Source of the DNA: a virus
Length of the DNA stretch: 44,477 nt
Strand: one strand, 5' to 3'
Virus record (IMG/VR): IMGVR_UViG_3300032523_001495
Location: 1-44,477 of that record
Part shown: piece after piece, positions 1-44,477 of the stretch
Layout: each line of letters starts with the position of its first letter
Position numbering within the stretch: the first letter of the stretch is position 1
The notes under the pieces: model-generated
Databases searched by the model: none
What the model was told of the DNA's origin: nothing
What the model saw: the letters and a program-made list of their open reading frames with translations, nothing else
Translations under genes and position numbers: made by a program

Positions 1-752
1 CCCTTGTGCCGTGGCGTTCTCGGCTTCGTGGGGAGCACGGTCGTGCCATAGTGCCGGCAGAAGTCTTCGAGCTTCGGGTTGAGCTCGGGGTCAAACCAGT
101 CGGCCTTGAGCACCCCGGCCTTGAGGTTGTCGATCACGATCGTGTGGGGTACGCCCCCAAAGTGCTCGAAGGCGTTCTCCAAGCATTGGATGAAGTCGTC
201 TGTTGACTGGGTGAAGACCGCCTCGCTATAGCCTCGGCGAGAGTGCGAGAGGATGACCCGGATCACATGCGTCTTGCGTCGTCTGCCATCGGGCCCAATG
301 ACCGGCGCGCCCGTGCCAAAGTCCACCTGGGCCTCGAACCCAGGCCGGCTCTCCATCCGCCGGAACGGCACGGGCGTGGCGGCCCCGTGCTTCTTGAGCA
401 GTCGCCGCACGCTGTCGTAGCTGACCGCAGCGGCGGCAGGATGCTCGACCGGGAGGTCTTGATGGATCCGCTTGGCCGACAGCCCTCGCTCCCGCTGCTC
501 GAGAAGCCACGCGAGCCAAGGGCTCGCCGCGCTCGCCTGGCTCCGCGGCGAGCCGGTCGGCGGCTCAAAACCGGCCACCTCCGGGCCGGACGGCGCGCCA
601 AAACCGGCCACGCCCCCCTCGGACCCGGCCGGGGAAATCGGCGCGCTGGCCGGTTTTGAAACCGGCTCACGGCCCAGTCGCAGGCGCTTCGAATCGCCCA
701 ACGCGGCATTCTTCGAAAAGACTTGAAGACTTGCCCTGAGCCACCGCCGTTT
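1..752 (-). pseudogene. istA: IS21-family transposase IstA fragment, cut by the window edge
   Basis: A minus-strand frame is open from 752 to the left edge. It reads as the middle of an IS21-type IstA transposase: a helical segment with WLLEQRERGLSAKRIHQDL, a second DNA-binding segment with SYDSVRRLLKKHG, then the start of the DDE catalytic core with EAQVDFG (first Asp) and HTIVIDNLKAGV (second Asp). The C-terminal half lies outside the window. The usual N-terminal helix-turn-helix is not recognisable: the frame is closed by a TGA at 753-755 and has no convincing start. A Pro/Gly-rich linker (about 545-665 on the plus strand) repeats the residues VAGF and contains palindromic DNA. No IstB partner is visible. 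I read it as a remnant rather than an active element. The family call is firm, the pseudogene status less so. Confidence 0.75.
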
Positions 753-866
753 TCATCGGGGTTCGTTTGTTCAGCCGCGCAAGACTTGGCGACGCGACGC
801 GAGCCGCGAGGGCCTGGCGGGAGTGGCGGCGACAAGAGTCGACAGTTGGCATAGCCGCCGTCTCAG

Positions 867-1247
867 TCACTCCGCGACGACGCTCCGAAGCCGGTAGACG
901 TTTGATCCCCGCCCCTTGCCGCCCTGTCGCACGACATCGACAAGGCCCTTCTCGCGGAGGCTCCGCAAAGCGACTGTGACCGTAGCACGACGGCAGCCGC
1001 AGGTGCGGGCCAGGCTCGCGTAGGAAGTGCGGGCCAGGCCGTGGCGGCTGTCGCGCCAGAGTACGAACCAGACAAGCGCCGCCGTTCGAGTCAGCGAACG
1101 CATCGTGACATCGACGAAGGAATTGATCTCACCGAACCTGTCGGCGGTGTGTCGCTTCCGAGGAACGCGGCGGCCAGGCGGCGGGGCCGGTGCCTCGTCA
1201 CTCTCCGGTTCGAGTGGGGCGAGTGTTTTCCCAGCGGGGATAATCAT
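867..1247 (-). CDS. Winged-helix DNA-binding protein
   Basis: A 126-residue protein. The first 40 or so residues are a Pro/Arg-rich arm. The rest reads as a winged helix-turn-helix: a helix around TAALVWFVLWRDSR, a recognition region SYASLARTCGCRRATVTVAL and a wing ending GLVDVVRQGGKGRGSN. The layout resembles small replication-accessory or MarR-like helix-turn-helix proteins of phage early regions. It is the last gene of the minus-strand operon, and its start overlaps the helicase gene by 50 nt. The ATG at 1247 is preceded by a GGAG-type ribosome binding site, which supports this long overlap. It could be a transcription regulator or a replication-initiation accessory; nothing in the sequence decides between these. 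Confidence 0.75.
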   Translation of the reverse strand: MIIPAGKTLAPLEPESDEAPAPPPGRRVPRKRHTADRFGEINSFVDVTMRSLTRTAALVWFVLWRDSRHGLARTSYASLARTCGCRRATVTVALRSLREKGLVDVVRQGGKGRGSNVYRLRSVVAE

Positions 1248-2109
1248 GGGCTTCCTGCTCCTCGATGTCGGCCTCGTCGCGAGCGGCGCGGATCGAGAAA
1301 TCCTGGTGTTTGCGGTCGAAGCGCAGGTGGAGATCGGTGGGTTTGCCGTGGCGGCATTTCAGATGCTTGAGGACGAGTGTCCCAGGCTTGTTGTCGGCGA
1401 CCGGAGCAAGGATAAAGGCATCATCCGCGCCGAACTCAAGTTCACTAGACTCCCTGAACGACGCGAGGTTCAGTCCTTTGCCGCCGTATGACGATCGGCC
1501 CTTCTCGTCTTTCGAGCGGCCAACGGCGGAGAGGGCGATCACGACGAGGCCCAGCGAAGCGAAACGTCGGAGGTCGTCCATCACCTTCGCAACCCGAGCC
1601 CGCGACTCGGTCTCCTTGCCAGGAGCCGTGAACCTCTGGACGTAGTCGATCACGATGATGTCGGCCGCGTGGGCATGGGCCGTCATGGCGACGTTGTCGA
1701 GGCTGAAGGGCGAGTCCAGGAACGCAATCCGCTCGGCGATGCTCTCCAGAGTCTCGATGCCCGCGTCGATTCGCTCTTTGTGCGCGGCGGTGAGCCGTCG
1801 ATGCCGGATCGTCTCGGCGGGAACGCCGGAAAGCCGCGAGAGTTGCCGGTCGAGTAGGGCCGCCGGCGACATCTCGCAGTTCGCGATGAGGGCTCGTTTG
1901 TCAGGGTTGAGTCGGAGCCCCTCGACGACGCATTGCGTAATGAAGGCAGTTTTTCCCGCCCCAGGCGCTCCTCCAACGAGGGCGACATGGCCGGGAATCA
2001 GAAGCGGCTGCTGGAACTGGTGGGAGATGATTTCCGGCCGGCGCCCGCTGCGGAGGTCGTCCCGCCAGTTCGTGATCGCGTCGGTGCCGGTGAAGAATGC
2101 CGCTGTCAT
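1198..2109 (-). CDS. DnaB/RecA-fold replicative helicase-like ATPase
   Basis: A 303-residue protein consisting almost entirely of a RecA-like ATPase core. Walker A is GGAPGAGKT near residue 46. The Walker B strand is IIVIDYVQ near residue 150, and a following segment GLVVIALSAVGRSKDEKGR matches the sensor region of DnaB-type helicases. The C-terminal part (LKHLKCRHGKPTDLHLRFD) is also typical of the DnaB C-terminal domain. The N-terminal DnaG-binding domain of full DnaB is absent, so this is a short phage-type helicase acting at the fork. It starts within an ATGA overlap with the primase stop codon, which suggests coupled translation and joint action of the two proteins. Confidence 0.85.
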   Translation of the reverse strand: MTAAFFTGTDAITNWRDDLRSGRRPEIISHQFQQPLLIPGHVALVGGAPGAGKTAFITQCVVEGLRLNPDKRALIANCEMSPAALLDRQLSRLSGVPAETIRHRRLTAAHKERIDAGIETLESIAERIAFLDSPFSLDNVAMTAHAHAADIIVIDYVQRFTAPGKETESRARVAKVMDDLRRFASLGLVVIALSAVGRSKDEKGRSSYGGKGLNLASFRESSELEFGADDAFILAPVADNKPGTLVLKHLKCRHGKPTDLHLRFDRKHQDFSIRAARDEADIEEQEAHDYPRWENTRPTRTGE

Positions 2110-3068
2110 ACTGCGCCTCGGGCGTGTCCATCGGTGATCTGTTTTTGAACGTCGCTCGGACGCAGGCCGGACTCACGGCCTACGTCGGTCAAAAGTTCCA
2201 GGGCCAGGGAGAGGCTTGCGCCGCACTCCCCGAGATTCGCGGCGGCCGAGTACAGATGCCGGTGCCGGTTGCCCTCGTCGAGATGCTCACCTCGGAGGAC
2301 GCCCTTTGTCAGCCGTGTCAGACGAGCGTCTTGATTCGTCGCAGTCGCTCGCTCGTTATCGATCCTCGCGGCTTCGGCCGCTGCGGTTTGCCATTCCTGG
2401 AGGAGCGGGGCCGACCTCGACTCGACGGGAGCCGGGATCGGGGTGATCCGGGGTCGCTTCGCCAGTTCCTGAATCTCTCCGAGTCCCAGACGATCGAGTG
2501 CCGCCACCGTAAGCGGAATCTTGAACAGCCCCGTGGAAGGGTGTCGGGAGTTCGGCGCTCGGAACATCGTGACGCGGCTATAGATAGAGGAATCGATCTT
2601 GACCGTCGCCTCGGCCGCGATCCGTTCCGCGAACAGCCTGGTCACCCGCGAGAAGTTGACGCCCGGTGTCGGAGCCCACAGAGCCGTCGGCAAAGTGACG
2701 TGAAACCCCTTGCTGCCGGAGTAGAAGGCCTGAATCGCGGCGGTTGGCGTCTCGAAGGTCTCCTCCAGGACGCCGGCGAGCGTTCGTGCGTCCGTCAACG
2801 CTTGCGAGATGTCGCCCTCACGGTCGATGTCGAACGCGACGAGCGTTGCGAATGTCTGGCCCTCGAACCCGGCCGGGGAGCCTCCTGCCGCGAGGTGTTC
2901 GACCATTTCTGATGAGAACGTGAATGCCGAGAGATATGCCTCTCGCTCGACCTGGGCTCGGGACTCACAGGCCAGGTACGAGGCGTAGGCTTCTTGCCAC
3001 GGCACCCTGCGTCTCTGACCTGTGAGCCGCCCGAGAACACGGAGACCGACGTCGAACTCGCTCAGCAC
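2106..3068 (-). CDS. Archaeo-eukaryotic-type DNA primase
   Basis: About 320 residues if translation starts at the GTG at 3066-3068, which overlaps the TGA of the upstream gene; the frame is open further upstream but that part is an Arg-rich shadow. The core shows primase small-subunit (AEP) signatures: VAFDIDREG with the metal-binding Asp pair, SGSKGFHVTLP (the nucleotide-binding GxKGxH motif) and a downstream region with DSSIYSRVTMFRAPNSRH and TGLFKIPL. The C-terminal 100 residues (LTKGVLRGEHLDEGNRHRH and on) resemble the helical C-terminal part of phage primases. It would make primers for the helicase encoded next to it. No DNA polymerase gene lies in this window, so host polymerase is probably used. 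Confidence 0.82.
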   Translation of the reverse strand: MLSEFDVGLRVLGRLTGQRRRVPWQEAYASYLACESRAQVEREAYLSAFTFSSEMVEHLAAGGSPAGFEGQTFATLVAFDIDREGDISQALTDARTLAGVLEETFETPTAAIQAFYSGSKGFHVTLPTALWAPTPGVNFSRVTRLFAERIAAEATVKIDSSIYSRVTMFRAPNSRHPSTGLFKIPLTVAALDRLGLGEIQELAKRPRITPIPAPVESRSAPLLQEWQTAAAEAARIDNERATATNQDARLTRLTKGVLRGEHLDEGNRHRHLYSAAANLGECGASLSLALELLTDVGRESGLRPSDVQKQITDGHARGAV

Positions 3069-3694
3069 AGGTGGCTCCCCGCTAGGCTGTCGTCGCGGTG
3101 CATTGCACGCCAGTCGCCGTTGTACTCCGCGAGCAGAGCGTCGGACTCTTCGGTGATCAGCCCGGCGTCTCGCATCAGGCCCTGGTTGAACTCGTCGAGG
3201 TCGCTTGGGACGAGGCCGTACTCCAGCAACTCGAAGATGCTGAGCGGGTCGTCGGCTTCCTCGACAACGTAGACCGAGTTCTGAAAAACGACGCAGTTTG
3301 GACTTGGGTCTCGCCACTGCGGCGTCCAGCCGAGGTCTCGGAGCGTGAACGAATCCTCATCGATCGGCGGAGCCTCCGGCCCGAAGGCCTGACGCAGATA
3401 GGCCAGTTCATCGGCTGCTGCGGGGAAGAGTTCGCCGAAGGGCGCTTCGGACAAGACACATGAGTACAAGGCCGCATCAACCGCGAGCAACGTGTTCCGC
3501 GACCGACTCGCGGCGCAGTACATGACGGCCTTCGCCGTCCCGACTTGCTCCTCATACGTTCGGAGCGTCGGCACTACCTCCGCGAGATAGAGCCGCTCTT
3601 GATGCCGAATCGCGGCCGACTGGGCGAGCAAGACTTCGCAGAAACAGCGGTTGGTGTTTACCAGGGACGCCGTAGGCCCGATGATCAGATTCAT
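3062..3694 (-). CDS. Hypothetical early-region protein
   Basis: A 210-residue acidic, soluble protein with no motif I recognise. It has no signal peptide or membrane segment. The start ATG overlaps the stop of the DUF669-like gene (ATGA) and the end overlaps the primase start by 7 nt, so it is translationally coupled within the replication operon. Its codon pattern matches the neighbours, so it is a real gene. A role in replication or recombination is suggested only by its position between a putative single-stranded-DNA protein and the primase. Confidence 0.7.
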   Translation of the reverse strand: MNLIIGPTASLVNTNRCFCEVLLAQSAAIRHQERLYLAEVVPTLRTYEEQVGTAKAVMYCAASRSRNTLLAVDAALYSCVLSEAPFGELFPAAADELAYLRQAFGPEAPPIDEDSFTLRDLGWTPQWRDPSPNCVVFQNSVYVVEEADDPLSIFELLEYGLVPSDLDEFNQGLMRDAGLITEESDALLAEYNGDWRAMHRDDSLAGSHLC

Positions 3695-4179
3695 GAGTGA
3701 CGCTCCTTCATTGAAGCAGATGGGGGTTGGGAAAAATCAGGATCAACTGTGGGGTCGGCGACCCGACCCACGATGGCGAACGAGCGGATGCGATTCCGTT
3801 CGATCCCGTCGTCGTCGGCGTACTTCACGACCGTGACCTCGGCCACCTGGCCGGGAGGGAACGGACTGTCGAGCCGCGAGACGCCAAGTTTGACGAGGTC
3901 GCGCTTCGACATCGGCATGGCCGCTGGTGTGAGCCAGCAGTCAAGACGAAGCCGAACATTGCGATGCTCGCCCTCGTCGATGCAGAAGGTGACCCGGTAG
4001 CCCGGAGTGCCGCCCCGGCTCTTATGGAGTTCGCCGGAGACCGCCAGACAGCGGTACTTGCCCGCCGGGATAGCCGCCGAGTCGCTCGCCGCTTCGGCCG
4101 CGTCGAACTGCTGGGCAAGATCGGCGATCTCATCACCGCCGTACATCGCCGCGAGTCGATCAAGATTTCTCTGGTTCAT
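3691..4179 (-). CDS. DUF669-like protein, probable ssDNA-binding replication factor
   Basis: A 162-residue protein starting at the ATG at 4177-4179, with a strong AAGGAGG site 8 nt upstream. After a 35-residue helical start comes a beta-rich domain: IPAGKYRCLAVSGELHKSR, YRVTFCIDEGEHRNVRLRLD and QVAEVTVVKYADDDG. This layout of PxGxY followed by long strands resembles the DUF669 family, small phage proteins usually found beside recombination or primase genes and thought to bind single-stranded DNA. The family assignment is by pattern only. It overlaps the small HTH gene upstream by ATGA and the unknown gene downstream by ATGA. Confidence 0.6.
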   Translation of the reverse strand: MNQRNLDRLAAMYGGDEIADLAQQFDAAEAASDSAAIPAGKYRCLAVSGELHKSRGGTPGYRVTFCIDEGEHRNVRLRLDCWLTPAAMPMSKRDLVKLGVSRLDSPFPPGQVAEVTVVKYADDDGIERNRIRSFAIVGRVADPTVDPDFSQPPSASMKERHS

Positions 4180-4364
4180 CGCTGGGCCTCCTTGGACTTG
4201 CGCCGGAGAGCCTCGTCGATCGCCACTGGGTTCCAGCGACGCAGCCGCCCGATTGCGAGCGGCTTGGGGATGTCGCCGTTTTTTACCATTGTCGCCAGGG
4301 TTCTGGTCGAGACACCGAGCAGACTGGCGAGTCCTGCGGCATCGAGCAAACGCGGTTCTTTCAC
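4176..4364 (-). CDS. Small excisionase/MerR-type helix-turn-helix protein
   Basis: A 62-residue protein and the first gene of the minus-strand operon. It shows the HTH_17/excisionase pattern: LLDAAGLASLLGVSTRTL, a turn, then GDIPKPLAIGRLRRWNP, where the Arg-x-x-x-W-P segment is typical of the wing. The GTG at 4362-4364 is chosen as start because a GGAG site sits 8 nt upstream; a longer reading frame exists but looks non-coding. It may act as excisionase with the integrase encoded at the other end of the prophage, or as the operon's own regulator. Confidence 0.75.
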   Translation of the reverse strand: MKEPRLLDAAGLASLLGVSTRTLATMVKNGDIPKPLAIGRLRRWNPVAIDEALRRKSKEAQR

Positions 4365-4630
4365 TTTGAAACTCCGTGTTACAGAGGACGTGACAAACCC
4401 CGACAGCAACGTGCTGCAAGGGCCTATCTCTTTTCTGCCACATTTGGCCGCGCGACCTAAAGTAGCGCCGAGAAAAAAATTTCTGGCCGAGCAAATGGCG
4501 GCGACTTGAGGTTGCAAGTCGGCGGGGCGGCAAGTCACGCGACCCGACGTCCGAGGTCACTGCGGTGGGGGGGTCGGGTCGCGGCCGAGTCGGCCGCTGG
4601 CTTCGCGAGATCGACTCCGAGTTCGTGCTA

Positions 4631-4652
4631 GCGACTGCCGACAGGCAGTCGC
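4631..4652. repeat. Perfect 9-bp inverted repeat
   Basis: GCGACTGCC and GGCAGTCGC are separated by the tetraloop GACA. There is no T-run on either side, so it is more likely an operator or origin hairpin than a terminator. Confidence 0.7.
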
Positions 4653-4730
4653 AGTTATGGTGGTTTATGGAATGGGGCTCGCTTTGCTGGCCCAGGTAGG
4701 TACGCTAACCGCGCCGCTATGACCTCGCGT

Positions 4731-4868
4731 GATCGACGAGAGCGGAACACCCGCAGCGACACCAGCGGTGGCAGTCTCGGGCCGGGCTCCCCGGCGCGGG
4801 ATCGACGAGAGCGGAACAACGGCAGCGACTCCAGCGGTCGCAGTCGCGATCCGGCGGCGCGAGCGACT
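4731..4868. repeat. Two tandem copies of a 69-nt unit
   Basis: A unit beginning GATCGACGAGAGCGGAAC starts at 4731 and again at 4800. The first 46 nt of each unit are nearly identical, and the remainder has diverged. The period is 23 codons, but neither strand gives a convincing protein. Iteron-like or simple duplication are both possible. Confidence 0.65.
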
Positions 4869-5046
4869 CGTCATGGCCAGCAACGCCAGCCGCGACGACC
4901 CGACGTGAGCCAGGCTGGCCTCGCCATCGCCACGCTTGAGGCCTCTAGCAGGCCCCAGGAAGCCCGATCTTGCCTGAAGAGTGTCCCCAGTCGCCTGAAC
5001 TTGTTACAGGTCAAATTTGGGGCTCTCGTCGAAATACTTCGCTCTC

Positions 5047-5188
5047 CCTATATACAGGATTTTCCAGAGGTAAAAAGTAGAGGTTTAAGAGGTTTAACCC
5101 CCAAAATCGGGAATATCCTATCGAAAAACAAGGAAAATTTGTCCTATATACCTATGCTGCGAGAAAGGTTTAGGACAGGTTTAAGAGG
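5047..5188. repeat. Two copies of a two-block element with exact 25-nt spacing
   Basis: Block 1 (CCTATATAC) lies at 5047-5055 and 5143-5151. Block 2 (AGGTTTAAGAGG) lies at 5081-5092 and 5177-5188. In both copies exactly 25 nt of unrelated sequence separate the blocks, and the copies are 96 nt apart. The shorter motif AGGTTTA occurs twice more, at 5090-5096 and 5166-5172. The island is far more AT-rich than its surroundings, as expected of a promoter, operator or replication-origin region. Confidence 0.7.
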
Positions 5189-5635
5189 CCTAAGAAATCT
5201 GCTGGCTCGATCGCCAGTTTTTGAGCATGGGCGATGCCCTCCCATGCAGAACTTCAGCGATCTTGCGAGACGCGCTCCTGGCGACCAGAGCAAGAGCCAC
5301 ATCCCACCACTTGGTTCTGCGAGCCCCTCTCGCCAGGCGAGGCCACTGCTCATGTGGCCATGTCACCAACAACAAGTCATCGCGACGAGAAGCCTGTCGA
5401 ATCGAAGGCTCTCTGCCCCAGCGCATCGAGGCTTGAGTCGCTCGCGAGGAATCCTCGAAATCAAGTCTTCCCAACTTTACTGGCGATCCAAGTCTCGTCA
5501 TGATGAACAGAGGCACCCACCCCCAGGGAGTCTCTTCGCGAAAGTCGAATGGGCAGGAAGACCCTGCGGACTCGCTTGCGTGAGCGCCTGCGGAATTTTT
5601 GGGGGGGTGTTTTCACGGCCGAAAACCGCAATTTC

Positions 5636-6100
5636 ATGGGACGCACCCCGCAGCCCACCAGTCTCAAGATCATTCGCGGCAACCCGGGCCAGCGAGCCCT
5701 GAACGCCGCCGAGCCGCAGGCTCCTCCGGCCGATCTGACCCCGCCCGACTGCCTCGACCCATCCGGGATCGAAGTCTGGAACGAGACCGCGCCGCTCCTG
5801 GCGAGGATGGGCGTTTTCACCCAGGTCGACCGCCGACTCCTGACTCGCTACTGCCTGCTCCAAGAACAGTTCGCCCATGTTCTGAAGCACGTTCGAGAAA
5901 ACGGCATGACGCAACTGACCCAGACCGGATATTCGCAACTGACAGCGGAGGGCGCGCTGTTCAAGGGCCTGCCAGCGGAACTCCTGCGGATCGAGCAGCA
6001 GTTCGGAATGACTCCAGCAGCCCGATCAACCCTGAAGGTGAGCAATGCCGCTACCCAAGAAAACCCGCTTGCCGCGTTTATCACGAAGCGAAGCGGTTGA
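5636..6100 (+). CDS. Terminase small subunit (P27 family-like)
   Basis: About 154 residues from the ATG at 5636. The N-terminus reads GRTPQPTSLKIIRGNPGQR, the hallmark start of P27-type small terminase subunits, followed by a helical body (LLARMGVFTQVDRRLLTRYC and LTAEGALFKGLPAELLRIEQQ) and FGMTPAARSTLKV near the end. It recognises phage DNA and guides the large subunit in packaging. No clear ribosome binding site precedes the ATG; the start is chosen because the family begins just before this motif. The frame is open upstream to 5549, but that part is not conserved in character. The end overlaps the large-subunit gene by 56 nt. Confidence 0.82.
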   Translation: MGRTPQPTSLKIIRGNPGQRALNAAEPQAPPADLTPPDCLDPSGIEVWNETAPLLARMGVFTQVDRRLLTRYCLLQEQFAHVLKHVRENGMTQLTQTGYSQLTAEGALFKGLPAELLRIEQQFGMTPAARSTLKVSNAATQENPLAAFITKRSG

Positions 6101-7723
6101 GCAGGGGAAGTCGTTCTACTTCCACGCCGAGAAGGCCCAGCACGCGGTGGACTTCTTCGAGAAGTTCTTAGTCCACTCCAAGGGCAAGTTCGCAGGCCAG
6201 CCGTTCACGCTCCTCGAATGGCAGAAGACTGAGGTCATCGAGGAACTCTTCGGGTGGATGAGAGTGGACACCGACACTCGGAAGTTCCGGGTCGGGTTCA
6301 TCGAGGTGCCCAAAAAAAATGGCGCCTTGGCCCTCGCAGCCTAGCGCTGCGGGGGCCAAGGTGACCAGGCAAATCGACCCTCCTCTCTGGAATCGGCCTG
6401 TACATGACCGTGGCCGACGGCGAGCCGGCCGCCGAGTGTTTCGGATGCGCAACCAGCCGCGAACAGGCCTCGATCGTCTACAAGCAAATGAAGGAACTGG
6501 TGCAGGCCAGCCCCCACCTGTCCCAGTTACTGGAGGTTGTCGAGTCTCGCAAGACGATCGCCTGCTCGCCCACCAACTCCTTCTGGCGAGTCATTTCTTC
6601 TGACGCTGGTCGCCAGGAAGGACTCAATATCCACTCGCTCTGCTACGACGAAATCCATCAGGCCAAGGACAGGAAACTGTGGGGTGCGGTTCGCTATGGC
6701 GGCATCTCTCGAAGTCAGAGCCTCATCCTGGCGATCACCACAGCCGGCACCGATCGGGCGAGCGTCTGCTACGAGTTGCACGAGCACGCCTTGAAGTGCA
6801 TGGCCGATCCGACGTGCGACGATCAGTTCTTTGCCTTCGTCGCGGGAGCCACGATCGAAGACGATTACCGAGACCCCGAGGTCTGGAGACTCGCGAATCC
6901 ATCGTTTGGTGCCACGATGGACGAGGAGTCGTTTAAGGCCGACGTCCGCGACGCCGAGGGCTCGAAGGCCAGACTGGCGGACTTTCTTCGATACCGGCTC
7001 AACGTCTGGGTGCAGGGCTCGAACAAGTTCGTTGACCTGACCCGGTGGGAGCGTTGCAAGCGAGGCTACCCGACGCCAGACACGAAGCGAGAGTGGTTCC
7101 TGGGACTCGATTTAGCGACCACCTGGGATGTGAACGCCCTCGTGGCCGTCTCGAAGGCGATCGACGAAGAGACGGGCGACGAGGTTTTCGACGTCATCTG
7201 TCGGTTCTGGATACCGGAGGACAACGCTGCCCAGCGGCGAGACGAGGTGCCTTACGTCATGTGGGCTCGCGATCCCCGGGTGGGCCTGACGCTTACGCCC
7301 GGCGACACCTGCGACTATGAGTTCATCCGGCGCGACATTCTGGAGTTTGCCAAGAAGCATCAAGTCGTGAAGATCGCGACCGACCCCTACAACGCCCATC
7401 ATCTCCAGCAGCAACTTCAGGCGGAGGGATTGTGCGTGTTAGGCTTCTCGCAGACCCACAATTCGCTCAATCACCCGACGAAACTCTTGGACACGCTAAT
7501 CGCCCAAGGTCGGCTGCGAACTGGGGACAATCCGATCCTCAACAACCATGCCGCCAACTGCGTTCTGCGAACGAACTCAGATGGCTACATCAAAATCCAG
7601 AAGCCCGCCCCCATGAGTTCGGCAAGAGTTGACGGGATGGCGGCTTTGACGATGGCGATCGCGCTGGCGGCCGATGCGTCGGCCGGTTCGCGAAGGCCCG
7701 ACCCGGAGATCATTGTCCTATGA
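6045..7723 (+). CDS. Terminase large subunit, interrupted by a 47-nt segment in Walker A
   Basis: The ATG at 6045 has an AAGGTGA site upstream. The first part (6045-6323) is an N-terminal ATPase region ending FIEVPKKNG; in frame it then runs into TAG at 6342-6344. The rest continues in another frame from AAA at 6371 as KSTLLSGIGLYMTVADGEP. Joining GGC (6321-6323) to AAA (6371) gives a normal 543-residue large terminase with intact Walker A (PKKNGKST), Walker B (LCYDEIHQ) and nuclease Asp motifs (GLDLATTW, ATDPYNAHH, ARVDGMAAL). It pumps DNA into the prohead and cuts concatemers. No single frameshift can repair the gene: frame 0 stops at 6342 and the downstream frame has a TGA at 6362-6364. 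Either the segment is skipped or removed, or the gene is dead. The ATGA at the end couples it to the portal gene. Confidence 0.85.
6324..6370 (+). other. 47-nt palindromic segment splitting the terminase P-loop codons
   Basis: It lies exactly between the Gly and Lys codons of the Walker A motif. Positions 6325-6340 pair with 6346-6361 (16 bp, one G-U pair). The 5-nt loop CTAGC carries the in-frame stop UAG at 6342-6344. The codon before the segment is GGC (6321-6323) and the segment ends with GGC (6368-6370), so the flanks look either like a 3-bp target duplication or like matched take-off and landing codons. Eight A residues precede the first GGC codon. Confidence 0.85.
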
Positions 7724-10677
7724 GAGAGTCCGACGTTGTCTGGACACCAGAACAGGGCATCGAGTCGCCCGAAGTGCGGTCGATTGCCTGGAACAACTTC
7801 CTCCTCTCGGACGAGATGTTCGCGGGCCAGTGGCGGACGGCCGCCGAGATTCGGATCACGCCCGAGACCGCCCTCTCCAGTACTGTCGTGCTGGCTTGTT
7901 GTCGCATTTTGGCAGAGACGATCGCTAGCCTTCCGCTTCATGTCATGCGGCGACAAGAGGCCGGCGGCTCGAAGCCGGCCACAGACATTCCGCTTTACAA
8001 AGTCCTGGCCTTCGCGCCCAACGAGTGGCAGACGAAGTTCGAGTTCTTTGAGCAAATGGTCATGAGTCTGACCCTGTGGGGCAACTCCTACAGTCTCATT
8101 CGATCCGGGCGATACGGAGCAGTCTCGGCCCTCGACAACCTCCACCCCTCGCGGATGAACGTCGAGAGACTTGAGAACGGCAGGCTGCGGTACTCGTACA
8201 CGAACCCCGAGAACGGCCGCCTGGAGTTGTACACACAAGATCAGATCATGCACATCCGCTGGACAGCGGAGCCCGACGGCATCAAGGGCATGGTGCCGAT
8301 CGAGGTCGCCCGCGAGGCGATCGCGCTGGCCCGCGCCTGCGAGATTCACGCCAGCAAGTATTGGGCGAACTCGGCCCGACCCGGCGTCGTGCTTCAGACC
8401 GACAACTCGCTCTCGCCTGAAGCGGCCGAGAGACTGCGGGACAATTGGGAGAGATTGCATAAGGGCAGCGACCGGGCTCACAGAACCGCGATCCTCACCA
8501 ATGGACTGAAAGTCGAGCAAGTCGGATTCAACGCAGAGCAGTCCCAGTTTCTGGATTCCAGGCGATTCCAGAGCGAGGAGATCGCGCGAGTCTACAGGTT
8601 GCCCCTCTCGCTGGTTCAGGGCCAGAGCATGGGCAACATGGAGGCCACCGGCCAGGAGTTCGTCACCTACACGTTGGTGCCGTGGCTTCGCCGGATCGAG
8701 AGCGGCATCTCCCGCTCGCTGATCTACAACGACGACACGTTCTTCGCCGAGTTCGACACCAAGGCGCTCATGCGGGCGAACATCAATGCTCGTGCGGGAT
8801 TTTACTCGACGATGCAGAACCTGGGCATCTACTCGGTCAACGACTCTCGCCGAGACGAGGGCCTGCCGCCGATCGAGCATGGCGACCAGCACTTCGTCGC
8901 GATGAACATGATTCCGCTGGAGCAGGCCGTGAAAGGCCCGCAGCAGCAAGACCCGATGGCTGCGATGATGGGCGGCGGGCCTCCACCCGCGATGCCCGGA
9001 GGGAAGCCCAGCCTGTCAGGCGTGAAGGACGGCGAGGCTCCGCCCGAGGCTCCGAAGGGACAGCCGTCCGAGAAGAAGCCGCCGCTCACCGAGGGCGACG
9101 TCGTGACCTGGGGCGACAACAAGATCGGCGAACTCAAGCACATCATGGAGCAGGGAACGCTCGACCTGAAGAGCGGCGAGAAGGTCGAGGTTGAGCCGGG
9201 CGAGCCAGTGGCGCTCGTCGTCGATCCTCAGAGCGGAGAAGAGTTCGCGGTCAAGGTGACAGAACTCCAGAAAGCGAAGAAGGCCGAGGCTGTCGAGCAG
9301 CGGCGACTCTCGCCCCAGAACCAATCGCTCCACGATGCCCAGGAGCAGATCGTCCGCGAGAAGGGCCGCTGGTCACAGGCGGACTCGCACTACCAAGAGC
9401 GGAATCCGTTCGCCTCGCGGGGCATCCTCTGCCGCAACTGCGTCTACTACGAAGAGGGCGGGTCGTGCGAGATCGTGAAGGGCTCAATTCGTCCCGACGC
9501 GATCTGCAAACTCTGGATCATTCCCGACGAGCGGCTCTCGATTCCAGAGCAGCGGGTCGAGGAGGAGAGTCGCAGCGACGACTGCGGCCGACAGAAGGGC
9601 GGAATGTTCGGTCCGAAGAACAAGTGTCAGGACGACGCTGGCGAGGGCGACTCGTCGAGCGACGGCGACCGACGAGAGTCAACCGGCGACGGGGACGGGG
9701 ACTCTGACTCCGCACCTGGCGACGACAAAGACTTCAAGATTGGCGAGACTACAAGAGCAGCCCTCAAGTCTATCCGCGAAAACGGCGGCTTCTCTGTCAA
9801 TCCGTTCACGGCCGATAGTCCGACAACTGGCTACATGGTCTCAGTCGTCCCGGCCGCCGAGACGATTCTTGATTCGCCGGATGCTGTGACCGACGAGGTC
9901 ATGGAGAAGTTTCTCCAAGACAACGAGCAGGCCTTTCAGGCACGCCCGTCGCTCCATGTGGGGGGTTGGCTGGACAAAGCAACCGGCAAGGTATATCTTG
10001 ATTTGTCCGAGCAGTTCGACGACTTGGACGACGCGATTGATTCTGCCGAAAGCACGGATCAGTTGGCGATCTGGGATTTGAATGCCAAGGATGAAATCAG
10101 AAAGGAAAACTACGATGGCCGACGAAAAAGAAACCGAAAAGAACCTCGTTCGCTTCGATCTCCCAAGAGGGCTCGACGCAAAGTCGATCGCCGCCGCGAT
10201 CCGCGAACACGGACGCCGCATCCTCGACGAGGAGAAGGCGAAGAAAGAGCAGCAGTCCAAGAACGACTGATCGCCACCGCGAGGCGGGTGCTGGGCGACC
10301 AGATGCCCCGCGTCGAGGTTCGCGACATCGGCGAGGCGATCGCTGTCTACGATGCCGGCGAGGACGTCCTGCTCGTCTCGCCAACCCTTCCGGCCGAGTT
10401 GCCGGAAGGGTTCGCCTCGCAGCCGAATCCCTATCTCCACGAAGCGGCTCATCGCGTCCACGCGAGAGCCAATCCGCAGACCTACGAGTCCGCGGCTGCT
10501 CGTGAGTTCACTGCCGAGCAGCGGACCGCGATCACGCACGAAGTGTCCTCAGTCGCGGCGATCAGCGGCCGGGAGTTCGTGGCCGAGATTCTCGCCGGCA
10601 TGATGGCTGGCAAGAAGTACGGACACGACATCCTGTCGCTGGCCAGGGAGGTGGCAGGAAGTGAGGTGATTCCGTGA
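7720..10677 (+). CDS. Portal protein with a long multi-domain C-terminus
   Basis: An open frame of 985 codons. Residues 1 to about 420 are an HK97-family portal: STVVLACCRILAETIASLPL, then WGNSYSLIRS, QDQIMHIRW and EIARVYRLPLSLVQ. It forms the dodecameric DNA gate at the head vertex. After a Pro/Gly linker comes a small barrel-like domain (about 455-520, GDVVTWGDNKIGELKHIMEQ). A four-Cys cluster follows (C571, C574, C583, C596), probably metal-binding. Next are the first Cys tag (residues 621-636) and a beta-rich domain (about 650-795, with LHVGGWLDKATGKVYLDLSE and LAIWDLN). From about codon 800 the frame turns into an Arg-rich shadow of another gene (10115-10270), then becomes protein-like again as a zincin-type domain. 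The real portal polypeptide may therefore end near 10114, but no stop codon is present in its frame. Confidence 0.85.
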   Translation: MRESDVVWTPEQGIESPEVRSIAWNNFLLSDEMFAGQWRTAAEIRITPETALSSTVVLACCRILAETIASLPLHVMRRQEAGGSKPATDIPLYKVLAFAPNEWQTKFEFFEQMVMSLTLWGNSYSLIRSGRYGAVSALDNLHPSRMNVERLENGRLRYSYTNPENGRLELYTQDQIMHIRWTAEPDGIKGMVPIEVAREAIALARACEIHASKYWANSARPGVVLQTDNSLSPEAAERLRDNWERLHKGSDRAHRTAILTNGLKVEQVGFNAEQSQFLDSRRFQSEEIARVYRLPLSLVQGQSMGNMEATGQEFVTYTLVPWLRRIESGISRSLIYNDDTFFAEFDTKALMRANINARAGFYSTMQNLGIYSVNDSRRDEGLPPIEHGDQHFVAMNMIPLEQAVKGPQQQDPMAAMMGGGPPPAMPGGKPSLSGVKDGEAPPEAPKGQPSEKKPPLTEGDVVTWGDNKIGELKHIMEQGTLDLKSGEKVEVEPGEPVALVVDPQSGEEFAVKVTELQKAKKAEAVEQRRLSPQNQSLHDAQEQIVREKGRWSQADSHYQERNPFASRGILCRNCVYYEEGGSCEIVKGSIRPDAICKLWIIPDERLSIPEQRVEEESRSDDCGRQKGGMFGPKNKCQDDAGEGDSSSDGDRRESTGDGDGDSDSAPGDDKDFKIGETTRAALKSIRENGGFSVNPFTADSPTTGYMVSVVPAAETILDSPDAVTDEVMEKFLQDNEQAFQARPSLHVGGWLDKATGKVYLDLSEQFDDLDDAIDSAESTDQLAIWDLNAKDEIRKENYDGRRKRNRKEPRSLRSPKRARRKVDRRRDPRTRTPHPRRGEGEERAAVQERLIATARRVLGDQMPRVEVRDIGEAIAVYDAGEDVLLVSPTLPAELPEGFASQPNPYLHEAAHRVHARANPQTYESAAAREFTAEQRTAITHEVSSVAAISGREFVAEILAGMMAGKKYGHDILSLAREVAGSEVIP
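7959..7980. repeat. Palindrome inside the portal gene
   Basis: A perfect 7-bp inverted repeat (GGCCGGC/GCCGGCC, 8-nt loop) encoding the residues AGGSKPA at a variable point of the portal N-terminal domain. Similar CGGCGGCTC...CCGGCCAC sequence occurs in the IstA linker at about 559-578, which suggests a mobile palindrome family tolerated in frame. Confidence 0.5.
9580..9627 (+). repeat. Cys tag 1 (portal C-terminal region)
   Basis: Encodes DCGRQKGGMFGPKNKC, the first of nine copies of a two-Cys motif found in four head-module genes. It lies between the four-Cys cluster and the GGW-type domain of the portal. Confidence 0.85.
10115..10270 (+). CDS. Small protein overlapping the portal frame
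   Basis: A 51-residue protein starting MADEKETEKNLVRFDLPRG and ending in a Lys/Glu/Gln-rich helix. The ATG has an AAAGGAAA site 8-13 nt upstream. Its codons end mostly in G or C, as in the neighbours, whereas the portal frame over the same bases gives an unnatural Arg-rich string with poor codon use. I conclude that this frame, not the portal frame, is the one under selection here. The mix of hydrophobic and charged residues suggests a helical DNA- or protein-binding peptide. No family is recognised. Confidence 0.65.
   Translation: MADEKETEKNLVRFDLPRGLDAKSIAAAIREHGRRILDEEKAKKEQQSKND
10267..10677 (+). CDS. Zincin-like metallopeptidase domain (separate gene or portal C-terminus)
   Basis: About 135 residues in the portal frame, beginning after the small overlapping gene. 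The motif NPYLHEAAHRVHARANP contains HEAAH (HExxH zinc site), and FVAEILAGMMAG about 60 residues later can supply the third ligand Glu. The helix LLVSPTLPAELPEGF precedes the site. A separate start could be CTG 10267 (overlapping the TGA of the small gene), GTG 10288 or ATG 10303. None has a strong ribosome binding site, so the coordinate is a guess and fusion to the portal remains possible. Small zincins of this type occur in phage head regions and may act on head proteins or on host cell wall or proteins after injection. The end overlaps the next gene by GTGA. Confidence 0.6.
   Translation: MIATARRVLGDQMPRVEVRDIGEAIAVYDAGEDVLLVSPTLPAELPEGFASQPNPYLHEAAHRVHARANPQTYESAAAREFTAEQRTAITHEVSSVAAISGREFVAEILAGMMAGKKYGHDILSLAREVAGSEVIP
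10383..10412. repeat. Perfect 11-bp inverted repeat in the zincin domain
   Basis: AACCCTTCCGG and CCGGAAGGGTT flank an 8-nt loop, encoding TLPAELPEGF just before the HEAAH motif. It is a third in-gene palindrome of this head module. Confidence 0.6.
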
Positions 10678-13600
10678 TTTTCCTTGAGGAGTCGCTCAAG
10701 GAGCGGGACTACAGGTCGCTCGCCGAGGAGGCAGAGCGACGAGCGGGCATGGACTGCGGCCGAATCGAAGGCGGGAGGTTCGGTCCGAAGAATCAGTGCC
10801 AGGACGATGGCAACGCCGGGGGCACTGCCCTTGCCCCAAAGCGGGACGAATCGTGGAAGAGCAGCGCTCGCGACGTCGAACTCAGCCGCGAGCAGTTGAA
10901 GCAATCGTCTCCAGTTTCTGGAGGCGAAAAACTGAATTCGCTGTCAATCGGCACTCCAGCCACGACGGCTTCGCTCATGTCTCGCCTGGGCGTGAGCGAC
11001 CTCGACACGGTCGTTGCGATCGGTGGCGGCACTGTTCGCGATGCAGTTGTCAATATCAAGAACATGGACGACGAGGCGGTTGCGATCTACATGAACGCGC
11101 CGGTTGATCCGTCTGACCAGGCCAGTCCAAAGGCAACGACGTCTGTCTGGATAACAGAAGAACTGGACGGCAGCGGAACCGTCGTTGACTACTCTGGCTT
11201 CAACTCCGGCGGCCGATCAATCAGCGATGCGAGCAAGCAAGAGGCCGGGGAGAACAGTTCCCCCCGACTGCGGGTTGCGAGCGTCCTCAAGCAGCGAATG
11301 CTGGAGTCGCTTCTGGCGGCCGAGGGCGCTGGCGTGAAGAAAGCCGTCACGATGGCAGTAGGAGGACCGAACAATCCGGAAGTCAAAGGCTACCGGCTCT
11401 GGCCGCAGTTCGGCTTTGACGCCACCGTGCCTCGCGATCTGATGGGCAAAATCCCTGACGAGACGCTTCTGCGGGCGGCCGGGGTTCAGGTGCCAGCGAG
11501 TCGAGTTCCTCGCGCGACGTTGCTCAAGGGCCTGCGAAGTCAGGTCAAGAAGGTCACGATCCAGCAACTGATGATGTTTCGCGAGGGCGAGAACTGGTGG
11601 ACAGGGAACGGACGGTCGATGGCGATGACTCTCGACTTGAGGGATAAGTCTTCGCCGGGTTACAAGCGACTCCAAGAGGAGCAGAAGAAACTCCCCTCGC
11701 TTCGCCGCCGCAACGAAGGCCGCTCCTGGTATCCGATCGACGACTTCGAGCGTCGCTCGTGCGACGGCCCCGACAAAGACGAGAGCGGGCAGTTCGCGGC
11801 GGGGAATGACCGTGCCGGCAGCGGCAGCGGCTCGTCTCCCAAGCCTCCCTCGCGGGCCAAGCGAGAGCAGTGGCGGAAGTCCGAGGACGACATCATCTTC
11901 CTCGACTCGACGTCCCTCAAAGAAGGCTCGCCGGTCATCGGGGGCGAGCGGCTCCACGAACTGTCGATCAAGCAGCCCAAGAAAGTAGCCGCCACACTCG
12001 ACGAACTCGGCATCAAAGACCTCGACACGGCCGTCAAGATCGGCGGCGGCGCAATCCGAGGCGCGGACGTTCGCGTGGAGCCGTGGTCTGGGTCTGTCAG
12101 TATCGCCATCTCTTCTCCGGTCGACCCCGGCGACGAGGACGCCGGCAGCGTCACTACCAGCGTAGAACTCGCCGATTGGGGCAACGGCCTGGAGGTCTCT
12201 TACGGCGGACTGAACACACCTAGTCGCGTCTCCGACCCATCGCGACTCGACTCCGGGGCTCGCGACAAAACTCGCCTCCGGATCGCAAGTCTCATGCAGG
12301 AGCGAATGATTGAGTCGCTCATGTCGGCCCAGAAGGCCGGCGTGCTTCGCGCCTCGACTTACGCCGCCGGCGACAGCGACGACGCCCACTACCAGGGCTA
12401 TCGCCTCTGGCCGCAGTTCGGCTTCGATGCGAAGTTGGATTTGACTCAGTACCAAGTCCCTCACGAGATCATTCTTGCCGCCTTCAAGAAGAAGGCCCCC
12501 GAGTCTACGACCGAGGCTGCGACCGAGGCCGTCAAGCAGGCCAAGAAACTCACCGCTAAGGGCTTCACGCTTCAGCAGTTGATCTCCACTCGCGAAGGAA
12601 AAAAGTGGTGGGACGACAACGGCTCCGCCATTGACATGAAGATCGACCTCAAGGACAGAAAGTCCCTGGGCTACAAGAAGTTGGCGAGGCTCAAGAAACT
12701 GCTTCCCAAACTCAAGGACCGCAACGTCGCCGAGGGGCGAAGTCTCTTGGGCTGGCTCATTGAAGAGGTCACTCGCCGCTCGATGTCTTTGGTCGGCTTT
12801 CTCGGCGGCCTCGGCCGGGCGATCGAGCAGCGAGACTGCGGGCCGTCGGACAAAGAGTCGGACGGCACGTTCGCTCCTAACAATGATTGCCAGGAAGGGG
12901 CAGGGGGAGGCGAGAAGCCTGACTCCGGAGGCGAACAGCCCAAGTCTGTGATCTGGACGCCAGGCCAGTCCGCAGGGCTCGTGACCTCGAAGGCCAGAGA
13001 GAATTCGCCCACCATCCGCAGCGACGACGGGAAGAGCATCGTCTCGACGACGATCCCAGACGCGCATGTCTACGATGGCCGCGGCGGCCGCCAGTTCGTC
13101 GGCACCGTTGACGTCGGCGGCGCGTTGGCGTCAGAGCAAGACGCGATCCGGGGTGAGAAAATCGACACGGGCAAGAAGGTGCTTGACGGCCCAGAGTCCG
13201 AGTACATTCTCGCCTCCCTCGAAGAGCAAGTCCGCGAGGCCACGGGTCGAGGCATCGAGCCCATGTTCTATTCACCAGAGGAGCGGGAGGAGCAACTGGC
13301 GGCGTTCGCCGGAATGATCCCCGAAGTCCGTGGCGGGCGAACGAAGACCGGCTCGATGGTCGAGCAGGAGGACGCGGAACACTTGTTCCGAGTCCTTCAG
13401 GCGATCACCAGCCCCAACGCATCGCCGTTAGCCAATATGCAGCGAACTGACTCGCTGCTTCAGAAGTTCTTCTACGGAGATGGACTTGTCACGACCTCCG
13501 ACTCGCTCGGCGTGACCGGAGCCGGGATCAAGAAGTCGCTCCGCAGGTTCCAGAAGATCGTAGACACGCTCGGCAAGCGAACCGATGGCAGCAGCGACAC

Positions 13601-16130
13601 GACGGCAGGGCTTCGGGCGGCAAGAGAGTTGCTCCAGGGCCGGTCGCTCCGCGCTGGCGACATCGAGAAGTTCTTCGCAGACTTCGCCTCCCCCGGCGAG
13701 AAGAAGGGGACATGGAAGCCCGGCTCGTATCTCGTCGACGAGGTCGTTCCGGTCTTCTCGACGTTCGGCCCGAAGGTCGGCCCGTTCTACGGCAACAACA
13801 ACGGCGACCTCGACCCGCTGACGGCCGACGTCTGGTTCTCTCGAACCTGGGGCCGGGTCACTGGCGAGTTGGTGATTCCCGGCAGTCCGACCAAGTCTGC
13901 CAAGCAGGCCACGGAACTGGCGAAGGTGATCGGCAAGGCCAGCGACGACCAGTTGCACGGCATCTCCGGCGCCGCCCTCGCGGACGCCGTGAAGCAAACC
14001 AGCGAGACGGGGGCCGTCAGCGATGTGCTTCGCGCCTGGGCTGGTGTGAGGCTCAGGCACTACGCCCGAGGCGACTACAAGGAGAAGACAGGCGCCGGCG
14101 GCAAACTGAATCGACTCGCGAAGAACATCGTCGAGAACGACACCGCACTCATCGGCGACCCAGGCTCCGGCAGTCGGCGAAGCCACATGATTCGCCTCAT
14201 GCGGGAAGTATCTCGAAAGACCGGCACCCCAGTCGCTTACCTACAGGACATTCTCTGGCAGGACGAGCAGGATGCTTACGGCGCCCTCGGCGCCATGACC
14301 GCGACGAACGTCGGCGAACCGTCGCTGTATTCCGATCAGATCAAGCGGCTTGCCGCCAACGATGGCAAGAGCCGCAAACCACGAGCCAAAGTCGATCGCG
14401 GCTATCGTCGAGACTACGAGCAGCCTGAGCCGTTCTTTGATGACTACGAGCGAGGGGGCCGCGAACAGATGCTCTGGGAGGCCGCTCTTGCCCACATGAG
14501 CGATGAAGAGTTCGCCAACGCGGTGATCAAGTTGGCCGAGAAGGCGAGGCCCACCGAAGAGTTTCGCGAAGAGCGGAGAAACTTCGCCGCTCTCGATGCC
14601 GTCATCGAGATTCGCTCCGCCGACTGCGGTCGGCAAGAGGGCGGGAAGTTCGGAGACGACAACACCTGCGCTGGCGCGGGCATCTCAAACAGCAAGGGCG
14701 AGTCGCTTCGCGGTGTCCGCCGCAAGGGCGACAAGACGCAGACCAAGGTCGCTCGCAAGTTGTATCAGATGCGAGTTCCCGAGAAGAACCTCAAGGGGCT
14801 CGTGCGCGACCTGGGCGGCAAAGTCAGCAACACGTTGGTCGAGATCGACTCGACTCGCGGCGAAGAGGGCGTGAACGTCTTCGTTCGCGACCGCGACAAC
14901 AACGAGACGCACTACATCCACGTTGGCTACTACGGGGCCACGGTCTATACGACCGACACTGCCTCGTCGCAGGAGGTCTCGAAGACTCACGCTGCCGTCA
15001 AGGCCGCGATGCCGAAGGCGATCGACGACCGGCTCTGGGGCCGAGGCCGAGACTATCCGGTCTACGTCGTCAACGATCCTCAGCAGGCCGAGAAGGCCTG
15101 GGGCGGACTGTCGGCGAAGCAGCGGCTCAAGAACGAGTCTCGTTCCGCCGACTGCGGCCGAATCGAAGGCGGGAGGTTCGGGCCGAAGAATCAGTGCCAG
15201 GACGACGGAGCAGGCGGAGGAACTGCGACAGCCTCGAAGCCATCGTCTCCGCTCGACACAAACGAGAACAAGACTTGGACTCCAGCCGACGGCGACGAGC
15301 CGTTTGAGGGCGCGTCTCGGTTCAGCGAGGTTCGAGCCAGCGGTGGCAAGAAGGTCGCCGAGTCCCTGGAGAAGACTGGCATCTCGCCTGGCGAGGCCCT
15401 GAGCGCAACCGGCGCGCCGGACGGCGCTGACATCTGGATGCGACCTGCGCCGGAGTTTGCCGCTCAGTTCGACAGCCCGCCGTCTATGTTCAACTTTGAG
15501 GCCGACGTCGCAGGCGTGAGTCGAGGGCTGTCAGGCTCGTCTGTGATCGGCTCAGTCAACGGCGAGAAGGTTGTCTACCACAGCGTCTTCGACGTCTCTC
15601 CGTCGGTGCAGTCCGACCCAGCCAAGCGACACACCGCAGCCCGCGGGTTCTACCGGACGATGGTTGCGAGCATCGAGGCGGCCCGCAAGAGCGGGATCGC
15701 GGAGATCAAGTTCAGCGCGGTGGGGGATGCCTCAGAGAAGACTCCCAGCGCTTTTCGCGGCTACACGATCTGGCCGCGCATGGGCTTCGATGCCCCGTTG
15801 CCTGGCCGGCTGCGCGAGAAACTCCCCGAGAGCCTCTCCCACGCCAAGAGCCTGCTCGACCTTCACGCCACCCGCGAAGGAACGAAGTGGTGGGCAGAAA
15901 ACGGCCAAGACATCGACGTCTCGTTTCGAGTCGGCGACCGATCTAGTCCGCAAAGCAAGATCATGGATCGATTCATCCAGCGATTCACACAAGAACGCCG
16001 CGAGTTGCCGCTCGGCTCCGGTGACGACTGGCTTTCGCCTGAAGACCTACTGCGGCTCGACGAAATGTGGCAGGAAGTGTGGGACGAAGGGGACTTAGAC
16101 GACTACGAGTACAACGATGGCAACTCCTGA
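10674..16130 (+). CDS. 1,818-residue modular head protein with five Cys tags
   Basis: A single frame starting at a GTG that overlaps the stop of the previous frame. After a short helix the modules are separated by Cys tags at residues 27-42, about 363-380, 721-739, 1317-1332 and 1493-1508. Modules A1 (about 60-350), A2 (about 390-695) and A3 (about 1520-1800) are paralogues. Each has a long helix, an Ala-Gly-Val turn, a strand, the signature GYRLWPQFGFDA (A3: GYTIWPRMGFDA), then a REGxxWWxxNG segment. Helix-strand-GFD resembles the acetyl-CoA-binding half of GNAT acyltransferases. Module B (about 755-1310) carries FGPKVGPFYGNNNGDL and a following DVWFSRTWGRVTG, plus PVAYLQDILWQDEQDAYGAL, features I associate with domains of large phage polyvalent proteins. 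Module C (about 1335-1490) is unknown. Position between portal and protease suggests a protein packaged in or on the head. Function is inferred only. Confidence 0.8.
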   Translation: MIFLEESLKERDYRSLAEEAERRAGMDCGRIEGGRFGPKNQCQDDGNAGGTALAPKRDESWKSSARDVELSREQLKQSSPVSGGEKLNSLSIGTPATTASLMSRLGVSDLDTVVAIGGGTVRDAVVNIKNMDDEAVAIYMNAPVDPSDQASPKATTSVWITEELDGSGTVVDYSGFNSGGRSISDASKQEAGENSSPRLRVASVLKQRMLESLLAAEGAGVKKAVTMAVGGPNNPEVKGYRLWPQFGFDATVPRDLMGKIPDETLLRAAGVQVPASRVPRATLLKGLRSQVKKVTIQQLMMFREGENWWTGNGRSMAMTLDLRDKSSPGYKRLQEEQKKLPSLRRRNEGRSWYPIDDFERRSCDGPDKDESGQFAAGNDRAGSGSGSSPKPPSRAKREQWRKSEDDIIFLDSTSLKEGSPVIGGERLHELSIKQPKKVAATLDELGIKDLDTAVKIGGGAIRGADVRVEPWSGSVSIAISSPVDPGDEDAGSVTTSVELADWGNGLEVSYGGLNTPSRVSDPSRLDSGARDKTRLRIASLMQERMIESLMSAQKAGVLRASTYAAGDSDDAHYQGYRLWPQFGFDAKLDLTQYQVPHEIILAAFKKKAPESTTEAATEAVKQAKKLTAKGFTLQQLISTREGKKWWDDNGSAIDMKIDLKDRKSLGYKKLARLKKLLPKLKDRNVAEGRSLLGWLIEEVTRRSMSLVGFLGGLGRAIEQRDCGPSDKESDGTFAPNNDCQEGAGGGEKPDSGGEQPKSVIWTPGQSAGLVTSKARENSPTIRSDDGKSIVSTTIPDAHVYDGRGGRQFVGTVDVGGALASEQDAIRGEKIDTGKKVLDGPESEYILASLEEQVREATGRGIEPMFYSPEEREEQLAAFAGMIPEVRGGRTKTGSMVEQEDAEHLFRVLQAITSPNASPLANMQRTDSLLQKFFYGDGLVTTSDSLGVTGAGIKKSLRRFQKIVDTLGKRTDGSSDTTAGLRAARELLQGRSLRAGDIEKFFADFASPGEKKGTWKPGSYLVDEVVPVFSTFGPKVGPFYGNNNGDLDPLTADVWFSRTWGRVTGELVIPGSPTKSAKQATELAKVIGKASDDQLHGISGAALADAVKQTSETGAVSDVLRAWAGVRLRHYARGDYKEKTGAGGKLNRLAKNIVENDTALIGDPGSGSRRSHMIRLMREVSRKTGTPVAYLQDILWQDEQDAYGALGAMTATNVGEPSLYSDQIKRLAANDGKSRKPRAKVDRGYRRDYEQPEPFFDDYERGGREQMLWEAALAHMSDEEFANAVIKLAEKARPTEEFREERRNFAALDAVIEIRSADCGRQEGGKFGDDNTCAGAGISNSKGESLRGVRRKGDKTQTKVARKLYQMRVPEKNLKGLVRDLGGKVSNTLVEIDSTRGEEGVNVFVRDRDNNETHYIHVGYYGATVYTTDTASSQEVSKTHAAVKAAMPKAIDDRLWGRGRDYPVYVVNDPQQAEKAWGGLSAKQRLKNESRSADCGRIEGGRFGPKNQCQDDGAGGGTATASKPSSPLDTNENKTWTPADGDEPFEGASRFSEVRASGGKKVAESLEKTGISPGEALSATGAPDGADIWMRPAPEFAAQFDSPPSMFNFEADVAGVSRGLSGSSVIGSVNGEKVVYHSVFDVSPSVQSDPAKRHTAARGFYRTMVASIEAARKSGIAEIKFSAVGDASEKTPSAFRGYTIWPRMGFDAPLPGRLREKLPESLSHAKSLLDLHATREGTKWWAENGQDIDVSFRVGDRSSPQSKIMDRFIQRFTQERRELPLGSGDDWLSPEDLLRLDEMWQEVWDEGDLDDYEYNDGNS
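10752..10799 (+). repeat. Cys tag 2
   Basis: Encodes DCGRIEGGRFGPKNQC near the N-terminus of the 1,818-residue protein, before module A1. Its DNA is almost identical to tag 6. Confidence 0.85.
11760..11813 (+). repeat. Cys tag 3 (degenerate)
   Basis: Encodes CDGPDKDESGQFAAGNDR between modules A1 and A2. The first Cys and the GxF/N core are kept, but the second Cys is replaced by Arg. Confidence 0.7.
12834..12890 (+). repeat. Cys tag 4
   Basis: Encodes DCGPSDKESDGTFAPNNDC between modules A2 and B. It has a three-residue longer first half but keeps both Cys residues. Confidence 0.8.
14622..14669 (+). repeat. Cys tag 5
   Basis: Encodes DCGRQEGGKFGDDNTC between modules B and C. Confidence 0.85.
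15150..15197 (+). repeat. Cys tag 6
   Basis: Encodes DCGRIEGGRFGPKNQC before module A3. It is nearly the same at DNA level as tag 2, some 4.4 kb away. Confidence 0.85.
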
Positions 16131-18144
16131 AAAATACGCTCACATCGACTTCAAGCCGCCGCAAGGCGCCCGCGACGAGGCCGAGAAGTCGCTTACCTGG
16201 CGGCGGGAGTTCGGCCGAGGCGGCACCGCTGTCGGCATCGCGAGGGCCAGAGACTTGTCAAACGGCGTCGAAGTCTCGCCTTCGACTGTCCGTCGCATGA
16301 AAGCGTTCTTCGATCGGCACCAGAAGAACAAGTCGGCACCAGGCTGGAGCCCAGACGAAGACGGCTTCCCGTCCAATTCCAGAATCGCGTGGGCCATGTG
16401 GGGGTCGGACGCGGGTTGGTCGTGGGCCAAGAAAGTCGTCGAGCAGATGAACGCCGCCGACGAGAAGGACAAGAATGAGCGAGGCCTGCGACCCTACGGC
16501 TCGACGCACGGAATGCGGCCGAAGGTCTACGTCGTCCACGGAGCCCCGTGCAGCGGCAAGAAGGATTACGTCGCGTCGCGACTGGGCGAGAACGACGTCG
16601 TCTTCGACTATGACGAGGTCATGGCGGCGATCTCTGGTCGCCCGATCTACCAGCCCAACAGCAACTTGGTCTCTTATTGTCTGGACATCAGAACCCTTAT
16701 CCTAAAAAAAGCACTGAAGAGCCAGGACATCGGCAAGACCTGGGTCATTGCGACCAGGGTCGGCGACGACATGAAGTCGATGCTGTCCGACGTTCCGACT
16801 CAGTACGTCCATGTCGACAAGCCCAAGGAAGAGTGCCTCCAGAGACTGGAGCAGGACGAACGGCGACAACCCATAGCCGAGGAGTTAAGAAAGGTGATCG
16901 AAGAATACTTCAGCAGCGAGAACGAGGAGCATCGCCGGGCGCCACTCGACCAGCCAGGTGTCGAGCGTCGTTTTCTCGGAAACTTCAGCAGCGCCGAGCG
17001 GCTCGACCCGGAACTGCTTCGCGTCGAGAAGCGATCCGATCCCGAGACTGGCAGGCCGCAGACTTACATCGTCGGCTACGCGGCCCGCTTCCACCGGGAC
17101 AGTTTGCTCCTCGGCGACTTCGTGGAGCAGATCGACCCCGGTGCGTTCGAGATCGTCACGAACCGGCGGGACGAAGACGGCAAGCCGCTGGAGACTCGCT
17201 GCCTGTTCAACCACGATCCCAATTATCTTCTGGGCCGGTTTCCGACGACGATGCGAATGGTCGTCGATGACAAGGGCTTGAAGTACGAGTGCCTGCTGCC
17301 CGAGGCCCACTCAGGAATCGCAGAAAGCATCGCTCGCGGAGACCTGAAGGGATCATCATTTTCTTTCGTAGTGGCCGAGGGTGGCGAGCGATGGGCGACC
17401 GAGAACGGCCAGTCGCGAAGGATCGTGACGAAGGTGAAGGCGATCCTCGACTGCGGACCCGTGACCTACCCGGCCTACAGCGACGCAAGCGTTGCCGTGG
17501 CGAAGCGGAGTTACGAAGGATTCGTCGGCGAGGCCAAGAAGCCGGTTGTCGAGAAGCGCCTCGATTCGCTTGCCAGGCGGGCCGAGGTTCTTCGCACTCG
17601 CATCGCGGCCGAGGCTTTTCTTGCCGAGAGGCGCGACTGCGGCCGAGGCGAAGGCGGGCAGTTCGGGTCTGGCAACAAGTGCCAAGACGATAGCGACGGA
17701 GCAGAGCCTCAGAAGTCCGGCAAGCCCTCTCCAAAGGGCGAGAAGGGAGCCGTCGAGCAGGCTCCCCCGCTCAAGGACGAGAGCCCGACGTACATGGAAC
17801 TCTCAAAGCCGGTGACGCCGACCAAGGCCAAGGCCGCGCAGAAGTTCGTCGACACCGCCCGCAAGGGCCAGTTGGAGCGAGGCGGCAAGGACAAGGGGAA
17901 GTCCGACGATGGCTCCGGAGTTCAGACCTGGAGCAAGGGCGACTCTTATCCCTGGACGACGAAGCAAGTCGGCGACAGTAAGAAGGGCGGCTACGTCCAG
18001 GGCACGCACCCCGACGGATCGCAGACGGAGAAGTACAAGTTCCCCGCCGGCAGCGACGGAGCAGAGGCTTACAAGCAGGCCGAGGACGAGATCAAGAAGA
18101 AAAACATTCGGTCGCTGCGAGCCTTCTTGGAAGCGAGGCGATGA
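16117..18144 (+). CDS. Prohead protease (U35 type) fused to a P-loop kinase-like domain
   Basis: A 675-residue protein overlapping the previous gene by 14 nt. Residues 1 to about 118 form a phage head-associated domain (KSLTWRREFGRGGTAVGIAR, then VSPSTVRRMKAFFDRH and IAWAMWGSDAGWSWA). Residues 138 to about 270 are a P-loop NTPase with Walker A GAPCSGKK (142-149), a following DVVFDYDEV and a Cys-rich Arg-lid-like part, similar to polynucleotide/zeta-type kinases. Residues about 320-480 are an HK97-family prohead protease with the catalytic His in LFNHDPNYLLGR (His366) and the Ser in LKGSSFSFVV (Ser414), which cuts scaffold and capsid precursors. Then come Cys tag 7 and a Lys-rich tail ending SLRAFLEARR. 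A three-part fusion of this kind is unusual: the protease itself carries the tag and may be processed or packaged through it. Confidence 0.85.
   Translation: MATPEKYAHIDFKPPQGARDEAEKSLTWRREFGRGGTAVGIARARDLSNGVEVSPSTVRRMKAFFDRHQKNKSAPGWSPDEDGFPSNSRIAWAMWGSDAGWSWAKKVVEQMNAADEKDKNERGLRPYGSTHGMRPKVYVVHGAPCSGKKDYVASRLGENDVVFDYDEVMAAISGRPIYQPNSNLVSYCLDIRTLILKKALKSQDIGKTWVIATRVGDDMKSMLSDVPTQYVHVDKPKEECLQRLEQDERRQPIAEELRKVIEEYFSSENEEHRRAPLDQPGVERRFLGNFSSAERLDPELLRVEKRSDPETGRPQTYIVGYAARFHRDSLLLGDFVEQIDPGAFEIVTNRRDEDGKPLETRCLFNHDPNYLLGRFPTTMRMVVDDKGLKYECLLPEAHSGIAESIARGDLKGSSFSFVVAEGGERWATENGQSRRIVTKVKAILDCGPVTYPAYSDASVAVAKRSYEGFVGEAKKPVVEKRLDSLARRAEVLRTRIAAEAFLAERRDCGRGEGGQFGSGNKCQDDSDGAEPQKSGKPSPKGEKGAVEQAPPLKDESPTYMELSKPVTPTKAKAAQKFVDTARKGQLERGGKDKGKSDDGSGVQTWSKGDSYPWTTKQVGDSKKGGYVQGTHPDGSQTEKYKFPAGSDGAEAYKQAEDEIKKKNIRSLRAFLEARR
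17635..17682 (+). repeat. Cys tag 7 (protease protein)
   Basis: Encodes DCGRGEGGQFGSGNKC directly after the protease domain, preceded by the helix ending AFLAERR. Confidence 0.85.
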
Positions 18145-19991
18145 ACGGCATCGAGTGTCGCATTGCCTCGCTGCGAGCCTTCATCGAGGCCCGCGACAGG
18201 CAGTTGGAACTGCCGTTCTCGGAATGCGGCGACGACGACCGCCAGGGGGGTGGCCGTTTCGGGCGAGGCAACGACTGTGCGGGCGGAGCCGGCGGCGGCG
18301 CGGCGGCAGGCTTCCCGTCGTCTTGGAGCAGACAGTATCGCGTATCAACGTCGCGGCGTCTCCCGCACGGCATTGGCCGCCTGGGAGTGACCAACGCAAA
18401 GGCCGCCAAGTCGATCTCTGAGAGCATGGGAGTCCGGAACGTCGCCGATCTCCTGCGAGTCGGCGCAGCAACAGCGAAGGGCTCGGAGGTCACGATCGAA
18501 GCGAAAGAGACGATGAGATGGTCGCTCGACGGACAAAAGAAGTTTAACTCGGTAGTTATCTCGTCCAACTCGCCGGTCGAGGGTGGAGGTAACGCGACTG
18601 TCGAGGTCAGCCTGCGAGACTTCGAGGGTCGCCCGCCGTATGTCTACTACGACTATTTTCAGATCGATCAAGACACGCGAGAGCAGATTGGTCGCGAGAA
18701 GGGACAGTCCGACGGCGGCTTGTCGCCCACCGAGCGAAGGGTGGGCGCGGCGATCATTGATCAGATGCTGGAGTCGCTTGCCGCCGCCGATGATGCGGGC
18801 ATCAAAGAAGCAAAGACATCGGCAGCCGGCAGTCCAGGCGACGGCTTATTCAGGGGCTATCGCCTGTGGGGGCGGTTCGGGTTTGATGGCTCGATCAGTT
18901 CAGGCAGCGCCCCAGGAAATCACCTGCTTCGCGCAATTGACGCTGGCCCAGACCACGGGCTCATGACGCCGGAGCGCGAGGACAGGTTTCGGGTGGATGG
19001 GTCGATCAATCTTCAGGAGTTGCTCTCAACGAAGGCCGGCGAGCGATGGTGGTCTCAAAACGGAGAGGGGATGTCGATGGAGTTGGATTTCAGCAACAAG
19101 GACTCGCTGGGCTACAAGAGATTTCGTGACTTCCTCGACAAGCATCGTCGGGCAAAGAAGCGAGCCGAACCCCGCGACTACCTCGACTTCGTCGACTTTG
19201 TTTGCCGGTCGTCCGTCAGCCGAGACTTGGAAGAGTGGCCAGGCTTTCGCGGTGTCGAGCAGCGCAACTGTGGCACCGGCGGCGGCGGCTTCCGGAAGGG
19301 CAACACTTGCGCCGGCCAGGCCGTTTCTGACGTCGCAGGAGGAGCAGCCAAGGGAGCCGTCGTCGGTGCTGCCGCAGCCGTCGGCAAAACCGGCGGCTTT
19401 CCTCCGGCAGTCGCAACCGGCGCCGCAACCGGCGCCGCCATCGGCGCGGTGAAGGGCCTCTACGATAACCGGATGCGGCCGACCCGGGCGGGCAAGGCGA
19501 TCAAGGTGATCGGCACGACCGACGAACAGGTCGCCTCGATGGTGAAGGGCCTGGGCGGAAGCCCAAAGTCGATCGCCGAAGCCGACGGCAAGTCCGCGGT
19601 GACGCTCTCGATTAAAGGCAAGGACGGCAAGTCCCAGTTCGACGTCCGGATGACGAAGTCCGAGGTGCGGATTAAGCCCGCGGCTGGGCGGCAGAATCTC
19701 ACCGCAGGCGATATCAAGCAGATCAAGAAAATTGCCCAGGATAACTCGCCCAAGAGCGTTCGGGTCGTTGTCGACGCCGTCCCGACGTCTGTGCTTGCAA
19801 AGATCATTAAGGCGGGAGCCTCGCTGGCCGTTGACGCAACCGGTGCCCTGGTCGCGGCCTTCGTCGTGCCGACGGCTCCGGCGATCGTCGGCACCGCGAT
19901 CGAAGCGACCACCGGCATCGAGATCGAGAAGACCAAGGCGGTCCAATGGGTGGGCGAGAAAGTCCTGGGCAACCTTCCGAAGAGGAGATAG
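18141..19991 (+). CDS. 616-residue head protein: GNAT-like module plus glycine-zipper tail
   Basis: Starts in an ATGA overlap with the protease gene. The N-terminus repeats the end of the protease (SLRAFIEAR), followed by Cys tag 8 (residues 28-46). Residues about 75-345 are the fourth copy of the GNAT-like module (GYRLWGRFGFDG, then a GERWWSQNGEGMSMELDF segment). Cys tag 9 (about 376-390) follows, then a glycine-zipper stretch (GAAKGAVVGAAAAVG and AVATGAATGAAIGAVKGL) typical of segments that enter membranes. A lysine-rich alpha/beta domain comes next and a final hydrophobic segment (GALVAAFVVPTAPAIVGTA). It could be an ejected pilot or pore protein. Family unknown; the paralogy with the 1,818-residue protein is clear. 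Confidence 0.75.
   Translation: MNGIECRIASLRAFIEARDRQLELPFSECGDDDRQGGGRFGRGNDCAGGAGGGAAAGFPSSWSRQYRVSTSRRLPHGIGRLGVTNAKAAKSISESMGVRNVADLLRVGAATAKGSEVTIEAKETMRWSLDGQKKFNSVVISSNSPVEGGGNATVEVSLRDFEGRPPYVYYDYFQIDQDTREQIGREKGQSDGGLSPTERRVGAAIIDQMLESLAAADDAGIKEAKTSAAGSPGDGLFRGYRLWGRFGFDGSISSGSAPGNHLLRAIDAGPDHGLMTPEREDRFRVDGSINLQELLSTKAGERWWSQNGEGMSMELDFSNKDSLGYKRFRDFLDKHRRAKKRAEPRDYLDFVDFVCRSSVSRDLEEWPGFRGVEQRNCGTGGGGFRKGNTCAGQAVSDVAGGAAKGAVVGAAAAVGKTGGFPPAVATGAATGAAIGAVKGLYDNRMRPTRAGKAIKVIGTTDEQVASMVKGLGGSPKSIAEADGKSAVTLSIKGKDGKSQFDVRMTKSEVRIKPAAGRQNLTAGDIKQIKKIAQDNSPKSVRVVVDAVPTSVLAKIIKAGASLAVDATGALVAAFVVPTAPAIVGTAIEATTGIEIEKTKAVQWVGEKVLGNLPKRR
18222..18278 (+). repeat. Cys tag 8
   Basis: Encodes ECGDDDRQGGGRFGRGNDC at the N-terminus of the 616-residue protein, a longer variant with both Cys residues. 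Confidence 0.8.
19266..19310 (+). repeat. Cys tag 9
   Basis: Encodes NCGTGGGGFRKGNTC, directly before the glycine-zipper region of the 616-residue protein. Confidence 0.8.
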
Positions 19992-19996
19992 CGCTA

Positions 19997-20179
19997 GTGG
20001 CTCAGTCAGGTGACCGATGTCCGACCTGTAAAGTCGGCCGGATGACCACTCGAACCAGCAAAAACTGTGGTTTGGAGCAGATTCGATATCTGCGATGCAA
20101 CTGTTGCGGAGCCCAGGGTCGCTCCGTTGTCTCTGCCGACCGCTCTTGGCGTCGGCCAGAAAAAGAAAAAGTTGTGTGA
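19997..20179 (+). CDS. Small zinc-ribbon protein
   Basis: A 60-residue protein from the GTG at 19997, with a GAGGAG site about 10 nt upstream. Two Cys pairs (CPTC near residue 8 and CNCC near residue 34) around RYLRCNCCGAQGRS form a four-Cys zinc ribbon, as in small phage regulators or Com-like proteins. It sits between the head-associated cargo genes and the capsid gene, and its stop codon forms the loop of a terminator hairpin. It may regulate late transcription or translation; this is a guess from fold and position. Confidence 0.7.
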   Translation: MAQSGDRCPTCKVGRMTTRTSKNCGLEQIRYLRCNCCGAQGRSVVSADRSWRRPEKEKVV

Positions 20180-20191
20180 CACAACTTTTTT
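20166..20191 (+). terminator. Intrinsic terminator with the stop codon as its loop
   Basis: AAAAAGTTGTG (20166-20176) pairs with CACAACTTTTT (20180-20190). The three-base loop TGA is the stop codon of the zinc-ribbon gene and the stem runs into six T residues. It should reduce read-through into the capsid gene, which then would need its own promoter in 20192-20283. Confidence 0.75.
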
Positions 20192-20295
20192 GTAGTGCGC
20201 TACTTTTAGTCGCTCGCTCGCCTTGGCTAGTTTGAATGTTGTCAGTCGCTTTCGCGGCTAGTCCAACACACCAGCAGCAAGGAATGCGAACCACG

Positions 20296-21825
20296 ATGGA
20301 AGCCAACGCCAACGCCAAGGTCAAGACTCTGCTCGACGAACTCGCTGCCGTGCTGGCCGAGATGGGCGCGATCCAAGACGAGGAGATGCCCGCAGACGCT
20401 CGCAATATGCACGAGGCACTTCCCGACGACGAGGAAGAGGACGACGAGGAAGAGGACCGCGGCGCCGTCCCCACCGAGGAGACTGACGAGGAGGAAGTCG
20501 AGAAGGCTTCCTACAAGAAGCGGATGGCGAAGGACGAGAAAGTCGAGGACGCCGAGGTGTCCGACGAAGAGGAGGAGAAGAAACTCCGCTGCCTCTGCTC
20601 CCGCGCCGAGAAACTCCGCGACAAGATCAAGTTTTACGAGGTGGTCGCCGCGAAGGAACTCGAACTGCGGACCGTCCTCGACAAGTCCACCCCCGCTTCC
20701 CGCACCTCTGGCAAGGAGAGCCGTTCAGTGCAGATTTACCACAACCTCCCTGGCGCGAGCCGTCTGAAGAACTTCAAGGGCGCGAACGCCGAGGAGCGCG
20801 CCTATCGGGCCGGTCAGTATTACCGGGCCACACTGCTCGGCGACAAGAACGCCGCTCGCTGGTGTGCCGATCACGGCGTTGAGTCTCGCGCTCAGGTCGA
20901 AGGCGTAAATTCTAAGGGCGGACTGTTCGTCCAGGAAGAGATTCTTAACGAAATTTTGATTCTGGTCGAAGAGTTTGGTGCCTACCCTGCCAATGCTCGC
21001 AACATCCAGATGAAGAGTGACACCCTCATCATCCCTCGACGGGTTGGAGGTCTCGCGGCGTATTTCGTTGGCGAAAACACGAACGTCGGCGAGAGCGACG
21101 CTGCCTGGGACCGGGTGCAGTTGGTCTGCAAGAAGGCCGCCTGTGCTAATCGGATTTCCTCGGAGTTGCTTGAAGACTCCGTTATTGGACTTGCAGACTA
21201 CCTGACCGGAGAGGTGGCCAGGGCTATTGCGGAATTGGTCGATACCGTCGGGTTTGTTGGGACAGGCGTCTCTGACCACGGCGGAATGGTGGGAGTAACC
21301 ACGAAAATTCTCGATGGCACCCACGGCGCCAGCGTTGTGACGGCGGCCACGGGTAACACCGCGGCTCTGACGCTCGACGTTGATGACCTGATTACCACGG
21401 CTGGGCGATTGCCATTATTTGCTCGTGCCCAGGCAAAGTGGTTCTGCTCGCCGGCCGTGTTCGCGTCGAGCGTTCAGCGGCTCGGTCTGGTCAACAACGT
21501 GGGGCTCTCAGGCGGCAACACCGCTGCGAACCTCTCGGCTCCGACTGAACTGCGGCTGCTCGGCTCGCCGGTGATCTTCGTCCACACCATGTCGAACGTG
21601 GTGGGGGCCGACCCCGGCGTGGTGAAGTTGCTCTACGGCGACCTCTCGATGTCCTCGATCTACGCGACCCGCCGGGGCGTGACGATCAAGACCAGCGAGG
21701 ACCGCTATCTGGAGCAGGACGCCACTCTCATGGTCGCGACCACTCGCTTCGATTGCGTCACGCATGACTGCGGCGACAACGTCAAGGCTGGCCCGATCGT
21801 GGCCCTCCGGACTGCCGCTTCCTGA
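20296..21825 (+). CDS. Major capsid protein, HK97 fold
   Basis: About 509 residues. The first 130 residues are a highly acidic coiled-coil (delta or scaffold) domain, the part normally removed by the prohead protease. The mature capsid domain follows: GGLFVQEEILNEILILVEEF, the strand DTLIIPRRVGG, an E-loop-like region with YFVGENTNVGESDAAW, and a P-domain with AKWFCSPAVFASSVQRLGL and LGSPVIFVHTM. Possible starts are ATG 20236, 20284 and 20296. AAGGA at 20279-20283 fits the last (12-nt gap) best. The cleavage site is probably between residues 130 and 155. The protein does not carry the two-Cys tag, unlike its upstream neighbours. Confidence 0.88.
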   Translation: MEANANAKVKTLLDELAAVLAEMGAIQDEEMPADARNMHEALPDDEEEDDEEEDRGAVPTEETDEEEVEKASYKKRMAKDEKVEDAEVSDEEEEKKLRCLCSRAEKLRDKIKFYEVVAAKELELRTVLDKSTPASRTSGKESRSVQIYHNLPGASRLKNFKGANAEERAYRAGQYYRATLLGDKNAARWCADHGVESRAQVEGVNSKGGLFVQEEILNEILILVEEFGAYPANARNIQMKSDTLIIPRRVGGLAAYFVGENTNVGESDAAWDRVQLVCKKAACANRISSELLEDSVIGLADYLTGEVARAIAELVDTVGFVGTGVSDHGGMVGVTTKILDGTHGASVVTAATGNTAALTLDVDDLITTAGRLPLFARAQAKWFCSPAVFASSVQRLGLVNNVGLSGGNTAANLSAPTELRLLGSPVIFVHTMSNVVGADPGVVKLLYGDLSMSSIYATRRGVTIKTSEDRYLEQDATLMVATTRFDCVTHDCGDNVKAGPIVALRTAAS

Positions 21826-21878
21826 TTTGTCTTGACACGCTAACCCATCCCCTGACCCCTGACTGGAGAATCTGAACA

Positions 21879-22301
21879 GTGAATCATCTCGAAGGCACCA
21901 AGACGGTTGTCAAGATCGCGAGCGTTGCGACCGACGGCGGCTCGTTCACTCACGAGATCGACACTCGGTACGCCGACTACGTCTCTGTGGACGTCTGCTA
22001 CTCGACCTTTACCGCGACGTCGGCTGCTTACGCCAGCCCGCTCAAGGTGCAGGAGAGTGACGTCAGCGGCAGCGGCCAGGTCGACGTTCCCGGCCTGACG
22101 GTCGTGGCCGTCGCGGGTGTGACGGCCGGCAATCACGTTGCCCGGTTCAACGTCGATATACGGGGGCGGAAGCGTTACCTGACGATCGTGGGCAATCCGG
22201 CCAAGCCCGCCACGGTCGCCTCGGTGGCTCGCCTCAGCAAGATCGAGGACGGGCCCTACAACGCTGCGACTGCGAACGTCAGCAACTACGTCAGCGGCTG
22301 A
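21879..22301 (+). CDS. Possible head decoration or structural protein
   Basis: A 140-residue protein from the GTG at 21879 with GGAGAA 8-14 nt upstream. It is rich in Val, Thr, Ser and Ala, with alternating strands (ADYVSVDVCYSTFTATSA, VDVPGLTVVAVAGV and RKRYLTIVGNPA), consistent with a small beta-sandwich. Position directly after the major capsid gene is where decoration (cement) proteins usually lie. No specific family is recognised. Confidence 0.6.
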   Translation: MNHLEGTKTVVKIASVATDGGSFTHEIDTRYADYVSVDVCYSTFTATSAAYASPLKVQESDVSGSGQVDVPGLTVVAVAGVTAGNHVARFNVDIRGRKRYLTIVGNPAKPATVASVARLSKIEDGPYNAATANVSNYVSG

Positions 22302-22364
22302 GATCAATCTTAGGCGGAGCCAAGGACGGCTTCGACCACGGAGGGTTTTAGTCGGGCATGGATG

Positions 22365-22399
22365 CCCAAGCCGTCTCTCTCCCCACATAGAGGCTTGGG
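22365..22399 (+). promoter_or_regulatory. Hairpin immediately before a start codon
   Basis: CCCAAGCC (22365-22372) pairs with GGCTTGGG (22392-22399), and GCAT/ATGC just outside can extend the stem over the ATG at 22401. There is no T-run, so it may control translation of the glycosyltransferase gene. Confidence 0.45.
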
Positions 22400-22400
22400 A

Positions 22401-23180
22401 ATGCGAGTTGTTGTTGGTAACGTCGAGCATGATGTAAAAGTCGTCGGAGTTCTTTCGGCTCCTCGCCTGGGCTTCATGGACAATTTCTATTGTTCAATCC
22501 AGGCGTTCTCTCAGTTTGGCATTCCCATCACAAAGGGAACCGGCGCCTTCTGGGATCAGACGATGTATCGGCTTCTCTCTGAGAACTGCAAAGAGGAGAC
22601 CGGGAACGACTTCATCATCACGATGGATTACGATTCTGTATACGAGCCCGACTGCGTGTCGAGGCTTGTCTCGGCCGCTCTTATCTCTGGCTACGATGCC
22701 GTCGCGCCGCTTCAGACGAAGCGAGACGACCAGCGGCTTCTATTCATGCCGAAGGGCGTCGTCGGCGAGCGAGGCACGATCTCGCTTCCCAGAGAGTGGT
22801 GGGAGAAGCCCGTCCAGCCCGTGGACAGCGCCCACTTCGGTCTGACAGTGATTCGCTGCTCGGCTCTCCGTCGACTGCCGAAGCCCTGGTTTCTCGGAAT
22901 CCCAAACGAGGACGGCGGCTGGGACGACGTCGACGAGACCAAGCAGGCCAGGTTAGATCCTGATATGCAATTCTGGCGCCAATGGCGCGAGTGCGGCAAC
23001 ACGCTGGCGATCTGTCCGCAGGTTGCGATTGGCCATGCCGAACTCGTCATCACTTGGCCCGATCAGCGGCTCAAGGCTGTTCATCAGTATCCGAACCACT
23101 ACTGGCAGGCGGGAGGGAGGAGACCACCGGAGGCTTGGGGCTCCCCCGAACACGCCACCAAATCTGAGGGAAATGCGTAA
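22401..23180 (+). CDS. Glycosyltransferase (GT-A fold, family 2-like)
   Basis: About 259 residues. FIITMDYDSVYEPDCVSRLV holds a DxD motif after a beta strand, the nucleotide-sugar and metal site of GT-A enzymes. VVGVLSAPRLGFMDNFYCSI at the start and VDSAHFGLTVIRCSALRRL later match the donor and acceptor parts of the fold. A DVDETKQARLDPDMQFWRQW segment follows. It probably glycosylates a phage structural protein or DNA base, or alters a host surface sugar; the target is unknown. ATG 22401 is preferred over ATG 22362, whose extra residues are encoded by the hairpin. The end overlaps the next gene (TAATG). Confidence 0.75.
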   Translation: MRVVVGNVEHDVKVVGVLSAPRLGFMDNFYCSIQAFSQFGIPITKGTGAFWDQTMYRLLSENCKEETGNDFIITMDYDSVYEPDCVSRLVSAALISGYDAVAPLQTKRDDQRLLFMPKGVVGERGTISLPREWWEKPVQPVDSAHFGLTVIRCSALRRLPKPWFLGIPNEDGGWDDVDETKQARLDPDMQFWRQWRECGNTLAICPQVAIGHAELVITWPDQRLKAVHQYPNHYWQAGGRRPPEAWGSPEHATKSEGNA

Positions 23181-23386
23181 TGAAAGTGCGACTACTGAAA
23201 GACTGGAACTTCCACAAAGCCGGCGACGTCGTCGACGTCTTCGAGCCGACTGGAAAGAACTGGATTACCACGGGAATCGCCGACTCCGTCGTGGAGCAGC
23301 GTGATATTCAGGTCGAGAACACAGACGGGCCGTCGCCAGGGCAGGTCGAGCGGGCTGTCCGCAGGCCAGCCGCGAGGCGACGGTGA
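23180..23386 (+). CDS. Small structural-region hypothetical protein
   Basis: A 68-residue protein beginning MKVRLLKDWNFHKAGDVVDV, a short beta-barrel-like pattern with an Arg-rich tail. Proteins of this look are common between capsid and connector genes of siphoviruses, with no known role. It is coupled at both ends (TAATG upstream, GTGA downstream). Confidence 0.65.
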   Translation: MKVRLLKDWNFHKAGDVVDVFEPTGKNWITTGIADSVVEQRDIQVENTDGPSPGQVERAVRRPAARRR

Positions 23387-24009
23387 GATACTACGAGTTT
23401 ACCCGTCGATCGACGCTCAAGTATCGCTCGATCAAGCGAATCACGGAGCCGCTGATCGAGCCCGTTTCGCTCGCGGAGGCCAAGTCTCACCTCCGGGTGG
23501 ATCAAGACTTCTCCGAAGATGATCTCTATATCCAGTCGCTAGTCTCAGCCGCGAGGCACTACGTTGAGTCCGTGTCAGACCGGACTCTGATCCGGAGCCA
23601 GTGGCAGATCAAACTCGATCAGTTTCCGTCGTGGGACATCGAGTTGCCCAGGCCGCCGATCACCGCCGACAACGTCGTCGTGACGTTCGTGCCGGGCCAG
23701 AACCCTAGTCTCACGCAGTCATACACAGCCTTCCGGACTGATCGGGACGCGACTCCGGCCGTGATCCGGCCCGAATGGAACGGCTCCTGGCCGACCTGTC
23801 GCGGGGCCGAGAACGACGTCACGATCGCCTACTGGGCCGGCTACGGCGACTCGGTCGCCAGTGTGCCGCCTCCCGCCCGGCACTGCATTCTGCTCATGCT
23901 GGGCCACTGGTTCGCTCATCGCGAGGCTGTCGTCCAGGGCGGCATGAATCCCGTTCCGATGGCGGTCGATGCGTTGCTTGGTTCGATAAACTGGGGGCAG
24001 TATCGATGA
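23383..24009 (+). CDS. Head-tail connector (gp6-like adaptor)
   Basis: A 208-residue protein from the GTG at 23383. It has EPVSLAEAKSHLRVDQDFSE followed by DDLYIQSLVSAARHYVESVS, the classic start of HK97 gp6-type adaptors, then a strand-rich middle and a C-terminal helix HCILLMLGHWFAHREAV. It forms the ring below the portal that joins head and tail. The gene sits at the usual place in the module and its end overlaps the next start (ATGA). Confidence 0.85.
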   Translation: MRYYEFTRRSTLKYRSIKRITEPLIEPVSLAEAKSHLRVDQDFSEDDLYIQSLVSAARHYVESVSDRTLIRSQWQIKLDQFPSWDIELPRPPITADNVVVTFVPGQNPSLTQSYTAFRTDRDATPAVIRPEWNGSWPTCRGAENDVTIAYWAGYGDSVASVPPPARHCILLMLGHWFAHREAVVQGGMNPVPMAVDALLGSINWGQYR

Positions 24010-24347
24010 ACGTGTCCCTGCGGGCAGGCGACTTGCGAGAGTCGGTCACGATCGAGGCCCCATCAGAGCAGACCAACGCTTATGGCGAGTCGATCTTGAC
24101 CTGGGCTCCCGTGATGAATCGCCGCGCCGCTGTAAGGGGCCTGCGAACCGACGAACTCATGAGCGCTCAGGGCCTATACAACGTGGCGACTCACGAGGTC
24201 GAGTTCCGGTACGCGCCTGGTCTTAGCCCCGAAATGCGGCTCGTCTGGAACAGCCGCACCCCGGCCCGGGTTCTCGACATCGTGTCGGTCACAGAGCAGA
24301 ACAATCGCGAGTCGCACCGGCTGGTCTGCAAGGAGCAAGTCGAGTGA
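24006..24347 (+). CDS. Head-tail joining/head closure protein
   Basis: A 113-residue protein with the SPP1 gp16/HK97 head-closure pattern: LRAGDLRESVTIEAPSEQ, AYGESILTWAPV, RAAVRGLRTDELMSAQGL, then HEVEFRYAPGLSPEMRLVW and SRTPARVLDIVSV. It seals the connector after packaging and binds the tail. It overlaps its neighbours by ATGA and GTGA. Confidence 0.85.
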   Translation: MNVSLRAGDLRESVTIEAPSEQTNAYGESILTWAPVMNRRAAVRGLRTDELMSAQGLYNVATHEVEFRYAPGLSPEMRLVWNSRTPARVLDIVSVTEQNNRESHRLVCKEQVE

Positions 24348-24751
24348 TCTCCCTCGAACTGACCGGCCTGGACGAGGCGATCGAGGCCCTTCGGCAAGTG
24401 CCGACGACGATCGGAATGCAGTCGGCCTTCGAGTCTGCTGCCCAGAGGGCTTCGGCGATCGTTCGCGAGAAGACGCCATCGGGCTTCACTGGCAAACTCG
24501 GCCTCGCGGCCTCATACGAGGTCACGGAAAACGGTTTCATGGTGGGATACTCGCAAGGCGTCGAAAAGGCCGGAAATCCTCGCCTAGATAGCGCCCGAAA
24601 CCCTCGCACGGTTGGCCGCTCGGTGTTCACTCGCATCCGTCGCTGGGTGAGCGTGGACGAACTGGAAAACACCCTGGACGACGCGATCGACTCGCACTCC
24701 GACGAGATTCTGTCGGTCATCGAGAGGAGCATCGCCGATGGCCTTTCCTGA
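24344..24751 (+). CDS. HK97 gp10-like tail completion protein
   Basis: A 135-residue protein from a GTG overlapping the previous stop. LTGLDEAIEALRQVP at the start, a helix with AAQRASAIVREKTPSG and GKLGLAASYEVTENGFMVGY match the HK97 gp10-like family, which completes the tail end that docks onto the head. The end overlaps the next gene by 14 nt. Confidence 0.82.
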   Translation: MISLELTGLDEAIEALRQVPTTIGMQSAFESAAQRASAIVREKTPSGFTGKLGLAASYEVTENGFMVGYSQGVEKAGNPRLDSARNPRTVGRSVFTRIRRWVSVDELENTLDDAIDSHSDEILSVIERSIADGLS

Positions 24752-25145
24752 AAAGTGGCTCCGCTCTCGGCTCGACGCCTCGACGACCGCCGGCATCCAT
24801 CCTGTTCTGGCCCCCCAAAATGCGGCTTTTCCGCTCATCGTCTACCGCAGGACCGGCACTCGCCGCGAGCGGAACCTCACGGGAAACGTCGGCCGTCCGG
24901 TAGCGTCGTTTTCGGTATCGATCGTCTCGTACACCTACACCGAGGCCAAGGAGATCGCCGACTCGGTTCGCCTTGGAGTCGATAACTTTACGGGCACAGC
25001 CGACGGTGTGACAATCGTAAATACGGCCTTGGTTTCCGAGGCGGACAACATGGAGCGTCCGCTGGAGGGGCAGGCCAAGCCTCTTTATCGCATCGACCAG
25101 ATTTACGAAGTTCGCTATCACGAAAACGTCCAAGGAGGGGCGTAA
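24738..25145 (+). CDS. Tail terminator-like protein (DUF3168/gp17-like)
   Basis: A 135-residue protein. FPEKWLRSRLDASTTAGIHP at the start, a PLIVYRRTGTRRERNLTG strand and a SFSVSIVSYTYTEAKEIADS segment fit the tail-terminator group that caps the tail tube (alpha/beta fold with a long helix). Assignment rests on position and pattern. Confidence 0.7.
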   Translation: MAFPEKWLRSRLDASTTAGIHPVLAPQNAAFPLIVYRRTGTRRERNLTGNVGRPVASFSVSIVSYTYTEAKEIADSVRLGVDNFTGTADGVTIVNTALVSEADNMERPLEGQAKPLYRIDQIYEVRYHENVQGGA

Positions 25146-25148
25146 AAA

Positions 25149-25520
25149 ATGGCCTACGAATCCGCACAGGGCTTGTCGTTCACGTTCTCGGGTAAGCAGT
25201 TCCTGCTCACCTCGATCTCGTTCAACAAGAGCGCCTCCGAAATTGACGTCAGTGACCTCAAGACTCCGCACGGGTCGTTTCGGTCCTATCGGTCACCCCC
25301 GCTTAAAGACGGCGACGAACTATCGATCGAGTTCTACGGGATGGACTTCCCGCAGATGACCGCAACCGGCGCTCTGACTTGGAGCATGGACGGCAGCGGC
25401 ACCAACTCGGCCTTGATTTCGGCTCTGCCGACCATTGCCCTTTGCACCTCCGCGAGCCTCCAGGCTGCGGCCGGTGAATTGATTAAGGGATCGGCGACCC
25501 TGCGGATCACCGCTAGTTAA
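25149..25520 (+). CDS. Tail-tube-like protein, copy 1
   Basis: A 123-residue protein preceded by a strong AAGGAGGGG site. It is beta-rich with LSFTFSGKQFLLTSISF, EIDVSDL, DELSIEFYGMDF and a closing GSATLRITAS. The spacing of these strands and the conserved closing strand match small siphovirus tail-tube proteins. A related copy follows 7 nt downstream. Confidence 0.7.
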   Translation: MAYESAQGLSFTFSGKQFLLTSISFNKSASEIDVSDLKTPHGSFRSYRSPPLKDGDELSIEFYGMDFPQMTATGALTWSMDGSGTNSALISALPTIALCTSASLQAAAGELIKGSATLRITAS

Positions 25521-25527
25521 TTTGTAA

Positions 25528-25956
25528 ATGAGTGCCATGATCAGCGGACAGGGAACGCAGTTCACCTGGGGAACTACGACCTTCCTGCTGACGTCGGTCT
25601 CGGTGCAGATTGGCGGCCAAGGCGGCGAGATCGACATTACGTCGATGTCGTCGAAGACCGTCCAAGACCCGGAGAACACCGGCAAGTGGCTCATAATCAG
25701 AGACGGCGACGCGGCCTTCGCCGGCGAGGGCGACATCGAGTTGTCGGTCGAGTTTATGGCAGGGACATGGGCCGCAGGCGCCCAGACGATGGTGGGTCGC
25801 AAGAAAGACTTGAAAATGTCGTTTCCTTCTAACGACAAGGGAGAAGGGCAGGGGTTCTCCTTGATTAGCAAGGCCGTGCTGAGGCAGATGAGTCTCGGCG
25901 CCAGCACGGGAGAGTATGTGGCCGGAAGTGCCACGTTTAGGTTGTCTGGAGACTAG
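25528..25956 (+). CDS. Tail-tube-like protein, copy 2
   Basis: A 142-residue paralogue of the previous gene: TQFTWGTTTFLLTSVSV, EIDITSM, IELSVEFMAGTW and GSATFRLSGD occupy the same places. It is longer in the middle (a loop with GKWLIIRDGDAAFAGE) and has only a weak ribosome binding site, which may set a copy ratio. One copy could be the tube and the other a tip or terminating variant. Confidence 0.7.
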   Translation: MSAMISGQGTQFTWGTTTFLLTSVSVQIGGQGGEIDITSMSSKTVQDPENTGKWLIIRDGDAAFAGEGDIELSVEFMAGTWAAGAQTMVGRKKDLKMSFPSNDKGEGQGFSLISKAVLRQMSLGASTGEYVAGSATFRLSGD

Positions 25957-25974
25957 AACCCCGAGGTAAGTGAT

Positions 25975-26319
25975 ATGGCTCTTTCTAAGAGCGCGATTCT
26001 GGCGGCGGACGACAAGAAGACGATCGACCACGAAGTCCCCGAGTGGGGCGGGTCGATCAAGTTGCGGGTAATGACCGGAACGGAGCGAGATCGCTTCGAG
26101 TCCGAGTTTGTCGGCGGCAACAAGAGCGTCGAGATGGTGCGGGCGAAACTGGTTGCCAAGTGCCTGTGCGACGACGACGGCAAGCGGCTGTTCACGGAGC
26201 AGGAGATTCCAGAGTTGGGCGAGAAGAGCGCCGCCGTTCTGGACAGGCTGTTCTCTGAGTGCATGAAGTTGAACCGCTTCAGCAAGTCCGACGTGGATGA
26301 CCTCGCAAAAAACTCCTAG
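25975..26319 (+). CDS. Tail assembly chaperone, short form (gpG-like)
   Basis: A 114-residue protein beginning MALSKSAILAADDKK, with a middle GSIKLRVMTGTERDRFESEF and an acidic helical C-terminus. It lies between tail tube and tape measure, the position of lambda G. It keeps the tape measure soluble and sets tube assembly. A canonical slippery heptamer lies just before its stop codon. Confidence 0.82.
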   Translation: MALSKSAILAADDKKTIDHEVPEWGGSIKLRVMTGTERDRFESEFVGGNKSVEMVRAKLVAKCLCDDDGKRLFTEQEIPELGEKSAAVLDRLFSECMKLNRFSKSDVDDLAKNS

Positions 26320-26636
26320 ACCGTCCGCGCCGGCTCTTTGAGTTTCGGCTCGCGCTGGCGTTTGGGCGGTCTCACGAGGAACTTCTCGCGACGGTAGACG
26401 CTGCCGAACTCGCAGAGTGGGAGGCTTACTGGTCAATTGAACCGTGGGGAGACGAGTGGCGACAGGTCGCTCGTCTCGCTACGGCTCTGTGTACGTCATG
26501 GGGCGCGAAGAATCTCAAGGAAGAGATGATTATGCCCAGCCACCGGAAGCGAGAGCAGACTCCGGCCGAGATGTTCGCCGAACTTGGCAAGTTGTCGAAC
26601 GCCAACCGTGCCGCGCGTGAAGCAAGAGGCGGCTGA
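25975..26636 (+). CDS. Tail assembly chaperone, -1 frameshift product (gpGT-like)
   Basis: If ribosomes slip back one base on A_AAA_AAC, translation continues through 107 more codons to TGA 26634-26636, giving about 220 residues. The added part reads FEFRLALAFGRSHEELLATV, ELAEWEAYWSIEPWGDEW and ATALCTSWGAKNL, the W-rich T-domain typical of such fusions. It would be made in small amounts and recruit the tape measure. The tape measure ATG overlaps this stop by one base. Confidence 0.85.
26307..26313 (+). promoter_or_regulatory. Programmed -1 ribosomal slippery site
   Basis: The heptamer A AAA AAC lies in the correct phase (GCA AAA AAC TCC TAG), four bases before the stop of the short chaperone. 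Slippage is required to join the G and T parts. Confidence 0.88.
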
Positions 26637-29600
26637 TGGCGACAATCGGCAGCATCGGGATCGCGTTCGAGGCCGAGACGGGCGGGCTTCAATCTGGCGT
26701 AGACTCAGTCGTTTCCTCTCTGGGGGGAATTCGCGATGCCGTCGAGAGCCTCCGCGCGCAACTGAGCGGGCTGTCTTCGCTTTCGGTTTCCCTCACCGTT
26801 GACACGGCGAGCATCGACGCAGCGACCAAGTCAGTGGCGTCGCTCAAGGCTGCCGCCGATTCGGCCAGCGCCGAGGTCAAAGTCTCGGCCGACACGGCCG
26901 CCGTGGCCACCGCTGCGGCAGAGGTAAAGACACTCGGCACGGCGATCGAGGGCACCGGAGCGGCGGCAATTCAGGCTCGCTCGTCGCTCGGCGGCCTGGC
27001 CGTCAGCACGGCCGTAGTCATTACTTCAGTCAGGCAAGCGATCGCGGCTTATGCGGACTTTCGGTCAGGGTTTCTTGGGTTCATCACGGCAGCGACCGGC
27101 GCCGACACGGCTTCTTCGGCGCTTGTTGCGACTCTTCGGGGATTAAACGGCGACGTAACCGCTCTCCGCGCGGTTTTTGGAGGCGTCAAGGCCGGCATCG
27201 ATGAGATGGTTTCTGGCTTCCTCTCGGCAAGCAACATCAATGCCGTTCTTCAAGGCACACTAGGCGGCGTGCTCAGGCTCCTTGGCGTCACCGACGACGC
27301 CGTAGTTGCTTCTGTTGGGGCGATTTCGGACCTCGTAACCCGCCAGATTTCTCTGGCCGCAAGCATGACGTTGGTTCAGCGGTCGCTGCAAGTGGTCAGC
27401 GGTGCGTATGACGAGGCAACGTCGGCGATCGTGAGGTTCCTCACAGAGACCTCGACAGGCCAGGCAGTGGCCGACGGCTTGGCGAGGGGGATCATCGGGG
27501 TCGCAAGGGCAGCGTCTCTCATCGACTCGGCGGTTTCTTCGGCTGTCTCTTCGGTGCAATCATACATCACCAGCACTGATCTCATGGCTCGCGTGTCGGC
27601 CACGGTCGGAACAGCATTCGACGAAGTTGCTGCCGCCGCTCGGGGGCTGGTGAGTGGCACTTCAACTCTTGGCGAGGCGTTCGTGGCAGCGCAACTGCGA
27701 CTCGGGATTTTGTACGAGGGCCTGGTGAGGCTGCTGCCCTCTTTCGGCAACGTCGCAACAAGAGTCAGCGAGACTGTTTCGGCAATGGCAAGGCTTGCTC
27801 CGCAGGCAGGAGCAGTTGCGTCTGCGCTCGGCCGTGTCTTCAATGTGCTCACGATCGTCTCGGTCGCTGCAAGCAGAACTGTAACGCTTTTCGACTTCTC
27901 GGCGGCAGTCGCTCAAACCGCTGCGGTTTCTGTCGCGTTCGGCGCCCTAACAGGAGCGGTCACCGGTGTGGTGGCCGGCACGGGAGCGCTCGCCGGCGCA
28001 GCGACTGGCGCGAGCACCGCAATTGCTGCTCTAGGGACCACGCTTCCGATCGCTGCGGCTTTTGCGATTGCTGCGGCCGTGGCGACGGGCCGCTTTTCTG
28101 AAGCACTTGCCGGACTGGCCTCCCAGGCGGGACAACTCGGAGACCTCTCGGACAGGTTCGGCCAGTCTGTCCAGGAGATGGAAAAACTCAAGATTGCCGC
28201 AGACAACACGAACACGGCCTTTGCGGCCGTGGTTCGCGGCCAGCAGACGTTCGCGAGCAACGCCGAGAAGGTGAAGATCGGCCAACTCGGAACGCCGCAG
28301 GCGAGAGAAGCCGCGGCAGCGTTCTCGCGACTCGGGATTTCTGTGGAAGACCTCCGCAACAAGAGCCCCGAAACCGTGTTCATGGATGTGGCCCGGGAAG
28401 TCTCGAAGATTCCTGAAGCGTCCAAGCGAACACAGGTTGCGATGGACTTGTTTGGCCGCACCGGCCCGGCGCTGCTGCCGCTGCTCAAGAACATCGAGGC
28501 AATCAATGCCGACATGGAGCGACTCGGCGGCACCATTCAGGACGTCGACTTTAAGCGACTGACCGACCTCGACAGGTCTTTCCGGAGAGTCGGCACCGCA
28601 TCCAAGTCCCTGTCGCAGACGATGCTCATTCCGTTCACGCGAATGCAGCAGGCCGTCAACAACCTGTCCGCAGACGTCAGCGGCGGACTCTCGAAGGCTC
28701 TGTCTGCCGCGGGGCAGGCCCTTGCCGAAATCAGCACCCCCGTCGCCGTCGTCGTTGAGATCGTCGGTCGGATGGCGAACATCATCCTGCGAATTGTTGG
28801 CATCTTCGCAGAACTCGCTACATCGCTCGGTCTCTTCTCGACAGTCGCCGCAGTCTTCGAGGGCATTCGCGCCGGCTTCGAGACCGCGATGGAGCCGATC
28901 GAGCAGATGATCTCTGCAATCGAGTCGGTCGCGAGAGCGATCAATGGTTTTCTTGGCCCAGCCGTTGGCATCTTCGGCGTGCTCGGTCAGGCGATCGGCC
29001 TCGTTGTCGGCGCTCTTGGGCAGTTGATAACGTATATAGTGCTGGGGGCAGCAGCCTGGGCCATATATTCTGTCGCTGCCGCTGTGGTGACCGGAGTATT
29101 GGGTGCGCTGTCACTGAGTGCGCTTACGGCCGCCGCGTCGTTTATCTTCATGTGGCTTGCCGCGTTGGGGCCGCTTGCGCTCGTGATTGGCGGACTGGCA
29201 ATCGTTGGGGCTGGCATCACGCTGCTGATAGGTGGCATGGCTTCTCTGATTGGTTGGCTGTTCGACTGGGGCGACTCCGCGAAAGAAATTGACGGAGCAA
29301 CAGCGAGCGTTGACGAATTCGCCGCTGCTGTCGCAGAGTCAGAGACTGCCTCGATTAAGAACGGCATCGAAGAAGGGATGCTGGCCGCCGGAGAGGCCGC
29401 GAGTGATGCGGCCGACCGAGTTGGCGAGACGATCGGACTCAGCCAAGAGCGTGTAGACGCGCTCAAGGGCACCATTGGCGCGACCATCGTGGCCGCTGCG
29501 GGGCTTGCCGGCTTTGATCTCAGCGGGAAAGACGAAGAGAACCAGTTCGACAGGGCTCGCGAGTCTATCGCGGGGGCTCGCGGCGAAATGGCCGAGTTCA

Positions 29601-32005
29601 GCATTCGGGCTGCTCAGTTGGGGCAGGCGGGAGCAGAGTCGATGGCCACCGCGTCCGAAGAGTTCAACGAACTTCAGCGCAAACTGGCCTCCGGCGATAT
29701 AAACCTTGAGCAGTTTGAGAAGGGGTACGACGAACTCAACGAAGGGATAGATAAGGCCTTCGCGGCGATCGAGAAGGGCTCCCCGGAGCAGACTCTTCAG
29801 AAGAACCTCGAACTCTTCAAGCAACTCGACGACGCCGCAAAAGGGGTCGCGAAGTCGGTGCGAGACATCGGCGCAGGCGTTCAGATCGGCGACAAATTCT
29901 TCCCAAGGTCGGCCGAAGTCAAGGCTCGCGCTCAAGAGTACGCCGATGAGTACACAGATGCTCTCGACGGCATTAAGCGGAAACTCGCAACCGGCGGATT
30001 CCAGGCAGACCTGGACGCAAGGCGAACAGAGAACGAGCGGGCGTTCGCCGCAGACGAGATCGACTCCTCGACTTTCAATCGCACCAAGCGGGAACTCGAC
30101 ACCACCTCGGCGCAGGAGCAGGCCTCGATCGCTGCCGAAGACGTCCAGCGGGAACTCGATCGCAACAGCGCAAAACTAAAAGTCGATTTGGACTTCGCGG
30201 ACAACATCCGGAAGAGCCTGGAGACTGCGTTCCTGTCGCCTGTTGAGAAGTTCCAGAAGGAACTCGACAAGATTCGCACGAACCCGGAACTGACCAGCGA
30301 AGAAAAAGCCCTGGCCGAGAAAGACCTCCGCAAGAATGCGAGAGAGGGGCTGATTGGAAGTACTCCGGTCGAGTCGTTCAATGACCGCCAGCGAGACCTC
30401 CAGCAGGGCGCTCTCTCGGGTCTTACCTCGAACGAAGAGATGAGGAACGAGATGCTCAAGAACGCGGACGAACTCGCCCGCGCTCTTGGGGTTCCGGTAA
30501 ATCCGGCAAACCAGATGGAAGTTGCGATCTCGGAACTCGATACGGCCCTCAAGGCGGGTTCGATTTCGGTCAAGCAGCACTCTGACGGACTCAAGGCGGC
30601 AGAGCGGAGTTTCTTGGAGAGCATCGGCATCAAGACCGCGGCAGAGGACATCGACGCCGATAAACTTTCTGAACTGAACAGGCAACTAGCGGACAAGAAG
30701 ATCAGCGAAGAACAGTTCGAGAAGGGCCGCCAAGGGATCGAGAACGACATCGTCGGCCAGTCGGCCGCCGATGAGATTGCCGAGAAGCGGCGACGGATCG
30801 AGTCGGGGATCGCAAGCGGCGCCGTCGGCGGCGCGCGAGGCGAAGCCGCCCTGCGATCGCTCGACGCGGATCGCCGGAGCGCTGCCGGCATCGACAACAC
30901 GCCATCGCAGCAAATTCAACTCGGAGTCGACAAAATCAGCGACGCTTTTGGCGTCGCCGGAAAGACTATTCAGGAAGTTCAGGCAAAACTGTCCCCCGAA
31001 GAGTTCGCGGAGTATCAAAAAGCGATCAAGGAAAATCGCGACCAAGTCTTGGAGTCGCTTGGTGTCCAGAAAGCCGGCAGCGTGACGCTTGAGGAACTCA
31101 GGAAAGATCTCGCCGACGCGGGCGCGTCGGCGGGCCAGACGGCGCAGGCGATGCGGAAGGCCAACGAGTCTTTTATGCAGTCTCTTGGCATCGAGCAGAC
31201 TCCGTTTGAGAGGTTCTCCAGCGCGATGGACAACATCGCCGATCAGTTCGACATGACGGGCGTGCCGCTCGACCAAGTCCGCGAGCGACTCAAGGGCAAC
31301 GCAGAGCAGTTGTCGCAGTTCGACCGGGCTGTCAAGACGGCCCGGGACAATCTTCTCGCGTCTCTTGGCGTCGAGAAGTCTCCGCAGGAAGCCTTCAACG
31401 AGACGATGGCGAAGATCGACGAGGCGGAAGCCGCGACAGACCCGAGTAAGAAAATCAACCGCGAGGAGGCCAACCAGGCAAGGATCGAGGCCACCCGAAA
31501 GCGAGACGAAGCGCTCGGCGCTGGAGACAACGCAAACCAGTTCGGCGCCGACTTCGTCAAGCGGAGGAAGCAGATCGAGGAGGCGTTCGGCGACGGAAAA
31601 GACCCCGAGAAGTTCGCTCTGGCAATGGAGGAACTTAACAAGAGCATCCCCGGCGCTGATCAGTCCTCGCCTCTCGTGAAGTTCCAGAACGAACTTGCAA
31701 AACTCGAAGAGGTCAAGAGCATCATCGGCGAGGACGCATTCAACGAAAACAAGTTGGCTCTCCAGGCTGACCTGCAAGAAGGACTTAAGCCCGCCCTCGA
31801 AGCCGTCGCTCCCGATCGTCGCCAAGTCGGCGCCTCCGACGCCCGCTCGCGAGGCGGCGTGGACACGTTCTTCCGGATTCTCCAGGGCCGAGACAACCCC
31901 AGTCTCAAGGCGCAACTCGCGATCGCTCGCAACACGCAAATCCTGGCCGACGCTCAGAACGTACCAGATGCCGTTGCCGTGATCGCTCAACTCGGCGCTA
32001 GGTAA
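26636..32005 (+). CDS. Tape measure protein
   Basis: A 1,789-residue protein, the ruler for tail length and part of the DNA-ejection path. It starts ATIGSIGIAFEAETGGLQ (typical of tape measures), then has a long Ala/Ser-rich helical region and several hydrophobic stretches around residues 460-480 and 780-890 (e.g. GPLALVIGGLAIVGAGITLL) that can cross membranes. The second half (about 1,150-1,789) is a charged coiled-coil with four or so degenerate repeats of 60-90 residues, each ending SLG(V/I) or SIG. At about 1 residue per 1.5 angstrom, a tail of roughly 2,700 angstrom would be expected if the usual rule holds. Confidence 0.9.
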   Translation: MATIGSIGIAFEAETGGLQSGVDSVVSSLGGIRDAVESLRAQLSGLSSLSVSLTVDTASIDAATKSVASLKAAADSASAEVKVSADTAAVATAAAEVKTLGTAIEGTGAAAIQARSSLGGLAVSTAVVITSVRQAIAAYADFRSGFLGFITAATGADTASSALVATLRGLNGDVTALRAVFGGVKAGIDEMVSGFLSASNINAVLQGTLGGVLRLLGVTDDAVVASVGAISDLVTRQISLAASMTLVQRSLQVVSGAYDEATSAIVRFLTETSTGQAVADGLARGIIGVARAASLIDSAVSSAVSSVQSYITSTDLMARVSATVGTAFDEVAAAARGLVSGTSTLGEAFVAAQLRLGILYEGLVRLLPSFGNVATRVSETVSAMARLAPQAGAVASALGRVFNVLTIVSVAASRTVTLFDFSAAVAQTAAVSVAFGALTGAVTGVVAGTGALAGAATGASTAIAALGTTLPIAAAFAIAAAVATGRFSEALAGLASQAGQLGDLSDRFGQSVQEMEKLKIAADNTNTAFAAVVRGQQTFASNAEKVKIGQLGTPQAREAAAAFSRLGISVEDLRNKSPETVFMDVAREVSKIPEASKRTQVAMDLFGRTGPALLPLLKNIEAINADMERLGGTIQDVDFKRLTDLDRSFRRVGTASKSLSQTMLIPFTRMQQAVNNLSADVSGGLSKALSAAGQALAEISTPVAVVVEIVGRMANIILRIVGIFAELATSLGLFSTVAAVFEGIRAGFETAMEPIEQMISAIESVARAINGFLGPAVGIFGVLGQAIGLVVGALGQLITYIVLGAAAWAIYSVAAAVVTGVLGALSLSALTAAASFIFMWLAALGPLALVIGGLAIVGAGITLLIGGMASLIGWLFDWGDSAKEIDGATASVDEFAAAVAESETASIKNGIEEGMLAAGEAASDAADRVGETIGLSQERVDALKGTIGATIVAAAGLAGFDLSGKDEENQFDRARESIAGARGEMAEFSIRAAQLGQAGAESMATASEEFNELQRKLASGDINLEQFEKGYDELNEGIDKAFAAIEKGSPEQTLQKNLELFKQLDDAAKGVAKSVRDIGAGVQIGDKFFPRSAEVKARAQEYADEYTDALDGIKRKLATGGFQADLDARRTENERAFAADEIDSSTFNRTKRELDTTSAQEQASIAAEDVQRELDRNSAKLKVDLDFADNIRKSLETAFLSPVEKFQKELDKIRTNPELTSEEKALAEKDLRKNAREGLIGSTPVESFNDRQRDLQQGALSGLTSNEEMRNEMLKNADELARALGVPVNPANQMEVAISELDTALKAGSISVKQHSDGLKAAERSFLESIGIKTAAEDIDADKLSELNRQLADKKISEEQFEKGRQGIENDIVGQSAADEIAEKRRRIESGIASGAVGGARGEAALRSLDADRRSAAGIDNTPSQQIQLGVDKISDAFGVAGKTIQEVQAKLSPEEFAEYQKAIKENRDQVLESLGVQKAGSVTLEELRKDLADAGASAGQTAQAMRKANESFMQSLGIEQTPFERFSSAMDNIADQFDMTGVPLDQVRERLKGNAEQLSQFDRAVKTARDNLLASLGVEKSPQEAFNETMAKIDEAEAATDPSKKINREEANQARIEATRKRDEALGAGDNANQFGADFVKRRKQIEEAFGDGKDPEKFALAMEELNKSIPGADQSSPLVKFQNELAKLEEVKSIIGEDAFNENKLALQADLQEGLKPALEAVAPDRRQVGASDARSRGGVDTFFRILQGRDNPSLKAQLAIARNTQILADAQNVPDAVAVIAQLGAR

Positions 32006-32010
32006 CCAAG

Positions 32011-32967
32011 ATGCCAGAGCCCAATTCTGTCGGCCCGCCGTGGAACCCAGGCCTCCCTGGAATTCTCGACTGCCGCGAGATGTATCGGGGCCGTTCGCGA
32101 ACTGCGAACCTCGAAGGCGTTCCGCAGTACGTTCGAGCCTTTCTCGTCCGGACGACAATCGTTAACCCGAACATGGGATACGTCTCGGCCGCCCCCGGGC
32201 TGGCATGGCGAGACCCGTATCCCGATGACGCCGACGCCGTGGGGGTCGAGTCGTCTGTTGCGCAGGACGGCGATTCCCCGTTCCACTACAAGGTCACGCT
32301 CGCATACCGACACCTCGACGAGTCCGAGAAGATTCCGTGGTTTCGCCCGTCGCAGTTTTCGTTCTCGGGGTCGCTCGTTTCGGCGCCTGCCTTCTGGCAC
32401 TATTCGGGCGGAAACAATAACAACACCGAAAAGGAGGTCATCATTAACACGGCCGGCGATCCGCTCTCTGGCCTCGACCGCGACGAAGGCGAGTTCAACG
32501 TCACGATTCAGTACAACCAGAAGCCGCCGTTTGACTACGGCAAGGCCCAGCAATACGTCGGCGCGATCAACTCCGACGCCTGGAGCGGCGGGGGCCCCAA
32601 GACCTGGAAGTGTCAGTCCGTTTCGGCTTCGCGGAAGTTCGAGGTTATCCCCGCCCTGCTTCCTGACGACCCGCCCGTTAAGACGTTTTTCTTCGACACG
32701 AGCATCACGATTGCCTACAGAGACTCGGGCTGGGACTTGCAGACCTGGGACGTCGGCTTCAATCAACTCGTCGGCGGCAAGCGAGACCCGATCATGGCGG
32801 GCTCCGACCGGGTCGCCGAGCCCGCACCACTCAGCAACGGCGTCGCCAAGACTCCCGGCCAGCCTCCCGACCTGTTGACATTTCGGCTCTACAAAATGCT
32901 GCCGTTCGCTAACACGTTCGAGCCGATTCCGACCGCTGTTCCTACCGGCTACCCCTACAACCTGTAA
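32011..32967 (+). CDS. Tail tip/minor tail protein, unknown family
   Basis: A 318-residue beta-rich protein without membrane segments. It has many aromatic residues (PPWNPGLPGILDCREMYRGR, SFSGSLVSAPAFWHYSGGNN, FFFDTSITIAYRDSGWDLQT). It starts 5 nt after the tape measure stop, where distal-tail or baseplate genes lie, and overlaps the next gene by TAATG. I do not recognise the family. Confidence 0.65.
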   Translation: MPEPNSVGPPWNPGLPGILDCREMYRGRSRTANLEGVPQYVRAFLVRTTIVNPNMGYVSAAPGLAWRDPYPDDADAVGVESSVAQDGDSPFHYKVTLAYRHLDESEKIPWFRPSQFSFSGSLVSAPAFWHYSGGNNNNTEKEVIINTAGDPLSGLDRDEGEFNVTIQYNQKPPFDYGKAQQYVGAINSDAWSGGGPKTWKCQSVSASRKFEVIPALLPDDPPVKTFFFDTSITIAYRDSGWDLQTWDVGFNQLVGGKRDPIMAGSDRVAEPAPLSNGVAKTPGQPPDLLTFRLYKMLPFANTFEPIPTAVPTGYPYNL

Positions 32968-33329
32968 TGCCTGACCAGCCAGCCAACAAAACTGAGCAGT
33001 TAGTGCAGTTCCGGATGCGGGACGCGCAGCGGATCAACAATGCCGTGTTGGCGCACGAGTCTGCCAGACGAGGCCGCTCGCCGAGCAAACTGCCGAGGGC
33101 ACCAGGCGGCGGCGGCGGCGGCGGGGTAGATCAGGTACGTTTCCTCGGCGCGTGGCCAAAAGACACTTACAAGCAAGTGTTCTTCGCGTCCGACACAACT
33201 AACACATCTACTGCATCGGCCCTCAATGTTCTGTGCTCGATCCTCCCCACCGTCGGCTACCGAAACGCCATTGTGTCTTCCGACGGTGACGTTGTGCTGT
33301 TGCTGAACTCGCAGTGCGCGGGTCCGTAA
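32967..33329 (+). CDS. Small tail-region protein with a glycine hinge
   Basis: A 120-residue protein: a charged helical N-terminus, a run of seven Gly codons (GGC-type repeats at about 33106-33125), and a beta-rich C-terminus with NVLCSILPTVGYRNAIVSSD. It may be a linker subunit between tail tip and the large downstream protein. The GGC run could vary in length by slippage. Confidence 0.6.
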   Translation: MPDQPANKTEQLVQFRMRDAQRINNAVLAHESARRGRSPSKLPRAPGGGGGGGVDQVRFLGAWPKDTYKQVFFASDTTNTSTASALNVLCSILPTVGYRNAIVSSDGDVVLLLNSQCAGP

Positions 33330-33334
33330 AGCAA

Positions 33335-36300
33335 ATGAGTTGCGAAAAATCTCAAGTCAGCCCGATCATTCCGGACTACGGCCGCCTGTCCGGGCAGCAT
33401 TGCAGCGACTACCTCTCCAACTCACCGGCGGGGCGGCCAACTGGAGCGGATGCCCTGCTCGTTTCTGGCTCTCGGTCGGGCCGAGTGGTGACCACTCCGA
33501 TCAAGTTTAAGTCTCTTTGCGACGACGCGGGGGTCTCCGAGGACGGAAAATTATACGTCTGGGCCGGCGGAGCAGCGGACGCGATGCTCGCAAGGCACTT
33601 TTACATCGGAGGGTTCGACTACGCCGACGCCGAGGACATATTTAAGTCTGAGAGAAGGAATGTCGGGTACGCAGTGCCCAGAACCCATTCGTACCCCGAG
33701 GGAGTCGCGTCAAACAGAGGGCTTTTCCAGATCGGCGAAAGCACAGACTGGGCAAGCGTCTCGTCGGACGCCGGCAGGATTCTTGCAATCAAAGAAGACA
33801 AGTCCCTCTGGTCTCTGGGCGACTGGCAGGTCGGCGTTGACCTGTTCTCAAGCAAGATGCCCGGTGTTCCGGCCCGCATCAACGCCGGCGCTTTTCGCGC
33901 GAAACTCAGTTCATCGATAGTAGAGTTTCGGACAGAGCCGCTAACCGCTCCCGAGCGACTTGGCGACATCAGAGACCCTCACTTTCATTTCCTGTGGCCA
34001 GTGTGGTTCACCGCAGCCCCATCTTCGCCGCTGGTACAAAAACTTAAATACAAAGCCATCGAGGGGGGGCCATTTGTAGCGCAGGCTGCTCTCATCAAAA
34101 ACGAGGGAGTGTCCGTCGCGGATCAAGAGCCAGGGGCGGGCGCAACGGCGTCGATCAAGTACAGGGCCAAGATTGACATCGGAGCCATCAGAGGAGGAGT
34201 GGTGGGCTCGTTTTCGTCGCCCATCACGTTCGCTGGCAATAGCGACGTTGAGTTCGAGGGTTTTGAAGGCAGCGGAGAGGGGGCCACCGCAAAACTCCGC
34301 GTTATCGAAGGCGAAGTTGAGTTGACGGTCACGGAGCCTGGGCAAGGTTACAAGCACCCGGTGATCGCACGCCTCTCTAACGAGGTCACCTTTCAGCCGG
34401 CCAAGCCCAGAGGAATTGATATCACAAGCGGCGGCAGCGGGTACACAAGTGTTCCGCAGGTTGTGATTAAGCCATCGCCGCAGGAGCCAGAGCCCGTAGA
34501 GGGGGGAGCGACGGCCCGGGTCTCCAAGATGTCGAAGGTTGCCATCAGCAGTTTTCTAGTCGGGTCAGCCGGGTCAGGCTACACGACAGCGAATGCAATT
34601 GAGAGAAAGACAGGCGCGACTGCTACGGCAGTGCTGACGCCTTCGGGCAGCATCTCTGGCTGGAACATGGGGTTCGCGGGTTCTGCAACGCACGACTTGA
34701 TGGACAGCGAGCCTCTCGTAGTCGAAGTCTTCGGCGACGGAACCGGAGCAACGGCGACAGCAGTCCCGGCGACGTCAAGTGTTGAAGACATTGAAATCGT
34801 TTCAAACCCCGAGATTTGGACTGTTAAGCCTCTGATTGAAATCCTCGGCGGCGGCGGCCAGGGTGCTTCGGCTGTAGTCGAAGGGATCATTGGTCGCGTT
34901 TCAGTTTCAGTAGTCAACGGTGGAAGCGGCTACACGGCAACGAAAATGAATCCGCTTCGGGGGGGGGCCATCGAGGGGGACAGGATATACGAAGATTACG
35001 GCCTTAATATCTATCAACAAGCAAAGTTCATGCCCTGCGTGACGGTTTCTCCGCAAGGCCTTGAGTACGTCGGCGGAAGACTTGTGCAAGGCAGGATTAT
35101 CGTTGCCGAGGCAGTGCTCTCGCCCGGCCCTGTCGTTCAGATAGAAGAAGACCCCGCTGAGTTCCTCGGCGATAACGCTTACCCGACCAAGGTCGGCATC
35201 ATGCCTGCCCTTCTCAGCGACACCAAGGCAGACAGATTGCACAGGCATCGCTCTGTCATCGCGAGACTGACAGTCGCATCTCCCGGAACTCTTCATCCTT
35301 TCGATGGAATCCAGGGCTTCGACGGCGGAAATCCTCAGCCCTTCTCCGCCGCGGCGGCTCGCGCTTACGCTCGCGGGCCCGGCCACTCCCGCCACCCCCT
35401 GCAACTAGAAATCATCGGAAACGTGCCTCACGTTTCCCTGAATTCAAAGTGGGAAACGGACCAACCTCCAGCGATCTGTATCGAGTATGACTCGCCGGCA
35501 CACGACCCCGGCGGGCGACTTGTCGCAGACGAGTCCGTCGTCGCCAGCATCGGCCCGGAGGAAAACCCCCGCACGATCTTACAAACCAACATCCGACGGT
35601 CGGACGGCCTTGTCTTTGATGATAACAACCCTTTCGTCCGCCAAGATGTGATGTTCCGGGGCGGAGCAGTGACGGCAACGGGCCCGAGAGGGTCAAGTCA
35701 AACGTGGCGTGTGGTGGACGGGCGGCTTTCATACGCCGGGAGAACACTCGCCGTAGGCCCCGAGGACGCAGTCCTCTCGCCGGCGACTGTGCAAGGCGCG
35801 ATTCCGTATGTTGGCCCAGTCTTTGAGCGAGTTATCGCCGACCCTGCTCCGACATGGCGTCCACCAACCGACACCCAGCGAGTGCATTTTATTTTTGGGA
35901 CCGTGCAGGGGACGCCTGCCAGAGGGCTCGCGACTGCCGTCTACGACTCAAATCTTCGCCACCCAGTTCTGAGCACGATTCAAATCGTCGAGCCTGGCTC
36001 CGGCTACACCTCAGAGCCTGTTCCGGAAATTTTCGATGCGATCGATCCATTTCCTGTCAGGACAGGCCTCGACAATTGCACCTCTGCCGGCTTCGTTAAA
36101 TCGTCGACGCTCAGAGGTAGCGAGGAAGTGCAGGCAATGACGCCCTATGCCTATGCAAACGGCGAAATGTACTGGTGGGGCGAGCAGTCTGCGATTCGGA
36201 TTAACGTAGGCAGCGTGTTGCCGACTGCCTACCCGCCGTCAGACACCGTCGGCTATCCAGCCGATATTGCAGAGACCTATCTGTATGGGTTCAAACTCGC

Positions 36301-39300
36301 AATACCCTCTGCCGTCAATCGGCCGAATCGCGTCGGCGGTCACCTGCGGCTTTCTGTGCCTGGCCTTCACGCGAACGACAACCAGTACGGGGCTGTTTCG
36401 TTTCTACGAATGCCTCGTCCGGACATCGGCAATCGCATTGCTGATCTCAGTGCCGCGTTTATTGATTGGCCGGGGAGCAGCGCAACCTTCCCTGGGCAAG
36501 AGTTCTACCCTCGGCAGGCTGCCGGAGAGGGCGTGCCCGAGGAGGCACTGATGTATATGCCCAGGCCTGTTACGCCGCTAGACCACGGGATTGGCTACCT
36601 CGCGGCTCCGCAGACCTCTTACGTCGGACCAGGCCTGGGGCCCACTACTTTTAATCTGACCTTGGGGTTGATTCCCAACGGTCTCGTTCATGTCGGACGA
36701 GGGGGCCTTCTTCGAGACAATCTCCAGCGATGGAGAGGCCCGCCGAGTACTTTTACTAGTTATTCCATTATCGACGGATTTGATTCCCCTCGCTTCAGGT
36801 ATCCCCCCGTCTTTCGCGACCGGACTGTCACTCGCACGAACACCTTCCTTCCAGGCACGGCCGTAGACCCCGAGAACGGCGACCAAGGCTACTTCGCAGG
36901 CACCGTGATAACGACTGTGGATGGCCAAGAATGGCCCGCTGTTAAGTTTTATTCAGCAGTTACTCGCAAGGCAGGCACCGGGTACGAAAACACCACGGTT
37001 TTTGACGACAAGCCGAGACTGTCTGTTTCGGGAGGTTTTATTTTCAGCGTCCAGTTTGAAAATGATCCCGAGCCCCCCGAAGGGTCTCAGAGAGAATTCT
37101 GGACCCGTAACGAAGTAAACTTTGAAACAAAGCGAAACTTTTCGGTATCGACACACGGCGGAGTCAAGGACGGAGTCCTGATTCGCGAGACAGATAACTA
37201 TAGTTTCAATAGTCCGGTCGGAACAGTGGAGAACGCCGGAGACGGAACTGGCTTTGAGTTTGAGATTATCGAGCAGGATATATACCGGAGGCGAACTCCC
37301 TTTCCGGTGGTCATCGACGACCCGATCAGTGCCTTCATAGAGCCCCTGGACTGCGGCGTAGCCGTGACGCCGAACGGAAATCTGCGAACCTTCAGCGACG
37401 GGCGGCTGCGATTGCCAGAAGCCTTGGCGGAACTTGACTCAAAGCAATTCACAGGCCTCTCTATATGTTCGATCCAGTGTCCGTATCACGCGAACGGCCG
37501 TACCAGTTTCGCCGCCCGCGACAGCGACGGCGTCCTCTGGGCGGCAGGCATCGGGTCTCTCGGGTTTACGGGTAACGACAACTTCTCCTCGAATCCTTAC
37601 GTCGATCGCAACGTCATCGACGGCGAATCGCATCAACCGCTCGTGGTTGCGCCGATCGCACTTTCGACGACAGATATAGGCGAAGGCTACGACTATCCTG
37701 CCCGCGTTGACATCTCGCAGCCGCCGGGAGTCGCGGCAGGCACTGTGGTCATCAACGGCAAGGTCGTTGCCGTCGGCGTGGTTGACCCTGGCAGCGGCTA
37801 CGAGACGCCGCCGACAGTCGTGATGGCAGGCGCGACAGCGACGGCCCGCATATCGGGCCCAGTTCACAGCGTGACCTTGACGGCCGAGGGATCGGGATAT
37901 CGCCTGCCCCCAAAGGTCGTGTTTTCGTCGCCGGGTGCGGGCGCTGAGGCAACCACGCAAATCACCGACGGCAGAGTCACGGCGATTCAGTTGTCTACTG
38001 GAGGCGACTATCGCGCTCCGCCGCAGGTGTCCTTCGTTCCCGTCAAGGACGTCGAGAGCGTAAGTATCACCAACGGCGGGCAGGGTTACTCAACTGCTCC
38101 GACTGTGCATATCGAGGGACTCGCAACTGCCACGGCAGAGATTGACGCTCAGGTCACCCTCATTGAGGTTGTCCTGGGCGGAGCCGGCTACACAACGGCG
38201 CCCGTTGTGGAAATCACGGGCGGCGGCGGCCAAGGAGCGACGGCAAGGGCAATTCTCAACCCGGCGAACGGTCAAATCTCCTTGATTGAAGTCATAAACG
38301 GCGGCTCGGGCTACACGAGCGTCCCTAATGTTGCCATCACGGGCGGCGGCGGGTCCGGGGTCATCGCAGATGCGACGATCGAAGGGCAGGTCTCGGAAAT
38401 CACCCTGACGTCGCGAGGCCGAGACTACGACCGTCCTCCTAGAGTTGTATTCACAGGTGGAGGCGGAACAGGCGCGGAAGCGACGGCGATCCTCGGGTCG
38501 CCGGGGGGCGGGGCCGCCGCGACCGCCAGGATTGATGGATCGGTGATTGCCGTCACGGTCACGAGCACAACAAGCAATCAATTGCAGAAGCCCCCCTTGG
38601 TATCGACAACGCGAGGCAACGTCCCGGCCGGCGGGCCGACGCAAGTCGATGCGGCCCTCAAGGCAGTCATCCTCGGTCGGCCGACTTCAGTGTCGGTCAC
38701 AAAGCCCGGCAGCAATTACTACCTGGGCGACTTGGGGCAACGTCCTCGCAGCCAGTTCCCAAATGAAGGTGAGCGAAGGCACCCCACCCAGATGGTTCGC
38801 CGAGAACTCGTTGCGGCCAAGGGCTCGTTTTATATGACCCGCTACTTCCCGGGTGGCTCGCATTCCGTTTACAACTCCCCCGCAGCAAAGCAGCGAGGCC
38901 AATTGTTTGAAGGGTATCTTCAGTTATTTCAAGGTTCGCATTACTGGCTGAACACGCACAGCGTTCTCGGCTACTCTGAACTAGAGGGCGGCAACAGCCC
39001 TGCTGGTGGTTTCGTGAAGTCAGTGCAACTCTTTGACAAATCGCTCATCGGAGTGCGAGTCACGAACCCCGGCAGTGGATATCCCCCATTTTCTTCAATA
39101 TCAATTAATATTTCGGGCGGCAGCCAATCGAACGTGTTTAATCGCCGCGACGCCAACGCCAGCAGGGTATCCCATGAAATACGCGCCTACGCAGGCGCTG
39201 ACGGGAAAATATACGGCGCGTCGCTCCAATCCAACCTCGACTGGCCTACTTACTGGAGCCAGCCACCTACGCTGACTCACTCAGTGCCTTCCGGAGCATC

Positions 39301-40639
39301 CGGGGCGACGTTTGAGCCGATCCTCGGACATCCGCTTGAATGTTACTACTCGCCTCAAGTTCACTTTGATGGGTCTGTTGAGGTCGAGGCCGATATGTCG
39401 CTCACGATAGGGGGCATAGGCGTCGAAGGCGGGACGCTGCCCTATCAGTACGTTGGGGCCGGGCCCGACTACCCGTACCTTGTCTCCGTCATCGACTACA
39501 GCCTTCAGCCGAATAGACTCCTGGCGTCGCAGTCTTTCGGTTACAAGCGACTCAATGGCCAGGTCTCGGTCGCAGGTAAAATCAAAGGTCTGGTGGTTCT
39601 AAGGCCAGAGGTCACTTCTCCGTTCACCGACGAAGAGAACCTGCTCCGCGAGAAAACGGTAGGATTCTTTTCCACCCCGCCGGAAATATACTTCGAGGAC
39701 GTCCGGGGGACTGGGGCCGTGCTGGCCCCCAAGGCCCTTCCTGGCAACGGCGCAGTCTCTGGCCTGGACTGGATCGAGTGGGCGACCATCTCCAACAAGG
39801 GGTCAGGATACACGTTCGCATCGCGACTTGGACTTCGCGGCGGTCGGCCTTTGGCATGGGACAACCCGGCGGAGGCCACGGTCACGCTCAGTGGCGGCTC
39901 AGTGGCCTCAGTGACAATCCAGAATGGCGGCAAGGGGCACACCGTTCACCCTCGTGTGATGATCATAGGAGACGGCGACGGGGCGACGGCAGTCGTTCAC
40001 TCAGTCAGCCCCGAAGAAGGCGAGGTCATGTCTGTTCGAGTCACACACGGCGGCCAAGGCTACACGACCGCCAGCGTCGTGTTTCTTGACCAAGAAACAG
40101 TCGCCGAGAAAAGTGAGGCCATTGCCGAGTTACTCGCCTTGTACGACAAGCACTTTAGCGTTTTGCTTGAAGAGGCAGAGATAGACAGCGTGTTAATTCC
40201 ACCGTCGCAGAGAAGGAAACGGACAACTGTAGCAGTCAGAGAGTCGCTGCGAGCCTTGGAGCCGGGCTTTCCGGAGGAACTTGCCCCCCTGGAGTGGCCG
40301 GGCGACGTCGTCGGCGAATTCGACTTCAACGAGTTCGCGGGCGGTGCCACGCCGCGGGTGGCGTTCTGCGGCGGGCTCATGGCCGCCGGCACCAGATTCC
40401 ATAGCGTATTTCTGTCTGACGGCACGGTGGAATATGTCAGACTAGAGAATCATTTTGGCGAGCCGATGCCAGACCCATGCGAGGTGTCTTTCTCGCCGAA
40501 CAGCGAAGTTCAGCCGACAAGAACTGCGACCGCGATGACGTATGTCCCGACCATCAATAACACCTTCAGTGGCACGGCCGCAAACATTCTCACCGGCGGC
40601 GGGGACACTTTCCCTCCCTGGCAATTAGGCGACGATTGA
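33335..40639 (+). CDS. Giant tail fibre/tip protein with GSGYT repeats and propeller-like blades
   Basis: About 2,434 residues from ATG 33335 (a GTG at 33314 is also possible). Many copies of a beta repeat of about 35-45 residues with the core GGSGYTSVPxVxITGGGGxGAxAxA occur in clusters at about 34.3-34.95, 37.6-38.6 and 39.8-40.1 kb, and singly elsewhere. Between them are RCC1-like blade motifs (KLYVWAGGAADAML, SLWSLGDWQVG, GEMYWWGEQSA, GVLWAAGIGSLGF). Such repeats are known from large phage tail proteins and form elongated beta structures. It probably binds the host surface. The C-terminal part (about 40.1-40.6 kb) has a helical segment and a final beta domain. Confidence 0.78.
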   Translation: MSCEKSQVSPIIPDYGRLSGQHCSDYLSNSPAGRPTGADALLVSGSRSGRVVTTPIKFKSLCDDAGVSEDGKLYVWAGGAADAMLARHFYIGGFDYADAEDIFKSERRNVGYAVPRTHSYPEGVASNRGLFQIGESTDWASVSSDAGRILAIKEDKSLWSLGDWQVGVDLFSSKMPGVPARINAGAFRAKLSSSIVEFRTEPLTAPERLGDIRDPHFHFLWPVWFTAAPSSPLVQKLKYKAIEGGPFVAQAALIKNEGVSVADQEPGAGATASIKYRAKIDIGAIRGGVVGSFSSPITFAGNSDVEFEGFEGSGEGATAKLRVIEGEVELTVTEPGQGYKHPVIARLSNEVTFQPAKPRGIDITSGGSGYTSVPQVVIKPSPQEPEPVEGGATARVSKMSKVAISSFLVGSAGSGYTTANAIERKTGATATAVLTPSGSISGWNMGFAGSATHDLMDSEPLVVEVFGDGTGATATAVPATSSVEDIEIVSNPEIWTVKPLIEILGGGGQGASAVVEGIIGRVSVSVVNGGSGYTATKMNPLRGGAIEGDRIYEDYGLNIYQQAKFMPCVTVSPQGLEYVGGRLVQGRIIVAEAVLSPGPVVQIEEDPAEFLGDNAYPTKVGIMPALLSDTKADRLHRHRSVIARLTVASPGTLHPFDGIQGFDGGNPQPFSAAAARAYARGPGHSRHPLQLEIIGNVPHVSLNSKWETDQPPAICIEYDSPAHDPGGRLVADESVVASIGPEENPRTILQTNIRRSDGLVFDDNNPFVRQDVMFRGGAVTATGPRGSSQTWRVVDGRLSYAGRTLAVGPEDAVLSPATVQGAIPYVGPVFERVIADPAPTWRPPTDTQRVHFIFGTVQGTPARGLATAVYDSNLRHPVLSTIQIVEPGSGYTSEPVPEIFDAIDPFPVRTGLDNCTSAGFVKSSTLRGSEEVQAMTPYAYANGEMYWWGEQSAIRINVGSVLPTAYPPSDTVGYPADIAETYLYGFKLAIPSAVNRPNRVGGHLRLSVPGLHANDNQYGAVSFLRMPRPDIGNRIADLSAAFIDWPGSSATFPGQEFYPRQAAGEGVPEEALMYMPRPVTPLDHGIGYLAAPQTSYVGPGLGPTTFNLTLGLIPNGLVHVGRGGLLRDNLQRWRGPPSTFTSYSIIDGFDSPRFRYPPVFRDRTVTRTNTFLPGTAVDPENGDQGYFAGTVITTVDGQEWPAVKFYSAVTRKAGTGYENTTVFDDKPRLSVSGGFIFSVQFENDPEPPEGSQREFWTRNEVNFETKRNFSVSTHGGVKDGVLIRETDNYSFNSPVGTVENAGDGTGFEFEIIEQDIYRRRTPFPVVIDDPISAFIEPLDCGVAVTPNGNLRTFSDGRLRLPEALAELDSKQFTGLSICSIQCPYHANGRTSFAARDSDGVLWAAGIGSLGFTGNDNFSSNPYVDRNVIDGESHQPLVVAPIALSTTDIGEGYDYPARVDISQPPGVAAGTVVINGKVVAVGVVDPGSGYETPPTVVMAGATATARISGPVHSVTLTAEGSGYRLPPKVVFSSPGAGAEATTQITDGRVTAIQLSTGGDYRAPPQVSFVPVKDVESVSITNGGQGYSTAPTVHIEGLATATAEIDAQVTLIEVVLGGAGYTTAPVVEITGGGGQGATARAILNPANGQISLIEVINGGSGYTSVPNVAITGGGGSGVIADATIEGQVSEITLTSRGRDYDRPPRVVFTGGGGTGAEATAILGSPGGGAAATARIDGSVIAVTVTSTTSNQLQKPPLVSTTRGNVPAGGPTQVDAALKAVILGRPTSVSVTKPGSNYYLGDLGQRPRSQFPNEGERRHPTQMVRRELVAAKGSFYMTRYFPGGSHSVYNSPAAKQRGQLFEGYLQLFQGSHYWLNTHSVLGYSELEGGNSPAGGFVKSVQLFDKSLIGVRVTNPGSGYPPFSSISINISGGSQSNVFNRRDANASRVSHEIRAYAGADGKIYGASLQSNLDWPTYWSQPPTLTHSVPSGASGATFEPILGHPLECYYSPQVHFDGSVEVEADMSLTIGGIGVEGGTLPYQYVGAGPDYPYLVSVIDYSLQPNRLLASQSFGYKRLNGQVSVAGKIKGLVVLRPEVTSPFTDEENLLREKTVGFFSTPPEIYFEDVRGTGAVLAPKALPGNGAVSGLDWIEWATISNKGSGYTFASRLGLRGGRPLAWDNPAEATVTLSGGSVASVTIQNGGKGHTVHPRVMIIGDGDGATAVVHSVSPEEGEVMSVRVTHGGQGYTTASVVFLDQETVAEKSEAIAELLALYDKHFSVLLEEAEIDSVLIPPSQRRKRTTVAVRESLRALEPGFPEELAPLEWPGDVVGEFDFNEFAGGATPRVAFCGGLMAAGTRFHSVFLSDGTVEYVRLENHFGEPMPDPCEVSFSPNSEVQPTRTATAMTYVPTINNTFSGTAANILTGGGDTFPPWQLGDD

Positions 40640-40648
40640 GTCCCTCCC

Positions 40649-40933
40649 ATGCCCTCTGACCACCACTACACCCTCAACGGCGAGAAATGGCTCTGGAGAT
40701 ACTCGTCTCTCAAGGGCTCGGCTGACGGCTGGACAGAGTTTGCAAAGCGTAAAGTCTTGATCAACGAAAAACTCAAGGGCAGGGCGAGGCTTGAGTGCGA
40801 ACTCCACGAGGGGATTCACGCGAGTCTGCCCACCACATCGGAGGAGGCAGTCACGCGAGTCGCGGCCGACCTCGCGAAGATTTTGTGGAGCCTCGGCTAC
40901 AGGCCCTTGCCTCCGGAGGAATTGTCTGGATAA
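40649..40933 (+). CDS. Small zincin-like protein (HEGIH)
   Basis: A 94-residue protein with LECELHEGIHASLPTTSEEA: an HExxH zinc-binding helix and a nearby Glu pair that could provide the third ligand. The last helix is RVAADLAKILWSLGY. It may be a compact peptidase; because no other lysis gene is visible, a cell-wall role is conceivable but unproven. The gene follows the giant tail protein by 9 nt. Confidence 0.65.
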   Translation: MPSDHHYTLNGEKWLWRYSSLKGSADGWTEFAKRKVLINEKLKGRARLECELHEGIHASLPTTSEEAVTRVAADLAKILWSLGYRPLPPEELSG

Positions 40934-40966
40934 TGACACCTCTTGACCTCTAGCAAGGAGTGCATT

Positions 40967-41527
40967 ATGTCCAGTGCAGTGACGGCCGTCGAAGGCGGCC
41001 ACATCGAAAGCATCGAAGCGTCCAACTCGATCATCCGCGAGATCGTTGAGGCGAGAAACGCGACGAAACGGGACGAGCCCCGCGTCGTCGTGACGGAACC
41101 TCCTCCAGCCGAGAATCCGAAAGATGTCGAGGGCTGCAAGAAGCCGCCGATGGGACTCGTCCCGCCCGTTGCGATCGCCATTACGTCTCTCTCGCTGATG
41201 AACGGGGCCGAAAAGTACGGCCGCGCAAACTGGCGGAAGATTCCTGTGCGAGCGACCGTCTACCTCGACGCTATTCGCCGCCATCTGTCGGCTTACGAGG
41301 ACGGCGAAGACTTCGACGACGAGAGCATGGATCATCTCGGCGCTGCCTCGGCGTCACTCTCGATCATCATGGACGCTCGCGAGGTTGGGACCCTCATCGA
41401 CGACCGCAGCGTCGCTGGTGGGTTTCGGCAAGTAATCAAGCGACTAGAGGGCGAGCCAGAACGAATCCGAAGGATGCACGCTGACAAGTCGCCGAGAGAC
41501 TTTCTGCTCCGGAGCGACGAGACATGA
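40967..41527 (+). CDS. dATP/dGTP diphosphohydrolase-domain protein
   Basis: A 186-residue protein from ATG 40967, with AAGGAG 6 nt upstream. It has the phage dATP/dGTP-diphosphohydrolase N-terminal pattern: KPPMGLVPPVAIAITSLSLM, GAEKYGRANWRK, YLDAIRRHLSAYEDGEDFDD, then MDHLGAASASLSIIMDA. These all-alpha enzymes bind a nucleotide with acidic residues and metal, and in some phages serve nucleotide-pool control or base replacement. Its substrate here is unknown. It overlaps the next gene by ATGA. Confidence 0.78.
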   Translation: MSSAVTAVEGGHIESIEASNSIIREIVEARNATKRDEPRVVVTEPPPAENPKDVEGCKKPPMGLVPPVAIAITSLSLMNGAEKYGRANWRKIPVRATVYLDAIRRHLSAYEDGEDFDDESMDHLGAASASLSIIMDAREVGTLIDDRSVAGGFRQVIKRLEGEPERIRRMHADKSPRDFLLRSDET

Positions 41528-41919
41528 AAACCGTCTATCTCGCCGGCCCGATGACGGGCGTGCCCGAATTCAACTTCCCGGCCTTCGATCAGGCCGCTGG
41601 AGTTCTCGAAGGCTTGGGCTACAAGGTGTCCAACCCGGCGCAGATGGATCGCGACGTTGGGTTCGATCCGTCATCTACCCAGGTGTCTAACGAGTTTCTT
41701 CGCGACGCGCTGCGGCGAGACCTCGCGGCGATCTGCGACGCCGACACGATCGCCATGCTGCCCGGGTGGGAGAAATCCGGAGGCGCCAAGATTGAGTGGA
41801 TGCTTGCAGCCCATTTGGGCCTGGAAATCATCTATCTGACTGAATGGTGGCTTTCTGGCGGCGACGGCTTTAGGGTGGCGGCAGGCAAAACGGGAGGCGG
41901 CGGCCATGTTGTGGATTGA
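41524..41919 (+). CDS. DUF4406 (nucleoside 2-deoxyribosyltransferase-like) protein
   Basis: A 131-residue protein starting MKTVYLAGPMTGVPEFNFPA, the hallmark of DUF4406. DADTIAMLPGWEKSGGAKIE and WMLAAHLGLEIIYL match the rest of the Rossmann-like fold shared with nucleoside 2-deoxyribosyltransferases. It would act on nucleosides or nucleotides; the reaction is not known. The last 20 residues are a Gly-rich extension. Confidence 0.85.
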   Translation: MKTVYLAGPMTGVPEFNFPAFDQAAGVLEGLGYKVSNPAQMDRDVGFDPSSTQVSNEFLRDALRRDLAAICDADTIAMLPGWEKSGGAKIEWMLAAHLGLEIIYLTEWWLSGGDGFRVAAGKTGGGGHVVD

Positions 41920-42112
41920 AATCAAGACTCTTCCTGAACTGGGGGCCGACGTCTTGGTGTTCTCGTCGCTGCTCGACACCGTCGCCATCGCTTCGCTGGA
42001 AGTCGGCGAAGCCGGCGAACTCTACTGGGAGTCCGACAGCGACGAACTCGCGGCGTCTGGCGAAGTGAGCCACTGGATGCCGCTGCCTTCGCGTCCAGAC
42101 TCAGTCGATTGA
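41906..42112 (+). CDS. DUF551-like small protein
   Basis: A 68-residue protein overlapping the previous gene by 14 nt. The closing motif SHWMPLPSRP is typical of the DUF551 group of small phage proteins of unknown role. It is the last gene of the plus-strand operon and overlaps the integrase gene tail-to-tail by 12 nt. Confidence 0.72.
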   Translation: MLWIEIKTLPELGADVLVFSSLLDTVAIASLEVGEAGELYWESDSDELAASGEVSHWMPLPSRPDSVD

Positions 42113-42964
42113 CGGCAGGACGTCGCAAGCCTTCGGTCCGGTGTCGATGTACCGAGGGTCGAGGTATGCCTTCGTGATCCGTGGCGAACTGTGATCGAGC
42201 AGGGCCGTCGGATCGCCGCCAGCCGCGCAGTAGTGAGTCGCCGCGCTGCGGCGAAGTTGGTGAAACTTGCATCGCTTGCCTCCACCGAGTCCCGCCGCGT
42301 CGAGCAGTTTGCCGAACTTCGACCACAGGTAGAGGCGATGCTGCGGCCACTCAAAGAGATGCGGGCCGTTTTTCGACTTCAGTAGCGCGTCGAACAGGTC
42401 GGAGGCCTTCTCGGTGAACTGATAGAGTTTGTCTCGTTTCCCGCCTTTGCGGTACTCGGCGCGGACGAGGATGCGAGGTCGAGAGTAGTCCTCCTTCAGC
42501 ACGGACAGGATCGCGCCGATTCTCTCCGCACTCTGCCAGAGTGCCAGGATTAACGCGGGCCAGTAAACGTGCGCCGGGATGTCCCCGATCCTGCCTGTCG
42601 CGACCGTCGCCGCAGCGAGCAGTCGCTTCAACTCCTCGACGCTCCAGGCCTGCGGTATTCGCACCGGCAGCGGCGACTGCGGCACGCACGGCCGGTCGGC
42701 CACGACGCGGCGGTCCGACGCACACCGCCAGAGCGAGCAGAGTTGATTCCGCTCTTTCTCGCTCGTGTACGGGCTTCGCGTGGACGAGCGATGCTCCAGG
42801 AACCGAGAGACTTCGAGATCGTTGAGGTCATCGACCGTCGCGATCCTGCCGAGAAACAGGCCGTACTGGCGTATCGTGTTTGCGTAGAGCCTGCTCGTGT
42901 TTGCAGATCGCCCTCGAAGTCGCAGCGGCCGGTAGTAGTTCGCGAAAAAATCAGACAATGTCAT
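42101..42964 (-). CDS. Tyrosine-recombinase integrase
   Basis: A 287-residue protein with a CGGAG site 8 nt upstream of its ATG. An N-terminal SAM-like core-binding domain (SANTSRLYANTIRQYGLFLG) precedes the catalytic domain: Arg in SAERIGAIL, Lys in YRKGGKRDKL, HQLRRSAATH (HxxR and the second His) and the Tyr nucleophile in SSPRITKAYLDPRY. It inserts and, with a partner, excises the prophage. The catalytic set looks complete. No attachment core could be found by eye. Confidence 0.88.
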   Translation of the reverse strand: MTLSDFFANYYRPLRLRGRSANTSRLYANTIRQYGLFLGRIATVDDLNDLEVSRFLEHRSSTRSPYTSEKERNQLCSLWRCASDRRVVADRPCVPQSPLPVRIPQAWSVEELKRLLAAATVATGRIGDIPAHVYWPALILALWQSAERIGAILSVLKEDYSRPRILVRAEYRKGGKRDKLYQFTEKASDLFDALLKSKNGPHLFEWPQHRLYLWSKFGKLLDAAGLGGGKRCKFHQLRRSAATHYCAAGGDPTALLDHSSPRITKAYLDPRYIDTGPKACDVLPSID

Positions 42965-43021
42965 CGCATGAACTCCGTGGTCCCGACCGTGCGGGGAGTA
43001 TGCGAGTCCTTTCGCCCGGGG

Positions 43022-43222
43022 CTACCCCTCCTTGGAGGAAAAAGAGCGAGAATCTTCGTCCAGGGTCGTAGGTCGCAGCGAATGCTTCAGTTGTGCGGCC
43101 AATAGCGAGGCCTGCTCTACCGCTCGCCAGTGCTTCTGCGGGCAACACTTCGCAACGAAATCGTCGAGGGCCTCATGGATAATGTCGATTTGGTCGGCGG
43201 TTAAGTCGAGCATAGCGATCAT
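43022..43222 (-). CDS. Small hypothetical protein upstream of integrase
   Basis: A 66-residue protein with GGAGG 7 nt before its ATG, so it is very likely real. It is mostly helical (LTADQIDIIHEALDDFVAKC and VEQASLLAAQLKHSL) with two Cys residues. It is transcribed toward the integrase 57 nt away, and may be a co-regulator or recombination directionality partner. No family is recognised. Confidence 0.65.
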   Translation of the reverse strand: MIAMLDLTADQIDIIHEALDDFVAKCCPQKHWRAVEQASLLAAQLKHSLRPTTLDEDSRSFSSKEG

Positions 43223-43299
43223 GCGAATTCCTCCGTGAATTACTTCTCTGTCGGTCGGGCGATCCCTCGCGTCTCGACTGAAATGTAGTCCCCGCCATA

Positions 43300-43339
43300 A
43301 GCCGGCAGGGCCATTTATGGCCTTGCCGGCTGTTTTTTT
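43300..43339 (+). terminator. Intrinsic terminator
   Basis: AGCCGGCAGGGCCA (43300-43313) pairs with TGGCCTTGCCGGCT (43318-43331) with one G-U pair and a 4-nt loop, followed by seven T residues. It would stop plus-strand transcripts leaving the prophage end. Confidence 0.85.
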
Positions 43340-43370
43340 GCGCTGGCCACCAAGCGTGCCCCCATAGAAG

Positions 43371-43390
43371 CCCCCGGCGCAAGCCGGGGG
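43371..43390. repeat. REP-like palindrome
   Basis: CCCCCGGC and GCCGGGGG enclose the tetraloop GCAA. The extended form AAG...GGGGACTA resembles the short extragenic palindromes found in many copies in some GC-rich genomes; only one copy is in this window. Confidence 0.5.
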
Positions 43391-43440
43391 ACTACGACGT
43401 GCCGCCCCGTCGAACCCCGGCCAGTTCAGTAAAATCAGGC

Positions 43441-43683
43441 ATGCGAGGGCCGGCTTGTTTAATTGTCGTCAAGTCAGTCCACCACCAGAACACGGCCAAG
43501 ATAGCCCACGCGATGGCCGAGGTGCTGGGGGCCGAATGCGTTACGCCTGAGGAACTGCTCTCCACGAGCTTGGACGGGTACAGGTTGGTTGGGTTCGGGT
43601 GGCTGGGACGTGAGTTCGAGTTCGACCCCAGCACGCCGACGGGATCAAGCACGCGGATCTGGATGCGCGAGAACGGGTCTTGA
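43441..43683 (+). pseudogene. Flavodoxin-like gene, truncated
   Basis: MRGPACLIVVKSVHHQNTAK is a flavodoxin FMN-phosphate loop start, followed by IAHAMAEVLGAECVTPEE and YRLVGFG. After this last strand the expected SGIYYG-type loop and the remaining 100 residues are missing; instead 25 unrelated residues run to a stop. The ORF is 80 residues against about 150-180 for the family. Probably a host gene broken by rearrangement. It lies outside the phage genes. Confidence 0.65.
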
Positions 43684-43704
43684 GGGAACTGGCTCGGTTG
43701 AATT

Positions 43705-44477
43705 TCACACGATCGATCCCCATAACGAACCCACCGAAATTATAAAACTGTCGTGCCGAAAAGAGAAGCCTTGTATTTCAGCCTCAAGCTCTGCGTCATT
43801 GATGTCGGCAATTGCTTCCCACAAACTATCCGTCATGATTTCTTCAACTAGGAACCCGTCGTCGGCAGCAACTACGGACACGGACTCGACGGTGACATCG
43901 ACCACCTCGGCGCCAATAATGGCGGCGTCTCCCGAGCCCGCGGTCAGGATTGTGATTCCAACGAGGGCAATGGCCTCGCCACCGATCTTCTCGAGAGCGA
44001 CGGCCCAGGGCGGCTGATCGTTGATTTCATTCTGTGTCATCAGCTTGAACTCGGCGCCTGTCGCCGGAAGTCTCTTCCCGCTCGGGGACGACAGGAATCC
44101 GTTGTATCCCAGCCCTGCGTTCTGGATCGTCATCGTCCAGTGCTGGCCGGCCTTGATCTGCGAGTTGAGCGACGGGCTGATGTTGGCAGCCCAATTAATG
44201 CTGCTGCCCGAGCCATCGGCCCAGTCGGTGAGGTAGGTGCTGCAGGTCGAGCCGACGCACGTGCCGTCGGACTTCTGCACGGAGAACGTCATCTGGCTCG
44301 AACTATCCGGTGCGATATAGGCGATGGTCGTCTGCTGCCCCATCGGCACCACGACCTCCTTCGTCGTGTACGTCGGAGGCGACGTGGTCGACCCCTGTTC
44401 CGGCTGGTCGGCGAAGAAGAACGTCAGTGGCCCGCCGCCCGCCCCGATGTTCGACTCGTTCGCGATGGTGAGCGCCA
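43705..44477 (-). CDS. Partial host gene, hypothetical
   Basis: A minus-strand frame open from the right edge to TAA at about 43705. The visible part, more than 250 residues, has a Thr/Ser/Gly-rich extracellular-type start (TFFFADQPEQGSTTSPPTYT), a region with SDGTCVGSTCSTYLTDWADG carrying two Cys, then an Ala/Val-rich hydrophobic stretch (AIALVGITILTAGSGDAAII) that could span the membrane, and an acidic end. A GTG at 44352 gives a shorter form, but the frame continues without a stop beyond it. No family is recognised. Confidence 0.55.
   Translation of the reverse strand, partial: ALTIANESNIGAGGGPLTFFFADQPEQGSTTSPPTYTTKEVVVPMGQQTTIAYIAPDSSSQMTFSVQKSDGTCVGSTCSTYLTDWADGSGSSINWAANISPSLNSQIKAGQHWTMTIQNAGLGYNGFLSSPSGKRLPATGAEFKLMTQNEINDQPPWAVALEKIGGEAIALVGITILTAGSGDAAIIGAEVVDVTVESVSVVAADDGFLVEEIMTDSLWEAIADINDAELEAEIQGFSFRHDSFIISVGSLWGSIV

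Follow-up and report, generated by a model that had tools for sequence, protein, structure and literature searches.

Hairpin inserts in the Walker A codons of phage large terminase genes as a putative family of translational bypassing elements

The gene of the large terminase subunit (terL) in a viral genome from IMG/VR was split inside its P-loop by a short hairpin insert, and comparison of related sequences indicated that this insert was most probably an element of programmed translational bypassing and one member of a family of such elements in phage terL genes. The window under study was the whole IMG/VR virus record IMGVR_UViG_3300032523_001495, with a length of 44,477 bases. A search of related terminases for the same segment, as proposed in an earlier sequence-only reading of this DNA, revealed dozens of metagenomic phage contigs in which homologous hairpin inserts interrupted terL at the same Walker A (P-loop) codons. 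Because the same kind of insert was present at the same place in so many other contigs, the hairpin was confirmed to be real, not a one-off and far beyond chance. An assembly error could be put aside since the structure recurred in contigs from many metagenomes. To our knowledge, programmed bypassing in phages was firmly known only from one T4 gene, and the only other basis for it so far has been a single group of yeast mitochondria. No earlier description of the element was found in the literature searched, the scope of which left out most subscription papers and bioRxiv preprints.

The split terL gene

The first part of terL (6045-6323, + strand) was an open reading frame of 93 codons with PKKNG at its end, and the second part (6371-7723, + strand) contained 450 codons from KST onwards (6371-7720) followed by the stop codon. 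Both parts matched terminase large subunit profiles in a profile search, namely phrog_10517 and phrog_9 for the first part and Pfam TerL_ATPase and TerL_nuclease for the second. The upstream neighbour was terS (5549-6100, + strand; Pfam Terminase_4). It had been claimed from the sequence alone that a 47-nt segment at 6324-6370 splits the P-loop and that skipping it joins PKKNG to KST in a terminase of 543 residues (93 + 450), and all of these coordinates held. The segment, which included the proposed landing codon, was common to the carriers and missing from their empty relatives.

The proposed take-off codon was GGC (Gly, 6321-6323), the last codon of the first part. Directly 3' of it began the 5' arm of a stem (6324-6340), followed by the loop CTAGC (6341-6345) with an in-frame TAG (6342-6344), the 3' arm (6346-6362), a single-stranded tail GACCA (6363-6367) whose length varied in the alignment of the family, and the proposed landing codon GGC (6368-6370), after which AAA at 6371 was the resume codon. 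Thus, GGC was indeed present at both ends of the segment, and the hairpin with arms at 6325-6340 and 6346-6361, one G-U pair and UAG in a CUAGC loop was as previously described. An additional pair, G6324-U6362, extended the stem from 16 to 17 bp. The predicted fold of this hairpin was 6.4 s.d. below that of dinucleotide shuffles.

Other parts of the window contained two unrelated features. A DCGRxEGGxFGPxNxCQDD-like motif occurred five times (at 9583, 10755, 14625, 15153 and 17638) across three consecutive large structural genes, from the portal ORF to the head protease region, a pattern suggestive of copying of a small cysteine module. Just 5' of the major capsid gene there was a perfect 12-bp palindrome (20166-20190; AAAAAGTTGTGT/ACACAACTTTTT) that was unlike the terL element and looked like a terminator or an operator.

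A family of inserts at one site

When the downstream part of terL was used as a query against IMG/VR, 50 loci were obtained. Most of the loci that reached the P-loop had the homologous hairpin, others had an uninterrupted PKKNGKST, and a few had an intein. The final set comprised 73 distinct terLs, of which 37 had the element, 32 lacked it and 4 had an intein. We studied 33 distinct versions of the insert, which were related to one another so that the counts given below were not independent; the insert of L050 was found last and stood outside the 33.

The family appeared to be restricted to terL. About 40 true matches, all in terL, were obtained together with chance matches when a hairpin pattern required a preceding GGC, and a pattern that ignored the surroundings gave 42 matches, all in the terL P-loop. 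With the family covariance model, each carrier record gave a single match, and two 90-kb records with an empty terL gave no match. Accordingly, insertion into many genes was not observed, every match of the context-free pattern and of the covariance searches being terL, and a single terL was found per record in the 11 records tested. Broader searches added little: a very general insert pattern returned known cases and chance matches only, and a generic scan for hairpins of any kind flanked by matched codons was noisy, with strong matches in terL and a few weaker ones elsewhere at strict settings. In bacterial genomes, a pattern scan of GTDB gave only chance matches, and no copy was detected when 294 genomes of one phylum were searched with the covariance model. 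A comparison with terLs in sampled genomes of Verrucomicrobiota, Myxococcota, Chloroflexota and one further phylum did not point to a host, as these were only about 36% identical or less in long matches. We also noticed two contig pairs, L014/L054 (sample 3300012000) and L024/L053 (3300014050), that started and ended inside terL slightly past the hairpin, as if assemblies broke there.

Proposed take-off and landing codons

In the 33 inserts, the codon preceding the stem agreed with the triplet 5' of the resume codon in 97%, 97% and 61% of cases at positions 1, 2 and 3, respectively, and no other offset approached this match. The mismatches were nearly all at the wobble base, where 8 of 33 pairs differed, and two pairs matched at two bases only (GGC/TGC in L013 and AAT/ATC in L155). 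Minimal pairing can reportedly suffice, going by the title of Herr et al. 2004. For carriers with Gly codons (the Gly class), taken by themselves, the landing triplet might be a remnant of the original Gly codon. However, in three carriers (L331-L333) the same hairpin was shifted upstream by one codon so that it immediately followed AAT, and AAC preceded their resume codon GGN. Moreover, in L050 a hairpin of different sequence followed the Pro codon CCG, and this insert of 51 nt with an in-frame TGA (L050:4927-4977) ended with CCG, after which came AAA AAG AAC GGC. The Asn/Asn and Pro/Pro pairs argued against such a remnant, and Gly, Asn and Pro pairs at neighbouring codon positions were what re-pairing of the peptidyl-tRNA would predict.

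The main rival of bypassing was that the hairpin is cut from the mRNA, by an unknown mini-intron or by structure-guided excision and ligation, and that the joined message is then read. Removal of the RNA would restore terL equally well, and both purifying selection and a sense-strand structure would fit it. Excision with one cut 3' of AATG and another 5' of GN suited the first loci as well as L013 and L155, which had the two poorest codon matches, but such a fixed boundary (AATG^...^GN) failed in L331-L333 and L050 and was therefore rejected. The gap edges instead shifted together with the repeated codon, and the 3' edge was at a varying distance from the stem. In addition, no archaeal-type bulge-helix-bulge was visible, the window had no Rfam match, and we know of no ribozyme as small as the insert, which also counted against this explanation. 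RNA-level removal that tracks the repeated codon would still be unlikely, and removal from the mRNA in any form was considered improbable.

Gap length and reading frame

The lengths of the 33 inserts were 46 (5 versions), 47 (10), 48 (7), 49 (1), 50 (6) and 51 nt (4), which covered all three classes modulo 3, and sister terLs differed by one to four bases. Since close relatives were among those that fell into different classes, no frameshift could explain the set. Inserts divisible by three had an in-frame stop in all 11 cases, compared with 7 of the 22 others (Fisher's test, p 1.7e-4, uncorrected for relatedness); therefore, plain reading would give a full-length terminase in none. The first in-frame stop was located 18-21 nt past take-off or was missing, and a stop adjoining the take-off codon was not seen. 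As stop positions varied among relatives, the general rule seemed to be a frame-blind gap length rather than particular stops. Readthrough with a changed code was rejected as well because TAG, TAA and TGA all occurred as in-frame stops across the inserts, and it would also fail for lengths not divisible by three.

Programmed -1 frameshifting on A AAA AAT, through which the insert would be read and about 16 extra residues would be added to the terminase, deserved separate attention. The arrangement is the classic one, with a stable stem 3' of a slippery run, and the -1 frame was open in 11 Gly-class inserts, where it ended in a Walker A-like GPRRQGKST or similar. On the other hand, the frame needed for a single shift was open in only 15 of 33 inserts and closed by a stop in 18. 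The window was among the latter, with UGA at 6362 closing the required -1 frame, in line with the earlier claim that stops at 6342 and 6362 preclude a single frameshift. L331-L333 did not have the A run at all, and the sister genes fell into all three length classes. The length classes together with the closed frames ruled out a single frameshift, and we regarded the programmed -1 version as very unlikely. As a separate observation, the 47-nt inserts with an open -1 frame ending in GPRRQGKST or similar included those of L005, L039, L060, L066 and L090, either by chance or for a second use.

Selection on the interrupted gene

Downstream of the gap, pairs of carriers had dN/dS values of 0.01-0.15 at dS of up to about 1.4, and terLs without the insert had the same level (0.02-0.09). 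For example, dN was 0.005 and dS was 0.47 between the carriers L017 and L051. The codons flanking the gap, CCN AAR AAR AAY GGN before it and AAR TCN ACN after it, varied mostly at third positions. The intact relative L012 matched the solved structure 6z6d of a terminase large subunit (E 7.6e-50) with its P-loop aligned as expected. Thus, the argument for function from the lack of decay in the rest of terL was strengthened by strong purifying selection downstream of the gap.

The sequence-only reading had offered as its alternative a recent palindromic insertion that killed the gene. A dead or decaying terL would agree with three-base end repeats that resemble target duplications and with the mobile-like character of the element. 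However, both halves were still under purifying selection after synonymous divergence of up to about 1, the stem covaried and there was no second terL, which excluded the gene-killing insertion for the family and made a dead gene highly improbable. Even less credible was deletion of the insert at the DNA level, by slippage between the repeated codons or by a recombinase, with expression of the deleted form alone. Replication slippage can remove a palindrome that is flanked by short direct repeats, which spoke for this idea, but the repeats here were only 3 nt long, often with a different third base, and carriers persisted in many lineages although a harmful insert would favour loss.

The stem as sense-strand RNA

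In 32 aligned versions, 98.7% of the stem cells were paired, and six pairs were changed on both sides; the observed covariation was reached by none of 500 shuffles. The stem cells contained 64 G-U pairs versus 2 A-C pairs. Therefore, the hairpin was kept as an RNA of the sense strand, since selection on the opposite strand predicts the reverse. The covariance model score was 81.5 bits on the + strand and 31.5 on the - strand. An intrinsic transcription terminator on the opposite strand, suggested by a minus-strand stem followed by GCCATTTTTTTT, had next to no probability given this sense-strand selection, the lack of the insert in the results of the terminator scan and the fact that production of the downstream part would be left unexplained.

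Proposed bypassing mechanism

The frame-blind lengths, the selection, the covarying stem and the matched codons supported the bypassing interpretation put forward earlier, and re-pairing fits the match of take-off and landing codons across the Gly, Asn and Pro cases. By analogy with T4 gene 60, the stem would occupy or block the A site, and the ribosome would stall with peptidyl-tRNA-Gly paired to GGC 6321-6323. This tRNA would then release the take-off codon, the ribosome would slide past the hairpin (6324-6367), and the tRNA would re-pair with GGC 6368-6370. Decoding would resume at AAA 6371 to give PKKNG-KST, and the gap itself would presumably be left untranslated. The gaps of 46-51 nt fall within the range where T4 sliding stays processive, which extends up to 56 nt (PMC11194080).

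Two further features were located 5' of the take-off codon. A Shine-Dalgarno-like GAGGTG (6303-6308, codons GAG GTG) and AAA AAA AAT, that is, eight A then T at the KKN codons (6312-6320), were retained by almost all Gly-class carriers in spite of codon usage, the genes mostly using AAG and AAC. Both were absent in the Asn class and, therefore, could be at most helpers or a co-transferred flank. The peptide before the gap was identical in terLs without the insert; a special nascent-peptide signal was not evident, although a generic effect of KKN was conceivable.

Apparent mobility and relation to inteins

On a tree of the 73 terLs, the presence of the element needed 10 changes, at least 8 of which were forced by well-supported branches. 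One tight clade contained carriers (L017 and L051), empty terLs (L018, L021 and L023) and the intein-bearing L050, which was scored as intein on the tree though it also had its own element. Insert identity barely tracked terL identity (r 0.18), and inserts that were 96-98% identical could sit in terLs that were 45-46% identical. In such pairs, nucleotide identity was 96% beside the insert and dropped to about 40% over the first 60 nt upstream of it, a fall not seen in empty pairs; either transfer with a short flank or functional constraint on the flank would give it. Since carrier, empty and intein-bearing terLs were interleaved and near-identical inserts were found in divergent terLs, the element appears to be mobile. 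It would be a tiny insertion that spreads between phages at the terL P-loop, a site also used by inteins.

Inteins were present at PKKNGK|S of terL in L038, L050, L157 and L158, with LAGLIDADG-like motifs where the sequence was long enough. In L050, the intein (in the region 4978-6000) had such motifs by eye and entered PKKNGK|S at a distance of three bases from the usual element site, and the hairpin insert was located a few codons before it in the same P-loop. Thus, the element and the intein were not mutually exclusive. A link between bypassing and a neighbouring homing endonuclease gene was proposed for T4 gene 60 (PMC5009743), and the intein of L050 hints at a similar link for the terL element. 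HNH endonuclease genes were found near terS in some carriers (L003:13753-14082, L013:4384-4734, L017:4284-4673 and L055:9529-10521). However, none was seen in the window, and a T4-like cassette with a free-standing homing endonuclease was rejected because this association was not consistent.

Taken jointly, these data could mean that tiny mobile bypassing elements colonise the Walker A codons of terL, that Gly, Asn and Pro codons are all usable, that neither an adjacent stop nor a special nascent peptide is needed, and that the niche is shared with inteins. The element may protect terL from the homing endonucleases of inteins by splitting their recognition site, or repair of their cuts may drive the element. 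We hold this combined scenario with equal measures of belief and doubt.

The family includes more than 30 natural versions and so offers comparative data that T4 could not give on the bases, the stem and the codons that matter. This series bears on the need for an adjacent stop and a nascent peptide as well as on the origin and spread of the element. If proven, it would be a recoding element that gene callers take for a broken terminase, and some virome terL annotations marked as 'truncated' or 'frameshifted' may be functional. Moreover, the overlap with inteins makes protection from homing endonucleases by bypassing elements testable.

Comparison with known systems

In T4 gene 60, the tRNA leaves a Gly codon with a hairpin in the A site, and the ribosome slides about 50 nt to a matched codon (PMC11194080). 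The terL elements resemble this case in that the interrupted gene belongs to a phage, the gap spans about 50 nt, a hairpin is located at take-off, Gly codons match at both ends and joining is frame-independent (PMC3014915, PMC11194080). Specifically, the 17-bp stem of the window started at +1 after the take-off codon, codons matched at both ends of the gap, and gene parts that were blocked or out of frame were separated by 46-51 nt in all frame classes. However, T4 has a stop directly 3' of take-off, whereas the terL elements have their stop in the loop or lack one. T4 also has a 5' stem-loop and a KKYK nascent-peptide signal, with nothing special of the latter kind evident in terL; in T4, both the adjoining stop and the nascent peptide are important. 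An SD-like GAG is located six nt before landing in T4, and no conserved motif was found there in the terL family, where GAGGTG instead precedes take-off in the Gly class only. Finally, gene 60 is a single case with Gly codons, and the terL family has 33 versions and uses Gly, Asn or Pro codons.

The byps of Magnusiomyces capitatus mitochondria are similar in that many short gaps are skipped and imperfect codon matches are tolerated (PMC5009743). They differ in being mitochondrial, in occupying 81 places in 12 of 15 genes and in their seeming independence of the mRNA context, while the terL elements were found only in the P-loop of phage terL and had a conserved covarying stem. The scattered, transfer-like distribution of near-identical terL inserts was nevertheless of the kind expected for mobile byps. 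The title of a paper by Nosek et al. (2015) describes these byps as mobile.

For Streptomyces phage Hau3, expression of the terminase gene by bypassing has also been put forward as a possibility, as mentioned in a 2016 review (PMC5009743). That case involves the rare codon UUA and a much shorter gap, and no such hairpin family has been reported for it; the terL elements had GGN, AAY or CCG codons and gaps of 46-51 nt. The inteins of terL, in turn, resemble the element in their location, since in close relatives (L050, L038, L157 and L158) they interrupt terL within the same few codons. Inteins are, however, translated and then removed from the protein, whereas the hairpin gap would not be translated.
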